Shown here one piece after another: positions 1 through 64,000 of a stretch of DNA of 64,000 nt. The translations under genes were made by a program, and so were the position numbers. The notes under the pieces were generated by a model. The model was not told where the DNA came from. It made no database searches and saw only the letters and a program-made list of their open reading frames with translations. Position 1 is the first letter of the stretch. Each line of letters begins with the position of its first letter. Source of the stretch: Luteimonas sp. (lineage in GTDB: Bacteria > Pseudomonadota > Gammaproteobacteria > Xanthomonadales > Xanthomonadaceae); contig JANPZU010000005.1 in assembly GCA_024707405.1 (NCBI GenBank), positions 1-64,000 on the forward strand, in the 5' to 3' direction.

Positions 1-65
1 CATGCTGCGTTGAGCACTCCGTACGTTCGACCAGGACAACAACAAGAACACGAAGGGGAGGAGTC

Positions 66-1475
66 ATGAATCATCCGGCAACAGGGGGCGAGAACACGCG
101 CCTGATCCTGCTGATCAGTTTCGTCGCCACCATCGGCGGCTTCCTGTTCGGCTTCGACAGCGGCGTTATCAACGGCACCGTCGACGGACTGAAGACCGCA
201 TTCAATTCCGACACGATGGGCACCGGCTTCAACGTGGCCTCGATCCTCGTCGGTTGCGCGATCGGCGCGTTCTTCGCAGGTCGCCTTGCCGATCGATGGG
301 GGCGTCGGACGGTGCTGCTGATTTCAGCGGTGCTGTACCTGGTGACGTCGTGGGGGGCGGGCATCGCCGGTTCTTCGCTGGAGTTCGTGTTCTATCGCCT
401 GGCCGGCGGCCTCGCGGTGGGTGCGGCCAGCGTGATGGCACCGGCCTACATCGCCGAGGTCGCGCCCGCGCGCTATCGCGGACGACTGGCGACGGTGCAG
501 CAGATCGCGATCATCAGCGGCTTGTTCGCAGCCTTCCTCAGCAACTACGTGCTGGCGAAGTTCGCGGGTTCCGCCTCGAACATCCTGTGGTGGGATTTCG
601 AGGCGTGGCGCTGGATGTTCTGGATCGAGATCCTGCCGTCGGCGGTGTTCCTGGTCGCGTTGCTGTTCATCCCGGAAAGTCCACGCTACCTGGTGGTCAA
701 GGGCAACAAGACCAGCGCACTGTCGGTGTTGACGCGCCTGTATGGCGAAGCGGAAGGCACGCGCAAGCTGGGCGAGATCGATGCCTCGCTGGCTGCCGAC
801 CACCATCGTCCGCGTCTGTCCGACCTGATCAGCAAGGCCACCGGCAAGGTGCGGCCTATCGTGTGGATCGGCATCGGTCTGGCGACGTTCCAGCAACTGG
901 TCGGCATCAACGTGGTGTTCTACTACGGCGCGGTGCTGTGGCAGGCGGTGGGCTTTTCCGAAAGCGATGCGCTGCTGATCAACGTGTTGTCGGGTGCGCT
1001 CAGCATCGGTGCCTGCATCGTCACGGTGCTGCTGATCGACAGGATCGGTCGCAAGCCGCTGCTGTGGGTCGGTTCGGTGGGTATGGCGATTTCGCTTGGC
1101 GTGCTGACCTGGACATTCGCCAGTGGCTCGATGGAAAACGGACAGCTCAGCCTGCCGGGCAGCCTGGGCACCATCGCGCTGGTGGCCGCGAACGTCTACG
1201 TGGTGTTCTTCAACATCTCGTGGGGGCCGGTGATGTGGGTGATGCTGGGCGAGATGTTCCCCAACCAGATCCGCGGCTCCGGACTGGCGGTGTCGGGCCT
1301 GTTCCAGTGGGGTTCCAACTTCGCCGTGATCATGACCTTCCCGCTGTTGCTGGCGAGCATCGGACTGGCCGCGACCTATGGCTTGTACACGATCGCCGCG
1401 GTGGTCTCGGTGTTCTTCGTGTTGTGGTTCGTGCACGAAACCAAGGGCAAGGAACTGGAACAGATGGAAGGTTGA
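66..1475 (+). CDS. Sugar porter family MFS transporter
   Basis: This is a 469-residue inner-membrane sugar:proton symporter of the MFS sugar-porter family (XylE/AraE-like). About twelve hydrophobic segments are visible. Family signatures include GRLADRWGRR in loop 2-3, PESPRYLV after helix 6, GINVVFYYGAVLW in helix 7 and DRIGRKPLL in loop 8-9. The start is fixed by a strong ribosome binding site, AGGGGAGGAG, just before the ATG. The gene converges on a GH51 arabinofuranosidase, which suggests a pentose such as arabinose or xylose as substrate, but the substrate is inferred only from context. No copy of the LacI-type palindrome found further along is present in the 65 bases upstream. Confidence 0.9.
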   Translation: MNHPATGGENTRLILLISFVATIGGFLFGFDSGVINGTVDGLKTAFNSDTMGTGFNVASILVGCAIGAFFAGRLADRWGRRTVLLISAVLYLVTSWGAGIAGSSLEFVFYRLAGGLAVGAASVMAPAYIAEVAPARYRGRLATVQQIAIISGLFAAFLSNYVLAKFAGSASNILWWDFEAWRWMFWIEILPSAVFLVALLFIPESPRYLVVKGNKTSALSVLTRLYGEAEGTRKLGEIDASLAADHHRPRLSDLISKATGKVRPIVWIGIGLATFQQLVGINVVFYYGAVLWQAVGFSESDALLINVLSGALSIGACIVTVLLIDRIGRKPLLWVGSVGMAISLGVLTWTFASGSMENGQLSLPGSLGTIALVAANVYVVFFNISWGPVMWVMLGEMFPNQIRGSGLAVSGLFQWGSNFAVIMTFPLLLASIGLAATYGLYTIAAVVSVFFVLWFVHETKGKELEQMEG

Positions 1476-1495
1476 TCTTTCCTGCATCGAAAACG

Positions 1496-1521
1496 ACGAG
1501 GCCGCCTCCGGGCGGCCTCGT
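1496..1521. terminator. Bidirectional terminator between convergent genes
   Basis: An 11-bp perfect stem (ACGAGGCCGCC / GGCGGCCTCGT) with a TCCG loop lies between the convergent sugar porter and GH51 genes. The minus-strand side is followed by a TTTT run. It can serve both transcripts. Confidence 0.75.
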
Positions 1522-1570
1522 TGCATTCGATGTCCCTGCGCTGCTTCGCCATCGCATGGCGATGCAATGG

Positions 1571-3109
1571 TCATTCCAGCGCCAGCACCACCAACGATTT
1601 CGGTGGCAGCTGCAGGCCCAGCCTGCCATCGGCAAGCCGCGCACCATCGAATGGGGTGGGGCGCACGTTGCCGGGTGCATCGAAAGTGTTGTGCGCGTCG
1701 ATGGCATCGGCGGTGAGGAGGTGTCCGGCGATGCTGCTGCCCGTCCAGCCTTCGAGCGCGATGGAGACGTCCATCGCGTTGTTCGGGTCGAGGTTGACGA
1801 GTGCGACGTGCAGCTTGCCGTCGGTGCCCAGCGCGGCGGTACCGTCGACCGCATGCAGGCTGCCATAGGCAGGCGACTGCAGCGACAACGGCAGCGAGGT
1901 CGCGCCCTGGAACGGACGGTAAAGGTGGAATGCGTGGTAGGTGGGCGTGAGCACCATCTTCGTGCCGTCGGTGAGGATCATCGCCTGCAACACGTTCACC
2001 ATTTGCGCGATGCCGGCCGCGCGTAGCCGCTTGGCATTGCGATGGAAGATGTTGAAGTTCGCTGCCGCCAGCAGGCCGTCGCGCAGGCTGTTCTGCTGTT
2101 GCAGCCAGCCACCGGGTGAGCCGGGCGTCGGGTCGTACCACGTGCCCCATTCGCCGATCACCAGCGCTTTCTTCGCCTCGGGATCGAACTCGTCCATGAT
2201 CGTGCCCTGTTCGCGGATCATCGGTTCGATCTTGTAGGTCTGCTCGAACGTCGCCAGCCACTGTGCTTCGTCGAATCCGGTCGCCGGGCCTTTCGCGCTC
2301 CAGTCGCCGGTCGGCAGCGTGTAGTAGTGCATCGAGAACGCGTCGAGGTGGTCGATGGCGATCTCCATCATCGTGCGCGTCCAATCGGCGCTGGTCGCAT
2401 CCGGGCCCGAGGCGATGAAGGTGGTGCCGCCGTGCGGTGCGATGAAACCGACGTACTGGCGGAACTGGTCGGCGAACCATTCCGCGCGCATGCGTCCACC
2501 GCAGCCGTTGGGTTCGTTGCCGATGCCGAGGAAGTCGATCTTCCACGGTTGTTCGCGCCCGTTGCTGCGACGTTCCTGCGCGAGCGTGGAATTGGTGGGC
2601 GAGGTGATGTACTCCACCCACTGCGCGGCCTCGCGCGGGGTGCCGGTGCCGACGTTGACGTTGAGGAAGGTCTTGGCGCCGACCAGTTCGGCGAATTCGA
2701 AGAATTCATGGGTGCCGAAGCCGTTGTGTTCCTCCTTGTTGCCCCACCAGCGGTTGAGCGTGACCGGGCGCTGTTGGCGCGGGCCGATGCCGGTGCGCCA
2801 GTCGTAGATGTCGGCATAGCAGCCGCCGGGCCAGCGCAGCACCGGTACCTGCAGTTCCTTCAGCGCTTGCAGCACGTCGTTGCGGTAGCCGCGCGTGTTG
2901 GGAATGTCCGAGCCGGGGCCGACCCAGAGGCCACCATCGATGCCGGTGCCCAGTTGCTCCATGAACTGTCCATACAGTTCCGGTGCGATGACCGGGCCGG
3001 GTTGGTCGGCGCGCAAGGTGCCGGTAACGGACGTCGCCGCGAAGGCCGGGAGGAGGGCGGCAGACAGCAGGGTGGCTGCCGCCAGGCTCAAGAGATTGCG
3101 GGGCTGCAC
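1571..3109 (-). CDS. GH51 alpha-L-arabinofuranosidase, secreted
   Basis: This 512-residue protein probably removes arabinofuranosyl side groups from hemicellulose or pectin fragments. An N-terminal signal peptide (residues 1 to about 25, ending AFAA) points to the periplasm or outside. GH51 features are clear: RWPGGCYADIYDW near 92-104, the acid/base glutamate in GIGNEPNG (E199) and the nucleophile in VIGEWGTWYD (E320). The C-terminal part is a beta-sandwich typical of the family. The start is GTG, preceded at a good distance by GGAGG. It converges with the sugar porter and may form an arabinose module with it. The 78 bases between it and the GST stop show no obvious operator. Confidence 0.9.
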   Translation of the reverse strand: MQPRNLLSLAAATLLSAALLPAFAATSVTGTLRADQPGPVIAPELYGQFMEQLGTGIDGGLWVGPGSDIPNTRGYRNDVLQALKELQVPVLRWPGGCYADIYDWRTGIGPRQQRPVTLNRWWGNKEEHNGFGTHEFFEFAELVGAKTFLNVNVGTGTPREAAQWVEYITSPTNSTLAQERRSNGREQPWKIDFLGIGNEPNGCGGRMRAEWFADQFRQYVGFIAPHGGTTFIASGPDATSADWTRTMMEIAIDHLDAFSMHYYTLPTGDWSAKGPATGFDEAQWLATFEQTYKIEPMIREQGTIMDEFDPEAKKALVIGEWGTWYDPTPGSPGGWLQQQNSLRDGLLAAANFNIFHRNAKRLRAAGIAQMVNVLQAMILTDGTKMVLTPTYHAFHLYRPFQGATSLPLSLQSPAYGSLHAVDGTAALGTDGKLHVALVNLDPNNAMDVSIALEGWTGSSIAGHLLTADAIDAHNTFDAPGNVRPTPFDGARLADGRLGLQLPPKSLVVLALE

Positions 3110-3187
3110 GATGATGGCCTCCGGTGGATGGGACGATGCACGGAGGCTGCTTGCAGCATTCGTGCCGGGAGTGTGCAGGCCCGCCGC

Positions 3188-3895
3188 TCAGCGCGGGCCT
3201 TGGCCGAACAGGATCTTCCTTTCTTCGTCCGACAACGGTTTGCCTGCACCGGTCACTTGCTTGCCCAGCGCATACGCACGTTGCGTGGCCGGGCGCGCGG
3301 CGATGGCGGCATGCCAGCGACGGATCTCCGGGTAGGGCGTCATGTCGATGGGGGCATTGTCGTACACGCCGATCCACGGATACGCCGCCATGTCGGCGAT
3401 GGTGTAGTCGTCGCCTGCGATGAAGGCGCGACCGGCGAGCTGCTTGTCGAGCACACCGAGCAGGCGGTTGGCTTCGCTCGCGTAGCGCGACTTGGCGTAG
3501 GGGATGTCTTCCGGCGCATAGACGTGGAAGTGGCCGTACTGCCCGGTCATCGGGCCGAGGCCGCCCATCTGCCACATCAGCCATTCCAGCACCGTGGTGC
3601 GGCCACGCAGATCCTTGGGAATGAAACGTCCGGTCTTGTCTGCAAGGTAGAGCAGGATCGCGCCGGATTCGAACACGCTGAGCGGGGCACCGCCGTCGGC
3701 AGGCACATGGTCGACGATCGCCGGCATCTTGTTGTTGGGCGAGATCGCGAGGTACTCGGGTGTGAACTGGTCGCCCTTGCCGATGTTCACCGGCTTGATC
3801 GCGTAGTCGAGTTTCGCGCCGGCCTCGGCGAGTTCCTCGAGCAGGAGGGTGATCTTGTGGCCGTTGGGCGTGGGCCAGTAATGCAGGTCGATCAT
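3188..3895 (-). CDS. Glutathione S-transferase family protein (YfcG/YghU-like)
   Basis: This 235-residue protein has an N-terminal thioredoxin-like domain starting MIDLHYWPTPNGHK, with the glutathione-contacting SPNNKMPAIVD and FESGAILLYLA segments. The C-terminal alpha-helical GST domain contains IADMAAYPW. The sequence resembles the YfcG/YghU (Nu-class) disulfide-bond oxidoreductases of enterobacteria, which reduce small disulfides using glutathione. The start at 3895 is preferred because it begins the beta-strand directly and has GGAG upstream; a longer start at 3925 would add ten unrelated residues. It sits between carbohydrate genes and has no evident link to them. Confidence 0.85.
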   Translation of the reverse strand: MIDLHYWPTPNGHKITLLLEELAEAGAKLDYAIKPVNIGKGDQFTPEYLAISPNNKMPAIVDHVPADGGAPLSVFESGAILLYLADKTGRFIPKDLRGRTTVLEWLMWQMGGLGPMTGQYGHFHVYAPEDIPYAKSRYASEANRLLGVLDKQLAGRAFIAGDDYTIADMAAYPWIGVYDNAPIDMTPYPEIRRWHAAIAARPATQRAYALGKQVTGAGKPLSDEERKILFGQGPR

Positions 3896-3964
3896 GTGGG
3901 GACTCCGCTGTGGCGAGCGATCCACTCTACCGATGCATGTCCCGCAATGCCTGCAACGATGCGT

Positions 3965-5011
3965 TCACGGCGCAGGCGGCAGCGGGAACTGCGAATCCCC
4001 GCCTGCCGGCTGCACCAGTGTTGCATCCGGCCCGATGGTCGCGCAGCCGCGTCCGGTCACGGGGTCGGCACCGCACTGGTACACGCGCACCCAATCGACC
4101 AGCAAAGTCTGCGGGAAAGCGCGTTCGTCGATGCCGGTTTCGTTGACGTTGCCGGCCCAGTTGCCGCCGACGGCGAGGTTGATCAGCAGGTGGAAGCGAG
4201 CGTTGCGATCGAAGGGTGCGTCTGCGGGCGCATCCTCGCGTGGCCGGCCGCGGCGGTCGTGGGAGAACCAGGTGTCGGCGCGCTGGGTGGCGTAGTGCAC
4301 GCCGTCCACGTACCAGCGGATCTCGCCTTCTTCCCATTCCAGCGCGTAGGTGTGGAAATCGTCCGCGGGGTTGGCGCCGCCGGGCAACCGGTGCCACGTG
4401 CCGGCGTGCACGTTGCCGGGGCTCGGGCCGCCGTAGTGCAGGGTGCCGTGCACGCGTGTTTCCGGCGTGCCGGCAGCAACCCCGGAGTCATCGGAACGCG
4501 TGCCGAGGTTGACCGCTTCCATGATGTCGATCTCGCCCGACGCGGCCCAGCCGCCATGGGGCGAATCGGTGGGTAACATCCAGATCGCAGGCCAACTGCC
4601 CTGGCCGCCGGGCAGCTTGGCGCGGATCTCGAAACGGCCGAACGTCCATTCCTGCAAGCCTCGCGTGCGCAGGCGCGCGGACGTGAAAGGCAGCGTGGCT
4701 TTCATGCTGCCGGTACCGGTCGGCGTCGCCGTGCCGGTGAAGCGCTCCTTGCGCGCGACGATGTTCAGCAGCCCGTCGGCGACGAAGGCGTTCGCGCGCG
4801 GGTGATCGTCCTTGCGCGAGGTGTAGCACTGCTGCTCGGCATTGCCGCCGCCCCAGCAGTTTGCTTCGAGTTGCCACTTCGCGGGATCGATGGCATCGCC
4901 ATCGAACTCGTCCTGCCACACCAGCACCCATCCGCCATCCGTCGTGGCGTGTGGCTCGGCCGGCCCCGTGGGGCCGGCGAGCAGCATGGCGGAGAGTGCC
5001 AGCGGAAGCAC
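3965..5011 (-). CDS. GH16 endo-beta-glucanase (laminarinase/lichenase type)
   Basis: This 348-residue secreted glycoside hydrolase of family 16 probably cleaves beta-1,3- or mixed beta-1,3/1,4-glucans internally. The family motif ExDxxE is GEIDIMEAV, with nucleophile E160, D162 and acid/base E165. Substrate-cleft sequences such as LPGGQGSWPAIWMLP and YALEWEEGEIRWYVDG match bacterial laminarinases. The N-terminus is a short hydrophobic signal from a GTG start. It lies 12 bases behind the GH3 gene on the same strand, so the two are very probably one operon: the GH16 would make oligosaccharides that the GH3 enzyme trims to glucose. A TGACAGCGCTGTCA palindrome precedes the operon. Confidence 0.9.
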   Translation of the reverse strand: MLPLALSAMLLAGPTGPAEPHATTDGGWVLVWQDEFDGDAIDPAKWQLEANCWGGGNAEQQCYTSRKDDHPRANAFVADGLLNIVARKERFTGTATPTGTGSMKATLPFTSARLRTRGLQEWTFGRFEIRAKLPGGQGSWPAIWMLPTDSPHGGWAASGEIDIMEAVNLGTRSDDSGVAAGTPETRVHGTLHYGGPSPGNVHAGTWHRLPGGANPADDFHTYALEWEEGEIRWYVDGVHYATQRADTWFSHDRRGRPREDAPADAPFDRNARFHLLINLAVGGNWAGNVNETGIDERAFPQTLLVDWVRVYQCGADPVTGRGCATIGPDATLVQPAGGDSQFPLPPAP

Positions 5012-5023
5012 GGCGATGCCGGC

Positions 5024-7597
5024 TTACTGCGTCGCGCACTCGACCTTGTGGTCGAAGTCGGTGCTGGCCACGATGCGTGTCAACGCGACCTGTGCACCGG
5101 CCCCCGTCCTCAGTGCGAACGGCATGTCGAGCGATCGCGTATCGGCACCCGCGGCACGCAGGCACTTCAATTGCACGCCCAGGCGCGTCCATTCGCCGCG
5201 CGGCAGCTTCGACAGTGCATCGCCGATCGCCACTTCGCCCCGGCAACCTTCGCCGCACGTGGCGATGACCGATGCCTGTCCGTTGGCGGGCAGTGCATCG
5301 ACGCGCAGGGTGACGACGGCATACACGTCGCCGTTGGTTTCGCGATCGAGGTCGAGCGGGATGTTCGAGCGCAGTTCGACGGTGGCATCGTTGCTCCACG
5401 CGAACTGGCGCGCGCCTTCCTGCACTTCGTGGTTGATCGCGGTCATCGCCAGCGAGCCATCGCTGGTGGTCGCCGCCGGATGGACGATGTCCATCGCGTT
5501 GCCGTCCGCGCCGACGAGGCGCAGCGTCAAGCCGGTGGTCGCCACGCCGTGCTCGTACCAGGTATTGGCACTGGCGGCAGTCATGTCGATGCCTGGGTCT
5601 TCCGGCAGCGGCGCGAGGTTGCCGTCATCGCCATAACCCAGGCCGAAGCCGTAGGCGAACAGCGGGTCGTAGCCTTCCTGTCCGACGTTGTTGTCGTACT
5701 GGTCGGCGCGACGGGGCCACGAGTAACTCAGCTTGCCCTTGAAGTCGTACTGCGCCTTGCCGTCGGCGCCGCGCAACAGCACGTCGGCGATGCCCGCGCC
5801 TTCCGAGCCGGGCAGCCATGCCGCGACGAAGGCATCGGAGGCGTTGATTTCGCGGTTCATCCACAGCGGGCGTCCGCTGATGAACACCGAGACCACGGGG
5901 ATGCCGTCGGCCTTGAGCTTCTGGATCAGTTCGAGGTCGCCGGACTTGCCGCCCTTGAACATCAGGTTGGCCAGGTCGCCCTGGAATTCCGCGTACGGCT
6001 CTTCGCCAAACACCACGATCGCGACGTCCGGCTTCTGCCGGTAGCTGCCATTGACCGACAGCGTGGCGCTGCCGCCCGCTGCTTCGACCTGCGCCTTCAG
6101 CCCGTCCCAGATCGTGTCGGCGTTGGGGAAGTCAGCGCGCGTGGTGCCGTCGCCCTGCCAGGTGAGTGTCCAGCCGCCGGACTGCTTGCTCATGTTGTCG
6201 GCACCGTCGCCGGCGACCAGCACGCGCTGGTCGGAGGCGAGCGGGAGGATGCCGTCCTGGTTCTTCAGCAGCACCAGCGATTCGCGCACGGCCTGGCGCG
6301 CGACGGCGCGATGCTCGGGCGCGCCCAGCAACTCGAAGCGTGCCCCCAGTGCGCGCTCGGACGGCTTGGGCTTGTCGAACAAGCCCATGCGGAACTTCAC
6401 GCGCAGGATGCGGCGCACGGCATCGTCGAGGCGTTCCATCGGGATCGTGCCGGCCTTGACATGCGCGAGTGTGGTTTCGTACAGGCCCTTCCAGCTGTCG
6501 GGCGCCATCGGCATGTCGAGGCCGGCGATGTAGGTCTGCGCGCAATCGGTGTTGGTGCAGCCGCGCACCTGGCCGTGGCCGTTCCAGTCGCCGACGATGA
6601 AACCGCCGAAGTTCATCCGACCCTTCAGCACGTCGGTCATCAACGGCTTGTGGCCGTGCAGCTTCTCGCCATGGAAGCTGTTGAACGAGGCCATCACGCC
6701 CTGCGCGCCGACTGCGATCGCGGGCACGTAGCCGGCGGCATGGATGTCGCGCAGTTCGGCTTCACTGCTCAGGGTGTCGCCCTGGTCCTTGCCGCTGGCG
6801 GTGCCGCCGTCGCCGAGGAAGTGCTTGACCGTGCTCATCACCCGGTCGTCGCCGAGGAAGCCGTTGGAGCCCACCTTGCCCTGCAGGCCTTCGACGAACA
6901 CGCCCGCGAATTCGGCCACCAGCTTCGGATCTTCCGAATAGCCCTCGTAGGTGCGGCCCCAGCGGTCGTCCTGCGGCACGGCGACGGTCGGCGCGAACGT
7001 CCATTCCATGCCGGTGGTGCGCGTTTCGATGGCGGTGATGCGCGCGATCTCGCGCAGCAGTTCCGGATTGCGCGTCGCGCCCAGCCCGATGTTGTGCGGG
7101 AACAGCGTCGCGCCGACGATGTTGCTCTGGCCGTGCATTGCGTCGATGCCCCAGATGATCGGGATCGCCTTGCCGCCGCCGTTGATGTCCATCGACGCTT
7201 CCCAGAACGCGTCGGCCAGGTCGAGCCAGGCCTGCGGCTTGGCGTTGTACTGGCGACCCGGGTCGGAGCCGCCGCCGGCGAGGATCGAGCCGAGGCGGTA
7301 CTTGCGCACGTCGTCGGGCGTGATGCTGTCGATGTCGCCCTGGATGGTCTGCCCGACTTTTTCTTCGACCGTCATCGTCGCCAGCAAGGCATCGACCTTC
7401 GCTTCGAGTTCGGCATCGTGCGGGAACGGCCATGCAACGTCTGGCCAGTTCGATGGCGTGATCGTGCCGTCGGCAGCGTCGTCGGTCGATGCCGTCGCAT
7501 CGGTCGATGCGTTGCCGGTGCAACCGGCGGCGAAGGCCAGGCTTGCGAACAGGAGGCTGTGGGCGAGCAGGCGGCGTGTACGGTCGGAAGCGGGCAT
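5024..7597 (-). CDS. GH3 beta-glucosidase / exo-beta-glucanase lipoprotein
   Basis: This 857-residue family 3 glycoside hydrolase should release glucose from the ends of beta-glucan oligosaccharides. A lipobox (LAFAAGC, Cys26) indicates membrane anchoring in the periplasm or outer membrane. The TIM barrel has MEWTFAPTVAVPQDDRWGRTYE and the nucleophile Asp in GGFIVGDWNGHG (D337). The alpha/beta sandwich and a C-terminal extra domain of roughly 200 residues follow, as in marine ExoP-type exo-1,3/1,4-beta-glucanases. It is first in an operon with the GH16 gene. A perfect LacI-type palindrome lies 70 bases upstream of the start, implying sugar-induced derepression. Confidence 0.92.
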   Translation of the reverse strand: MPASDRTRRLLAHSLLFASLAFAAGCTGNASTDATASTDDAADGTITPSNWPDVAWPFPHDAELEAKVDALLATMTVEEKVGQTIQGDIDSITPDDVRKYRLGSILAGGGSDPGRQYNAKPQAWLDLADAFWEASMDINGGGKAIPIIWGIDAMHGQSNIVGATLFPHNIGLGATRNPELLREIARITAIETRTTGMEWTFAPTVAVPQDDRWGRTYEGYSEDPKLVAEFAGVFVEGLQGKVGSNGFLGDDRVMSTVKHFLGDGGTASGKDQGDTLSSEAELRDIHAAGYVPAIAVGAQGVMASFNSFHGEKLHGHKPLMTDVLKGRMNFGGFIVGDWNGHGQVRGCTNTDCAQTYIAGLDMPMAPDSWKGLYETTLAHVKAGTIPMERLDDAVRRILRVKFRMGLFDKPKPSERALGARFELLGAPEHRAVARQAVRESLVLLKNQDGILPLASDQRVLVAGDGADNMSKQSGGWTLTWQGDGTTRADFPNADTIWDGLKAQVEAAGGSATLSVNGSYRQKPDVAIVVFGEEPYAEFQGDLANLMFKGGKSGDLELIQKLKADGIPVVSVFISGRPLWMNREINASDAFVAAWLPGSEGAGIADVLLRGADGKAQYDFKGKLSYSWPRRADQYDNNVGQEGYDPLFAYGFGLGYGDDGNLAPLPEDPGIDMTAASANTWYEHGVATTGLTLRLVGADGNAMDIVHPAATTSDGSLAMTAINHEVQEGARQFAWSNDATVELRSNIPLDLDRETNGDVYAVVTLRVDALPANGQASVIATCGEGCRGEVAIGDALSKLPRGEWTRLGVQLKCLRAAGADTRSLDMPFALRTGAGAQVALTRIVASTDFDHKVECATQ

Positions 7598-7666
7598 GGA
7601 TGTCCTCGATTGCGTGACGAAGGGCGCGCGTCATGCACTGTGCGGGCACAGTACGGCGTTGCATGG

Positions 7667-7680
7667 TGACAGCGCTGTCA
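7667..7680. promoter_or_regulatory. LacI-type operator upstream of GH3-GH16
   Basis: TGACAGCGCTGTCA is a perfect 14-bp palindrome with a central CG, the usual form of LacI-family operators. It lies 70 bases before the GH3 start and about 225 bases before the divergent LacI-family gene, so it could also autoregulate that gene. Closely related palindromes occur at 10688 and 16644. Confidence 0.75.
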
Positions 7681-7904
7681 GACATGCGCAGAATAGCCCA
7701 GCCGCCAACGCGATGCTTGCTGCATAGCGGCAAAAAATCGACCGGCGTGAAGCGTCCTTTGCGATGCCTCGCCGCCGGGCACGGATCATCGCGCGATCTC
7801 ATCCGGACGATCCGGCGCGCACGCATCGTGGGGGGCGAGGCATGAGGGCACGCGTTCATCTGGCAGAATCCACGCCACGCCAGGGAGTGGAGCGTTCGGA
7901 CAAC

Positions 7905-8915
7905 ATGCGAGTGCGGATCGAGGATGTCGCCGAAGCGGCCGGGGTGTCGATCAAGACGGTGTCGCGCGTGCTCAACAACGAGCCCAACGTGTCCGACGCC
8001 ACGCGGCAGCGCGTGGAAGCGGCGGTGGAGAAACTGCAGTACCGCCCCAACCCGTCCGCGCGCGTGCTGGCCGGGCGCCGCTCGTACCTGATCGCGATGC
8101 TCTACGACAACCCGTCGAGCAACTACCTGATGGAAGTCGAACTCGGCGTGCTCGATGCCTGCCAGTCGCGGCATTACCACATGATGCTGGCGCCTCTGGT
8201 GTACGACGCCAAGGACATCGTGGCCAAGGTCGAGGCATTGGTGGTGCAGTCGCGCCTGGACGGCGTGGTGCTGACACCGCCGATCACCGACGATCCCGCC
8301 TTGCTCAAGCGACTCGACGAACTCGGCGTGCCCTATGCCAGCGTTTCGCCGAAGGAAGAGTTCCGGAGCGTCGGCGTCGTGGTCGACGAGGAAAAGGCGG
8401 TGGCGGAGATGATCGCCCACCTCGCCGAGCTCGGGCACCGGCGCATCGCGCACATCAAGGGCCATCCGGCGCATGGTGCAAGCGGCTGGCGCGTGGCGGG
8501 TTATCGCGCGGGCCTGGCGAACACGGGCCTGGCCTACGACGACGCGCTGGTGGTCGATGGCGAGTTCTCGTACGACTCCGGCTACGCGGCAACCAACCTG
8601 CTGCTCGACCTCGCCGATCCGCCGACCGCGATCTTCGCGGCCAACGACGACATGGCGGCGGGCGCGATCTGTGCGATCTGCGAACGTGGCCTGAGCGTGC
8701 CGCGCGACATATCGGTGTGTGGCTTCGACGACACGCCGATCGCCCGCCAGATCTATCCGTCGCTGACCACGGTGCGCCAGCCCACGCGCGAGATGGGTCG
8801 GCTGGCGGGGCAGGAACTGCTCAGCGCGATCCGCGAGCGTGGTGCGGGCCGGATCGTCGAAGTGCCGTACGCACTGCAGTTGCGCAGGTCGACCGGCCCG
8901 GTGCCCTCTCGCTGA
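7905..8915 (+). CDS. LacI-family transcriptional regulator
   Basis: This 336-residue repressor has the canonical N-terminal helix-turn-helix and hinge ([20 protein letters not shown] through [11 protein letters not shown]). A periplasmic-binding-protein-like sugar-sensing domain follows, with [12 protein letters not shown] and [13 protein letters not shown]. The ATG at 7905 begins exactly at the family N-terminus, with GGAG about a dozen bases upstream; an in-frame start at 7842 would add 21 residues. It is the only LacI-type gene in the window. It sits among the genes carrying three matching palindromic operators, so it is the likely local repressor, relieved by a glucan-derived sugar. The effector is not deducible here. 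Its stop is 6 bases from the stop of the convergent symporter gene. Confidence 0.92.
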
Positions 8916-8921
8916 GCGGCG

Positions 8922-10484
8922 TCACCAGAACACCGCATACAGCGCGACGAGGATCGCGACCACCGCGACCGCACCGGCATTGAACGTGCCGTCGGTGCGA
9001 TAGCTCACGTCCTCGGTGCGGATGCGGTTGCGGCCCTCGGCGGGCTTCGATGCCAGCGACACCAGCATGCCCAGGCCCAGCGCCAGCAGGAACACAAGGC
9101 CAACGCGGTCGATGAACGGCAGCGACGGCCACGCCAGCTTCAGCACGATCGACAGTGCGAACGAACCCAGCGCCGCGGCAAGTGCGCCGGCCTCGTTGGC
9201 GCGCTTCCAGAACAGTCCCAGCATGAAGATCGCCACGATGCCCGGGGTGAAGAAGCCTGTGTACTCCTGGATGTACTGGAAGGCCTGGTCGAAGCTGCCC
9301 AGCAGCGGACGCGCGGCCAGCATCGCGAGCACGGTGGCGACCACCGCGGTGATGCGGCCCACGCGCACGAGGTGCTTCTGGTCGGCTTGCGGTCGCAGCT
9401 TGGCGTACAGGTCGAGGGTGAAGATGGTCGAGACCGAATTGGTCATCGATGCCAGCGACGACACGATCGCCGCCACCAGTGCGGCGAACACCAGGCCGAG
9501 CACGCCGGCCGGCAGCAACGCCATCATCGTCGGATAGGCCGCGTCCGGCCGCGGCAGGTCGGGCGCGAGGATCACCGCGGCCAGTCCCGGCAGCACCACG
9601 ATCACCGGCATCAGCAGTTTCAGGAATGCAGCGAACAGCACGCCTTTCTGTGCTTCCTTCAGATCCTTCGCCGCGAGTGCGCGCTGGATGATGTACTGGT
9701 TGAAGCCCCAGTAGCTGATGTTCATGATCCACATGCCGCCGATCAGCACGCTGATGCCCGGCAGATCCTTGTAGAACGGATTGTCGGGGTGGAGGATCAT
9801 CTCGAAGTGGCCCGGCGCTTCGTCGACGAGGCGCGAGAAACCCGCGACCGGCCCGGCGCCGCCCGATACCTGGTCGAGGCAGATCCACACCAGAAGCAAT
9901 CCGCCCAGCACCAGCAGCGCGACCTGCACGATGTCGGTCAACGCCACCGCCTTCAGCCCGCCGTACAGCGTGTACGCCAGTGCGAACAACCCCAGCAGCA
10001 CGAGTGCTGTCATCTGGTCGATGCCGGTGACCTGTGCGGCCGCCAGCGAACCCAGCCACAGCACTGCGGTCAGGTTGACGAAGATGTAGAGCGCTACCCA
10101 GAACACCGCCATCACCGTGCGGATGCGTGCGCCGAAGCGCTCCTGCAGGAACTGCGGCATGGTGTGGATGCCGTTGCGCAGGAAGATCGGCAGGAACCAC
10201 TTGGCGACGATCAACAGCGTCGCCGCCGCCATCCATTCGTAGGACGCGATCGCCAGGCCGATGGCGAAACCCGAGCCGGACATGCCGATGATCTGTTCGG
10301 CCGAGATGTTGGCCGAGATCAGCGAAGCACCGATCGCCCACCACGGCAGCGCCTTGCCGGCGAGGAAGTAGTCGTGCGTGTCCTTGGCGTGACCGGCCTT
10401 CTCGCGCGAGACCCATTGCGCCAGCAGGAAGATGCCGACGAGGTAGGCCAGCAGGATGCCGAGGTCGAGGGAGGAGAGGTGCAT
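8922..10484 (-). CDS. Sodium/solute symporter family sugar transporter (SSS)
   Basis: This 520-residue inner-membrane symporter of the SSS/SGLT family has about 14 hydrophobic helices. The family features are DYFLAGKALPWWAIGASLISANISAEQIIGM split over helices 1-2, plus GGMWIMNISYWGFNQYIIQRAL. The SGLT-like subset usually carries glucose, galactose or related sugars with Na+. The start at 10484 is chosen because the hydrophobic N-terminus begins at once; the open frame extends 21 unrelated residues further. It is divergent from the TonB-dependent receptor gene and shares an intergenic operator at 10688-10703, so the outer- and inner-membrane import steps are likely co-regulated. Confidence 0.88.
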   Translation of the reverse strand: MHLSSLDLGILLAYLVGIFLLAQWVSREKAGHAKDTHDYFLAGKALPWWAIGASLISANISAEQIIGMSGSGFAIGLAIASYEWMAAATLLIVAKWFLPIFLRNGIHTMPQFLQERFGARIRTVMAVFWVALYIFVNLTAVLWLGSLAAAQVTGIDQMTALVLLGLFALAYTLYGGLKAVALTDIVQVALLVLGGLLLVWICLDQVSGGAGPVAGFSRLVDEAPGHFEMILHPDNPFYKDLPGISVLIGGMWIMNISYWGFNQYIIQRALAAKDLKEAQKGVLFAAFLKLLMPVIVVLPGLAAVILAPDLPRPDAAYPTMMALLPAGVLGLVFAALVAAIVSSLASMTNSVSTIFTLDLYAKLRPQADQKHLVRVGRITAVVATVLAMLAARPLLGSFDQAFQYIQEYTGFFTPGIVAIFMLGLFWKRANEAGALAAALGSFALSIVLKLAWPSLPFIDRVGLVFLLALGLGMLVSLASKPAEGRNRIRTEDVSYRTDGTFNAGAVAVVAILVALYAVFW

Positions 10485-10687
10485 CTGGCTGTCCGGATGA
10501 AGGTGGCGGCGAGGTGCGCCCCGGCTGTCGCCGTGGCGCGATGGCATGCGCCAGGCCAGTGCAAGCGACGGTCGGGCGGCTGCACTTTTCGTGTTGCACG
10601 GCAGCGCGTCACGCTGCGTCGCAACATGCCTTTTTCATTGATTCCAATGGGTTTTTTGGTATGCCGGAGGGGTCGTTGGCGGGTTTG

Positions 10688-10703
10688 TTGACAACGCTGT
10701 CAA
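10688..10703. promoter_or_regulatory. LacI-type operator with overlapping promoter (symporter / receptor)
   Basis: TTGACAACGCTGTCAA is a near-perfect palindrome (14 of 16 positions symmetric) in the divergent intergenic region. Its first six bases, TTGACA, form a consensus -35 box on the + strand. TCCAAT at 10711-10716 lies 17 bases further, a plausible -10 box. Repressor binding here would block the promoter of the TonB-dependent receptor directly. That these boxes work as a promoter is inferred from sequence only. Confidence 0.7.
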
Positions 10704-10805
10704 ATTCCAATCCAATGCAATCGCTTGCCGGATTCGGAATAGCTCGCTGCGGCTGGCGCCAATACTCGATTCCTGTTGCATGAGTCCCTGGGGAGGGAAA
10801 GAAGC

Positions 10806-13800
10806 ATGAAAAATCCGCGCATTGCGCCGAAAAAGCGCCTGCTGACATCTGCCCTGCTGCTGGCCCTCGCGTCATCGGTTGCAGCGCAGGAAGCGCCGCC
10901 CGCCAGCCAGTCCGAGTCGGGTGAAGCCACCGAACTTGACACCGTTGTCGTGACCGGTATCCGCGGCAGCCTGCAGTCTTCGATGAACCTCAAGCGCGAC
11001 GCGACGGGCATCGTCGATGGCATCATCGCTGAGGACATCGGCAAGTTCCCCGACACCAACCTCGCCGAATCGCTGCAGCGCATCTCGGGCGTATCGATCG
11101 ACCGCAGCATGGGCGAGGGCTCGAAGGTCACGGTTCGCGGCGTCGGGCCGGACTTCAACCTCGTCCTGCTCAACGGGCGCCAGATGCCAGCCTCCAGCAT
11201 CGAGGCGACGAATGCCTCCAATTCGCGCGCCTTCGACTTCGCGAACCTCGCCTCCGAGTCGATCTCGGGCGTCGAAGTGTTCAAGACCAGCCGTGCGTCG
11301 TCCCCGACCGGCGGCCTCGGCGCCACGATCAACATCAAGACAGCGCGTCCGCTCGATGCCGGAACGCTGGCGAACGTCGGCATGAAGGGTGTCCACGACA
11401 CCTCGGTGAACAACCTGCCCAACGATATGCGCGGCGACTCGGTGACCGGCGAACTGTCGGGCATATTCAGCCAGGTCTCGGCCGATGGTCGCTTCGGCTT
11501 GGCGCTCAGCGGCAGCTACCAGGATCGCGACTTCGGCTACAACGAAGCGGCAGTCGGTGGTGGCTGGTATGCGTTCCCGGGAGGCCAGGGGCCGCTGGTG
11601 AACACGGTCGGCAATGCCACCAACCCGCCGGGCGCCGGTGACATCTACTCCATCCCGCAGAACCTGATCTATGCGGTCAACGGCGTGAAGCGCCAGCGCA
11701 CCAACGGTCAGGCCACGCTGCAGTGGGCGCCGACCGACCGCGTGACGGCCACGCTCGATTACACCTACGCCGAAAACCGCATCCAGCAGCGTCGCCACGA
11801 ACTGTCGACGTGGTTCAACCAGGCCGCATCCGCCACTTCATGGACCGACGGGCCGGTTGCGGGGCCATTGAGCTATACCGAATACGCGGGCTGCTTCAAT
11901 CCCGCGACCGAGCAGTGGACTGCCAGCGATCCGAACAACGTATGCCCGGCAGGATTCGAGCCGCGCTGGGGCGACCTGGCGATGGCCGGCGCGCTCAATG
12001 CCACCAAGAACGAGAACAAGTCGCTTGGTTTCAACGTCGAGTGGGCGGTCACCGACTCATTCGATCTCAGCTTCGACTACCACAGCTCCAGTGCGGAATC
12101 TGGTGCGGACAGCCCGTTGGGCTCCAACAACGTGATCGGCACGGCAGCATTCGTGCGCGGCGTGACGAACGTCGACTTCAGCGGCGATTTCCCGGTGTTG
12201 TCGGTGATGCTGCCGCCCGGCGTGACCAGCGTCAGCCCAAGTGAAATGATGGTCACCGGTTCGTCGTTCCGAAACAGCTACATGAAATCGGAGGTCGACC
12301 AAGGCCAGGTGCACGGCACGTTCCGTTTCGCCGACTACTCGCGCCTGGACTTCGGCGTGGGCTATACCGAAGTGAACAATCGCACGGCCTACAACTTCAC
12401 CCAGCGCGACGACTGGGGTGGCTTTGCAGGTGGTCCCGCGGACTACGCCGACAACCTCTGGATCGCGGACGACATCAGCCGCTACTTCGACCAGTTCCCG
12501 GGCAGCAGCGGTGCGTTCGGGCAGTTCTTCATCTTCGATTTCGATCGCGTGCGCGATGCGGCGATCGCCGCGCGCGGCGGGGATACCGCAGCCTACCTGC
12601 CGCCCGACAACTTCACCACGGATCGCCGCGCCACGGAGAAGTCGCAGAGCGCGTACGTGCAGTGGAGCAACACCTGGGACTTCGCCATGCCGGTGAATGC
12701 ATCCGTCGGTGTGCGCTACGAAAAGACCGATGTCACTTCAAGCGCGCTGGTGCCGATCGCGACCGGGTTGACCTGGACTGGCGCCAATGAGTTCTCGGTG
12801 CAGTTCGGCGCCCCCGACTTCACCACGCTCAAGGGGAGCTATCGGTACTGGCTCCCCAGCATCGACCTCAGCGTCGAACTGACCGAGAGCATGGTGTTGC
12901 GCGGCAGCTATGGCCACAGTATCGGCCGGCCGCAGTGGAACCACATCCAGGGTGGGCAGACGCTTGATTCGTTCGCTGCGTACGAGGGGGGCACCGGCTC
13001 CCAGGGCGATCCCGGGCTGAAGCCGCTGGAGTCGAAGAACTTCGACCTGTCGTTCGAGTGGTACTACGGCGAGGCGAGCTACGTGTCGATCGGTTACTTC
13101 CGCAAGGACATCGACAATTACATCGGCACGTCGATGGCGGAGATCTCGCCGTTCGACCTGACCACGCCGGTCGGCGGCGCCTATTTCAACGAGGCCGTTG
13201 CCAATGGCTGTGCCGTTGGCTCGACGGATTTCCGCGGGTGCGTGCGTCGTTACATCTTCGCCAACTACGACGGCAGTCCGGGCGTGACCCAGACTGGTTG
13301 GGATACGAATGGCCAACCGACCGGCACCATCGCCGGCCGGCCCGGGGATCCGGCGGCGATCTTCCGCGTCTCGGTTCCGGTCAACAAGGAATCGTCCTCG
13401 CTCGATGGCTGGGAGATCAATATCCAGCACATGTTCGGCCAGAGCGGATTCGGCGTGTCGGCGAACTACACCATCGTCGACTCCGACCTCACCTACGATG
13501 ACTTCAACCTCGGCGACCAGTTCGCCATGCTGGGGCTCAGCAACGCGGCCAACTTCGTCGCGTTCTACGACAAGGGGCCGTGGCAGATCCGTGCGGCCTA
13601 CAACTGGCGCGACAAGTTCTTGTCCAGTACGTTCGACAGCTGGCGTCCCAACCCGATCTACGTCGAGGACTACGGTCAGTGGGACGTGAACGTGAGCTAC
13701 CAGGTGTCGGAGAACTTCTCGGTGCATGCCGAGGCGATCAATCTGACCGACGAGACCATGCGCTCGCATGGCCGCAATGAGCGGCAGGTGTTCTACGCGA

Positions 13801-13847
13801 CACAGACGGGACCGCGTTACATGTTCGGTTTCCGCTACAAGTTCTAA
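10806..13847 (+). CDS. TonB-dependent receptor, sugar-uptake type
   Basis: This 1013-residue outer-membrane receptor imports a ligand with energy from TonB. It has a signal peptide (ending ASSVAAQ), a TonB-box-like LDTVVVTGIRGSLQSS, the plug (DGIIAEDIGKFPDTNLAESL and VRGVGPDFNLVLLNGRQM) and a 22-strand-type barrel ending in FGFRYKF, with a terminal aromatic as is usual. This plug type is common in Xanthomonas and Caulobacter receptors for plant or algal oligosaccharides. The start at 10806 follows GGGAGGGAAAG. Neighbouring GH3, GH16, symporter and LacI genes argue for a beta-glucan oligosaccharide ligand, which is inference. The transcript is followed by a strong hairpin and then a cupin-like gene. 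Confidence 0.92.
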   Translation: MKNPRIAPKKRLLTSALLLALASSVAAQEAPPASQSESGEATELDTVVVTGIRGSLQSSMNLKRDATGIVDGIIAEDIGKFPDTNLAESLQRISGVSIDRSMGEGSKVTVRGVGPDFNLVLLNGRQMPASSIEATNASNSRAFDFANLASESISGVEVFKTSRASSPTGGLGATINIKTARPLDAGTLANVGMKGVHDTSVNNLPNDMRGDSVTGELSGIFSQVSADGRFGLALSGSYQDRDFGYNEAAVGGGWYAFPGGQGPLVNTVGNATNPPGAGDIYSIPQNLIYAVNGVKRQRTNGQATLQWAPTDRVTATLDYTYAENRIQQRRHELSTWFNQAASATSWTDGPVAGPLSYTEYAGCFNPATEQWTASDPNNVCPAGFEPRWGDLAMAGALNATKNENKSLGFNVEWAVTDSFDLSFDYHSSSAESGADSPLGSNNVIGTAAFVRGVTNVDFSGDFPVLSVMLPPGVTSVSPSEMMVTGSSFRNSYMKSEVDQGQVHGTFRFADYSRLDFGVGYTEVNNRTAYNFTQRDDWGGFAGGPADYADNLWIADDISRYFDQFPGSSGAFGQFFIFDFDRVRDAAIAARGGDTAAYLPPDNFTTDRRATEKSQSAYVQWSNTWDFAMPVNASVGVRYEKTDVTSSALVPIATGLTWTGANEFSVQFGAPDFTTLKGSYRYWLPSIDLSVELTESMVLRGSYGHSIGRPQWNHIQGGQTLDSFAAYEGGTGSQGDPGLKPLESKNFDLSFEWYYGEASYVSIGYFRKDIDNYIGTSMAEISPFDLTTPVGGAYFNEAVANGCAVGSTDFRGCVRRYIFANYDGSPGVTQTGWDTNGQPTGTIAGRPGDPAAIFRVSVPVNKESSSLDGWEINIQHMFGQSGFGVSANYTIVDSDLTYDDFNLGDQFAMLGLSNAANFVAFYDKGPWQIRAAYNWRDKFLSSTFDSWRPNPIYVEDYGQWDVNVSYQVSENFSVHAEAINLTDETMRSHGRNERQVFYATQTGPRYMFGFRYKF

Positions 13848-13857
13848 GGCATGTGAT

Positions 13858-13893
13858 GCATCAGGCGCCGGCCGCAATGCCGGCGCCTGATGC
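13858..13893 (+). terminator. Strong hairpin between receptor and cupin-like gene
   Basis: A 15-bp perfect inverted repeat (GCATCAGGCGCCGGC and its complement) with a 6-base loop starts about ten bases after the receptor stop. It lacks a T-run. It may be a weak terminator or an mRNA-stabilising hairpin that lowers expression of the following gene relative to the receptor. Confidence 0.55.
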
Positions 13894-13938
13894 CGAAGCC
13901 ATGCCAGGCATGCTGCTATCGTGGCCGCAGCCTTCCGG

Positions 13939-14982
13939 ATGTTTCCAATGATGCCCGCTACCCTGCAGCCAGCGCCGATCCGCGAAGTCGGCGCTGGCGT
14001 TCCGCTGGACGAGGTCGTGTCTTCGCCAACGCCCATCGTGATCCGTGGCTTGGTCGCGGACTGGCCGCTGGTCGACGCAGCGCGGGCGGGGGATGGCCCG
14101 GCGATCGCTTACCTCAAGCGTTTCGCCAACGACGCGCTGCCGGCGGTTGCGACGATCGCGCCTCCCGACGTGGCTGGCCGGATTTTCTACAACGACGATC
14201 TGTCCGGCTTCAATTTCCGCCGCGAACAGATTCCGATGTCGGTCGCGCTCGATACGCTGCTCAAGTACCACGATGTACCGGACGCGCCGCTGATCTACCT
14301 TGGTGCGACCACGATCGATACCTACCTGCCGGGTTTCATCGCCGGCAATGCCGTCGATCTGGGCGAGCGCGACGCGCTGGCCAGCATCTGGATCGGCAAC
14401 CGGTCGCGCGTGCCGACACATCAGGATCTGCCTTCGAATCTGGCGTGTGTCGCCGTGGGGCATCGTCGCTTCACGCTGTTCCCGCCGGAGCAGTTGCGCA
14501 ACCTGTACATCGGCCCGCTGGATCTCACGCCGGCGGGGCAGCCGGTGAGCCTGGTTGATCCTGCGGCACCGGATCTCGCGCGTTTCCCGAAGTTTGCCAA
14601 AGCATGGCAACACGCGCAGGTGGCCGAACTCGGGCCGGGTGATGCGCTGTTCATCCCCGGCATGTGGTGGCACCACATCGAGGCGCTGGATGCGTTCAAC
14701 GTGCTCGTGAACTACTGGTGGCGTCCGTCAGCCGGATTCGGTGATGTGCCTTTGAACGCACTGATGCTGGCCATTCTGAGCCTGCGCGACTTGCCTGCGC
14801 AGGAGCGTGCGATCTGGCAGGAAGTCTTCCGTCATTACGTGTTCGAGTTCGAGGCCGATGCGGTCGCGGGGCACATTCCCGAAGCGGCGCGACACGTGTT
14901 GGGCGAACTGGACCAAGCCAAGGCCGACAACCTCAGGGCGCACCTGATGCAGCGTTTGGCAGGCGTGATGCGCAGGGACTGA
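13939..14982 (+). CDS. Cupin-like / JmjC-type domain protein
   Basis: This protein of about 350 residues belongs to the Cupin_8 (JmjC-like) family, whose members often act as Fe(II)/2-oxoglutarate-dependent hydroxylases. Visible features are SPTPIVIRGLVADWP near the start, the first metal-ligand motif THQD in SRVPTHQDLPSN and a distal histidine in MWWHHIEALDAFNVLVNYWW. The C-terminus is helical. Such genes frequently sit directly behind TonB-dependent sugar receptors in this order of bacteria; the substrate is unknown. The start is uncertain: ATGs at 13939, 13948 and 13951 and a GTG at 13921 are all in frame and none has a convincing ribosome binding site. Confidence 0.8.
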   Translation: MFPMMPATLQPAPIREVGAGVPLDEVVSSPTPIVIRGLVADWPLVDAARAGDGPAIAYLKRFANDALPAVATIAPPDVAGRIFYNDDLSGFNFRREQIPMSVALDTLLKYHDVPDAPLIYLGATTIDTYLPGFIAGNAVDLGERDALASIWIGNRSRVPTHQDLPSNLACVAVGHRRFTLFPPEQLRNLYIGPLDLTPAGQPVSLVDPAAPDLARFPKFAKAWQHAQVAELGPGDALFIPGMWWHHIEALDAFNVLVNYWWRPSAGFGDVPLNALMLAILSLRDLPAQERAIWQEVFRHYVFEFEADAVAGHIPEAARHVLGELDQAKADNLRAHLMQRLAGVMRRD

Positions 14983-15021
14983 TGATGGCGGGACGCAGCT
15001 AGCACAGTCCAATTGGAAGTC

Positions 15022-15054
15022 CGCGCATGCACCGCGGGTGGCGGTGCATGCGCG
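15022..15054. terminator. Symmetric hairpin between convergent genes
   Basis: A 14-bp perfect stem (CGCGCATGCACCGC and complement) with a 5-base loop separates the convergent cupin-like and FucP-type genes. There is no T-run on either side, so termination efficiency is uncertain. Confidence 0.5.
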
Positions 15055-15064
15055 TGGACAGCCC

Positions 15065-16525
15065 TCAGTGCCCGCCTTGCGCGGCCAGCTTGTCCAGATC
15101 GATGCCCTGCTTGCGCAGGATGCCGGTGGTGCGCCACGCGTAGAACGCGAGGTAGGCGAAGCAGATGATGCCGACGATGAAGCTCAGGTGGATGCCGTGG
15201 TGGTCGGCCATCCAGCCCTGAAGCCAGCTCACCAGGCCGCCGCCCATGATCATCATGATCAGCAGGCTGCTGCCCTGTCCGGTGTTGCGGCCCAGGCCGG
15301 TGATGGCCAGCGTGAAGATGCAGGGCCACATGGTGCTGCAGAACAGGCCGACGCTGATGAAGGCGATCACGCTGGTCATGCCGGTGGTGGACATGCCGAT
15401 CAGCAGCGACACGATGCCGCAGAAGGAGAAGATCAGCAGCATCCTCGCGGGGTTGCCGCGGCTGGCGAAGGTGGCGAGGATCATCGCGACGATCACGCCT
15501 GCATACAGCAGGAACTGCGAGACCGAATAGCCGGCGATGCTGTTGACCAGCAGGAACACGCCGAAGGCGAGGTAGGGCAGCAGCAGGGTGAGTATCAGCT
15601 TGACGGTCGGCGGTGCACTGAACGCACCGGCAGCGCCGGCCCAGCGACCGATCATCAGGCTGGCCCAGTACAGCGACACGAATGGCGCGATCATCGAGGT
15701 GTTCAGGCCGAGGCCGCCTTGCTCCACCGGGAGCTTCAGGTAAGCGGGGAGGTTGGCGATGGTCGAGACTTCGACGCCGACGTAGACGAAGATCGCGATC
15801 ATGCCCAGCACGAGCTGCGGATACGCGAAGGCCGACTTCTTGTGAACCAGCTTGGTCGTGTCTTCGGCTTCGTCCGCCGCCAGCGCGTCGAGGTCGATCT
15901 TGTTGGGCACCGACGAGAACTTGAGGAACACGGCGACCAGCACGAACGCGGCGCCCAGCACCAGGTAGGGCGTCTTCACTGCTTCGATGTTGGCCTCGGT
16001 GCCGCCGGCCGTGACGCTGCCGAAGATCGCGATGCTCACCAGCAGCGGGCCGATGGTGGTGCCGAAGTTGTTGACGCCGCCCGCCAGCGTGAGCCGCTGC
16101 GCGCCGGTGGCAGGGTCGCCCATCATGATCGCCAGCGGATTGGCCGCGATCTGCTGCAGCGAGAAGCCCAGGCCGACGATGAACAGGCCCGACAGCATCA
16201 GTCCGAACGAGCCGGCATTCGCCGCCGGGTAGAAGAGCAGCGTGCCGGCGGCCGAAATCAGCAGGCCGAGCGCGATGCCGTTCTTGTAGCCGATGCGGTT
16301 GAGCAGGTCGGCGCCGATGGCCTTGGACGTGAGGAAGTAGATGATCGAACCGACGGTATAGGCGACGTAGAACGCCACCGCCACGTACTGGCTCTGTGCC
16401 TGGGTGAGGTGGAAGGCGTTCTTGAAGACCGGGATCAGGATCTCGTTGCTGGCGGCGACGAAGCCCCAGAAGAAGAACACGGTCACCAGTACGAGGAATT
16501 GCGACCAGCGCGTCTGAGTCGTCAT
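15065..16525 (-). CDS. FucP-type MFS sugar transporter (glucose/galactose-like)
   Basis: This 486-residue inner-membrane permease of the fucose:H+ symporter (FHS) family of the MFS has about twelve helices. It begins MTTQTRWSQFLVLVTVFFFW, with characteristic FVAASNEILIPVFKNAF, GLGFSLQQIAANPLAIMMG and GGVNNFGTTIGP segments. Close relatives import glucose, galactose or fucose. The start at 16525 is preferred; the frame runs open for 30 more residues that are not membrane-like. A perfect LacI-type palindrome lies 119 bases upstream of the start, so it likely belongs to the same regulon as the GH3-GH16 operon and imports the released monosaccharide. Confidence 0.9.
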   Translation of the reverse strand: MTTQTRWSQFLVLVTVFFFWGFVAASNEILIPVFKNAFHLTQAQSQYVAVAFYVAYTVGSIIYFLTSKAIGADLLNRIGYKNGIALGLLISAAGTLLFYPAANAGSFGLMLSGLFIVGLGFSLQQIAANPLAIMMGDPATGAQRLTLAGGVNNFGTTIGPLLVSIAIFGSVTAGGTEANIEAVKTPYLVLGAAFVLVAVFLKFSSVPNKIDLDALAADEAEDTTKLVHKKSAFAYPQLVLGMIAIFVYVGVEVSTIANLPAYLKLPVEQGGLGLNTSMIAPFVSLYWASLMIGRWAGAAGAFSAPPTVKLILTLLLPYLAFGVFLLVNSIAGYSVSQFLLYAGVIVAMILATFASRGNPARMLLIFSFCGIVSLLIGMSTTGMTSVIAFISVGLFCSTMWPCIFTLAITGLGRNTGQGSSLLIMMIMGGGLVSWLQGWMADHHGIHLSFIVGIICFAYLAFYAWRTTGILRKQGIDLDKLAAQGGH

Positions 16526-16628
16526 GGGCCTGCCGTTGCATGTTGGGTGGATGGATGGCGCTGCAATCCGATGTTGCTGCAATCCCCACTGGAAGGATTG
16601 CGGCACTCGCGGCAATGCACCGGAATGG

Positions 16629-16658
16629 CTTGTACAGAATGGCTGACAACGTTGTCAA
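16629..16658 (-). promoter_or_regulatory. LacI-type operator and promoter of the FucP-type transporter
   Basis: TGACAACGTTGTCA (16644-16657) is a perfect palindrome differing from the GH3 operator only at the symmetric inner positions. On the minus strand it overlaps a consensus TTGACA -35 box. TACAAG, read on the minus strand at 16629-16634, is a fair -10 box with an 18-base spacer. Repressor and RNA polymerase would compete here. Confidence 0.75.
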
Positions 16659-16790
16659 ACTTTACTGCCCCGCAAGTGTCCTGCGCACCTAACACGTTGT
16701 TGCCACGAAGGATGGGTGTTGCGGTGCAGTGCTTCCCCGCGCCTGCCCGCGCCCGGAGGACGTGTCGCGGCACTCACGTAAAATACGGCG

Positions 16791-18971
16791 ATGGATGTCT
16801 CCCACTTGCTCGATGGGCTCAACCTGGCCCAGCGCGAAGCCGTTTCCGCACCTTCTGGCCACCTGCTCGTCCTTGCCGGCGCCGGCAGCGGCAAGACGCG
16901 CGTGCTCACCCATCGCATCGCCTGGCTGAACGAGGTGGAAGGCGTCCCGGTGCACGGGATCTTCGCCGTCACCTTCACCAACAAGGCCGCCGCCGAGATG
17001 CGCCACCGCGCCGATGCACTGCTGCGGCATGGCTCGCGCGGCTTGTGGATCGGCACCTTCCACGGCCTCGCGCATCGGCTGCTGCGCCTGCACTGGCAGG
17101 ACGCGAAGTTGCCGGAAGGTTTCCAGATCCTCGACAGCGACGACCAGCTGCGGCTGGTCAAGCGCGTGGTGCAGCAGCTCGAATTCGACGACGCACGCTT
17201 TCCGCCCAAGCAGATCATGTGGTGGATCAACGCGCAGAAGGACGAAGGACGTCGCCCGCAGCACATCCAGTCCGGCGGCGACGAGTGGTCGGAAGTGATG
17301 CTCAAGAGCTACGCGCTCTATCAGGAGCGTTGCGACCGCGCCGGCCTCGTCGATTTCGCCGAGATCCTGCTGCGCGCGCACGAACTGCTGCGCGACACGC
17401 CGCCGTTGCTGGCGCATTACCGGCAACGCTTCGGTCATCTGCTGGTGGACGAATTCCAGGACACAAACAGCATCCAGTACGCTTTCGTGCGCGTGCTGGC
17501 GGGTGACTCCGGGCAGGTGTTCGTGGTCGGCGACGACGACCAGGCCATCTACGGCTGGCGCGGTGCCAAGGTGGAGAACGTGCAGAAGTTCCTGCGCGAC
17601 TTCCCGGGCGCGAGGACGATCCGGCTGGAGCAGAACTACCGTTCGAGTGCCAACATCCTCAATGCGGCCAACGCGGTGATCGCCCACAACCCCGATCGCC
17701 TCGGCAAGCAATTGTGGACAGACAGCGGCGAAGGCGAACCGATCGATCTTTACGCGGCCTACAACGAGATCGACGAGGCGCGCTTCGTCATCGAGCGCAT
17801 CGCGCAGTGGGTGAGAGACGGCGGCAGCCATGGCGATTGCGCCATCCTCTACCGCAGCAACGCGCAGTCGCGCGCCTTCGAAGAACACCTGCTGGCCGAA
17901 CAGGTGCCGTATCGCGTGTACGGCGGCATGCGCTTCTTCGAGCGCGCCGAAGTGAAGGACACGCTGGCCTATTTGCGGCTGGTGGCCAACCGTGCCGATG
18001 ATGCGGCGTTCGAGCGTGCGGTCAACACGCCCACGCGCGGCATCGGCGACCGCACGCTGGACGAAGTGCGGCGGCTGGCGCGCGGCAACGGCCTGTCGCT
18101 GTGGGACGCATCGCTGCGCGTGCAGCAGGGCGATGGATTGCAGGCGCGTGCGCGCAACGCGCTGGCCGGTTTCCATGCATTGCTCGACGGCATCGCGAGC
18201 GAAGTGGCCGAGTTGCCGCTCAAGGACAAGATCGACCACGTGCTGCTGCGTTCGGGGCTGCGCGTGCATTACACCAATGAATCGAAGGGCGCTGCCGATT
18301 CGCGCGTCGACAACCTCGACGAACTGGTGTCGGTGGCGTCTCGCTTCGTCAAGGGCGATGACGACGATGCCGCGCAATTGTCCGAACTCGTCGCGTTCCT
18401 CGCCTATGCCGCGCTGGAAGCCGGCGAAGGCCAGACGCAGGTGGGCGAGGACGGCGTGCAGTTGATGACACTGCACAGCGCCAAGGGCCTGGAGTTCCCG
18501 CTGGTGTTCCTGGCCGGCATGGAGGAAGGACTGTTCCCGAATGCGCGTTCTGTCGAGGAAAGCGGGCGACTGGAAGAGGAACGACGCCTGGCTTACGTCG
18601 GCATTACCCGCGCACGCCAGAAGCTGGTGCTGAGCTACGCCGAATCGCGCCGCCTGCACGGGCAGGACATGTACGGGGTGCCGTCGCGTTTCCTGCGCGA
18701 GATCCCGTCCACGCTGCTGCACGAAGTACGCCCGCGCGTGAATGTCTCCCGCCCGGCGTTCTCGCCGCAGCCGCGTCGCGACTGGGGCCACGCCTCGCTG
18801 GAGCAGTCGCCGGGGCTCAAGCTTGGCCAGAACGTGGTGCATGCCAAGTTCGGTGGCGGCGTGGTGACCGACATCGAAGGCAGCGGCGCGCATGCGCGCG
18901 TGCAGGTCAATTTCGACGATGTGGGCAGCAAGTGGCTGGTGCTTGCATTCGCGAATCTGTCGCCGGCTTGA
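16791..18971 (+). CDS. uvrD: DNA helicase II (UvrD)
   Basis: This 726-residue superfamily 1A 3'-5' DNA helicase acts in nucleotide excision repair and methyl-directed mismatch repair. Walker A is AGAGSGKT (29-36), followed by motif Ia FTNKAAAEM, motif II DEFQDT near 220, motif III GDDDQAIYGWRGA, motif IV RLEQNYRS, motif V LMTLHSAKGLEFP and motif VI VGITRARQKL. The C-terminal tail (LGQNVVHAKFGGGVVTDIEG to the end) is the UvrD-type segment that distinguishes it from Rep. Length and architecture are normal. It is monocistronic between unrelated genes. Confidence 0.96.
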   Translation: MDVSHLLDGLNLAQREAVSAPSGHLLVLAGAGSGKTRVLTHRIAWLNEVEGVPVHGIFAVTFTNKAAAEMRHRADALLRHGSRGLWIGTFHGLAHRLLRLHWQDAKLPEGFQILDSDDQLRLVKRVVQQLEFDDARFPPKQIMWWINAQKDEGRRPQHIQSGGDEWSEVMLKSYALYQERCDRAGLVDFAEILLRAHELLRDTPPLLAHYRQRFGHLLVDEFQDTNSIQYAFVRVLAGDSGQVFVVGDDDQAIYGWRGAKVENVQKFLRDFPGARTIRLEQNYRSSANILNAANAVIAHNPDRLGKQLWTDSGEGEPIDLYAAYNEIDEARFVIERIAQWVRDGGSHGDCAILYRSNAQSRAFEEHLLAEQVPYRVYGGMRFFERAEVKDTLAYLRLVANRADDAAFERAVNTPTRGIGDRTLDEVRRLARGNGLSLWDASLRVQQGDGLQARARNALAGFHALLDGIASEVAELPLKDKIDHVLLRSGLRVHYTNESKGAADSRVDNLDELVSVASRFVKGDDDDAAQLSELVAFLAYAALEAGEGQTQVGEDGVQLMTLHSAKGLEFPLVFLAGMEEGLFPNARSVEESGRLEEERRLAYVGITRARQKLVLSYAESRRLHGQDMYGVPSRFLREIPSTLLHEVRPRVNVSRPAFSPQPRRDWGHASLEQSPGLKLGQNVVHAKFGGGVVTDIEGSGAHARVQVNFDDVGSKWLVLAFANLSPA

Positions 18972-19238
18972 GCGGATCGTTGCTGCCCGCGGGGCGCCGC
19001 GCTCAACACCCCGCCGCCTTGCCTGTCCGGAGGCGCGGCGTTTGCCAACCTGCAGCCTGCCTGAGCGGAACCCCATCGCTTTGCTTGCCCGGGGGCGCAG
19101 CAGGACTTCCGGGCCAGTCATGATCGGCTGCGGCCTGTTACCGTGCGCTGGCAAAAGCCGGGCCCGGTGCCGCAACCGTCGTGGCGTTGGCTGGATCCCT
19201 CGACCCTCTCTTCCCGATTTCCCTGACAGGTGATTTCC

Positions 19239-21203
19239 ATGCGCAGTTTCCGCACGCTTACCGTGCCGGTGTTGTTGGCCGGACTCCTCGTCGCATGCGG
19301 CGGGCAGGATGCCGCGACCACGACGACGGCCGCGCCTGCCGCCGAGGCCGAAGCGCCGGCGACGCGATACACCGCGGCCCAGTTCTTCGACACCACCAGC
19401 TACAGCATTGCGCCGGGATCGGGGCTGTCGTTTTCGCCGGACGGCAAGTCACTGCTGATCAGCTCCGATCTCAGTGGCGTGTTCAACGTCTATGCGCTGC
19501 CGGTGGACGGCGGTGATCCGGTGGCATTGACCGCGTCCACCGACAACGCCGTGTTCGCGGGCAGCTACCTGCCGGACGGGCGGGTGGTGGTGGCCTCCGA
19601 CCAGGGCGGCAACGAACTGACCCACATCTACATCCGCGAAGCCGACGGCACCCTGCGCGACCTGACGCCTGGCGAGAACGTCAAGGCTTCGTTCTTCGGC
19701 CTCAGCCCGGATGGCAAGACCCTGTGGGTGACGTCCAACGCACGTGATGCCAAGGCCTTCGACGTGCTTGCGTTCGACACCAGCACGCTGCAGGGCAAAA
19801 CGATCTTCCGCAACTCGGGCGAGTTCTATCCGGCGGCGGTGTCGCGCGATGGTCGCTGGCTGGCGCTGGACAAGCCCAACACCTCGGCCGATTCGGACGT
19901 GTACGTGGTCGACCTGCAGGGCGACGGCACACCGAACCTGGTGACCGAGCACACCGGCAACGTGTCCTACAGTGTGTACGACTTCACGCCCGATTCCCGT
20001 GGCGTGGTGCTGTCGACCAACGAGCACGGCGAATTCGGCCAGGCATGGATCCATGATCTCGAAAGCGGCCAGAAGTCGCCGCTGCTGCAGGCCGACTGGG
20101 ACGTGATGTACGTGACCTGGTCGCCCTCGGGACGCTACCGCGTCTCGGCGATCAATGCCGACGCCAAGACGGAATTGACCTTGCTCGATACGCAGGGCGG
20201 CCAGCCGGTGGCATTCAGCGGATTGCCCGATGGCGATATCGGCGGCGTGCGCTTCTCGCCGGACGAGCGCCGCGTGGCCTTCACCGTGGCATCCGACACC
20301 TCGCCTTCCGACGTGTTCGTTGCCGATCTTGCGGACGGCAAGGCGCGTCGCCTGACCCATGCGTTGAACAAGGCGATCGACGAATCACAACTGGTCGAGG
20401 CGAGCATCGTCCGCTACGCGGGCGAGGGTGGCGTGCAGGTGCCGGCGGTGCTGTACAAGCCCAAGGGCGCTTCGGCGGCGAATCCGGTGCCGGCCGTGGT
20501 GTTCGTGCATGGCGGGCCGGGCGGACAGAGCCGCCGCGGGTACTCGGCGATGATGCAGCATCTTGCGAACCACGGGTATGCGGTGCTGGCGGCCAACAAT
20601 CGCGGTTCGTCCGGCTACGGCAAGACCTTCTTCCACATGGACGACAAGGCCCACGGCGAAGCTGATCTGCGCGACATCGTCGCCGGCGGCGACTGGTTGC
20701 GCGAACAGGATTGGGTGGCCAGCGACCAGGTCGCGGTGATGGGCGGTTCGTACGGCGGCTTCATGACCGCTGCCGCACTGGCGTTCCATCCGGAAGCCTT
20801 CGAGGCCGGCATCAACATCTTCGGCGTCACCAACTGGGTGCGCACGCTGGAATCGATCCCGGCGTGGTGGGGCGCGCAGCGTGACGCGCTGTACGACGAG
20901 ATGGGCGATCCGGCGACCGATGCCGAACGCCATCGCAGGATTTCGCCGCTGTTCCACGCCGGCAACATCGTGCGTCCGATGCTGGTGGTGCAGGGCGCCA
21001 ACGACCCGCGCGTGCTGCAGATCGAGTCCGACGAACTGGTTGCCGCGGTGCGCGCCAACGAAGTGCCGGTCGAATACGTGCTGTTCCCCGACGAAGGCCA
21101 TGGCTTCCTGAAGCGCGAAAACCGCATCACCGCGCAGGAGTCCTACCTGAAGTTCCTCGACGCGCACGTACGCAAGGCGAAGGACGCGCCGACGGCGCAG
21201 TAA
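19239..21203 (+). CDS. S9-family (prolyl oligopeptidase-like) peptidase, lipoprotein
   Basis: This 654-residue protein has an N-terminal beta-propeller (repeats such as FSPDGKSLLISS and LSPDGKTLWVTS) and a C-terminal alpha/beta-hydrolase domain. The catalytic Ser is in GGSYGG (near 505), Asp in GANDPRVL (near 586) and His in DEGHGF (near 621). VVFVHGGPGGQSRRGY provides the oxyanion region. The lipobox LLVACG predicts a lipoprotein, so it likely trims peptides in the periplasm. The ATG at 19239 gives a proper signal peptide; an in-frame GTG three codons upstream is possible. It is followed by a second S9 enzyme on the opposite strand. Confidence 0.9.
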   Translation: MRSFRTLTVPVLLAGLLVACGGQDAATTTTAAPAAEAEAPATRYTAAQFFDTTSYSIAPGSGLSFSPDGKSLLISSDLSGVFNVYALPVDGGDPVALTASTDNAVFAGSYLPDGRVVVASDQGGNELTHIYIREADGTLRDLTPGENVKASFFGLSPDGKTLWVTSNARDAKAFDVLAFDTSTLQGKTIFRNSGEFYPAAVSRDGRWLALDKPNTSADSDVYVVDLQGDGTPNLVTEHTGNVSYSVYDFTPDSRGVVLSTNEHGEFGQAWIHDLESGQKSPLLQADWDVMYVTWSPSGRYRVSAINADAKTELTLLDTQGGQPVAFSGLPDGDIGGVRFSPDERRVAFTVASDTSPSDVFVADLADGKARRLTHALNKAIDESQLVEASIVRYAGEGGVQVPAVLYKPKGASAANPVPAVVFVHGGPGGQSRRGYSAMMQHLANHGYAVLAANNRGSSGYGKTFFHMDDKAHGEADLRDIVAGGDWLREQDWVASDQVAVMGGSYGGFMTAAALAFHPEAFEAGINIFGVTNWVRTLESIPAWWGAQRDALYDEMGDPATDAERHRRISPLFHAGNIVRPMLVVQGANDPRVLQIESDELVAAVRANEVPVEYVLFPDEGHGFLKRENRITAQESYLKFLDAHVRKAKDAPTAQ

Positions 21204-21211
21204 ACCAATCC

Positions 21212-21236
21212 CGAGGGGCTGCGCTGCGGCCCCTCG
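21212..21236. terminator. Hairpin between the two convergent S9 peptidase genes
   Basis: CGAGGGGC and GCCCCTCG form an 8-bp perfect stem just after the stop of the + strand S9 gene and before the end of the minus-strand one. No T-run follows, so it is a modest terminator candidate. Confidence 0.45.
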
Positions 21237-21273
21237 ATCCAACCGGCCACGTGCAACATCTGGCCGGGTGTCA

Positions 21274-23430
21274 TCAGGGTGACGGTGGCGGCGCCCTGCC
21301 CGGCAGGTGATGCTCCACGGCCGCATACAGGTCGGCATAAGTCGCGGCCACGGCATCCAGCGAAGTCAGGCCGTGGCCGGTGTCGCCATCGATCCTCACC
21401 CAGACCACGGCATCGCCGCCGCCCACCGCGCGCAACCTGGCGGCGAACTTGCCCGACATCCAGGTCGAGACCCGGTTGTCGTTGAGTCCGACGGCGAGCA
21501 GCACGGGCGGATAGCGCACGCCTTCGCGCAGCGCCAGGTAGGGATCCTGCGCGATGAGCGCGCGCATGCCGTCTTCGGTGTCCGGGTTGCCGAGTTCGGC
21601 GAACTGGTTGGCGCCATTGATCGCATGTGCGATGCGCGCGGGGTTGAGCACGCCGACTGCGATCGCCGCCAATCCGAATTCTTCCGGATGGTGCGCAAGT
21701 GCGCCACCGACGAGCACGCCCCCCATGCTGCCGCCGAACAGCGCCACGTTCTCGCGCGACGCATAGCCGCGTGCAGCCAGTTCGCGGGTGCAGGCGATCA
21801 TGTCCTCGATGCCCTTGTGCTTGTGGATCCCCTGTCCTGCGCGGTGCCAGGCGTCGCCCCTCTCGCCGCCGCCGCGCACATGGCAGGTGGCGTGCACATT
21901 GCCAGCATCCACCCATTCCAGTCCCATGGGGCTGAAGGCGGGCTGCAGGCTGACGCCGTATCCGCCGTATCCGGTGAGCAAGGCGCGATTGCCGCCATCG
22001 AGCACGATGTCGGGGCGATGGATGATGCTCAGGGGCACGCGCGTGCCATCGAGGCTGGTCGCTTCGACCAGAACGCTCCGCAGGTGCGCATAGTCGCGCG
22101 ACGCGGCAGCACCGGACTTGAGGTCGAGCGCCGGTGTTTCCGGCGTGCCGAGGAACACCTGGTGCGGCCGCGTCCAGGTCTGCATGGCGTAGACCACGCC
22201 GTCCTGATCCGGCTGCGAGGAAAGCAGCGCGATGGTGCCCGGCTCGGGCATGTCCAGCACCGTGGCCTTGCCGTCGCGGCCGATGCGCAGCAATTCGTCG
22301 ACGCCATTGCGCATGCGCTTGACGTACAACCCGTCGCGCGCGGCACGCAGGTCGCTGACGACGGCATGCGCATCCATCGCCAGGGCTTCGGTCGCGTCGG
22401 CCAGGCCGGCGTCCGGTTGGGACAGGTCGATGGCGAGGATGCGGCCGTTGGGGCGATCCTTGTTGGACAGCAGGTAGAGGGTGTTGCCGAGGACTTCCGC
22501 CCCCGGCACGGCGTCCTCGAAATCGACGATGCATCGCCATGGCGTGCTCGCCGTGGGCGCACCGGCCGCGCGGCCGATGCATATGCGGCTTTGCGGGCGC
22601 GCGCCTGCCGCGACAAGCACGTGCAAGTCCGAGCCAGGTGGGTGCATGACCATCAGGAAATCCTGTGGCGCGAACACGGGTTGCAGATCGCGCGTGCCGC
22701 TGCGCACCAGTTCGGGATCGTCCTCGGGTGGCGTGCCGATGGCGTGGAAGCGCACGCGCTGATGGGTCAGCGGGTCGCCGGCATGGCGTTCTGCTTCCGG
22801 TGCGAGCTGCAGGTAGGTGAACCCGGAACCATCGGGCAGCCAGTTCGCCGCGATCTCGCCCCAGACCGGCCCGACTTCGTCGGGCAGCCACGTCGCGGAC
22901 ACCGTGTCCAGCACGCGGATGTGCGTGACTTCGCTGCCGCCCGCATCCAGGTTCACGGCCACGCGGCTGCCGTCCGGCGATGGCGCATAGGCCGTGATCG
23001 AAGCCCCCTTGCCTGCAGTGGCGGGATCGAGCAGCAGGCGTTCGCTGCCGTCGCCGTCACGCAGCATCAGGTTGCCCATGCCTCCGCTCGTCTGTCGGAT
23101 GAAGAACAGCCGGTCGCCGACAAGCCTGTGCGTGCGGTTGATCGACATGTTCGCGGACACGGCCTGCAGGCGGCCCTGCCACGCGGGCAGCGAGGGAAGC
23201 GCATCCATCCGGCGGCGCGTGTCGTCGCCCTGCGCCTGCAGCCACGCCTGGAACTCGGGGTTGTCGTTGCCTTCCATCCAGCGGTATGGATCGCGTACTT
23301 CCAGTCCGAAGGGATGTTCGACGACATCGACGGTACGTGCAGTCGGCGTTGCCTGTGCCAGTGCCGGGAGCGAGGCCAAGAAGCAGGTCGCCAACGGAAT
23401 GAGGTGCTGGATGAAGGGGCGTACGCGCAT
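21274..23430 (-). CDS. Prolyl oligopeptidase, S9A type, secreted
   Basis: This 718-residue serine peptidase should cut short peptides, typically after proline. The order is a signal peptide (ending LPALAQA), the N-terminal VEHPFGLEVRDPYRWME segment typical of S9A, a seven-bladed propeller and a hydrolase domain. The catalytic Ser is in FGGSMGG (near 567), Asp in GLNDNRV (near 648) and His in GDTGHGL (near 685). The usual GGSNGG motif of S9A is GGSMGG here. The start at 23430 follows GAGAGGAC and gives the signal peptide; the frame remains open 15 residues further. The unknown gene and the S8 protease lie directly upstream on the same strand. Confidence 0.88.
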   Translation of the reverse strand: MRVRPFIQHLIPLATCFLASLPALAQATPTARTVDVVEHPFGLEVRDPYRWMEGNDNPEFQAWLQAQGDDTRRRMDALPSLPAWQGRLQAVSANMSINRTHRLVGDRLFFIRQTSGGMGNLMLRDGDGSERLLLDPATAGKGASITAYAPSPDGSRVAVNLDAGGSEVTHIRVLDTVSATWLPDEVGPVWGEIAANWLPDGSGFTYLQLAPEAERHAGDPLTHQRVRFHAIGTPPEDDPELVRSGTRDLQPVFAPQDFLMVMHPPGSDLHVLVAAGARPQSRICIGRAAGAPTASTPWRCIVDFEDAVPGAEVLGNTLYLLSNKDRPNGRILAIDLSQPDAGLADATEALAMDAHAVVSDLRAARDGLYVKRMRNGVDELLRIGRDGKATVLDMPEPGTIALLSSQPDQDGVVYAMQTWTRPHQVFLGTPETPALDLKSGAAASRDYAHLRSVLVEATSLDGTRVPLSIIHRPDIVLDGGNRALLTGYGGYGVSLQPAFSPMGLEWVDAGNVHATCHVRGGGERGDAWHRAGQGIHKHKGIEDMIACTRELAARGYASRENVALFGGSMGGVLVGGALAHHPEEFGLAAIAVGVLNPARIAHAINGANQFAELGNPDTEDGMRALIAQDPYLALREGVRYPPVLLAVGLNDNRVSTWMSGKFAARLRAVGGGDAVVWVRIDGDTGHGLTSLDAVAATYADLYAAVEHHLPGRAPPPSP

Positions 23431-23475
23431 CTTCGATGTCCTCTCTCGGGTGTGCCGGGTCATGGCGTGGATCAT

Positions 23476-23826
23476 TCAATCGACGTCCACGACGCGAAGG
23501 ATCGGTCGTTGCCGGCCCAGCGCGTCGGCGTGGATGCGCACGATCGGGCCGGGGTCGGCCTTGCCATCGGCATTCGGGCTGGTCACGACGATGCCGTGCT
23601 CATCGCAGAACCGCATCATGCGGACGATGTCCTCCACGTTGCCGGGCAGCAGCATGGCGGCGATGAGTTGTCTTGCGGGGTGCCCGTCGTCGTCGACGGC
23701 GCGGATCTGCGATGCCACGTCGACGACCAGCCTGCCCGACAGGAACGGCAACGGCGCGCGTCGTGATGGAGCAATGGCGTCGACGATCCATGCGCGTGCC
23801 ACCACGTCGAAGCCGACGATCGGCAC
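23476..23826 (-). CDS. Unrecognised protein, start unclear, possible frameshift
   Basis: From a GTG at 23826 this encodes about 116 residues (starting VPIVGFDVVARAWIVDAIAP, ending RQRPILRVVDVD) with strongly GC-biased third positions, so it looks coding. I do not recognise the family. There is no good ribosome binding site before the GTG. The frame stays open up to 23922, but there the codon usage is poor. In the neighbouring frame, a GTG at 23897 overlaps the S8 stop (GTGA) and has good codon usage (MNLHRLHMDAADLDDRIS) until a run of C residues near 23840-23850. A one-base slip at that run would join both parts into one translationally coupled gene of about 140 residues. Confidence 0.5.
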   Translation of the reverse strand: MPIVGFDVVARAWIVDAIAPSRRAPLPFLSGRLVVDVASQIRAVDDDGHPARQLIAAMLLPGNVEDIVRMMRFCDEHGIVVTSPNADGKADPGPIVRIHADALGRQRPILRVVDVD

Positions 23827-23893
23827 GGTTGGCGAAGGGGGTGGGAGATCCTGTCGTCCAAGTCTGCTGCGTCCATGTGCAGTCGGTGGAGGT

Positions 23894-25789
23894 TCACGGT
23901 CGACGCTGCGCCAGCAACTCAATCGATCGCTTCGGGTTGATGAGGTTGCGGCGTCCGTCCTCGCTGCGGTCGGCGCCGTCGAGGATCAGTTGCACCACAT
24001 CGGCCACGTGGAGCGACGGGTCGAGGGCAAACAGCTTGGCGGCCAGGTTGGTCACCTGTGGTGCCGCCATCGACGTGCCCGACCACGATTGTCGGTTTCC
24101 GCCGGGGACGAGGCTGTCGACCTGGTGGGCATGTGCGTGCACGCGGACGAGCCTGCCCGTGCTGGTGAAATCGACTTCGTCGCCGGCGCGATCCACTCCG
24201 CCCACGGTAAGCACGTTGGGCAGGTCGATGCCTGCCGGGATGGCGTGGACGAAGTCGACGTCATCGTCGTCGTTGCCGGCGCCTGGCACGAACAGGATGT
24301 CGGACGCATCGCGCATCGCCGAGGTCAGCGAATCCACCACGATCTGATACGTGGCCATTGCCTCGGCCTTGCGTTCTTCCGGCGTGCCGCCCAGCCCGGC
24401 GGCTTCCAGCGAGCGTTCGATGTCCATCGGCGTGAACCGCCAGCTCATGTTGACCACGCGCGCGCCGGCGGCCTTGAGGTATTCGATGGTGCGGGTGTTT
24501 GCATGCGCCATGACCTCCGCGGCGGCGCGGGTGATCGGGGGGAGTTGCAGGGTGTGCGGGAAATCCTGGCGGATGTTGAGCAGGCGCACGGCAGGGTTGC
24601 CATCCACGGCGATGCCGGCGACGTGGGTGCCATGCCCGTAGTACATGTAGAGCGTCATGCTCTCGGCGAAGCTGCCGGCCTGTTCCGGCGGCAAGGCGGC
24701 AATGTGCCGGCGTGCCGCATTGGCGGCTTCGCTGTCGACGATGTTGAGCAGGTCGTTGTAACCCTGGAACAGCGCGGCAAGCTCGGCACTGCGACCGCCC
24801 GAGATGGCCTGGATCGGCAGCAGCGGTTCGACGACCTGCACTGCGCCGTACTCGCCCCAGCCGATGCCGTGCAGGTCGTCGACGAAACCGTTGCCGTCGT
24901 CGTCGCGGCCGTTGGCGACTTCGCCGGGATTGATCCACAACGATCCATCGAACAACGCCAGATCCATGCCGGTATCCCAGATGCCCACCACGACCGGAGT
25001 CAATCCGGGACGGTCGGCCAGCGAGACGTTGCGGGCCGCCCAGATATCGGGCTTTGGGGCGTCGTTGGCGCGGATGTAATCGCCCAAGGCAGAGAGCTGG
25101 GCTTCGTTCCTGGGCAGCAGGAGCTTGCGCCAGACCTGCAGGTTGACCAGCCATTCGGCGAGATCCTGGTTGATCTGGCCTGATTCGGCGTAGACCGGAT
25201 CGATGCCGCCCTGCGCCATGCCCAGCAAGAGGTTGGGGTTGTAGATCGAGGCCGTTCCCCAGAGCTGCTTGACCTCGTTGGCGATCGTCGGCCATGGCAC
25301 GCCTGCCAGTCCGCGTCCGATCTGCGCGGCGAATGCAGCATCCCGCGAGGCATCGTCGCCACCCGAGCGTGCGGCAACGACGCCTGCTTCCAGCGAAAGC
25401 GATGTCATCACCTTCGCGGCGGGCTTGTCTTCCAGCGCCCGCTGCCTGGCGATGTGTTGCAGCGCCGTGTCGTAGTCACCACGCAATGCGGCAAGTCGCG
25501 CAAGGGTGCCGTGTACCCGTCGCTGGGTTGCCGCATCCCGGATGTCGTATGCAGCCAGCAGCGCTTCAAGGTTCTCGCGGGTTTCTTGGGTGAAGGCGCC
25601 GAATCCTGCCTCGTCATCCAGCAATTGCGATGGCTTCATTCCGAGCGCGTAGCTGTAGACGGGCAACTCGCCCTGGCTGCGGATGACGGTACGTTGTGGC
25701 TCGGTTTGCGCGGTGACAGGTGCGGCAATGGCGGGGTGCGTGAACAGCCATGCCAGGCAGCAGACGAAGCAGGCGGCAGAAAATCTCAT
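23894..25789 (-). CDS. Subtilisin-like S8 family serine protease, secreted
   Basis: This 631-residue protease has a signal peptide (MRFSAACFVCCLAWLFTHPA, then IAA) and an N-terminal region of about 250 residues without recognised motifs. The S8 catalytic triad follows: Asp in VVGIWDTGMD (near 272), His in GHGTHVAG (near 386) and Ser in SGTSMAAP (near 571). A 100-residue insertion separates Asp and His. The start at 25789 is preferred because it gives the signal peptide and has GGAG seven bases upstream; the frame is open for 115 further Arg/Pro-rich residues that do not look coding. It is divergent from a LuxR-type regulator gene and overlaps or abuts the unrecognised gene downstream. Confidence 0.88.
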   Translation of the reverse strand: MRFSAACFVCCLAWLFTHPAIAAPVTAQTEPQRTVIRSQGELPVYSYALGMKPSQLLDDEAGFGAFTQETRENLEALLAAYDIRDAATQRRVHGTLARLAALRGDYDTALQHIARQRALEDKPAAKVMTSLSLEAGVVAARSGGDDASRDAAFAAQIGRGLAGVPWPTIANEVKQLWGTASIYNPNLLLGMAQGGIDPVYAESGQINQDLAEWLVNLQVWRKLLLPRNEAQLSALGDYIRANDAPKPDIWAARNVSLADRPGLTPVVVGIWDTGMDLALFDGSLWINPGEVANGRDDDGNGFVDDLHGIGWGEYGAVQVVEPLLPIQAISGGRSAELAALFQGYNDLLNIVDSEAANAARRHIAALPPEQAGSFAESMTLYMYYGHGTHVAGIAVDGNPAVRLLNIRQDFPHTLQLPPITRAAAEVMAHANTRTIEYLKAAGARVVNMSWRFTPMDIERSLEAAGLGGTPEERKAEAMATYQIVVDSLTSAMRDASDILFVPGAGNDDDDVDFVHAIPAGIDLPNVLTVGGVDRAGDEVDFTSTGRLVRVHAHAHQVDSLVPGGNRQSWSGTSMAAPQVTNLAAKLFALDPSLHVADVVQLILDGADRSEDGRRNLINPKRSIELLAQRRP

Positions 25790-26132
25790 CGCAAGACTCC
25801 AGGAAAGGAAGCGCACGGACACGGGCCGGCAACGGGAGATCGGCACTGGCGCCCGCCAGGGAGAAGAAGGGTGGAAGGAGCGGCGTCCCTGCCTGCGTGC
25901 ATGAGCGTGCGGACGCGGTTGCTCGCGCAACGCGACGGGAGACGGGGCATGGACGCATCGGGGGACATGCGCATTCGGACGCTCCTTGCGATTCAAGGGC
26001 GGCTCCTGCGCCCGTTCATCAATGACAGCTACGGCAATCGCCATGCAGGCCGGACGCATGGCCCGCTGGTGTCGCCATGGACGTTGTAGGAAACTGCGGG
26101 AGCGTTTACTACTCCCAAACAGGAGTGTCGCC
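25790..26132. promoter_or_regulatory. Divergent intergenic region, S8 protease / LuxR-type regulator
   Basis: These 343 bases hold the control regions of both genes. Close to the regulator start are two mutually exclusive inverted repeats: GGGAG (26098) with CTCCC (26112), and ACTCC (26111) with GGAGT (26122). The latter includes the ribosome binding site AGGAG at 26121-26125. No clear promoter could be assigned by eye. Confidence 0.4.
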
Positions 26133-27275
26133 ATGAGGGATCAGCCGGCATTGGTGCGGGCCGTGGGCAGGATCTACGGGACGCTGCTCGACGAGAATCC
26201 CGAGCAGGGCTGGCTCGATGGCGTGCGGGAATGGATGGGTGCCGAGCATGCCTGCCTCAACGAGGTCGGCCCGGCGGTGCGATGGTGGAGCTGCATCCGG
26301 TTCTCCATCGTCGAGCGCGCACTGGGTGATCGCTTCGTCCAGGATCCGGTGTACAGCCTGGCGCTGGAACAGGCGCCGCTGATGCAGCCCGTGCGGCTGT
26401 CGCGGTTCGTGCCGACCGATGCGTTGCGGCGCACGGACATGTACCAGGAGTTGATCCGGCCCATGAATGGCGGGGTCGCCGCGATCTGCACGTGGAAGCA
26501 CGATGCTGGCTTGAACGCACTCACCATCTGCCGCAGCGCGGAGTCGGACGATGATTTTTCCGACGACGAGATAGCCGCCTTGCGGCCGCTGCTGTCCCAT
26601 CTGCGCAACGCCATGCGGGTGCGCGCCCGCATGCGTGGGCTGGAAGCGGCGTTGTCGCATGCCAATGCGGCACTCGATGCGGTACGCGACGGTGTCTTCG
26701 TGCTCGATGCGCGCGGCCGGGTGCGGCATGCCAACGTGGCCGCGCGTCGCCTGCTCGACGATGGCGATGGGCTGCGGCTCGAACGCAACATGGTGCGCGC
26801 AGGGCGCATCGAGGACGACCGTGTGCTGCAGGCGCTGGTCAACGACACGCTGGCGCTGGGCGATGCGTTGCGCGACGGGCGTGGTGCCGGCGGCACCGCA
26901 TTGCTGCAAGGCACCGGCAATGCCGTGCTGGTGGCCAGGAGCGGAATCCGGCGCCCGTTGCTGGTGGCCGTGGCGCCATCGGCGGACACTGCGCGCCTGC
27001 TGCACGGCGACCCGCAGGAAGCAGTGGTGTTGCTGGTGCGCGATCCCGAACGCGCCGGGGCGTGCCTCATCGAGGGATTGATGATGCTGTTCGGCCTGAC
27101 CCGCCGCGAGGCGGAACTTGCGCAGGCGTTGTGCGAGGGCAACACGCTGTCGGCAGCGGCGTCCCGGATCGGCATCACCGAAGGCACCGCGCGGCAATAC
27201 CTCAAGGGCGTGTTCGCGAAGATGGGCGTCGATCGCCAATCCGCACTGGTCGGCCTGCTGTCGGCGCTGGCCTGA
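26133..27275 (+). CDS. LuxR-type helix-turn-helix transcriptional regulator
   Basis: This 380-residue regulator ends in a LuxR-type HTH domain (LTRREAELAQALCEGNTLSA, then ITEGTARQYLKGVFAKMGV). The long N-terminal portion has a PAS-like stretch (ALDAVRDGVFVLDARGRVRHAN, split over the fold) near residues 180-205. No receiver-domain aspartate pocket is evident, so it is probably a one-component sensor. The ATG at 26133 has AGGAG seven bases upstream, settling the start. It is divergent from the S8 protease gene, a plausible target. The ligand is unknown. Confidence 0.82.
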   Translation: MRDQPALVRAVGRIYGTLLDENPEQGWLDGVREWMGAEHACLNEVGPAVRWWSCIRFSIVERALGDRFVQDPVYSLALEQAPLMQPVRLSRFVPTDALRRTDMYQELIRPMNGGVAAICTWKHDAGLNALTICRSAESDDDFSDDEIAALRPLLSHLRNAMRVRARMRGLEAALSHANAALDAVRDGVFVLDARGRVRHANVAARRLLDDGDGLRLERNMVRAGRIEDDRVLQALVNDTLALGDALRDGRGAGGTALLQGTGNAVLVARSGIRRPLLVAVAPSADTARLLHGDPQEAVVLLVRDPERAGACLIEGLMMLFGLTRREAELAQALCEGNTLSAAASRIGITEGTARQYLKGVFAKMGVDRQSALVGLLSALA

Positions 27276-27358
27276 AACGGAGTGTGCCATCCCGGTCGCG
27301 CCGGCGTGGTGCATCATCGGCGTGGACTTGCGCGGCAGGCGCGTGACAGGAGGATGCG

Positions 27359-28264
27359 ATGCAGATCGGCATGATCGGACTCGGGCGCATGGGCGCGAAC
27401 ATGGCCCGGCGGTTGTCGGGTGGCGGCCACGACGTGGTCGGGTTCGATCCATCCGCCGATGCGCGTGCACGACTCGAGGCCGAAGGCGTGGCGTCGGCCG
27501 ACTCGCTGCAGGCATTGGTCGAACGACTCGACGCGCCGCGCGCGCTGTGGATCATGGTGCCGGCGGGCGATCCGGTGGACGCGACGATCGACGCACTGCT
27601 GCCGTTGCTGTCGTCGGGCGACGTGCTGGTCGATGGCGGCAACTCGTTCTACAAGGACAGCCAGCGTCGCGCGACGCGCTTGCGCGAAGGCGGCATCGGC
27701 TTCCTCGACGTGGGCACCAGTGGCGGCGTCTGGGGATTGGCCGAGGGTTACAGCCTGATGGTCGGTGGCGACGACGATTCTGCGGCGCGCTTGTCCCCGC
27801 TGTTCGCCACGCTGGCGCCGGCCGCGGACAAGGGCTGGGCGCATGTCGGGCCGAGCGGGGCGGGCCACTACGCCAAGATGATCCACAACGGCATCGAGTA
27901 CGGAATGATGCAGGCCTACGCCGAAGGATTCGCGATCCTCGACCGCAAGCGCGGACTCGTGCGCGACGTGGCGCAGGTGGCCGAGCTGTGGCGGCACGGC
28001 AGCGTGGTGCGTTCGTGGCTGCTCGACCTGACGGCCGATGCGTTGTCGGAGAACCCGAAACTCGAAGGCATCGCGCCGTACGTGCCCGATTCCGGCGAAG
28101 GGCGCTGGACGGTGGCCGAAGCGATCGAGCTGGACGTGGCCGCGCCCGTCATCACCCAGTCGCTGATCGAGCGCCTGCGTTCGCGCGACGATGACGCCTT
28201 TGCCGACAAACTGTTGTCGGCGATGCGCAACGCCTTCGGTGGGCATGCGGTGAAACGCGACTGA
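27359..28264 (+). CDS. 6-phosphogluconate dehydrogenase, short decarboxylating type
   Basis: This 301-residue NAD(P)-dependent enzyme converts 6-phosphogluconate to ribulose 5-phosphate with CO2 release. The Rossmann motif is GLGRMGANMARRLSGGGHDV, followed by VDGGNSFYKDS, GTSGGVWGLAEGYSLMVGG and the substrate-binding GPSGAGHYAKMIHNGIEYG. The length (about 300 rather than 470 residues) matches the short GndA/YqeC class, often NAD-specific. GGAGGATGCG lies immediately before the ATG. No other pentose phosphate gene is adjacent. Confidence 0.9.
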   Translation: MQIGMIGLGRMGANMARRLSGGGHDVVGFDPSADARARLEAEGVASADSLQALVERLDAPRALWIMVPAGDPVDATIDALLPLLSSGDVLVDGGNSFYKDSQRRATRLREGGIGFLDVGTSGGVWGLAEGYSLMVGGDDDSAARLSPLFATLAPAADKGWAHVGPSGAGHYAKMIHNGIEYGMMQAYAEGFAILDRKRGLVRDVAQVAELWRHGSVVRSWLLDLTADALSENPKLEGIAPYVPDSGEGRWTVAEAIELDVAAPVITQSLIERLRSRDDDAFADKLLSAMRNAFGGHAVKRD

Positions 28265-28362
28265 TCGATCCGTCGTCCGCGGCATGGTTGCGCTGGATCA
28301 ATGCGGCGGGTGGCCTGCCGCGGTCAGATCGTCGTGTCTCCACCATGCAACCGAGGTGCGGT

Positions 28363-28812
28363 ATGTACAAGCACATCCTGATCGCCACGGACGGCTCCGA
28401 ACTCGCGGCCAAGGGCGTCGATGCCGGGCTCGCACTGGCCAAGGCACTGCGCGCGACAGCGACCCTGGTCACCGCCTCCGAGCCATGGCAGGACGTGATC
28501 CCGGGCGATCCGTCGGCGATGGCGTTGTCGTGCGAGTTGCGCGACGAACATCGCAAGGCGCAGGCCGCAGCGGCCGAGAACGTGCTGGCCGATGCGCAGG
28601 CCCGCGCCGCGGCGGAAGGCGTGGTGCTGGCGACGATCTACGTGCCGGAACGCTCGCCTTCCGATGCGATCCTCGAGGTGGCGGCCGAATGCGGTGCCGA
28701 CCTCATCGTGATGGCGTCGCACGGGCGCAGCGGGCTCAAGAAGCTCCTGCTCGGCAGCCAGGCGCAGGCGGTGTTGAGCGGCGGCACCCTCCCGGTGCTG
28801 GTGGTGCGCTGA
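28363..28812 (+). CDS. Universal stress protein (UspA family)
   Basis: This 149-residue cytoplasmic USP-fold protein begins MYKHILIATDGSELAAKGVD and ends with the ATP-binding signature: VMASHGRSGLKKLLLGSQAQ followed by VLSGGTLPVLVVR. The GxxGxxxxxxxxxG(S/T) pattern suggests nucleotide binding. The start at 28363 has GAGGTGCGGT upstream and gives the normal family length; an open frame continues 25 residues upstream. The specific stress is not readable from context. It converges on an AraC-type regulator. Confidence 0.9.
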   Translation: MYKHILIATDGSELAAKGVDAGLALAKALRATATLVTASEPWQDVIPGDPSAMALSCELRDEHRKAQAAAAENVLADAQARAAAEGVVLATIYVPERSPSDAILEVAAECGADLIVMASHGRSGLKKLLLGSQAQAVLSGGTLPVLVVR

Positions 28813-28841
28813 GTCTGCGGGGCGAGTGCCCTGGCGCGGCC

Positions 28842-29735
28842 TCAATGGCCGCGGAAGGTCGCCGCCATCGGCACGCTGCCCTCGCCGGGGACGGACTCTG
28901 CGTTGGCCTTGATCGCCGACGGCGTCGTGCCGTACCAGGCCCGGAAGGCTCGTGAAAACCCGCAGTTGTTCTCGAATCCGCAGGCGCGTCCCACCTCCGC
29001 AATCGAATAGGACGTCGCCAGCAGCATCCTGCGTGCGCGTTCGAGCCGCATCCGCTTGCCCGAGGCGAGTGGGCTTTCCGAGTACAGCGCCTGGTAGGTC
29101 TTGGCGAAGTGCCAGATCGACAGGTTGGTCAAGTCCGCCAGTTCCGACAGCCTGACGACGCGGTGGCTGTTGCCCTCGAGGAACAGCCGGGCGCGCTGCA
29201 TGCGCATCAGCAGTTGGCGCTGGCGCTGCAGCGACCGCCTCGGGTAGCGCGCGGCCAGGGCTCCGACCTCTGGCTGCATCGAAGCCAGGTGCCGCAGCAG
29301 CGTCTCCAGGCATCGCTGGCGATGGGCGTCGTCCTTGTGCGCATTGGCGCCCTGGCGCCAGAGTCGCAGGGCCATCCGGCGATGGCTGGCGTGCAGGTGG
29401 TCGCGACCCGGTAGCGGGATCTCCTGGGAAGGGAATCGCCTCGCCATGCGATCCCACGAATCCGCCGGAATGGTGATGCCGAGGGTCAGGGCATTGCGCT
29501 GCACCTGCAGCAGCGGCTGCGATTCGCGCTCCAGCAGCATCCAGTCGCCGCGGCAAAGGTGGAAGCTGCCTTCGCGGGCGTCGATGCGGCTGCTGCCATG
29601 CATCTGGAACCAGAGCGTTACGCTCTGGCCGGAGACCTTCAGGCTGCCGAGCCTGGATGCTGCGACCCAGGCGGGCAGGTGTTCCTGCCGCTGCTCAACG
29701 ACGTTGCCGCGATCGACTTGCAGTATGCCGTGCAT
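28842..29735 (-). CDS. AraC-family transcriptional regulator
   Basis: This 297-residue protein has a variable N-terminal sensing domain and a C-terminal AraC-type double helix-turn-helix: LSELADLTNLSIWHFAKTYQ, then SIAEVGRACGFENNCGFSRA and FRAWYGTTPSAIK. The start at 29735 has AGGGG seven bases upstream; the frame is open for 110 more residues that do not resemble the domain. It lies 125 bases downstream of the winged-helix/beta-propeller regulator on the same strand. Target and effector are unknown. Confidence 0.85.
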   Translation of the reverse strand: MHGILQVDRGNVVEQRQEHLPAWVAASRLGSLKVSGQSVTLWFQMHGSSRIDAREGSFHLCRGDWMLLERESQPLLQVQRNALTLGITIPADSWDRMARRFPSQEIPLPGRDHLHASHRRMALRLWRQGANAHKDDAHRQRCLETLLRHLASMQPEVGALAARYPRRSLQRQRQLLMRMQRARLFLEGNSHRVVRLSELADLTNLSIWHFAKTYQALYSESPLASGKRMRLERARRMLLATSYSIAEVGRACGFENNCGFSRAFRAWYGTTPSAIKANAESVPGEGSVPMAATFRGH

Positions 29736-29860
29736 GGCGTGCCCCTTTTCGGAAAGAGGTGCCTTGTTTGCCGGTTCCTGCCATTGGAGTTCGCGATATT
29801 CCGGGAAGAATCGCTGAATTGATTGCGCCGGAAACCTGAAGAAAAGCTTGCAGCCCCGGA

Positions 29861-32080
29861 TCAAGGGTGGTTGCGGCCAGTCTGGGGTGCGGCGGGTAGC
29901 GGCATCCAGCCAATGTCCTCGTGGTATTCGCTGAGGTAGCTGTAGGTGTAGTACAGGTCGCCGCGCGCGGGGTCGAAGGCGGCTGCGCTCACCGTCCCGC
30001 TCCGGGTCTCGATGCAGGGGCCGTCTTCCGCCGCGCGGGGCATGCGGATCCAGCGCAGGCCGCATCCGGTGTCGCTGCCCAGGATCGCGCTGCCGCCAGG
30101 CCAGGCGACGATGCGCCTGCCCTGGTTGTACGGGGTGCCGGTGGGGACGATGGGCAGGTCGGCGTCGCGCTGCATCAGGTCGTCCACCGGGGCCGGGTCG
30201 TTCAGGTCGAGCCCCGACTCCCAGACCCCCCAGGTGTCCCGCCGGGTGAAGACAAGCCGTTGCCGCTGCGGATCGACGAAGGCGAAGCCGGCGCCTTCAA
30301 AACGTGCCAGCGGTCGCCAGGGCGTTGCGCGGGCGTCATAGCGGATGGCTGTTTGCTGGCCGCTGCCGTGGTCGATGGTGACCAGCAGTTCGTCCGGCGC
30401 GGGCAGGTAGGCAGCATGGATGGCCGCGCCTTCGGCGGGCTGCGGCAACGGGGTGATGCGTGTGGAGGGCAGGCTGATCTCGTGCAGTCGCTCGCCATCG
30501 TCGGTTTCAGCCACGACGAGCAGGCGGTTGCCGTCGGCCGACCAGGCGGGCGCCTGTCGCATCCGTGGCGTGATGCCATCGACGGGGCGCAGCGATTCCG
30601 GCCGATCCAGTTCCGCCCACCACAGGCGCGTGCTGCCGCTGCGATTGGAGAGGAAGGCGATGCGGCGGCCGTCGGCGCTGATCGAAGGCGTCAGGTCGTC
30701 GCCGGTCGAAGCGAACATCCGTTCCGGTGGATCTGCGGGCGTGCTCTCGCTGCCTTGCGGGATACGGGCGCGATACAGCCGGCTGGGTGCAGCCACGTTG
30801 GCCACGAAGACCAGCGCGGCGGACTTGAGCGCCGCGTGTGGATAGGCCACGTCGGCAACGCCCAGGTCGTGCAGTTCGAGGCCGGGCAATTCCAGGCGCG
30901 ACAACTGCAACTGGTGTCCCGCCAGGTGCGATAGCACGATGGCGTTCCCGTCGGGAGTCCAGGTGAATCCGTAGAGGTTGGTTTCAAGTTGCGTCAGTCG
31001 TTCGGCGGCACCGCCTCCGGCGGGGATGCGCCAGAGGTCGCTGCGCGATACGCCGCGCTGGAACACGATCCAGCGGCCGTCAGGCGAATACGCCGGACTG
31101 AGATCCTGGGCATCGTCGTCGCGTGCGTATTGCAGCGGATGCATCGTGCCGTTGGTCGCATCGATCTCGACCAGCGCGCCGTCGCCCATGATCAGGCGGT
31201 CGCCGTGCGGATTCCATGCGATACGCCGGGGGCCCGAGGGGCAGGGCATGATTTCGATCGCGTCGCCACCGCTGGCCGCGATGCGCATCAACCTGCAGTC
31301 CTTGCCGTGCAGCGTGCGCACGAACGCGATCTCGCGTCCGTCCGGCGACCAGGCGGCAAGGGTGTGCCGTTCCCCGGGCTCTGGATGCGTCAGTGCGCGT
31401 GGCTGCACCGATGCCGTGGTCTGCAACATCAGTGCAGCCGACCGGTCGCTGTTCTCGTACATGCTGTAGACGACCATGGCGCCGTCCGGCGACAGGCTCG
31501 GCCACAACTCGCTGCCGGGGCGTGATGTCAGGCGCGTGTAGCCGGTGTCCGCGGCAGAGGCTGCAGGCATCGCCAGGGACGCGCGGTCGCCATCGCCATC
31601 GCGCATGAGCCACCAGCCACCGGCAAGCGCCACGACACTCACGCTGGCTGCCGCCAGTGCCACGACCAGCGGACGCGAAAAGCGGCGTGCGGGAAGAACT
31701 GTTCCGGCCGGTTCGACGGGTAACTCCACGAGCCAGGTGACATCCGGGATCAGCCGGTAGCCATGCTTGGCGATGGTCTCGATGTATTCCGCAGGGCGCC
31801 CGTCGTTGAAGGCGCGGCGCAATTGCGCGACCGCCTGGGTCACCACTTCGTCGCTCGGCATCGTGTCGGGCCAGATCGATTCCAGCAATTGCTGGCGCGC
31901 GACGACCTTGCCCTGTTGCGCGGCGAGCGACAGCAGCACGTCGAGCGCCTTCAGGCTGATCCTGCCGGTGCTTCCGTCCTTGCCGGTGAATTCGCGCGTG
32001 GTGGCATCGATGACGAAGTCGCCGATGCGGAAGCGTTCCGCGGGCAGGGTGGCGAGGATGTCTTGCGTGGATCTGGGCAT
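29861..32080 (-). CDS. Membrane-spanning winged-helix regulator with TolB-like beta-propeller
   Basis: This 739-residue one-component regulator has an OmpR/ToxR-type winged-helix DNA-binding domain at residues 15-112 (FRIGDFVIDATTREFTG to IETIAKHGYRLIPDV). A single transmembrane helix follows (about 137-159). The periplasmic part carries repeated TolB/PD40 propeller blades such as LSPDGAMVVYSM, WSPDGREIAFVR and YSPDGRWIVFQR. The CadC/ToxR-like topology suggests a periplasmic signal transmitted directly to DNA. It is divergent from a TonB-dependent receptor gene. The intergenic region holds two 11-bp-period direct repeats, the spacing typical for winged-helix binding sites, so the receptor gene is the likely target. 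Confidence 0.85.
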   Translation of the reverse strand: MPRSTQDILATLPAERFRIGDFVIDATTREFTGKDGSTGRISLKALDVLLSLAAQQGKVVARQQLLESIWPDTMPSDEVVTQAVAQLRRAFNDGRPAEYIETIAKHGYRLIPDVTWLVELPVEPAGTVLPARRFSRPLVVALAAASVSVVALAGGWWLMRDGDGDRASLAMPAASAADTGYTRLTSRPGSELWPSLSPDGAMVVYSMYENSDRSAALMLQTTASVQPRALTHPEPGERHTLAAWSPDGREIAFVRTLHGKDCRLMRIAASGGDAIEIMPCPSGPRRIAWNPHGDRLIMGDGALVEIDATNGTMHPLQYARDDDAQDLSPAYSPDGRWIVFQRGVSRSDLWRIPAGGGAAERLTQLETNLYGFTWTPDGNAIVLSHLAGHQLQLSRLELPGLELHDLGVADVAYPHAALKSAALVFVANVAAPSRLYRARIPQGSESTPADPPERMFASTGDDLTPSISADGRRIAFLSNRSGSTRLWWAELDRPESLRPVDGITPRMRQAPAWSADGNRLLVVAETDDGERLHEISLPSTRITPLPQPAEGAAIHAAYLPAPDELLVTIDHGSGQQTAIRYDARATPWRPLARFEGAGFAFVDPQRQRLVFTRRDTWGVWESGLDLNDPAPVDDLMQRDADLPIVPTGTPYNQGRRIVAWPGGSAILGSDTGCGLRWIRMPRAAEDGPCIETRSGTVSAAAFDPARGDLYYTYSYLSEYHEDIGWMPLPAAPQTGRNHP

Positions 32081-32241
32081 CGTGTCCGGTGCGTCGGATG
32101 GGCAGGCGTGCGGGCGGACGCATGATTATGCCGCGTGCCGGCAGCACAAGGCGGCCACGGGGAAAGCCCAAGAACGGTCAAGGCATCCCGCTGCGACCGG
32201 ACATCCGGCGCGATGTGCGGACGCTACTTTGTCTCCTCGTT

Positions 32242-32300
32242 TAACGCGGGGCTAACGGCAGCGGCCGGCGATCGGCCTTGTCGCAACGATGTCGCAAGAC
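32242..32300. promoter_or_regulatory. Two 11-bp-period direct repeats, candidate winged-helix binding sites
   Basis: TAACG occurs at 32242 and 32253, and TGTCGCAA at 32279 and again at 32290. Both pairs repeat with a period of exactly 11 bp. PhoB/OmpR-type winged-helix proteins commonly bind tandem half-sites about 10-11 bp apart. The repeats lie between the divergent winged-helix regulator and receptor genes. Confidence 0.5.
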
Positions 32301-32421
32301 GCAAACGCACGCGGATCACTGCTTCCGCACGCCATCGCGCGTGGTCGGGCAGGCAGGTTGCGGCCTCGAGCCGGGGCTTGATCCGGGTGCAGGGGACAAC
32401 AACAACGTGGAGAGAATGAAG

Positions 32422-35400
32422 ATGCACAAGTCACGCCGCATACGCACGTCGAGAAGCAGGCTGAGCGTCGCGCTCCTGGCGGCCATGGTGGTTCCATGGG
32501 TCGCCATGGGCGATGCGCTGGCGCAGGAGCCGCAGGAAGCACCTGAAACGCAGGCCGATGCACAAGGCCAGGCCTCGCAGCTTGACACCGTCACGGTGAC
32601 CGGCTCGCGTATCCGCAGGGCGGGTTTCGATACGCTCGAACCCACCAAGGTGATCACCGCCGAACAATACCTCGATGCGGGCCTGACCAACGTCGCCGAC
32701 ATGCTGCGTCGTACCCCGAGCTTCGGAGCGGGCGTCACGCCCGATGGCGCGCAATCGTCGTTCGGCGCTGGCGTCAACTTCGCCAACCGCTTCAACCTGG
32801 GGACGAACCGCACGTTGACCGTGGTCAACGGCAGGCGCTTCGTGTCCAGCAACACCACCACGATCTTCGGGCCCGCGGCCCCCGGCCTGCAGGTCGACCT
32901 GAACGTCATCCCGACCGCGTTGATCGAACGCGTCGAGAACCTCGCCATCGGCGGCGCGCCGACGTATGGCTCGGATGCGATCGCGGGCACCATCAACGTG
33001 ATCCTCAAGAAGGACTACGAGGGCACTGCGTTCAACATCGGCTACGGCGCGACCGAGCGCGGCGACAACCATCGCCTGAACTACTCGAGCCTGTTCGGCG
33101 TGAACTTCGGCGAAGGCCGCGGCAACTTCAACGCCGCCATGTCGTACGACAAGGTGGATGGCGTGCTGCAGACCGAGCGCGACTTCTACCGCAGCGCGCA
33201 CTTCTTCACCACCAACCCCGGCGGGGGCGTGCTTGGTGCATGGCCGGGCCGCACCCCCGGCAACGACGGACGCTACTTCGGCGACATCCCGTTCAACACG
33301 ACAGGCGCGGACGGCATCCCGAACGCAATCCTCATCCGCGACCGGCGCATCTACTCCACGCCGCCGGGCGGCCTGCTGTACTTCGGCTTCGTGCCCGGGT
33401 CGGGCAATACGCGGCTGGCCGGGCCGAACGGATCCAACACCACGCTCGCCTTCGACCGCAACGGCAACCTCGTCAGCTACGACCAGGGCTACGGCTTCAC
33501 CGCGGTCGACGCCAGCGGTGGCGACGGGCTGAACCTGGTGGAGATGGGGCAGATCACCGCCGATCTCGAGCGCAAGACGCTCAGCCTCAACGCGCGCTGG
33601 GGCCTGACCGATTTCGTCGACGTGTTCTTCGAAGGCACGCGTTACCAGGCCGATGCGCACGAGCTGGCCGCGCAATCGATCTACAACTCGCCCCTGTTCG
33701 GCGGCCTCAGCAGCTTCCTGACGATCCCGGCCAGCCATCCGTTGCTGACACAGCAGGCCCGCGACACGCTTGCCGAGCACGGCCTGACCTCGTTCAACCT
33801 GTCACGCGCTTCCCGCGACCTGGTGACCAACAACTCGCGCAACAACAACACGATCTCGCGTGGCGTGTTCGGCTTCAATGGCAGCTTCGACCTGGGCAAC
33901 CGGGCGTACTACTGGGAGGCATCGGCCAACCACGGGCGTACCGCCAACACGTTCACGCAGACGGTGCTGAACCAGCAGAACTTCATCAACGCCATGAATG
34001 CGACCGTCGATGGCAGCGGCCGCGTGGTCTGCGCCGGCACGCCCATCCCGGGCCTGTTCATCCCCGGCGGCAACACCCCGGTCGCCGACCCGCGCTGCGT
34101 GCCGCTGGATCTGTTCGGCGACGGTCGGCCGAGCCAGGCCGCAAGGGATTACGTGACCGACATGACCCGCGCGAAGTCGACCATCGAGCAGCGCGTCTAC
34201 AACATCAACCTCAGCAGCACGCTGCTCGACCTGTGGAGCGGCCCGCTGCAGTACAACGTCGGCTATGAACGCCGCAGGGAGGCTGGCCGGTTCTCGCCGG
34301 ACGAGTTCCAGATGGAGGGCAGGGGGCGTGCGGTGCCGATCGAAGCGACCGGTGGCGAGTTCACCACCGACGAGTTCTTCGGCGAGGTGCTGATCCCGCT
34401 GGTCAGCCCGTCGAGCGACATTCCGTTCCTGAAGAAGCTCGACCTGACCGGCAAGTACCGGCAAGTGGACAACACCATCAACGGCAAGTTCGACACCTAC
34501 ACCTACGGCCTGCAGTGGAAGCCGTTCGACGACTTCGAGATCCGCGGCAACTTCACCCGATCCCTGCGTGCGCCGGCGATCACGGAGCTGTTCGCGCCGC
34601 TGGCATCCGCGTTCCGCTTCACCAACGATCCCTGCGATTCCAGGCTGATCGGCGCGGGCACGAGGCGGGAGGTCAGGGCACGCAACTGCGCGGCGTTCCT
34701 GGAGCACTACGGCCTCACAAGCTTCACCTCGAACGCGATGAGCGCGAGCGTCATGGGCACGACCGGCGGCAACCGGACGCTGCAGAACGAAAGCGCCGAC
34801 TCGTACACCTACGGCTTTACATGGTCGCCTTCGTTCGCGCGTGGCCTGATCGTGGCGGCCGACTACTACAACATCAAGATCAAGGACGCGATCTTCGCGC
34901 TGGACAACGACGACATCGCCATCGGCTGCTTCGACAACGATGACTTCAACGCCGGCAACGTGCCCAATGCAAACGCTTACTGCGGCTTGCTGGTCCGCAA
35001 CGACAGCGGGCAGATCGTCGACTGGGTCTCGACCTACATCAACACCGCGTTCCTCAACCTGGAGTCGTATTCGGCCGAAGTCCGCTACGACTTCGCCACC
35101 GAGCGCTACGGCCGCTTCTCGGTCGGTGCCAGCGGCTACTTCCCGCGGACGTTGACCCGCTCGCCGGTGGGCATCGTGCAAACCGATACGGTGGGCACGG
35201 TCGGCGATCCCGAGCGCCAGTACCAGGCATTCGTCAACTGGAAGCGCAACCGTTGGGGTGTTGGCTTGAATGCGAACTACTGGAGCAGCACGGCAACCCT
35301 GCTCGGCAGCGCCGTCGCCACGCCGGAAGATCGCGACATCCTCGGCCTGGGCAGCCACGTGCTCTTCAATGCCAACGCATCCGTCCAGCTATCGAAGGGC

Positions 35401-35517
35401 GTGATGGCCCGGTTGGCGGTGACCAATCTGATGGACAAGGATCCACCTTTCCCGTCGGTGGTGCAGTACGACAACCTGGGGCGGCGGTACTTCATGTCGC
35501 TGGAATGGAACTTCTGA
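32422..35517 (+). CDS. TonB-dependent receptor
   Basis: This 1031-residue outer-membrane receptor has a long, positively charged signal peptide ending MGDALAQ, then a TonB-box-like LDTVTVTGSRIRRAG. The plug follows (ADMLRRTPSFGAG, LTVVNGRRFVSS and IGGAPTYGSDAIAGTINVIL) and then a beta-barrel ending FMSLEWNF with a terminal Phe. Two adjacent ATGs exist at 32416 and 32422. GGAGAG at 32409-32414 is too close to the first and correctly spaced for the second, which is therefore chosen. The ligand is unknown; the adjacent regulator with a periplasmic propeller is the likely controller. Confidence 0.9.
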   Translation: MHKSRRIRTSRSRLSVALLAAMVVPWVAMGDALAQEPQEAPETQADAQGQASQLDTVTVTGSRIRRAGFDTLEPTKVITAEQYLDAGLTNVADMLRRTPSFGAGVTPDGAQSSFGAGVNFANRFNLGTNRTLTVVNGRRFVSSNTTTIFGPAAPGLQVDLNVIPTALIERVENLAIGGAPTYGSDAIAGTINVILKKDYEGTAFNIGYGATERGDNHRLNYSSLFGVNFGEGRGNFNAAMSYDKVDGVLQTERDFYRSAHFFTTNPGGGVLGAWPGRTPGNDGRYFGDIPFNTTGADGIPNAILIRDRRIYSTPPGGLLYFGFVPGSGNTRLAGPNGSNTTLAFDRNGNLVSYDQGYGFTAVDASGGDGLNLVEMGQITADLERKTLSLNARWGLTDFVDVFFEGTRYQADAHELAAQSIYNSPLFGGLSSFLTIPASHPLLTQQARDTLAEHGLTSFNLSRASRDLVTNNSRNNNTISRGVFGFNGSFDLGNRAYYWEASANHGRTANTFTQTVLNQQNFINAMNATVDGSGRVVCAGTPIPGLFIPGGNTPVADPRCVPLDLFGDGRPSQAARDYVTDMTRAKSTIEQRVYNINLSSTLLDLWSGPLQYNVGYERRREAGRFSPDEFQMEGRGRAVPIEATGGEFTTDEFFGEVLIPLVSPSSDIPFLKKLDLTGKYRQVDNTINGKFDTYTYGLQWKPFDDFEIRGNFTRSLRAPAITELFAPLASAFRFTNDPCDSRLIGAGTRREVRARNCAAFLEHYGLTSFTSNAMSASVMGTTGGNRTLQNESADSYTYGFTWSPSFARGLIVAADYYNIKIKDAIFALDNDDIAIGCFDNDDFNAGNVPNANAYCGLLVRNDSGQIVDWVSTYINTAFLNLESYSAEVRYDFATERYGRFSVGASGYFPRTLTRSPVGIVQTDTVGTVGDPERQYQAFVNWKRNRWGVGLNANYWSSTATLLGSAVATPEDRDILGLGSHVLFNANASVQLSKGVMARLAVTNLMDKDPPFPSVVQYDNLGRRYFMSLEWNF

Positions 35518-35537
35518 TTCCAGCCTGATGCGCCCCC

Positions 35538-35563
35538 AAGGCCCTTGCTTCGGCAAGGGCCTT
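35538..35563 (+). terminator. UUCG-tetraloop hairpin after the TonB-dependent receptor
   Basis: AAGGCCCTTGC and GCAAGGGCCTT form an 11-bp perfect stem closed by a C(UUCG)G tetraloop, a very stable fold. It lies about 20 bases after the receptor stop; a short T-containing stretch (TTGTCGTTT) overlaps its end. It is probably the receptor terminator. Confidence 0.7.
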
Positions 35564-36098
35564 GTCGTTTCCGGGACTGGATTTCCGCAGACCGCGCACA
35601 CCAGATTCCTGCCAGCGCATTGCAGGTGCGGCATGCCGAAGAGCCGATCCTGGAAAGGTGGCGACCCCGGGCGGACTGCGATGCCCGGTGGATTCCGCTG
35701 CTATTGGCCACGACGACAGTGGAGCGGTCGCGAATCGGACGGGATGCAGGCGGCGCCGGCATCGTCGATCGTCACCGACAACATGGTGTCGATGCCGGGC
35801 AGTTCACCAGGTGCCGCTGGCGGCGCGATGTGCCGGCACGACAGGCCGGTTCTGGCCGTGTGTCGTGATGGTGTTTGCGTATTGCGGGCGCTGGATGCGG
35901 ATCATGCGGGACATCGCATGCGATGGCACGGGGGACACCGTGCTACCGCCGGACGCGACGCCTGCGTGGTCCTGTTCTACACAGTCGCGGGAAAGCAATG
36001 CTGCCTGCGGATGGTCAGCCGGTCTGTCGGCCGCGACCCGTCGACCTTCAGGTTTGACCGACGACGTGAGCCCCGCATTCATCGGGACTCGCGGACGG
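35564..36098. other. Intergenic stretch without a recognised gene
   Basis: About 535 bases between the receptor terminator and the end of the DUF2785 gene. Open frames run through it on the + strand, but none starts with a ribosome binding site, has recognisable protein features or shows the usual GC-rich third position. I see no repeat, RNA gene or promoter that I can support. Confidence 0.5.
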
Positions 36099-36977
36099 TC
36101 AGGGCAGGCGCTTGAGCGTATTGGCCGTAGCCGCATGCAGTCCGGAATAGACGGGGTTGGTCGTCGTGCCCAACTGCGCGCCGATGGAGGCAAGGAAGGC
36201 GAACAGGTTGTGGCGTCGCACGATCCAGTCTTCGTTGCGCCAGGCCTGAGCGGGATCGCCGACCTTGGCCGAAAGCGCGGCAAGCCATGCATGCCATGCA
36301 TCCTCGTCGAGGTTGCCGCGCGCCGCGACATAGAGCACGGGCCGTGCCAGGCGCTCGTATTCACCAGCGACATAGGCATGTTGCACGGGCGGCACGACCT
36401 GACTGGCGACGGCATCGAGGATTCGTCGGGATTGTGCGTCGTCCAGCGCGGGATTGAGCGCAAGCTGCATCAGCCAGTCCGCGCCGTGGGCGACGCCATG
36501 CCGCCAGCCGTGCGCGGCGTCGTAACCGCGATAGTCGCGGATGCCGGCCATGTAATCGGTGGCGTGCTGCAACATCGCCTCGCGTTCGTCGTCGCTCATC
36601 CACGGCGAGACGCGATCCGTGCGGGATATTTCGGCCAGCATCAGCGCGGCGAAAGGACGCCCGAAACCGTCGGGATCATCGTGCTGGATGCGTGCGAAGC
36701 CGGCATCGCGCAGTGCGCGCAAGGTCGGGAGGTCGAGGGTGCCCGCACGCATCCATGCCGTCAGTGCGCCGAGTGCAAGGTCGTCCCGCAGCCCGGGGTC
36801 TGCGGCGTCCAGACAAGGCACCAGTGTCAGCGCCCAGCGCGTCCTCGTCGCGGGATCGTCGAGTGAAAAGCCGTCGGCACGAAGCGCTTCCAGCGAAGCG
36901 CGGTCGCCGTCTTCTGGCAGGCATGCCGATTGGGCGGGAGAGGCCAGCAACGCGATCAGCAGCGGGAGTGTATGCAT
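36099..36977 (-). CDS. DUF2785 family protein, secreted
   Basis: This 292-residue protein begins with a signal peptide (MHTLPLLIALLASPAQSA). The rest is largely alpha-helical, with features I associate with DUF2785: RGYDAAHGWRHGVAHGADWL, RPVLYVAARG and RRHNLFAFLASIGAQL. The function of the family is unknown. The histidine-rich HGWRHGVAHGAD is a candidate metal or active site, but that is speculation. The start at 36977 is chosen for the signal peptide; there is no good ribosome binding site, and an in-frame ATG at 37013 is possible. It follows the Gfo/Idh/MocA gene on the same strand by about 110 bases. Confidence 0.75.
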   Translation of the reverse strand: MHTLPLLIALLASPAQSACLPEDGDRASLEALRADGFSLDDPATRTRWALTLVPCLDAADPGLRDDLALGALTAWMRAGTLDLPTLRALRDAGFARIQHDDPDGFGRPFAALMLAEISRTDRVSPWMSDDEREAMLQHATDYMAGIRDYRGYDAAHGWRHGVAHGADWLMQLALNPALDDAQSRRILDAVASQVVPPVQHAYVAGEYERLARPVLYVAARGNLDEDAWHAWLAALSAKVGDPAQAWRNEDWIVRRHNLFAFLASIGAQLGTTTNPVYSGLHAATANTLKRLP

Positions 36978-37087
36978 GGGTCTTGAAGTGCCAGGACGGA
37001 GTTGCGGAAGCATCGCGCAACAGCGGATCCCGTGCCTGTGCCGTGGTCGTCGTCGTCGTGGGCCGATCTTGGCGAATCGCGAAACGG

Positions 37088-38134
37088 TCAGTCGAATGCC
37101 AGCATGCGCCCTTCGCGTGCGCTGGCGGCGCCGAGTTCCAGCAGGCGCATCACTTCGATGGCCTGTTGTGTCGTGACGGGTGGTTCGGCATTGCCCAGGA
37201 TCGCATCGCGCATCGCCATGTAGAACTCGCGGTAATCGCTGGGTACGGGTTCGACAGGCGTCTCGCGTGGCACATCGCCTTCGACCACGGTCAAGGTGCC
37301 GGGCAGCGGGTCGTGGCCCCATCCCGTCGAGCCCGGTGCGATACCGGCCTTGAGCATCGATTCCTGCGTGTCCAGACCGTGCTTGGTGAAGCTGCCGCGC
37401 GTGCCATGCGCCGAGAATCTCGGGTTGCGTGCGGCGACCAGCGCACCGGCATGCAGCACCACGCGCAGGCGCGGGTAGCACAGCACGACGTGGAAGTAAT
37501 CGTCGACCACCGCGCCCTGGCGTTGGATGGCGATGTCGGCCTGCACCGCCTGCGGCGTACCGAACAACTGCAAGGCCTGGTCGACGAGGTGCGGGCCGAG
37601 GTCGAACCACAGTCCGGTGCCGGCACCCGCGCGTTCGCGCCATCGGTCGGGCACTTGCGGGCGGAACCGATCGAAATGGGAATGCAGTTCCATTACCTCG
37701 CCAAGCGTGCCGTCCTCGACCAGTTTGCGCAGGGTGAGGAAGTCACTGTCCCAGCGCCGGTTCTGGAACACGCTGGCGATGCGACCGTTGCGTTCGGCGG
37801 CATCGATCACCTGCCGCGCTTCCTGCAGCGTGGTGGTGAACGGCTTGTCGACGACGACATGCTTGCCGGCGTCGAGCGCGGTGATCGCCAGTGGCGCATG
37901 CACGTCGTTGGGTGCGGCGATGACGACCAGGTCGATGGCGTTGTCACCGAAGGCCACGGAAGGGTCGCCCGTCACGCGCGCATCGGGAAAATCCGCATGC
38001 ACCTTGCCGGTATCGCCAGACACCACCGTGTGCAGGTGCAGCCCGTCGGTGTGCGTGACCAGCGGCGCATGGAAGACCTTGCCGACGTAGCCGTAGCCGA
38101 CCAGCGCGACGTTCAGTGGAGCGGTCGTCCGCAA
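37088..38134 (-). CDS. Gfo/Idh/MocA-family oxidoreductase
   Basis: This 348-residue NAD(P)-dependent dehydrogenase has an N-terminal Rossmann domain (NVALVGYGYVGKVFHAPLV), DLVVIAAPNDVHAPLA and the family motif AGKHVVVDKPFTTTL, whose EKP is DKP here. A C-terminal alpha/beta domain with GTGLWFDLGPHLVDQALQLF follows. It resembles YdgJ/YvaA-like members acting on sugars or inositols; the substrate is unknown. No ATG precedes the Rossmann strand. A TTG at 38134 is the best start, five bases from the stop codon of the DUF2782 gene, suggesting translational coupling and one operon. Confidence 0.85.
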   Translation of the reverse strand: MRTTAPLNVALVGYGYVGKVFHAPLVTHTDGLHLHTVVSGDTGKVHADFPDARVTGDPSVAFGDNAIDLVVIAAPNDVHAPLAITALDAGKHVVVDKPFTTTLQEARQVIDAAERNGRIASVFQNRRWDSDFLTLRKLVEDGTLGEVMELHSHFDRFRPQVPDRWRERAGAGTGLWFDLGPHLVDQALQLFGTPQAVQADIAIQRQGAVVDDYFHVVLCYPRLRVVLHAGALVAARNPRFSAHGTRGSFTKHGLDTQESMLKAGIAPGSTGWGHDPLPGTLTVVEGDVPRETPVEPVPSDYREFYMAMRDAILGNAEPPVTTQQAIEVMRLLELGAASAREGRMLAFD

Positions 38135-38138
38135 GGGA

Positions 38139-38435
38139 TTACCAGCTGAACAGCTTGAAGTACGTCTGCGGCGGGTTGTCGCCCGGCTTGGTCGAGACGA
38201 TGCTGCCATTGCGCTCGTACAGGTAGTAGGCCGGGCCGCGTGGCGGCTGGATCCGGATCACGCGCACCTGTCCATCGACGCGGTATTCGGTGATCTGGTC
38301 GCCATTGGATTCGGTGCGGCTGTGTTCGACCGCGCCGGCTGGGATTTCGACGGGCAGGTCGGTGGGCGAGGTGGTGGCGCAGGCGCCCACGGCGAGCAGC
38401 AGCGGAAGCAGGAAGGCAGGGTGCGTGCGGCGCAT
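38139..38435 (-). CDS. DUF2782 family lipoprotein
   Basis: This 98-residue protein has a lipobox (LLLAVGAC) after a short signal sequence. The conserved C-terminal part is IPAGAVEHSRTESNGDQITE, YRVDGQVRVIRIQP and GPAYYLYERNG, ending QTYFKLFSW. These features fit DUF2782, a small family of unknown function that in Xanthomonadaceae commonly lies beside polA, as here, 99 bases away and divergent. Its stop is almost contiguous with the start of the Gfo/Idh/MocA gene. Confidence 0.85.
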   Translation of the reverse strand: MRRTHPAFLLPLLLAVGACATTSPTDLPVEIPAGAVEHSRTESNGDQITEYRVDGQVRVIRIQPPRGPAYYLYERNGSIVSTKPGDNPPQTYFKLFSW

Positions 38436-38534
38436 GGGCAGGGCTCCACGGGCGGGTGTTCCATTATGCGCCGCGGGGCGTGGCACGTGGGTGACGCGGG
38501 ACGCGGATCTGCGTGCGGAGCGTAGAATCCCGTC

Positions 38535-41294
38535 ATGCCAAGACTTGTCCTGATCGACGGTTCCTCGTACCTGTTCCGCGCGTTCCATGCGCTGCCGCCG
38601 CTGACCAATGCCGACGGTGAGCCGACCGGCGCGCTGTTCGGCGTGGTCAACATGCTGCGCGCAACGCTGAAGGAACAACCGGACTACGCCGCCTTCGTGG
38701 TCGATGCCAGCGGGCCGACCTTCCGCGATGCGCTGTATCCGCAATACAAGGCCAATCGCCCGCCGATGCCGGACGAGCTGCGCGCGCAGGTCGAGCCGAT
38801 GATGCAACTGGTCGAGGCGCTGGGCCTGCCGATCCTGCGCGTCTCCGGGGTCGAAGCCGACGACGTGATCGGCACGCTCGCATTGCAGGGTGCGGCCGAC
38901 GGCATCGACGTGACCATCTCCACCGGCGACAAGGATTTCGCGCAACTCGTGCGTCCCCATGTCGAGCTGGTCAACACCATGACCGGCAGCCGGCTGGACA
39001 GCGATGCATCGGTGGTGGAGAAGTTCGGCGTACGTCCCGACCAGATCGTCGACATGCTGGCGCTGATGGGCGACAGCGTCGACAACATCCCCGGCGTCCC
39101 CAAGTGCGGGCCGAAGACTGCGGCGAAATGGCTGGCCGAGTACGACAGCCTCGACGGCGTGATCACCCATGCCGTCGAGGTGAAGGGCAAGATCGGCGAG
39201 AGCCTGCGCGAAGCCTTGCCGCAACTGCCGCTCAGCCGGCAACTGGCGACGATCAAGACCGATGTTGCGCTGGACGTGGATGCACAAGGCCTGCGGCTGC
39301 GCGAACGCGACGTGGAAGCATTGCGCACGTTGTATGCCCGATACGGTTTCAACCAGGCACTGAAGGAACTCGATGGCAACGGCGCGGCGACCGTGCCGGA
39401 AAAGGAGCCTGGCAAGGCGCGTGGAACCGGCCGCGTCTCGGCACCAGTCGCCGTGGACGAGGCGCCGCCTGCCGCCGAACTATCCGTGCCCGGTGAATAC
39501 GAGGCGATCCTGTCGCAGGCGCAGTTGGACGACTGGCTTGCGAGACTGCAGGCCGCCGATGCGTTCGCGTTCGATACCGAAACCGATTCGCTCGATGCGA
39601 TGCGCGCTAACCTCGTCGGCATGAGTTTCTGCGTCGAAACCGGTCGCGCCGCCTACCTGCCGCTCGGCCACGACTATCCCGGCGCACCGGCGCAACTCGA
39701 TCGCGAGGCGGTGCTGCGCGCGCTGAAGCCGATCCTCGAAGATCCCGCGAAGCGCAAGGTCGGGCAGCACGGAAAGTACGACCTGCACGTGCTGCGTCGC
39801 CACGGCGTGGATGTGCGCGGCTATGCCGACGACACCATGCTGGAAAGCTTCGTGCTCAATTCCAGCCAGCGACACGACATGGATTCGCTGGCCAGGCGCT
39901 TGCTCGGCTACGAGACCATCAAGTACGAATCCGTCGCCGGCAAGGGCGCGAAGCAGATCCCGTTCTCTGCTGTTGCCATCGACGATGCCACGCGCTACGC
40001 GGCCGAGGACGCCGACGTCACCCTGCGCCTGCATCGCGTGCAGGCACCGAAGCTGGCTGCCGAACCATCGCTGGAAGGCGTGTACCGCGACATCGAGATG
40101 CCGCTGGTGCCGGTGCTCGAACGCATCGAGGCCAACGGCGTGAAGGTCGATGCCGACGAGCTGCGCCGGCAGACCGCCGACCTGTCTCGGCGCATGCTGG
40201 CCGCGCAGCAGAACGCCACGTCGCTTGCGGGACGTACCTTCAACCTCGATTCGCCGAAACAGTTGCAGGCGCTGCTGTTCGATGAACTGAAACTGCCTGC
40301 GGTGCTGAAGACGCCGACCGGCCAGCCCTCGACCAACGAGGAAGCACTGGAAGCCATTGCCGACCAGCACGAACTGCCGCGCGTGATCCTCGAATACCGC
40401 GGGCTGGCCAAGCTGCGCAGCACCTACACCGAAAAGTTGCCGGAGATGATCAATCCCGACACTGGTCGCGTCCACACCAGTTACCACCAGGCGGGCGCGG
40501 CGACCGGACGGCTCGCGTCCAGCGATCCCAACCTGCAGAACATCCCGATCCGCACCGACGACGGCCGCCGCATCCGAAAGGCCTTCGTCGCTCCGGAAGG
40601 ACGCAAGCTGGTGGCCTGCGACTATTCGCAGATCGAATTGCGGATCATGGCGCACCTGTCGGAGGATCCGGCGCTAGTGCGTGCGTTCGAGTCCGGTGCC
40701 GACATCCATCGCGCCACCGCGGCAGAGGTGTTCGGTCGCAAGCTGGACGAGGTGTCGTCGAACGAGCGTCGCGCGGCGAAAGCGATCAACTTCGGCCTGA
40801 TGTACGGCATGAGTGCGTTCGGACTGGCGCGCAACCTCGGCATCGGTCGCGGCGAGGCGCAGGACTACATCGCCACCTATTTCTCGCGCTATCCCGGCGT
40901 GCGCGACTTCATGGAGCGCACGCGCCAGCAGGCGCGCGACCAAGGCTACGTGGAAACCGTGTTCGGCCGTCGCCTCTACCTGGAGTACATCCAGCGCGGC
41001 ACGCAGGGCCAGCGCGCCGGCGCCGAACGCGCAGCGATCAACGCGCCGATGCAAGGCACCGCGGCCGACATCATCAAGCGCGCGATGGTCGACATCGACA
41101 CGTGGATCGCAGGGCACGCAGACAAGGCGCTGATGATCCTGCAGGTGCACGACGAACTGGTGTTCGAGGCCGACGACGGCTTCGTCGACACCCTGCTCGC
41201 CGAAGTGCCGGCGCGGATGGCGTCGGCTGCGGAACTGCGTGTTCCATTGGTGGTGGATTCCGGGGTGGGGATCAACTGGGACGAGGCCCACTGA
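38535..41294 (+). CDS. polA: DNA polymerase I
   Basis: This 919-residue enzyme does Okazaki-fragment processing and repair synthesis. The N-terminal 5'-3' exonuclease domain (1 to about 290) has IDGSSYLFRAFHALPPL and the TGDKDFAQLV and GDSVDNIPGVPKCGPKTA metal-site regions. The 3'-5' exonuclease (from about 320) keeps FDTETDSL (near 345), so proofreading residues are intact. The polymerase domain has motif A DYSQIELR (near 696), motif B RRAAKAINFGLMYG and motif C VHDELVFE (near 871). It ends WDEAH. A second copy of its last codons is found in the repeats just downstream. Confidence 0.97.
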   Translation: MPRLVLIDGSSYLFRAFHALPPLTNADGEPTGALFGVVNMLRATLKEQPDYAAFVVDASGPTFRDALYPQYKANRPPMPDELRAQVEPMMQLVEALGLPILRVSGVEADDVIGTLALQGAADGIDVTISTGDKDFAQLVRPHVELVNTMTGSRLDSDASVVEKFGVRPDQIVDMLALMGDSVDNIPGVPKCGPKTAAKWLAEYDSLDGVITHAVEVKGKIGESLREALPQLPLSRQLATIKTDVALDVDAQGLRLRERDVEALRTLYARYGFNQALKELDGNGAATVPEKEPGKARGTGRVSAPVAVDEAPPAAELSVPGEYEAILSQAQLDDWLARLQAADAFAFDTETDSLDAMRANLVGMSFCVETGRAAYLPLGHDYPGAPAQLDREAVLRALKPILEDPAKRKVGQHGKYDLHVLRRHGVDVRGYADDTMLESFVLNSSQRHDMDSLARRLLGYETIKYESVAGKGAKQIPFSAVAIDDATRYAAEDADVTLRLHRVQAPKLAAEPSLEGVYRDIEMPLVPVLERIEANGVKVDADELRRQTADLSRRMLAAQQNATSLAGRTFNLDSPKQLQALLFDELKLPAVLKTPTGQPSTNEEALEAIADQHELPRVILEYRGLAKLRSTYTEKLPEMINPDTGRVHTSYHQAGAATGRLASSDPNLQNIPIRTDDGRRIRKAFVAPEGRKLVACDYSQIELRIMAHLSEDPALVRAFESGADIHRATAAEVFGRKLDEVSSNERRAAKAINFGLMYGMSAFGLARNLGIGRGEAQDYIATYFSRYPGVRDFMERTRQQARDQGYVETVFGRRLYLEYIQRGTQGQRAGAERAAINAPMQGTAADIIKRAMVDIDTWIAGHADKALMILQVHDELVFEADDGFVDTLLAEVPARMASAAELRVPLVVDSGVGINWDEAH

Positions 41295-41545
41295 CGGGCG
41301 ATTCATTTCTGTGTCGCGTGGGGACGCGTTCATCAGCGTCATGGCGGCAAGTTGAATCCGGCCCGGGATGAAGCCCACTGACCGGACGATTCGTTTCCAT
41401 CCCGCGTGGGGATGCGTTTAGCTGCGCTGCAGCGGCGCATGGAACATGGCCCGATGGAATGACAGCGCTGTTCATTTCCATCGTGCGACGAAAGTCTCGG
41501 GTGGGAGTGCGAAGCGTTCGTGAAGTGTGATGACGGTAGCTGCTG
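41278..41545 (+). repeat. Degenerate tandem repeats of about 87 bp copying the polA 3' end
   Basis: The first unit starts inside polA at 41278 and the second at 41365. GGGAyGArGCCCACTGAC is shared between them and includes the polA stop. Later shared blocks include CGATTC-TTTC and CGCGTGGGGAyGCGTT. A weaker third unit begins near 41460 (TTCATTTCCATCGTGCG). The units differ by many substitutions and small indels, so the duplication is old. Confidence 0.55.
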
Positions 41546-41743
41546 GTCGCGTTCGGGAGCACTGCGACCGGTTTCATCAATGAGTTACATGCATCGCTTC
41601 AGGATGCGGGGTGACTTCCGGCATACGTCTTCACGCGGACAGGAATTCCGGTCGTGAAAATCGAGGTAAACGCCGCCTGAATTCAGACGGAAACAGGACG
41701 GAATCTTCACGAACTATCAATGCCCGGAGTGGTCAGATGACTC

Positions 41744-41866
41744 GCGACAGATGCAAGGTCTGTCGCAGATCCCTCCCATCCCCTGGAGTGATCCCGGAAC
41801 GAAGGCTTCTCCCCGAGTCCCGTTCCCCGAGCCCCGCCGGCCCCCCCTGCCTGCGGGGCTTTTTTT
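41744..41866 (+). ncRNA. sX13-like small RNA candidate downstream of polA
   Basis: The region between polA and the YetF-type gene folds into consecutive stem-loops with C-rich loops. They are GCGACAGA/TCTGTCGC (41744/41759), CTCC/GGAG around a CATCCCCT loop (41773/41785), GGAACG/CGTTCC enclosing CTCCCC (41796/41821) and a terminator whose loop is seven C residues. Xanthomonas sX13 is, as I recall, a small RNA downstream of polA with C-rich loops that pair with G-rich translation starts; position, size and architecture agree. The 5' end is uncertain, as no convincing promoter was found, and may lie 10-20 bases further upstream. Confidence 0.6.
41830..41866 (+). terminator. Strong intrinsic terminator of the sRNA candidate
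   Basis: AGCCCCGC (41830) and GCGGGGCT (41853) form an 8-bp stem followed by seven T residues (41860-41866). The 15-base loop is C-rich. The polA stop is more than 500 bases away, so a separate short transcript ending here is likely. Confidence 0.88.
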
Positions 41867-41928
41867 ATGCGCGGCTTACGGGCGGTTCGGCGTAACGTTC
41901 GCATGTCCTGATGACCGAGGAGTACGCC

Positions 41929-42420
41929 GTGTCCGATGCGTTCGAGGCGATGTTCGAGCTTGCGATGCCGTGGTGGGCATTCGTGCTGCGCGCGTGCGTC
42001 GTGTATTTCCTGTTGCTGGCGATGATTCGGCTGTCGGGCAAGCGTTCGATGGGACAGTTCACGCCGTTCGACATCCTGCTGGTGGTGCTGTTGGGCAATG
42101 CCGTGCAGAACGCGCTGCTGGGAACCGATGCCTCGGTGGCCGGTGGCCTGTTGCTTGCGGCGACGCTGATCGCGCTGAACTGGGTCGTCGGCCTCGCCTC
42201 TGCGCGAGTGCCGGGCGTCGAGCGTTGGGTGGAAGGCGCGCCGGTACTGCTGGCGCGCGATGGTCAGGTCTATCGCGAGGTGTTGCGGCGCGAGTTGATC
42301 AGCAAGGAGGATTTCGAGAAGGCGATGCGCGAGGCCGGCTGCCTGGAGATCGCCGACATCCGCCTTGCGGTGCTGGAGAACAACGGCAGGATCACGCTGG
42401 TGACACGCGCCGCGGCGTAG
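41929..42420 (+). CDS. DUF421 / YetF-type membrane protein
   Basis: This 163-residue protein has three hydrophobic helices (about residues 14-34, 45-64 and 69-90) and a C-terminal cytoplasmic domain: GAPVLLARDGQVYREVLRRE, then SKEDFEKAMREAGC and LAVLENNGRITLV. This is the DUF421 (YetF-like) pattern; function is not established. An ATG at 41911 is in frame, but GAGGAG at 41916-41921 lies inside that reading and is correctly placed for the GTG at 41929, so GTG is preferred. It ends 4 bases from the convergent hemF stop. Confidence 0.85.
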   Translation: MSDAFEAMFELAMPWWAFVLRACVVYFLLLAMIRLSGKRSMGQFTPFDILLVVLLGNAVQNALLGTDASVAGGLLLAATLIALNWVVGLASARVPGVERWVEGAPVLLARDGQVYREVLRRELISKEDFEKAMREAGCLEIADIRLAVLENNGRITLVTRAAA

Positions 42421-42424
42421 CGGC

Positions 42425-43354
42425 TCAGCCTGCCGTGGGCAGCCAGTCGCGCGGGCGCAGGTAGTCGAGCAGGCGCCGTTCGTCGCTGCCTTCTTCCGGG
42501 GCGTAGCCGTATTCCCAGCGCACCAGCGGCGGCAGGCTCATCAGGATCGATTCTGCGCGTCCGCCGCTTTGCAGCCCGAACAGCGTGCCGCGGTCGTACA
42601 CCAGGTTGAACTCGACGTAGCGGCCACGACGATAGAGCTGGAACTGGCGTTCGCGTTCGCCATGGGGTGTGTCCTTGCGACGTTCCACGATGGGCAGGTA
42701 GGCGTCGAGGAAGCCGTCGCCGACGGCGCGCAGGTAGGCGAAGTCGCGCTCGGCGTCATCGTGCAGGTCGTCGAAGAACAGCCCGCCGACGCCGCGGGTT
42801 TCGTTGCGGTGCTTGAGGAAGAAGTATTCGTCGCACCAGCGCTTGTGCGCGTCGTAGCGCGCCTGCCCGCCGAACGGTTCGCACAGGTCGCGTGCAACGC
42901 GGTGCCAATGCTGCACGTCCTCGTCGAACGGATAGAACGGGGTCAGGTCGAAGCCGCCGCCGAACCACCATGCCACCGTCTCGCCATCGCGATGTGCGCG
43001 GAAGTGGCGCACGTTGGCGTGCGTGGTGGGCAGGTACGGGTTGCGCGGGTGGAACACCAGCGACACGCCAACAGCGCGCCACGAGGCGCCGGCGAGTTCG
43101 GGCCGGTTGGCCGTGGCCGAAGGCGGCAGGGCATTGCCGGAGACGTCGGAGAAACCGATGCCGGCCTGTTCGAACACCGCGCCATCGCGCAGCACGCGCG
43201 TGCGTCCGCCGCCACCGAGGCTCGAGCCCACGGTCGGTTCGCGCGTCCAGCGATCCTCTTGGAAACGCGCATCGCCATCGGCGGTTTCGATGGCGGCGCA
43301 GATCCTGTCCTGCAGGTCGGTGAGGTAGTCGCGGACGGTGTCGAAGTCGTTCAT
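42425..43354 (-). CDS. hemF: Oxygen-dependent coproporphyrinogen III oxidase
   Basis: This 309-residue cytoplasmic enzyme of heme synthesis decarboxylates two propionates of coproporphyrinogen III to vinyl groups, using O2. Family signatures are clear: [20 protein letters not shown], then VHPRNPY-like [64 protein letters not shown], and [20 protein letters not shown] at the C-terminal dimer interface. Length is normal. It is divergent from a thiol-dioxygenase-like gene with about 150 bases between. Confidence 0.96.
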
Positions 43355-43505
43355 GTAGCCATTGTAGGCGGCTTGCAGCGGGCCGCGTGGCGAGCGTGCC
43401 GTTTGCGTGCGGCGATTGTTCCATCGGTGCGCATGCCGTTTAACCGGTCGATAACGGCATGCGCGGCAACGTGGCACATCGAAGCCAACGATGAAGGGGA
43501 TACGC

Positions 43506-44093
43506 ATGGGCCGCAGCAATGCCGTTGCACGCATCGAATCCTTTCCGCTCCTGGACGACGTGGTCGTGCTGACCGATGCCGCAATGAAGGCCGGCACGCC
43601 GGCGCGGATCGTCCCCAGGCTGGTCGAAAACCTGCGCGGCCTGCTCGCGAACGTCGGCGATCTTCCACAGGAACTGCTGCAGGTGCGCAAGCGCGGTTAC
43701 GTGCGGCGCGAGCTGTATCGCTCGCCGAAGCACGACTATCGCGTCATCGCCATCACCTGGGGGCCGGGACAGGCCAGCCCGATCCATGACCATGCCGATG
43801 TCTGGGGCGTGGAAGCGGTGCTGCGCGGCGAACTGGAGGTCGTGGATTTCCGCAGCGTGCGCGAGTACGAGGCGCTCAACGAACTCTTGCCCAGCGGCCA
43901 GCATCGTTTGAAGGCGGGCAACGTGATCAGCCTGCTGCCGCCGCACGACCTGCATGCCTGCCGCAACGTCGGCACGCGCGAGACGGCGGTGTCGTTGCAC
44001 ATCTACGGACGCCACCTGGAGCGCGTGCGCAGCTACGTGCACCTCGAAGGCCGGCTGTACCGGCAGGAAGAGGTGCGTCTGACCAGCGTGTGA
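43506..44093 (+). CDS. Cysteine dioxygenase-like cupin protein
   Basis: This 195-residue cupin resembles type I cysteine dioxygenases, iron enzymes that oxidise cysteine or related thiols to sulfinates. Iron ligands are predicted as H94 and H96 in [10 protein letters not shown] and a later histidine in [10 protein letters not shown] (H147 or H150). Where mammalian enzymes have the crosslinking cysteine, a glycine (VWG) appears, as in many bacterial thiol dioxygenases. ATGs exist at 43491 and 43506; AAGGGGA is well placed only for the second. Substrate (cysteine, 3-mercaptopropionate or another thiol) cannot be decided by eye. Confidence 0.8.
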
Positions 44094-44140
44094 GCAGAAG
44101 TCTGTTTTGCAGTGGATCCCAATTAAAGAAACTTTCATCC

Positions 44141-44222
44141 GTCATCCCCGCGAAAGCGGGGATCCATGGACTTTGGTTTCAGGTATGTGGCGTCCATGGA
44201 TTCCCGCTTTCGCGGGAATGAC
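44141..44222. repeat. Paired REP-like inverted repeat
   Basis: Two 31-bp elements in opposite orientation (44141-44171 and 44192-44222) are separated by 20 bases. Each contains its own hairpin: ATCCCCGC-GAAA-GCGGGGAT in the left and ATTCCCGC-TTTC-GCGGGAAT in the right, flanked by GTC and CCATGGAC. The two differ only at two positions, and these are paired in the stem. This is the layout of a REP doublet. Confidence 0.8.
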
Positions 44223-44305
44223 GAGAAAGGAGCCCGAGTGACGCCACATTAGCGTGGCAGACGTTCTGCATCCCGGAATGCCGGCGGTGGGGGCGTGGCC
44301 TCAAC

Positions 44306-46675
44306 CTATGGCGCCGCCGGCTTCAACACCCGGTCGAACAGTTCGTGGATGCGGCGGTACTGGTCGTACCAGGATTCCGGATGCACGTAGCCGTGCCGTT
44401 CCATCGGGTAGCTGGCCATTTCCCAGTCATGCTTGCGAAGTTCGATCAGCCGTTGCGCCAGCATCACCGAATCCTTGTAGAACACGTTGTCGTCGATCAT
44501 GCCGTGCGCGATCAGCAGGTGATCCTGCAGGCCGTCGGCATATTCGATCGGCGACGACTTGCGATAGGCCTCGGGATCGATGTCCGGCGTGTTGAGGATG
44601 TTCGCGGTGTAGACGTGGTTGTACTGCGTCCAGTCGGTGACCGGGCGGAGCGCGGCGCCGGCCTTGAACTTGCCCGGTTCGCGGAACAGCGCCATGAACG
44701 TCATGAAGCCGCCGTAGCTGCCGCCGTAGATGCCCACGCGGTCGCGGTCGCCCTGGCGCTGTTCGACCAGCCAGTCGATGCCGTCCAGGTAATCCTCCAG
44801 CTCCGGATGGCCCATCTGCCGGTAGATCGCGGTGCGCCAGTCGCGGCCCAGGCCCGCGGACGCCCGGAAATCGAGGTCGAGCACGATGTAGCCCTGCTGC
44901 ACCAGAAGGTTGTGGAACATCTGCTCGCGGAAATATTGCGGATAGCGCTCGTGCACGTTTTGCAGATAGCCGGCGCCGTGCACGAACAGCACGATCGGGT
45001 ACTGCTTGCCGGGTTCGAGCGTGGTCGGGCCGTAGTACTTGCCCGGCACGGTGCCGGCGCCGTGCTTCGACGGCACCTGCACGTACTCTGGTTGCAGCCA
45101 GTCATGTACGCGGTATTCGGCAGTGCGGGTGTCGGTGAGCGTGCGCACGTCGCCGCCGCTGGAAGGCACCACCGCAAGCTGCGGCGGCACGTAGCTGGAC
45201 GAATGCCGCAGCAGCAGGCGACGGCCATCGGGCGACAGCGCGAAGCCGTCGACGCCGTCGAGATCGGTGATCTCGCGCACGTCGCCGCCCGCCGCCGGCA
45301 CTTCGCACACTTCGTAGTCGCCCGCCCAGGCGCGGTTGCAGGTGAACAGGAAGCGTTGCCCGTCCGGTGACAGCACAGGTTGCGAGACTTCCCAGCGGCC
45401 GGACGTCAACGCGCGCGCGCTGCCGCGTCCGCCCGCCAGGTAGAGGTGGGCGTGGCCCGATTGCTCGGACAGGAACCACAACGTGCGGTTGTCCGGCATC
45501 CAGCCGAACTCGTTGAAGTTCCAGTTGATCCACGCCGGGTCGGTCAGGCGATGGCGCACGACGACGTTCGCCTGCGCGGGTTCCAGCGTGACCAGCCAGC
45601 GATCCTTGTTGTCGACCGAATGCAGCATCCACGCCACGGCAGTGCCGTCGGCACTCCATTGCGCGGCATCTTCCAGCCGTACCGCGCGCTGGCCCTTGAG
45701 CGCGTCCTTGCCGGCGGCCTTGCGCAGGCCGGCCAGCGGGTCGTCGGCGATGCCGGGCAGGGCGTCGAGCCTGATCTCGCGCGAGGAACCGTCGCGCAGA
45801 TCCACCAGCCGGAAGGCCTGCGCGCGCGGCTGGTTGCGTCCCACGCGGGTGCGGACGTCCTCGAACTCCTCGTATCCCGAGGCGGTGATGTAGGTCGGCA
45901 TCCGCCCGGCCTGACCCTTGTCGTCGGCCTTCTTCTCGGTGGCGACGAAGACCCAGCGGCCATCGGGCGACAGTGCGCTGCCGACGATCTCCACGTCGCT
46001 GCCCAGATAGACCGGCGGCGGCGATCGCGTCGGATCCTCGCGGCGCCACGCCAGATCCTGCGCACGCGAGGCATCGCGGTTGTCGCGTTCGCGGCGCAGG
46101 GTCTCGAACAGTTCGAACTGGTAATCGCGCAGCGCATCCGGCTTCGGCGCCTTGGTCGGCTCGTCTTCCGCGCGCAGCGCGGCGGCCTGCGACACGCCGG
46201 CTTGCGCCGTCCAGCGATACCAGTCGTTGCCGGTGCGCCAGACCAGCGCGCCATCATGGCTCCACTGCAGTGCGGCTTCGGTCGCCTCGGTGCGCGTGAT
46301 CTGGCTCAACGTGCCGTTGCGCAGGTCGCGCACGAACACGTCGCCACCGCGCACGAATGCCATGCGCGTGCGCTGCGGGTCGAGCAGCGGCTGCGCTGCG
46401 TCGATGCCGGCGCGGCCGGCGCCGTCGAGCACGCGCGCCGGCGAATCGCCAGCGGTGCCGATGGCATGGATGTCGCGGATCGTGCTGCCCTCGCGCTTGG
46501 CCGTGAAGTAGGCGGTCTGTCCATCCCACGACCACCACGCGCTTTCGACCGGTGACCCGATCCAGTCCGGATCGGCCATGATCCGTTCCATGGTCAGTGG
46601 TTGCGCGGGTTGCGCCAACGAGAGTGCCGGGGCCAGCAGGATCGGAAGGAGCAGCGATGCGGACAGTCTGGTCAT
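44306..46675 (-). CDS. S9-family peptidase, dipeptidyl-peptidase IV-like, secreted
   Basis: This 789-residue protein has a signal peptide (LLLPILLAPALSLAQ), a DPP IV-type eight-bladed propeller region and a C-terminal hydrolase domain. The catalytic Ser is in GIYGGSYGGFMT (near 652), Asp in HGMIDDNV (near 727) and His in MERHGYVHPES (near 760). Family members remove dipeptides or cut small peptides in the periplasm. The start at 46675 gives a clean signal peptide; a GTG ten codons upstream is also in frame. It is flanked by the REP doublet downstream and the adhesin terminator upstream. Confidence 0.9.
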   Translation of the reverse strand: MTRLSASLLLPILLAPALSLAQPAQPLTMERIMADPDWIGSPVESAWWSWDGQTAYFTAKREGSTIRDIHAIGTAGDSPARVLDGAGRAGIDAAQPLLDPQRTRMAFVRGGDVFVRDLRNGTLSQITRTEATEAALQWSHDGALVWRTGNDWYRWTAQAGVSQAAALRAEDEPTKAPKPDALRDYQFELFETLRRERDNRDASRAQDLAWRREDPTRSPPPVYLGSDVEIVGSALSPDGRWVFVATEKKADDKGQAGRMPTYITASGYEEFEDVRTRVGRNQPRAQAFRLVDLRDGSSREIRLDALPGIADDPLAGLRKAAGKDALKGQRAVRLEDAAQWSADGTAVAWMLHSVDNKDRWLVTLEPAQANVVVRHRLTDPAWINWNFNEFGWMPDNRTLWFLSEQSGHAHLYLAGGRGSARALTSGRWEVSQPVLSPDGQRFLFTCNRAWAGDYEVCEVPAAGGDVREITDLDGVDGFALSPDGRRLLLRHSSSYVPPQLAVVPSSGGDVRTLTDTRTAEYRVHDWLQPEYVQVPSKHGAGTVPGKYYGPTTLEPGKQYPIVLFVHGAGYLQNVHERYPQYFREQMFHNLLVQQGYIVLDLDFRASAGLGRDWRTAIYRQMGHPELEDYLDGIDWLVEQRQGDRDRVGIYGGSYGGFMTFMALFREPGKFKAGAALRPVTDWTQYNHVYTANILNTPDIDPEAYRKSSPIEYADGLQDHLLIAHGMIDDNVFYKDSVMLAQRLIELRKHDWEMASYPMERHGYVHPESWYDQYRRIHELFDRVLKPAAP

Positions 46676-46823
46676 CGGAGGCAGCCGTGTTTCGGAACCC
46701 TGCACGATAGCAGCGCCATCACGCGCCCGGCTCGGCCAATGGTCACGCTCTGCACGTCGATGCGATGCGGCGGATCATCGTTCGCAGCCACTTGCTTGCG
46801 TGGACGCTACCGCCAAAATGGAA

Positions 46824-46849
46824 AACGGGAGCGGTTGCCCGCTCCCGTT
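46824..46849 (-). terminator. Terminator of the trimeric autotransporter gene
   Basis: AACGGGAGCGG and CCGCTCCCGTT form an 11-bp perfect stem with a 4-base loop, about 35 bases after the adhesin stop. On the minus strand it is followed by TTTTCCATTTT, a good U-rich tail. Confidence 0.85.
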
Positions 46850-46883
46850 GCACGTCCGTGTGCATCCCCATCCGGCAACTGCA

Positions 46884-49800
46884 CTACCAGCTGAAGCCGG
46901 CACCGCCCATCACGCTCTTCTCGCTGCCGCTAAAGGCGCCACCGATGGAGACGCTGGCGCGAGTGCCGATGGCGCGCTGGTAACCAACGGCCAGCGCCTG
47001 TTCGCCGCCCTGCGCGCCGACGCCCACGCCGATGCGGTTCTGGCCCGACAGGCCTGCGGTGTTCATCGCCATGCCCGCGAACGCGCCCGCCATCGCACCC
47101 TGTCGGTCGATGCGACGATCCTGCTGGTGGAATCGGTCGTCGATGCTGCGTTGCAGGTTGTCGAACTGCACGTCCCAGGCGGCGAAGCGGCTGTCGGTGT
47201 AGTCGTTGGCCGACTGCAGCGTCTGCACCGCGACGGTATCGGTGTAGGTGTTGGCGCTTTCCAGCGTGGCGGCGTCGCCGGCGGCCATGTCGCTGCGGAT
47301 GACGGTCTCGCGGGTATCGGTGTAGGTATTGGCGGCGGCCAGCGTGGCAGCATCGCCGGCCTGCATCTGGCGCACGTTCACCGCATCCATGTCGGCCACG
47401 CCATCGGCGACGTTGGCGATGGTGGTACCGTCGGCACCGGCCAGCGTCAGCGTGTCGCGGTCGTCGTTGTCGTACATCACCACGCGCGGCCCGCCAGTAC
47501 CCGGGCCTTCGGGGCCTTGCGGGCCTTCCGGGCCGATGGGGCCTTCGGGCCCTTGCGGCCCCTCCGGGCCTTGCGGGCCGCGTGGGCCTTGCGGGCCCTC
47601 GGGGCCGGCCGGGCCTTGCAGCGATGCCAGCCACTCGGCCTGGGTGCCGGCGTAGCCGTTCTGCACCGCCAGTTCGTAGGCGCTGTAGCCGCGCTCGCCC
47701 TGGATGCCGCCGGCATTGGCGATGCGGGTGTTGATGTCGGTGATCTCGGCATCGACGGCGGCGAAGGCCGAGCCGACATCGCTGTAGTTGTTGGACTGGA
47801 TCACGTAGACCGGGGCGGTGAACACGCCGTCGGCGTAAGCGGCACCGCCGCCGAACCAGGCGACCAGGTCTTCGGACACGCCCATCGTGGCCGCGCGCAA
47901 CTGGCGCAGGTTGACCGCATCGAAGTCCTCGGTGCCATCGGCCATGTTGGTGATCTGGTACCTCAGCGGGTCTCCTTCGTAGTCGGGGTTGCCCACCGAG
48001 ATCGTGTACGCCCGATCGGCCACGGCAGCGAAGCCGAGGGCCACGCTGCCCGTGGCGTTGGCGTTCGCCCACATGCCGATGGAGGTGCTGAAATCGCCCG
48101 TCGCACGGCTGCCATTGCCGAACGCGATGCTGACATTCCCCGCAGCGTGGCTGCCGTTGCCGAACGCGATGCTGAGATCACCCGTTGCGCGGCTACGGTC
48201 GCCAAGCGCGGTGCTGAAGTCGCCGGACGCGATGTTGCCGATGCCGAAGGCGATGCTCGCCATGCCGCTGGCCACGTTCTGTTCGCCGAATGCCTGCGCA
48301 CCGACCAGCACGGCGTTGCCTTCGACGGTGATCTCGGTTTCGTCGCCACTGGCAGTGTTGAAGCGCCCGAAGGCATTGCTGCGATCGCCGCTGGCCACGT
48401 TGCCACGCCCGAAGGCATTGCTGAACACGCCGCTGTCGCTGGCTACGCCATTGACGTTGTTGTTGAATGCGCCGAAGGCATTGCTGTCACGGCCGCTGGC
48501 GACGTTCTGCTCGCCGAAAGCGGTGGTGTAAAGGCCGCTGGCTACATTCTGGCGACCCACGGCACTGCTGTTCTCGCCGGTGGACGTATTCAGCCGCCCG
48601 AAGGCAACGCTACGGTCGCCGCTCTGTCCGGCGGCAAGGTTGTTGTCCACGCCCACCGCCGCGCTGGCCACGCCGGTCGCTCGGTTGTTGTGGCCCACGG
48701 CCACGCTGAAGTTGCCATGGGCCTCGTTGAAGCGTCCCATCGCGCTGGCGTACTCGGCCAGTGCCTGGTTGCCACTGCCGATGGCGCTGGCATTGAGGTG
48801 CGTGGCCGTGTTCAGTCGGCCGATGGCGCTGCTGCTGGTGCCGCTGGCGGTGTTCTCCTCACCCATGGCGCTGGCGTATTGGCCGCTGGCGATGTTGTGG
48901 CGACCCACGGCGTTGCTGAAGGACGCACTGGCGGTATTGAGGCGGCCCAGCGAGATACTGCCTGCGCCACTGGCGGTGGTCTGGCTGCCGACGGCAACGC
49001 TGTCGACTCCGCTGGCCGTGCTCAGGTAGCCGATACCGCTGGCGCGCAGGGCACTGGCGATGCTGCGATTGCCTACTGCAGTGCTGTCGGTGGCCGTGGC
49101 GCGGTTGGCGAAGCCCATGGCTGCGCTGCCTTGGCCGCTGGAAGAGTTGCGGTGGCCGAAAGCGCTGCTGTAGGCGCCGGCAATTGGAAGCGAAGAGCCG
49201 TCGATGAACGTGTTGTTGTTGTGGAAGCCGACCGCAGACGATTCGATTTGTGCAGCCCTGTTGCCAACGCCTACGGCACTTGCCGACGCAAACACGGTTC
49301 TGTTGTCGGTGCCGATGGCAACGGAATAGTTGCCCATTGCCCGATTGTCGTAACCAAAGGCACTGGCATAGCCACCGCTGACCTGGTTGCTGTGCCCAAT
49401 GGCATTGCCACCTGTGACTCCTGCAGCAACTGCGTTGAGGATGCCGAAGGCGTTGCTGCCGCTTCCCCCTGCCGTGTTGCGATGGCCGACGGCGTTGCTG
49501 TACTGGCCGGTGGCGAAGTTGTTGTAACCCACAGCGGTGCTCTGCTCGCCGGCACGCACCGCCTGATGATTCAATGTCCGGTTGTTGAAGACGCCTACGG
49601 CGATGGCCTGGTCGGAGCCCGTATTGTTGTACGAGCCTACCGCGAGACTGCTTCTGCCAAAGGCATGGTTGGCATCACCGAAAGCATTTCCATCGGATGC
49701 AGTGTTGACCTGGCCATACGCATTGGAACCGAAGCTGCACGTGCTGTTGTCGCGCCCGTGTCGATTGCCCTCGTTGCTTTCTGCATTTGCTATGTAAATG

Positions 49801-49955
49801 TATTCGTAGCTGCCATCTGCCGAAAAATTCCTGACCCAACAGGCTGCTGATGCGGTATCTGGCACGAGCAGTGCAACCGCCAGCGCGGCGCTCAATGAAG
49901 AGGCGCGCAACGCGTGCCGGGACAAGGTGCGGGAATGACGGGTGGCATGTTTCAT
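46884..49955 (-). CDS. YadA-like trimeric autotransporter adhesin with collagen-like segment
   Basis: This 1023-residue surface adhesin should form a trimer anchored in the outer membrane (type Vc secretion). After an extended signal peptide ([20 protein letters not shown] to SAA) comes a long series of about 14-residue YadA-head repeats of the type NxAxGxxSxAxG, roughly residues 70-640. A neck/stalk motif follows ([20 protein letters not shown]), then 13 Gly-Pro-X triplets near residues 780-820. A second stalk motif ([17 protein letters not shown]), coiled coil and the C-terminal YadA anchor ([14 protein letters not shown] to GGAGFSW) complete it. The start has GGAGAT six bases upstream. It probably mediates attachment; the host or surface is unknown. 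Confidence 0.92.
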
Positions 49956-50311
49956 GTTCGATCTCCTGCAATGCGATGGCGTGAGGCGTTGGGCCGGGGT
50001 GGCCGCGTCATGCGGTCGCTGCGGGAGTCGGAAGTCCGGTCGGAGATCCGACATGGAATATTTATCTTTCGTTCATGTATTTGGCCCGGCTGACCGACTT
50101 CGCGATGTGCTGATGCCGACTGACCAGTGCCCGGCACTGCGAGGTGGTCGGCCCGAGTGCCGGATGAACAAGAAATGCCGGCGCCATGTCGGATGGCAGG
50201 TGGGTTTTACGACTCACCCATGGACAGGCGCGGGCGGCGTGCCGCATTTGCCGGAGTCAGCCATGGACAAGCGCGTGAGAGTGGCCGCGCCACGGTCGGT
50301 CGCGAACTGAG
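49956..50311. promoter_or_regulatory. Intergenic region upstream of the adhesin
   Basis: About 355 bases between the adhesin and the divergent membrane-protein gene. An unusually A/T-rich patch at 50052-50086 (minus-strand reading GATAAATATTCC) could hold the adhesin -10 box, though no matching -35 box is clear. An open frame of 85 codons at 50053-50310 has poor codon bias and is not supported. Confidence 0.4.
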
Positions 50312-50923
50312 GTGGCCTTGCCCAAAGATGGGCGCGGGAGGTGGCTCACGGCCTTGCCCGATGCGGTCACCGCACTGGCGTTTCTCGCGTTGTGGTTGGT
50401 GCCGGTGTGGTTTGGCGCGCAGGCGCTGCGCAACGCGATGTTGGTGATGCTGGTCGAGTTTTTCCTGGTCAATGCCAGCATTTTCCTGGGCGGCATTGCC
50501 GTGGATCATGCGCGCCCGCGCAGCCTGCGCTTGCTGGCCGTGATGGTGTTCGGCGCGTTGTACGTGGCGCTGTTGTCGGGGTTCCTGTACGCCTTCGATG
50601 CGTGGTGGCAGCTGCCGGTCTTCGGTTGGCTGTTGCTGGGCAAGCTGGCGCTGGTGTTCGCTCGGCCGCCGGGCCCGGCGCGCATGCACGCGATGCGTTC
50701 GGCCTGGGTGATGGGCGGCATGTTCTATGTCGGCGGCGTAATGCTGACGCTCGCGCTGCCCGTGCCTGCGCTGGGAATCGATGAAACCGTGCGCGTTCAG
50801 GTGGCGTCGCTGGGCGGCGTATGGGGCAACGAGCCACAGCGGCTGGTGGCGTTCGGGCTGCTGTATTTCGGCGTGTCGGCCATGGCGAAATGGCGGGGCT
50901 GGCAATTGCCCCGGCCCGGATGA
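50312..50923 (+). CDS. Small integral membrane protein of unknown function
   Basis: This protein of about 203 residues has four to five hydrophobic helices: VTALAFLALWLVPVWFGA, MLVMLVEFFLVNASIFLGGI, LLAVMVFGALYVALLSGFLY, VFGWLLLGKLALVFA and SAWVMGGMFYVGGVMLTLAL. A short soluble stretch and a last helix at LLYFGVSAMAKW follow. I do not recognise the family. The start is taken as GTG at 50312, but TTG at 50318 is equally compatible with the GAGG just upstream. It ends 46 bases before the end of the convergent kinase gene. Confidence 0.65.
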   Translation: MALPKDGRGRWLTALPDAVTALAFLALWLVPVWFGAQALRNAMLVMLVEFFLVNASIFLGGIAVDHARPRSLRLLAVMVFGALYVALLSGFLYAFDAWWQLPVFGWLLLGKLALVFARPPGPARMHAMRSAWVMGGMFYVGGVMLTLALPVPALGIDETVRVQVASLGGVWGNEPQRLVAFGLLYFGVSAMAKWRGWQLPRPG

Positions 50924-50969
50924 AAACCGTTGCGTTCTCCATGGCAAGCCTGGTGATGTGCGCAGCGGC

Positions 50970-53795
50970 TTACAGGTGGCTCAGTGGAGTCAGGCCATGG
51001 AATCCCGGTGGCAAGGGCTGTGTCGGCAAGGCCGCCAGCAGGCGGTCGGTCTCGGTGAGGGCCTTCGGCCAGCGGCCGCCCAGCGACGCTGCAAGTTGAT
51101 CGCGAATGGCATGCATCTGCTCCCGCGCGGTGGGCTCGCCCTGAATATGCGCGGCCCACAGCGCGTGGATGCGGCTACGCAAGACGCGTGGATCCTGCGG
51201 GTTGTCCAGGGCTTCGGCGTAGACCTGGGCAGCCTGCCCGAACAGGCGTTCGGCGTCGGCCGCGCCATCCGGCCGCACATGGCCCGCAAGCAGGCGGCAG
51301 CGACCCTGGCTGTCGAGCGCTTCGGCAAGGTCGTTGCGACTGTCGGGCTGGGATTGGGCGCTCGCATCGTCGGCGACGGCATCCAGCAACGGCTCGGCTT
51401 CTTCGCAACGCTCCATTCGCAGCAGGGTTTCACCCAGCACCCATTGCGCCCGCGCGCGGATCGCGAAGCGTTCGCTGTAGTGCGCGCGCAGTGCGGCGGA
51501 GCTTTCCTGCGCAACCGGCAATGCCTGTGCGTAGTGGCCGGCGTACATCAACAGCTTGGCTTGGACAAAGCGGTAGAACGCCACGATCTCGGGCGCGACG
51601 TTGGGCGAAGCACTCGCGCGCTCGACAACGCCATTGATGTGTTCCAACGCTTCGTCGTAACGCCCCAGTTGTTCGTAGTACTGCGCCAGGAAGCGGTGGA
51701 TGATCAAGGCATCACGATGCGCGGCACCGATCAATGCGTCCCGCTTGGCCACGGCGTCTTCTGTTTCCGTCAGTGCTTCCTCGTAGCGTGAGAGGTTGAA
51801 CAGGACGCCGCCACGATCGACCTGCAGGTCGTTGTGCTGGATTGGAGGAATATCAGGCGCACGCTTGCCAATCTCGCCGGCCTTGTCCAGCCAGGCCAGT
51901 TTGCTGGCCGGGTCGTCTTCGATGATCGCCATGTCGGTGTAGGCCCGCATCAGCATCGCCGAGGGCTCGGCGCCGCTTGCTTCCAGCAGGATCAACGCCT
52001 CCCGGATGTCATCGGCAGCGCGTTCTCCCTGGCCCGGCAGGTTGCCGTAGGCGCGGGCGCGTTGCTGCAGCAGCTTCGGCACCAGTTGCGGCGCGCGCGC
52101 GCGCGCGAAGGGCAACTCGCTTCCGATCAACTCGGCGGACTCGGTGCGGCTGCGCTCGGCGGTCGATGGCGACAGCCCTCGGCTCAGGACTGTCGTCAGG
52201 GTAATCAGGTTGTTGACGTACAACGCCGGTTGTTGATCGCGATACGGATGCGCTTCCTGGAGTGCGCGCCGGCTCCAGTCTTCCGCTTGCTGCCACAAGC
52301 CCAGTCGCAGGTAGGCTTCGGCCACCGCTGCCATCAATTCGGCCTTGCCGAGGGGGTCGTCCGGGAACGCGTCATCGATCCGTTCGACTCCACGCTCCAG
52401 TAACTGCACGGCCGTCAGTTGGGTGCCGTAGCCTCCGCTTGATGCGTCGCCGACGAACAGGTCGCGGAAGTAGGCCAGCACGCGCTGGCTGCGCTCGCGC
52501 TGCTGGCGTTCCTGTTCTGCACGATGAACCGAGAAAACCGTGCCACCCAGCAACGCCATCACCGCAAGGGTGGCCATGCCCACGGCCAGCTTGTTGCGCG
52601 TGATGTACTTTCTGGCGTGGTACACGAACGAGTCGCCGGTCACCGACACGGTGCGCCCTTGCAGGAACCGCTGCAGGTCGTCGGACAGGCGCAGCACGCT
52701 GGCGTAGCGACGTGCCGGTTCTTTGGCCATCGCGGTCTGCAGGATGCGGCCCAGGTCGCCGCGCATGAAGCGACGGAAGCCGCGCAGGTCGGTGCCGCGT
52801 GCGGACAGCCGCTGCCGTACCTCGTCGTTGCTGCCGGTGGTGATGGCCTGTTCCGGTCGCGTCGGTGCCTGCTGGCTGATGGCCTCGGCCATGCCGCGCA
52901 GGTCGTGGCTGTCGAGCGCGTAGGGCAGGCGCCCACACAGCAACTGGTACAACACCACGCCCAGTGCGTAGACATCGGTGGCGGCGGTGATGGCGCCGCC
53001 GGAGACTTGCTCGGGCGCGGCGTATTCGGGAGTGAATCCGGCGAACAGGCCGGTACGCGTGTTACCCGCGGTGGCGTCGTCGATGACCTTGGCCACGCCG
53101 AAATCGAGCACGCGCACGCGGCCTTCGCCATCGACCAGGATGTTGGCCGGCTTGAGGTCGCGATGCACCACGAAGTGCTCGTGCGCGTGCTGCACGGCGG
53201 CACAGGCCTGGCGGAACAGGTCAATGCGTGCGCGCAGGTCGAGTCGTTGCGCGTCGGCCCAATCGGTGAGCGTCTTGCCGTCGACGTACTCCAGCGCGAA
53301 CCACGGGCGGTCTTCGCCATCGCTGCCGTGGTCGATCAGCGCCGGGATGTTGGCGTGCGACAGCGAGGCCAGGATGCGTCGCTCCTGTTCGAAGCGTTGC
53401 GTCTGCTGGCTGCCATCCCAGCGTTGGCGCAGGCGCTTGAGCGCGGCGCGCTGGCCGCTGTCGCCCACGCGCAGCGCCAGGTACACCTCGCCCATGCCGC
53501 CACGACCGAGCAGGCGCTGCAACCGCCATGGCCCAATGGCCTGGCCGGCGCCGTCTCCGCCGTCCGCATCGAACTCGCCGGAGAGCATCGGGGCGGCGAC
53601 CTGCAGCGCCCCGGCGTCGAGCGCACTGTCGTCGTCGGCGGTGGCCAGCATGCGGGCCAGTTGCCCGCGCAGTTCCGGGTCATCGGCGCATTCGGCATCG
53701 AGGAAGGCATCGCGCGAAGCGGGTTCGAGTTCCAGTGCCCGGTCGAACAGTGCAGACAACCGTTGCCAGCGTGCCTTGCCCGGGTCGTCCGTCAT
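50970..53795 (-). CDS. Membrane Ser/Thr protein kinase with C-terminal TPR-like region
   Basis: This 941-residue Hanks-type kinase has a short N-terminal helical region and then the kinase domain at about 90-370: glycine loop LGRGGMGEVYLAL (97-109), catalytic Lys in AALKRL (K120), HRDLKPANIL (211-220), DFGVAK (231-236) and EYAAPEQVSGG. A transmembrane helix near 425-445 (LAVGMATLAVMALLGGTVFS) follows, then about 490 residues of helical, TPR-like repeats. All catalytic residues are present. Its ATG overlaps the stop of the sigma-factor gene (ATGA), so the two are translationally coupled. The C-terminal region may bind a partner or signal outside the membrane; the substrate is unknown. Confidence 0.9.
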   Translation of the reverse strand: MTDDPGKARWQRLSALFDRALELEPASRDAFLDAECADDPELRGQLARMLATADDDSALDAGALQVAAPMLSGEFDADGGDGAGQAIGPWRLQRLLGRGGMGEVYLALRVGDSGQRAALKRLRQRWDGSQQTQRFEQERRILASLSHANIPALIDHGSDGEDRPWFALEYVDGKTLTDWADAQRLDLRARIDLFRQACAAVQHAHEHFVVHRDLKPANILVDGEGRVRVLDFGVAKVIDDATAGNTRTGLFAGFTPEYAAPEQVSGGAITAATDVYALGVVLYQLLCGRLPYALDSHDLRGMAEAISQQAPTRPEQAITTGSNDEVRQRLSARGTDLRGFRRFMRGDLGRILQTAMAKEPARRYASVLRLSDDLQRFLQGRTVSVTGDSFVYHARKYITRNKLAVGMATLAVMALLGGTVFSVHRAEQERQQRERSQRVLAYFRDLFVGDASSGGYGTQLTAVQLLERGVERIDDAFPDDPLGKAELMAAVAEAYLRLGLWQQAEDWSRRALQEAHPYRDQQPALYVNNLITLTTVLSRGLSPSTAERSRTESAELIGSELPFARARAPQLVPKLLQQRARAYGNLPGQGERAADDIREALILLEASGAEPSAMLMRAYTDMAIIEDDPASKLAWLDKAGEIGKRAPDIPPIQHNDLQVDRGGVLFNLSRYEEALTETEDAVAKRDALIGAAHRDALIIHRFLAQYYEQLGRYDEALEHINGVVERASASPNVAPEIVAFYRFVQAKLLMYAGHYAQALPVAQESSAALRAHYSERFAIRARAQWVLGETLLRMERCEEAEPLLDAVADDASAQSQPDSRNDLAEALDSQGRCRLLAGHVRPDGAADAERLFGQAAQVYAEALDNPQDPRVLRSRIHALWAAHIQGEPTAREQMHAIRDQLAASLGGRWPKALTETDRLLAALPTQPLPPGFHGLTPLSHL

Positions 53796-54355
53796 TGCGG
53801 TGCATCCCCCAGTTGCGCCAGCAGGAACGCGCGCGCCTTGTGCCAGTCGCGCAGCACGGTACGCGGGTCGATGCCGAGCGATGCGGCGATGTCCTGCACC
53901 TCCATGCCGCCGTAGAAGCGTCGTTCCACCACCATCGCCAGCCGTGGCTCCCACGCCTCCAGCGAACGCAGGCCGCGCTCGATCGCCAGCAGGTCGATGG
54001 CATCGCCGTCGTCGGCCTGCAGGTCGGTCGGGAAGGTGACCTGCACCAGGCCGCCGCCACGCTTGGCGGCCGTGCTGGCGCGCACGTGGTCGACCAGCAC
54101 GCAGCGCATGGCCTTGGCCGCCAGCGACAGGAACTGGTGGCGGTGGCCGTCGTTGGGCTCGATGCCGTCGAGCTTCAGGAACGCCTCGTGCACCAGGACG
54201 GTGGTGTCGAGCGTGCCGCGGTGCATGCCGCGCAGCTGGCGCCGGGCGATCTCGCGCAGTTGCAGGTAGGTCTGCTCGAAGCGGGCACGATAGCCGGCAT
54301 CGTTCCAGTCGGATGCGGGCACGATCTCGGCGGCGATGGAGTCCTCAAGCTGCAT
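53792..54355 (-). CDS. ECF-like sigma factor (TIGR02999-type)
   Basis: This 187-residue sigma-70-like factor has region 2 (FEQTYLQLREIARRQLRGMH, TTVLVHEAFLKL and FLSLAAKAMRCVLVDHVRAS) and region 4 (RLAMVVERRFYGGMEVQDIA, then SLGIDPRTVLRDWHKARAFL). This matches the TIGR02999 subgroup, which in Xanthomonadaceae is often encoded next to a protein kinase. No anti-sigma factor gene is adjacent, so the kinase is the likely regulator, perhaps by phosphorylating the sigma factor. Its stop overlaps the kinase start in an ATGA. Confidence 0.88.
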   Translation of the reverse strand: MQLEDSIAAEIVPASDWNDAGYRARFEQTYLQLREIARRQLRGMHRGTLDTTVLVHEAFLKLDGIEPNDGHRHQFLSLAAKAMRCVLVDHVRASTAAKRGGGLVQVTFPTDLQADDGDAIDLLAIERGLRSLEAWEPRLAMVVERRFYGGMEVQDIAASLGIDPRTVLRDWHKARAFLLAQLGDAPQ

Positions 54356-54503
54356 CGGGCGTTCCTTGCTGGCCCGGGCAGCTTATCGCACCGGGTCGAA
54401 CGGCTTCCGCCTTGTCCTCGATGAATGAATGGCATTGTCTCGCATCGGTTCCGCGCCTCGCGGTTTTCCCGCACAATTCCCGCATCGCAGCCAGCGGACG
54501 GAC

Positions 54504-54776
54504 ATGCACGCCTACGTCTACAAGAGCCAACGCAAGGCGGACACCTTCGTCTACCTTGCGGAGCGTGACGGCTTCACGCGCCTGCCCGAGACGTTGCGGA
54601 CGCAGTTGGGTGCCCTGGTCTTCGTGCTGGACGTGGCGCTGACGCCAGATCGCAAGCTGGCGCGTGAAAACCCGGAGGAAGTCCGGCGCAACCTTGCTGC
54701 ACGCGGCTTCCACTTGCAGTTCCCGCCGTCGGCGGCGACCGATCCGATGTCGGAGGATTGGGGAACCGATGCCTGA
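54504..54776 (+). CDS. ycgL: YcgL domain-containing protein
   Basis: This 90-residue protein begins MHAYVYKSQRKADTFVYLAE and contains FTRLPETLRTQLGALVFVLD, LTPDRKLA and NLAARGFHLQFPP, which are diagnostic for the YcgL family. YcgL is a small cytoplasmic protein common in gammaproteobacteria, without an agreed function. The start at 54504 follows CGGACGGAC; the open frame upstream is not family-like. Its last eight bases overlap the start of the ankyrin gene. Confidence 0.92.
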   Translation: MHAYVYKSQRKADTFVYLAERDGFTRLPETLRTQLGALVFVLDVALTPDRKLARENPEEVRRNLAARGFHLQFPPSAATDPMSEDWGTDA

Positions 54777-57700
54777 ATCGTCTCGCTCGCGGCTGCCCGT
54801 CGTCGCCGCGTTGCTGCTTGGTCTGGCCTTGTCCGCAGTGGCGGGCCTGGGTGGCGTGGTGGCGGCAGTCGCCGGCGTGCTTGCGCAACCGGCGCTGGCG
54901 CTGGCGGTGCGTGGCGGGCGCGGTGCGTGGCCCGCGAGTGGCGAGCGCCTGTGGCGCGACGCGCTGGCCCTGCTGGCGCTGTGGAGTGGTGCGGTCGCGG
55001 TCTCGGCTGCATTGGTCGCGTGGCCGCTGGCGGCGTTGCGGGCCAATGGCGGGCTGGGATCGGCGCTGGCGTTGAGCGCGGCCATCGGCATCGTCGTGAT
55101 CGGGCTGTGGCGTACCTGGCCGTTGTGGCATGCGGTCGAGCGTGAAGGCGGTTCCCTGCGTCGCCACTGGCACGCGTTGGCCGATCGCGATGCGTCATCG
55201 TGGCGCGGCTTTGCCGCCGGCGCCTGCATCGCGTGCGTGGTGGCGCCCATCGTGGTGCTGGCGTGGCCGGGACTGCTGGCCGGCAACGCGCGCTGGGGGT
55301 TGGCGGGGATCCTCGCTTTCTCCTCGCCGATCCTGCATTTCGCGTTGCAACGCCTGCGCATGGCCGAAGCGTTGCCGCTGCCCGTGGTGGAGATGCCCGG
55401 TGAACCTGGCGTGGCGTTGGAGGAAGAAGCGCAGGCCGACCTGGAAGTGGCGCTGTATGCCGCGGCCAGGCTGGGCCGCGTGGATCGCGCGCTGGAGTTG
55501 ATCGACGCCGGTGCCGATGTGTTTTCGCCACCGCCCCCGGATGATCGCGACCAGCGCAGCCTGCCTGTGCTGGCAGCGGTGTTGCCGGATTTGCGCTTGC
55601 TGCGAATCCTGATCGGTCGTGGCGTCGACCTCAACACGCCGCATGCCGGCATGACGCCCTTGCTGGCGGCAACCCGTGACAGTTGGCATGGCCGGCCCGA
55701 GGCGGTGATGACGCTGTTGGCAAATGGTGCCGATCCGCGCGCGACCGATGGCGAGGGCAACACGCCACTGCACCATGCCGCGCGCAGTTCCGATCCAGGC
55801 GTCGCCGCGTTGTTGCGCGATGCTTCGGCCGAACTCGATGTCGCCAACCTCGACGGAGTCACGCCGCTGGGTGCGGCGTGCTCGGTCGGCAACTGGCGGC
55901 TGGCGCGTTTCCTGCTCGAACGCGGCGCCAAGGCCGAGGTGGCCGACGCGTTGCCGGCCTTGCTGGCCGCGGCTGGCGCCGACGAAGACGATCCGGCCGG
56001 CGTGCAATTGCTGCTCAAGCACAAGGCTAAGGTGGATACGCGCGATGTCGACGGACGCAGTGCCTTGCACGTCGCCGCGGCGAGCGGCCATGCCGAGATC
56101 GTCGCCGCGTTGCTCGATGCCGGCGCCGACGTGCAGGCACGCGACATCCATGGCATGTCGCCCTTGCTGGCGGCGGCGCGCGGCGGTCGCGTGCCGGCGT
56201 TCGATGCGTTGGTCGATGCCGCGTCGGACGTGTCGGCCAAGGACGGCGAAGGTCGCAGCGCATTGATCCATGCCGTGCAGGCGGACGTGGCGTCGCTGGT
56301 GTTGGTGCAGCGCATCCGCGAGCTGGGCGTGTCGGCGGAAATCGTCGATCGCGCCGGCAAGCGCGCAGTGGACTATGCCGCCGAAGCCGGTCGCTGGACG
56401 CTGGTCGCCGCGCTCGATCCGGACTACGTCCTGCCATCGAGCGTGCGCGGCGAGGATGGCGATGCGGTCACCACGGATCGCCCGCCGCTCGACCTGTTGC
56501 GCGAAGGCCTGCAAGAAGCGCGTTACGACGGCCTCGAGCGCCTCGCGGCCTTGCTGTCGCCGGCCGAATTGGGCGGGCTGTTGCTGGAACCCGATGCTTC
56601 CCCGTCGGCCGACCGCATCCGCTGGCTGCTTGCGAACGGCGCCGATGCTGCGTCCGCGGGCGACGAGGGCGCCTTGCCCGCGTTTGCATTGCTCGCGCGC
56701 GGCCCCGAGGCGGTGCCCGCGCTGCAGGCCTTGCTCGACCATGGCGCGCCACTCGATGGCGAAGGCGGCCTGGCGCGTTTCCTGGCGGCCTGCATCGGTG
56801 GCGATCGCGCGGGCCGCGGGCTGGAACAGTTCTCGCTGGATCTGCTGGAACATGGTGCCGATGCCAAGGGCGTGCCGGAGGACGGCGATCCGGCGTTGTC
56901 GCTGGCGATCCACCTGGGCTGGAGCCGGCTGGTCGATGCCTTGATCGACCGCGGTGTCGACCTGGATGCGCGCGATGCCCGAGGCATGACGGCCTTGCAC
57001 CTGGCGGCCGCGCTTGGCCGCGAACCTGCCTTGAAGGCATTGGTGCTGCGCGGAGCATCGCCCGACGTGCGTGCCGCGGACGGACAGACGCCGTTGGGCG
57101 TGGCGTTGGCGAGTGGTCGCCGCGATCTCGCCGACTGGCTCGACTGGCGCGGCTGGGCCTTGCCCGGGCGCGCATTGCAGGCCGAGGACGTGCCTGCCGC
57201 CGCGATCGCGGGCGATGCCGATGCAGTGCGCAAGTTGGTCGACCTCGGCTTCGCGGTCGATGCCCCCGATGCGCAGGGCTGCACGGCCCTGTTGCGCGCC
57301 TGCGGCGGCGGCCACCGTGCCGTGGTCGAGTTGCTGCTCGAACGTGGCGCCGATCCGCAGCACGTGGCACATACCGGAGCGACCCCGTTGTCGGCCGCGG
57401 TCAGCATGCGCCAGGGCGAGATCGTCGAGCGACTGCTGCTTGCGGGCGCTGCACTGGAACAGCGCCTGCCCAACGACGTGACCGTGCTGATGCTGGCCGC
57501 CGCATTGGGCTTGCCCGACCTGTGCGCGCGCCTGCTCACCGCGGGTGCCAACGTCCATGCCACCGATGCCCAGGGACTCACGCCGCTGCACTGCGCCGCG
57601 CTCTACGGGTTCACCGCACGCGATCGCGCGCGCTTGCTCGCGCTGTTCGACACGCTGCTGCTGGCCGGCGCCGAAACCGATGCCGTCGCCGCCGGTGGCG

Positions 57701-58041
57701 TGACCCCGTTGTTGTTGCTGTTGGGGGCGCGCGCCGAACCCGGCACCGCTTGCGACGAAGACGTGGTGCTCGCTGCACTCGACCAATTGCTCGATGAAGG
57801 CGTTTCGCTAGAAGCGCGCGATCCGCGCGGCTTCGGCCCGCTGCACCTTGCAGGCCTGCATGGCTTGCTGCGTACCACCCAGCGCCTGCTGCGCGCCGGC
57901 GCCGATCCCGACCTGCGCGATGCCCTCAACCGCACCCCGCGCGAGATCGCGGTGATGCGCGGCTTCATCGACGTCGCCGCCGAATACGTCCCTGTACCGC
58001 AGGGCGTGTCGATGGCGCGGTTCCTGCGCGAGCCCAAGTGA
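54769..58041 (+). CDS. Large membrane-anchored ankyrin-repeat protein
   Basis: This 1090-residue protein has an N-terminal membrane domain of five or six hydrophobic helices (residues about 9-205: LPVVAALLLGLALSAVAGLG, ALALLALWSGAVAVSAALVA, FAAGACIACVVAPIVVLAWP and others). More than 800 residues of ankyrin repeats follow, for example GEGNTPLHHAARS, DVDGRSALHVAAASGHAEIV, ARGMTALHLAAALGREPALK and DALNRTPREIAVMRG. The repeats presumably face the cytoplasm and bind protein partners. The ATG at 54769 overlaps the ycgL stop, so the genes are translationally coupled; GGAGG lies upstream inside ycgL. Function is unknown. Several central repeats are degenerate. Confidence 0.88.
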   Translation: MPESSRSRLPVVAALLLGLALSAVAGLGGVVAAVAGVLAQPALALAVRGGRGAWPASGERLWRDALALLALWSGAVAVSAALVAWPLAALRANGGLGSALALSAAIGIVVIGLWRTWPLWHAVEREGGSLRRHWHALADRDASSWRGFAAGACIACVVAPIVVLAWPGLLAGNARWGLAGILAFSSPILHFALQRLRMAEALPLPVVEMPGEPGVALEEEAQADLEVALYAAARLGRVDRALELIDAGADVFSPPPPDDRDQRSLPVLAAVLPDLRLLRILIGRGVDLNTPHAGMTPLLAATRDSWHGRPEAVMTLLANGADPRATDGEGNTPLHHAARSSDPGVAALLRDASAELDVANLDGVTPLGAACSVGNWRLARFLLERGAKAEVADALPALLAAAGADEDDPAGVQLLLKHKAKVDTRDVDGRSALHVAAASGHAEIVAALLDAGADVQARDIHGMSPLLAAARGGRVPAFDALVDAASDVSAKDGEGRSALIHAVQADVASLVLVQRIRELGVSAEIVDRAGKRAVDYAAEAGRWTLVAALDPDYVLPSSVRGEDGDAVTTDRPPLDLLREGLQEARYDGLERLAALLSPAELGGLLLEPDASPSADRIRWLLANGADAASAGDEGALPAFALLARGPEAVPALQALLDHGAPLDGEGGLARFLAACIGGDRAGRGLEQFSLDLLEHGADAKGVPEDGDPALSLAIHLGWSRLVDALIDRGVDLDARDARGMTALHLAAALGREPALKALVLRGASPDVRAADGQTPLGVALASGRRDLADWLDWRGWALPGRALQAEDVPAAAIAGDADAVRKLVDLGFAVDAPDAQGCTALLRACGGGHRAVVELLLERGADPQHVAHTGATPLSAAVSMRQGEIVERLLLAGAALEQRLPNDVTVLMLAAALGLPDLCARLLTAGANVHATDAQGLTPLHCAALYGFTARDRARLLALFDTLLLAGAETDAVAAGGVTPLLLLLGARAEPGTACDEDVVLAALDQLLDEGVSLEARDPRGFGPLHLAGLHGLLRTTQRLLRAGADPDLRDALNRTPREIAVMRGFIDVAAEYVPVPQGVSMARFLREPK

Positions 58042-58087
58042 GTGGCTTGCGTGGTGGCGATCGACGGGTCGCCGCCGGCATTCGATT

Positions 58088-58687
58088 TCAGAGTTCGCTT
58101 GCGCGCTTGGCACCCACACTGACCAAGATCCTGCGGTAGTTGATGAAGTCGCGCTGGATGGTGGCGGTCGTTTCCGTGACGCGCCTTTCCACGTAGTCGA
58201 GCAGCGTCTCGCCGTCCTCGACCTTGTTGTAGTCCAGCTTCCACATGGTGAATGCCTCGCTCATGAAATCGTTGAAAAATGTGTGCATGGCGTAGCGCAG
58301 TGGCGAACCCGTTGCAGGATTGCCCATCGGCCCGCAGCGCAGGTGTGCGCCGTGGATTTCCCACATGGCATTCACCTTCTGGACGATCTTGTCGTCGGTG
58401 TCGTTGATGAAATCAACGCAGGAGGCCTCATACACGATGCGCTGGTAGCGATACGCATAGATGCTGTCAGGGACGTTGTCTTTTTCCCGGTTGCGGATAT
58501 AGCTGCACAAGCGATCCATCATCCCGGGGTTCGGGCACACCTGTGGCGAGGACTGTCCTTGCATGGCAAGGAGCGCGACGGGAATCGCGGTGGCTGCCGT
58601 GTCTGGTGGGGTATTGCCATCGGCTGCGGCCGACATGCCCGGGAAATTGCACGCAATGCAGGCCAGGAGAAGGGTGCATATCCGCAT
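58088..58687 (-). CDS. Secreted protein of unknown function
   Basis: This 199-residue protein has a signal peptide (MRICTLLLACIACNFPGMSA). The mature part has several cysteines (VCPNPGMMDRLCSYIRNREK, EASCVDFIND and HLRCGPMGNP) that could form disulfides, and a charged helical C-terminus (GETLLDYVERRVTETTATIQ). I do not recognise the family. Starts at 58687 and 58708 are both possible; the former gives a compact signal peptide. It converges on the ankyrin gene and is divergent from the TonB-C-domain gene. Codon use is somewhat less GC-biased than that of its neighbours. Confidence 0.6.
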   Translation of the reverse strand: MRICTLLLACIACNFPGMSAAADGNTPPDTAATAIPVALLAMQGQSSPQVCPNPGMMDRLCSYIRNREKDNVPDSIYAYRYQRIVYEASCVDFINDTDDKIVQKVNAMWEIHGAHLRCGPMGNPATGSPLRYAMHTFFNDFMSEAFTMWKLDYNKVEDGETLLDYVERRVTETTATIQRDFINYRRILVSVGAKRASEL

Positions 58688-58861
58688 CGTCGTGGTCTCG
58701 TTGTGCATGGAATGATCGCATCGTGCCCTGACTGGGCATGGTGCGGCAAGCAGGCGGGCTTGCTTGCTGCGTAACACCTGCGCTCCTGCGCGATCGAGGC
58801 ATTGACGCGTGCGCCCGGCCGGGCGCTATGATCCGCCCGACCCATGCCATGGGAGGGTGTG

Positions 58862-59740
58862 ATGAAAACGCTGAAGTGGATTCCGCTGCTGTTCCTGCTG
58901 TTGTCCGGTGGCGCACTGGCGCAAGGTGGCGCGGCGGCCAGGCAACAGGTCGAGAGCAGCATGGTGGTGACCGGGCATGTATCGGTTCGCGGGGATGGCT
59001 CCGTATCGGAATGGGAACTCGACCAACCCGAAAAGCTGCCCCCCGTAGCCCTCGAACTGGTGGCGCGAGTCGCGCCGACGTGGCGGTTCGAGCCGGTATC
59101 CATGGATGGCGGACATGGCGTTGCCAAGGTGCCGATGAGATTGCGGCTTGTGGCAAACAGGCTCGGAGATGGCACCTATCGCGTCGTCATCCGCAACGGA
59201 TACTTCGGCAAGGATCTGCCTGCAGACGACGAACGCGTGCGGCCGGATGAGACGAGTGTCCTTCGTATTGTCAGCCAACCGGCGATTTCGTACCCGGACA
59301 ACGCCGTCAACATGAGGGCGCAGGGAAGGGTCTACCTGATCATGAAACTTGGCCGGGATGGCCGCGTACAGGACGTCGTCGCCGAACAGGTCAATCTCAC
59401 GATCGTCGGCACGGCACAGCAAATGAAAACCGCCCGCGACCTGTTGGCAGTCGCCGCCATCCGTGGTGCCAGGCGTTGGACTTACCAGCCGCCGACCACG
59501 GGTGAGCTGGCCGGGAAGGACAGCTGGTCCGTACGGGTGACCGTGGATTTCATCCGCACCATGGCCCCGCAGCCCGAGGAATACGGACGCTGGAATGCCT
59601 ACATCCCCGGGCCGCGACAGAAAGCGCCATGGCTGGAGGACGACCTGGGCGAGTACGGAAGTCCGGATCTCGTTGATGCCGATGGCGTGCAACTTGCCGA
59701 GCGGGGACTGAAATTGCTCACGCCCTTGCAAAGTGGCTGA
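58862..59740 (+). CDS. Secreted protein with TonB C-terminal-like domain
   Basis: This 292-residue protein starts with a cleavable-looking signal peptide (MKTLKWIPLLFLLLSGGALA, then Q) and has a region near residues 140-225 resembling the TonB C-terminal fold: QPAISYPDNAVNMRAQGRVY, LIMKLGRDGRVQDVVAEQVN and ARRWTYQPPT. Classical TonB has an uncleaved N-terminal anchor and a Pro-rich linker; neither is seen here, so it is probably a periplasmic relative rather than the energy transducer. GGGAGGGTGTG precedes the ATG. It shares a bidirectional terminator with rho. Confidence 0.72.
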   Translation: MKTLKWIPLLFLLLSGGALAQGGAAARQQVESSMVVTGHVSVRGDGSVSEWELDQPEKLPPVALELVARVAPTWRFEPVSMDGGHGVAKVPMRLRLVANRLGDGTYRVVIRNGYFGKDLPADDERVRPDETSVLRIVSQPAISYPDNAVNMRAQGRVYLIMKLGRDGRVQDVVAEQVNLTIVGTAQQMKTARDLLAVAAIRGARRWTYQPPTTGELAGKDSWSVRVTVDFIRTMAPQPEEYGRWNAYIPGPRQKAPWLEDDLGEYGSPDLVDADGVQLAERGLKLLTPLQSG

Positions 59741-59761
59741 AGCAGGTCTGCATCAAAAAAC

Positions 59762-59790
59762 AAAAAAGCCCCGCATTTGCGGGGCTTTTT
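59762..59790. terminator. Bidirectional intrinsic terminator, TonB-C gene / rho
   Basis: AAAAAAGCCCCGCATTTGCG begins a symmetric element: the GCCCCGC / GCGGGGC stem is flanked by A residues on the left and TTTTT on the right, giving a U-tail on both strands. It ends both convergent transcripts. Confidence 0.92.
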
Positions 59791-59810
59791 GTTGGAGCTG
59801 CGTTACTGGT

Positions 59811-61526
59811 TCAGCGCCGCATCGAGGCGAAGAACTCGTCGTTGGATTTGGTGGTTTTCATCTTGTCCAACAAGAACTCCATCGCCGCGATCTCGTCCAT
59901 CGGATGCAGCAACTTGCGCAGGATCCAGATCTTCTGCAGCAGGTCGGGCTCGATCAGCAGGTCTTCGCGGCGAGTGCCGGAGAGGTTCACGCCGATCGCC
60001 GGGTAGACGCGCTTCTCGGTGATGCGGCGGTCGAGGTGCACTTCCGAGTTGCCGGTGCCCTTGAACTCTTCGTAGATCACCTTGTCCATCGCGCTGCCGG
60101 TATCGACCAGGGCGGTGGCGATGATGGTCAGCGAACCGCCTTCCTCGACGTTGCGCGCGGCGCCGAAGAAACGCTTCGGGCGGTGCAGTGCGTTGGCGTC
60201 GACGCCGCCGGTCAGCACCTTGCCGGAGCTGGGCACGACGTTGTTGTAGGCGCGGGCGAGGCGGGTGATCGAGTCGAGCAGGATCACCACGTCGCGCTTG
60301 TGTTCGACCAGGCGCTTGGCGCGCTCGATCACCATCTCGGCGACCTGCACGTGGCGCGCAGCCGGTTCGTCGAAGGTGGAACTGACCACTTCGCCGCGCA
60401 CGGTGCGCTGCATCTCGGTCACTTCTTCCGGACGCTCGTCGACCAGCAGCACGATCAGGAACACTTCCGGATGGTTGGTGGTGATCGCGGTGGCGATCTG
60501 CTGCATCAGCATCGTCTTGCCCGCCTTGGGCGGCGAGACGATCAGCGAACGCTGCCCCTTGCCCTGCGGCGCCATCAAGTCGAGGATGCGGCCGGCGATG
60601 TCTTCCGACGAACCGTCGCCGCGCTCGAGCTTGAAGCGGCGGCGCGGGAACAGCGGGGTCAGGTTCTCGAACAGCACCTTGCCCTTGCTGGCTTCCGGCG
60701 GTTCGCCGTTGATGGTGTCGACCACGTTCAGCGCGAAGTAGCGCTCGCCGTCCTTCGGCCAGCGGATGCGGCCGGAGATGTGGTCGCCGGTGCGCAGGTT
60801 GAAGCGGCGGATCTGGCTGGGCGAGATGTAGGTGTCGTCCGGGCCGGCGAGATAGCTGGCCTCTGCGCCACGCAGGAAGCCGAAACCGTCGGGCAGGATT
60901 TCCAGCACGCCGTCGGCCTGCACGCCCTCGCCGGTGCGGGTGAGCACCTTGAGCACGGCGAAGATCACGTCCTGCTTGCGGGCGCGGGCGACGCCTTCAT
61001 GGATATTGAGCTGTTCGGCGATGTCGAGCAGCTTGTGCGCCGGCATGCGCTTGAGGTCGCCCAGCGAATACTGCGGGAAACCTTCGGGGATGTTGGGTGG
61101 GGGCAGGCGATGTGCCTGTTCGTTGCCGTTGCCGCCGTCTTCCTGCGGCAGGCCGCCTTCGCGATAGCGGTCGCGCTGGCGGTCGCGGCGGTTCTTGAAG
61201 CGGTCGCGGCGATTGTTGCCCTGGCCCTGCTGGTTCTGGTTGTTGTGGCGGTTGTTGTCGAACTGACGCTGCTGGCCGCTTTCCTGCGGAGTGCCGTCGC
61301 TGCCACCCCCCTGCTGCGCATCCTGCGTGGGAGCGGGTGCTGCAGGCGGCGGAGGCGGTGCGGATTCTGCGGGGGTAGCAGGTGCCGGTGGTGGCGGTGG
61401 CGGTGCGGCTTCGGCGGCGGGTGCGGCCGGTGCCTTCTCGGTGGTGGCCTTTGCGGCCTTGCTCACGCGCGGCTTGCGCACGCGCTTCTCGGCGGTATCG
61501 CCGGCGTCGGTGGTGTTGTCGGACAA
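59811..61526 (-). CDS. rho: Transcription termination factor Rho with long N-terminal extension
   Basis: This 571-residue hexameric RNA-dependent ATPase ends transcripts. The conserved core starts near residue 152 ([20 protein letters not shown]) with the RNA-binding [20 protein letters not shown]. The Walker A motif is SPPKAGKT, Walker [17 protein letters not shown], and the Q/R loop region is [19 protein letters not shown]. coli Rho has about 419 residues. The extra 150 here are low complexity: a Pro/Ala-rich stretch (about 30-70) and an Asn/Gln/Arg/Asp-rich stretch (about 75-135). Such an insertion may bind RNA or phase-separate, as proposed for other bacterial Rho proteins. Confidence 0.97.
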
Positions 61527-61721
61527 GTGCTGATTCCTCGCTTGCTGCGAGCGCCCAGGACGGGCGGGAGAGGGGACTGGGGGATGAACTTTCAGATGGG
61601 TGCGGCGCGGGTGTCACGCGCCGGATGTGCCAAAACTAGCATCGCGCCCGGCCGGCGCGCAAGTTCGGCCGGCCCGGGGTTCATGTTGCGGATGGTCGGG
61701 CGCCGTGGCGTCCGGTGGGCG

Positions 61722-62054
61722 TCAAAGCGCCTTTTCGATCATCTGGGTGAGGAGCGACTGGATGTTCGGCGGCGCGCCCAGTTGCGAGCTATGCACCTGG
61801 CCGTCCTTGAACATGAGCAGCATCGGGATGCTGCGGACGTTGTACTTCACGCCCAGCGCCGGGTACTGCTGCACGTCCACCTTCACGACCTTGGCCTTGC
61901 CGGCGTAGCTGTCGGCCAGGTCGTCGACCAGCGGGCCGATGGCCTTGCACGGCCCGCACCACGGCGCCCAGAAGTCGACCAGCACGGGCTGCCCGGACTG
62001 CAGCACGGTGGCGTCGAAGTCGGTGTCGGTGGCATGGATGACGTGTTCGCTCAC
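61722..62054 (-). CDS. trxA: Thioredoxin
   Basis: This 110-residue cytoplasmic disulfide reductase has the active site [10 protein letters not shown] (C33, C36), the cis-proline loop [13 protein letters not shown] and the usual fold and length. The start is GTG at 62054, supported by AGGAG seven bases upstream; the open frame continues 73 residues upstream without domain similarity. It lies upstream of rho on the same strand and is divergent from rhlB, the typical gammaproteobacterial arrangement. Confidence 0.95.
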
Positions 62055-62257
62055 GGAAAGCTCCTGGGTCGGGGCGGGCAACCCGGGGCCGGGTCGCGGT
62101 GCAACGGATGGTAAACTGGGGTGATTCGCGGCGGCTTCAAGGGGCTTGCCTGCCGCGGTTCTCACGGGACGGCGAAGGCGTCGTACCCGTCTCTGGGCAG
62201 TCTGCGATGCGGGCGCCTTCCGCGCAAGCGCGCAACGCCAGACAGACCATCCTACGC

Positions 62258-63961
<1,704 letters not shown>

Positions 63962-64000
63962 CGCCCGGTCGGGCCGAGGCCGCAAGGCCTTTCGCGCCTG

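Follow-up and report, generated by a model that had tools for sequence, protein, structure and literature searches.

The small RNA sX13 of Xanthomonas (Rfam RF02232) has been described as a transcript of about 115 nt that is Hfq-independent, and the sections of the report consulted here state that repression in Xanthomonas needs C-rich loops together with G-rich motifs, not Hfq, with hfq and pilH as reporter-tested targets (PMC3771888). In 2013, its gene was reported only in Xanthomonadaceae (PMC3771888). According to the same sections, two other RNAs, Spot 42 (spf) and alpha-r7, are likewise encoded beside polA, and alpha-r7 shares with sX13 a set of three stem-loops bearing C-rich motifs, although neither has sequence similarity to sX13 and Spot 42, unlike sX13, requires Hfq and has its effects in carbon metabolism; Staphylococcus RNAIII resembles sX13 in that its C-rich hairpin loops contact ribosome binding sites (PMC3771888). 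The sigma-E–dependent RNAs MicA, RybB, and MicL of E. coli are comparable with the RNA described here in the repression of mRNAs and in the putative sigma-E promoter presented below, although no homology is claimed and, in the parts of the sources consulted, sX13 differs from them in its reported Hfq independence and in having tested targets that are not porins (PMC3771888; PMC8103513).

In this study, we analyzed a 64-kb stretch of DNA (the window) from a Luteimonas-like genome (92.9% complete), for which the initial annotation had proposed an sX13 ortholog downstream of polA. The RNA with its parts, the promoter elements, polA, the YetF-type gene, and the two GGGG sites described below all lie on the + strand. 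The polA gene, encoding a DNA polymerase I of 919 aa, occupies 38535–41294, and the gene on the other side of the RNA (41911–42420; 169 aa), previously called YetF-type, was assigned to that type by PF04239 and PF20730. Between them, RF02232 matched 41755–41865 with a score of 76.3 bits and an E value of 1.8e-12 over model positions 1–115 of 115, so that the covariance search with an sX13 model, which the initial annotation had named as a check, exceeded the gathering cut-off of 50 bits. This was the sole above–cut-off family match in an Rfam scan across the 64-kb window and the single above–cut-off sX13 copy in the genome; a candidate second copy was rejected as merely a 14.5-bit match. The predicted full transcript of about 123 nt spans 41744–41866, as delimited by the Rfam match, the fold, and our own model that includes an additional 5′ hairpin (SL0). 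Its fold of −60.6 kcal/mol compares with a mean of −37.4 (sd 3.5) for 200 shuffles, none of which was as low (z −6.6), and its four predicted hairpins are in keeping with the stem-loops and the terminator with seven T that had been read there. On account of the Rfam score, the polA synteny, the structure, and the conservation of the loops, it is nearly certain that the sequence at 41744–41866 is an sX13 ortholog, as had been claimed. It resembles the sX13 of Xanthomonas in sequence and structure above the cut-off, in its C-rich loops, and in its place after polA (PMC3771888). The expected difference in spacing was also found: the distance from polA is 449 bp to SL0 and 460 bp to the Rfam start, compared with a gene start 175 bp after polA in Xcv (PMC3771888). 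The end of polA, including the stop codon (41278–41298; 21 nt), is partly repeated 87 bp on, at 41365–41385 (86%), and this repeat may explain part of the long spacer. Among the matches listed, the nearest named relatives by polA were Luteimonas aestuarii and L. marina, with 88–89% identity, which places the window in Luteimonas or close beside it.

Three of the predicted hairpins have C-rich loops, and the third of these is the terminator. SL1 (published stem 1) lies at 41768–41793 with the loop CAUCCCCU at 41777–41784, SL2 (published stem 2) at 41796–41826 with the loop CUCCCC at 41809–41814, and SL3, the intrinsic terminator, at 41829–41866, comprising a hairpin at 41829–41861 with a seven-C loop at 41842–41848 and a seven-T run. 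The sequence thus agrees with the earlier reading of CCCC in the two middle loops and of seven C in the terminator loop, where the published Xanthomonas form has five (PMC3771888). The loop of the first hairpin (41744–41766), around GCAAG, is not C-rich. We know of no kinship between sX13 and RNAIII. When 60 copies were folded, 40 from the family that holds the window (f1) and 20 from a second family (f12, presumably Rhodanobacteraceae), all 60 formed four hairpins. The longest C runs in the loops of SL1, SL2, and SL3 were 4, 4, and 4–7 in 40/40 f1 copies; in f12, loop 1 had four C in 3/20 copies and fewer in 17/20, and loops 2 and 3 had at least four in 20/20. Taken over both families, the SL2 loop carried four C and the SL3 loop a C run of 4–7 in 60/60 copies, so that the conservation of the C-rich loops in relatives, on which the initial annotation had staked its claim, held for loops 2 and 3 throughout. 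The pattern in f12, with a shortened C run in loop 1 and with loops 2 and 3 kept, fits the mutant data from Xanthomonas: there, loop 1 could be dispensed with in planta, and loops 2 and 3 were the important ones (PMC3771888).

Upstream of the RNA, we found a motif of the sigma-E type, GAAC(TT)-N15-17-(G)TCNNA, in the form GAACTA-N16-TCAGA at 41711–41737. Its −35 element GAACTA (41711–41716) lies within the conserved block TTCACGAACTATCAATG, and its −10 element TCAGA (41733–41737), of the GTCNNA type, follows the −35 element after 16 nt and ends 6 nt short of SL0. This promoter motif and the nature of the first hairpin are additions beyond the initial annotation. Of the f1 copies, 30/40 had GAAC-N16-TCNNA at a distance of −34 to −32 from SL0, and any other single position across 1.5 kb had it in one copy at most; the 40 copies (the window and 39 chosen loci) are without the 30 best-scoring loci, L003–L032, which are from genera that have mostly lost the motif. 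Among the f12 copies, 14/20 had a [GC]AAC form in the same interval (GAAC form, 7/20), with at most two elsewhere, and AACTT and TCtaA were the lone conserved stretches upstream of SL0. The Xanthomonas sigma-E consensus was reportedly given by Bordes in 2011 as GGAACT-N15-17-GTCNNA, and the rpoH gene of E. coli is preceded by a sigma-E promoter. A search of 30 chosen genomes found rpoE in all 30, with GAACTT-N16-GTCNNA upstream of it in 23 and the N17 form in 3 more (26/30), neither being present in 4. The motif is short, and GAACTT-N15-GTCNNA is not enriched across the window's genome, with 7 occurrences compared with 8 for a reversed control; two of the seven stand before rpoE and before the RpoH gene (NCBIfam, 412 bits; cut-off, 323). 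Because the motif at sX13 is as in the promoters of rpoE and, in the window's genome, rpoH, it is likely from the sequence that sX13 is under sigma-E control. In the parts consulted of the literature on sX13, RF02232, and Xanthomonas sigma factors, no link between sX13 and sigma-E was found, and one may have been published in Schmidtke 2012 or Bordes 2011; the main text of PMC3771888 does not contain rpoE, and the sections of it consulted name no factor that switches on sX13.

The motif was also found beyond f1 and f12, where 21 genomes were inspected. The strict form stood at the RNA start in 8/21 of these remote genomes (eight other families), which were hand-picked among those with a match, compared with 8/660 control windows. 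A looser −35/−10 pattern gave 21/21 compared with 10/660 and was rejected, having been shaped after the loci were seen and with at least two hits, L352 and L358, off-register; a pattern of middle strictness (16/21 compared with 11/660) was also set aside, and the strict count alone is used. The −10 element of the window reads TCAGA where the nearest named relatives, among the matches listed, have TCATA; a congener (G126) also has TCAGA. Farther upstream of the −35 element, at 41677–41710, the 40 f1 copies share a conserved block that contains CTGAA, TTAAC, and TTCAC; it is not conserved in f12, and the window lacks its TTAAC portion. This block is a possible activator or UP site.

SL0 occupies 41744–41766, has a GCAA loop, and folds at −13.8 kcal/mol (z −5.0). 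Neither the Rfam structure nor the Xcv description in the sections of PMC3771888 consulted includes it, and those sections call the 5′ region of sX13 unstructured and dispensable. The RF02232 model starts at AAcG, and in f1 and f12 copies these bases belong to SL0, with the 5′ arm just upstream; the Rfam boundary at 41755 therefore falls within the loop and cuts SL0, whereas the boundary at 41744 chosen in the initial annotation includes the whole of it. When folding was started from 41755, the 5′ region was free, and when it was started from 41744, SL0 formed; L004, a copy from the Xanthomonas clade, also formed SL0 with 11 extra upstream bases. Among 46 f1 sequences (45 distinct), 96.9% of SL0 cells paired compared with 87.3% after shuffling, the covariation score was 0.405 compared with 0.211 (reached by 0/500 shuffles), 41 cells were changed on both sides compared with 11, and 6/8 pairs were changed on both sides (matched by 9/500 shuffles), all with shuffles uncorrected for kinship; when the arms were slid as a control, 24–50% of cells paired. 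The mismatch cells comprised 19 G-U, 2 A-C, and 19 other in the 45 distinct SL0s obtained from 120 copies, some genomes being counted twice, and 2 G-U, 1 A-C, and 2 other in 10 distinct f12 forms. A preference for G-U over A-C is expected of a transcribed hairpin, not of a DNA palindrome. Owing to this tolerance and to the covariation, both arms are probably transcribed, and SL0 is likely to be part of the RNA. The loop was GCAA in 44/45 distinct f1 forms and in 20/20 f12 copies. In remote families, the 5′ hairpin varied: some of them (f3, f4, f5, f6, and f11) had GCAA close to the start, and the f2, f7, and f9 loci inspected did not. A second model of our own (R2) was made with f1 and f12 copies and a single copy each of f4 and f11; it has no pairs for SL0, which probably reflects a shift of the stem from one family to another in the alignment.

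At an E value of 0.001, RF02232 matched 238/398 genomes of the order, 143 of them above the cut-off, and many of these matches were in f12. R2, for which the E values are rough, matched 309/396 genomes in 10/12 families, with none in f8 or f10. The SL0-bearing model built from 46 f1 copies (R1) matched 80/80 named polA loci, the best 80 of at least 579, two being cut by a contig end. Around RF02232 matches, polA lay upstream on the same strand in 55/61 loci, the window included; the six exceptions were L125 and L161, with little upstream sequence, both copies of G225, L164, and L165. Of the matches in the 21 remote genomes, 9 had polA upstream in the same orientation, 2 were tail-to-tail with it, and 10 showed no polA in the examined flank. 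The tail-to-tail matches were in two f7 genomes, L359 and L362, as if inverted. G225 has two differing copies, L122 and L123, and for each of them the 2 kb upstream is free of polA. The second copy has GAACCA-N16-TCATA together with a hairpin resembling SL0 (loop TTCAAGG), lacks the TTCAC block, and is accompanied by a small ORF that we take to be dodecin. Two apparent copies in G266 were near contig ends and are probably an assembly overlap, and the additional matches in G240, G250, G002, and G034 appear to be chance hits.

As possible targets in the window, the initial annotation had pointed to G-rich sites before two genes, and GGGG is indeed present at 55–58 in the leader of the sugar transporter (ATG at 66) and at 10790–10793 in that of the TonB-dependent receptor plug gene (ATG at 10806), both being candidates read from the letters. 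The idea that GGGG is enriched upstream of genes for TonB-dependent receptors was rejected as too weak, at 8/30 compared with 4/30 ABC loci (30 of 35 and 30 of 45 matches, respectively), with a start-picking script that also rewards GGGG. With start codons chosen by script, the hfq leaders had GGGG between −25 and −3 in 20/30 genomes, the window's included, and between −30 and +20 in 25/30. The hfq motif tested in Xcv lies nine bases past the AUG (PMC3771888), whereas in the window's genome it lies before the start codon and the coding copy is absent. The pilH gene was identified from its N-terminal residues and its proximity to a PilJ domain; a stricter motif gave no starts and a looser one gave 9 in 26 loci, so that GGGG in 9/9 pilH-like leaders, the window's genome included, stands beside 17/26 loci without a start. 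The control rpoE leaders had GGGG in 1/29, the one being that of the window's genome. G-rich motifs on hfq and pilH are thus shared with the Xanthomonas system (PMC3771888). The duplex energy of loop 2 with the hfq leader averaged −11.7, compared with −7.0 (sd 3.1) when the leaders were shuffled. A reading in which loop 2 and the hfq leader have coevolved was rejected: f1 leaders gave −11.9 with f1 loops and −12.2 with f12 loops, f12 leaders gave −10.5 and −10.9, and the family swap weakened nothing. It is plausible from these motifs that hfq and pilH are regulated by sX13 in this species, and direct pairing is unproven because regulation in Xcv was not recovered when loop and target were changed in compensating ways, nor did a G-rich motif suffice by itself (PMC3771888).

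Taken together, we propose that RNA polymerase with sigma-E (RpoE) would start sX13 at about 41744 from GAACTA-N16-TCAGA and that the transcript, of about 123 nt, would end at its own terminator at 41866 and fold as SL0 followed by three hairpins with C-rich loops. These loops may pair with the G-rich leaders of mRNAs, those of hfq and pilH among them, and reduce the translation of these mRNAs, by which sX13 could link envelope stress to the level of Hfq and to type IV pilus control. We regard this proposal as a whole as probable. An unlikely, though not negligible, alternative is the plain published sX13, starting at 41755 without SL0 in the RNA, in which case the inverted repeat would be a DNA operator or the promoter would be of the sigma-70 type, assisted by an activator. 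The Rfam start, which fits the published length of 115 nt, is in the SL0 loop, so that SL0 might be cleaved or lie outside the transcript, and from that start and that length we infer that the mapped 5′ end in Xcv is the Rfam start. TATA-like letters overlapping the −10 region in many relatives, among the best 80 of at least 579, and the conserved block farther upstream, which could bind an activator, would also suit this alternative. However, a DNA site would not need arms that covary with G-U over A-C at 19 to 2, the distance of 17 nt from the −10 element to 41755 is unusually far for that start, and a sigma-70 consensus scan, though strict, found no site.

That a different ECF factor of similar taste uses the ECF-type promoter seems improbable to us. 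RpoE is the only ECF factor compared and is named by the motif alone; however, it occurs in 30/30 genomes searched, and its own promoter (26/30) and the rpoH promoter of the window's genome have the same letters and spacing. Finally, we consider it scarcely credible that the RNA is a 3′ UTR product of polA, or a mere polA terminator, with no promoter of its own. That polA precedes sX13 in the same orientation at 55/61 loci would fit this, but the two are 449 bp apart in the window, the block upstream of sX13 is far more conserved than the spacer, both G225 copies keep the promoter motif and SL0 without polA within 2 kb upstream, and no polA was in the examined flank at 10/21 remote matches.

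Compared with the initiation by sigma-E that we favor in the window, the Xanthomonas system may have diverged. Across 81 polA loci, namely, the window and the best 80 of at least 579 named polA relatives, the promoter motif was intact in 39, lacked the last A (GAAC-N16-TC) in 5, was out of register in 8 (the S. maltophilia group), and was absent in 29; with both partial classes scored present, the fewest changes on the polA tree for these loci were 10. Within the same best 80 of at least 579, the motif was kept in 3/14 rows named Xanthomonas and in 2/17 named Stenotrophomonas, and where the window has a sigma-E–type promoter, all 10 rows of the main Xanthomonas clade have GATCCA-N16-TGTTA instead and read TGTTATAT, which, from its letters, would resemble an extended sigma-70 −10 element. 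The TGTTA of this clade is without the −10 C that E. coli RpoE requires, according to the parts consulted of PMC8103513. Stress control may persist in Xcv by other means because sX13 rises there with salt, at 37°C, and in minimal medium (PMC3771888); the rise with salt and at 37°C also speaks for the proposal made above for the window.

The sX13 locus alone is ordinary; the promoter and SL0 make a known RNA newly testable. If SL0 is part of the RNA, the Rfam sX13 family would begin inside a hairpin loop. If the sigma-E promoter is true, a reportedly Hfq-independent RNA with C-rich loops would stand where E. coli uses MicA and RybB. More broadly, with slightly better than even confidence, sX13 may be the small-RNA arm of an order-wide sigma-E envelope-stress response, with an ancestral sigma-E promoter and C-rich hairpins, often beside polA, and with the GCAA loop of the 5′ hairpin surviving in f1, f12, and some other families; the main clade of Xanthomonas, the genus from which sX13 became known as a virulence regulator, would then have lost this control, making the model species derived and rewired. 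Should this loss be true, the results obtained in Xanthomonas would not be simply transferable to its relatives.
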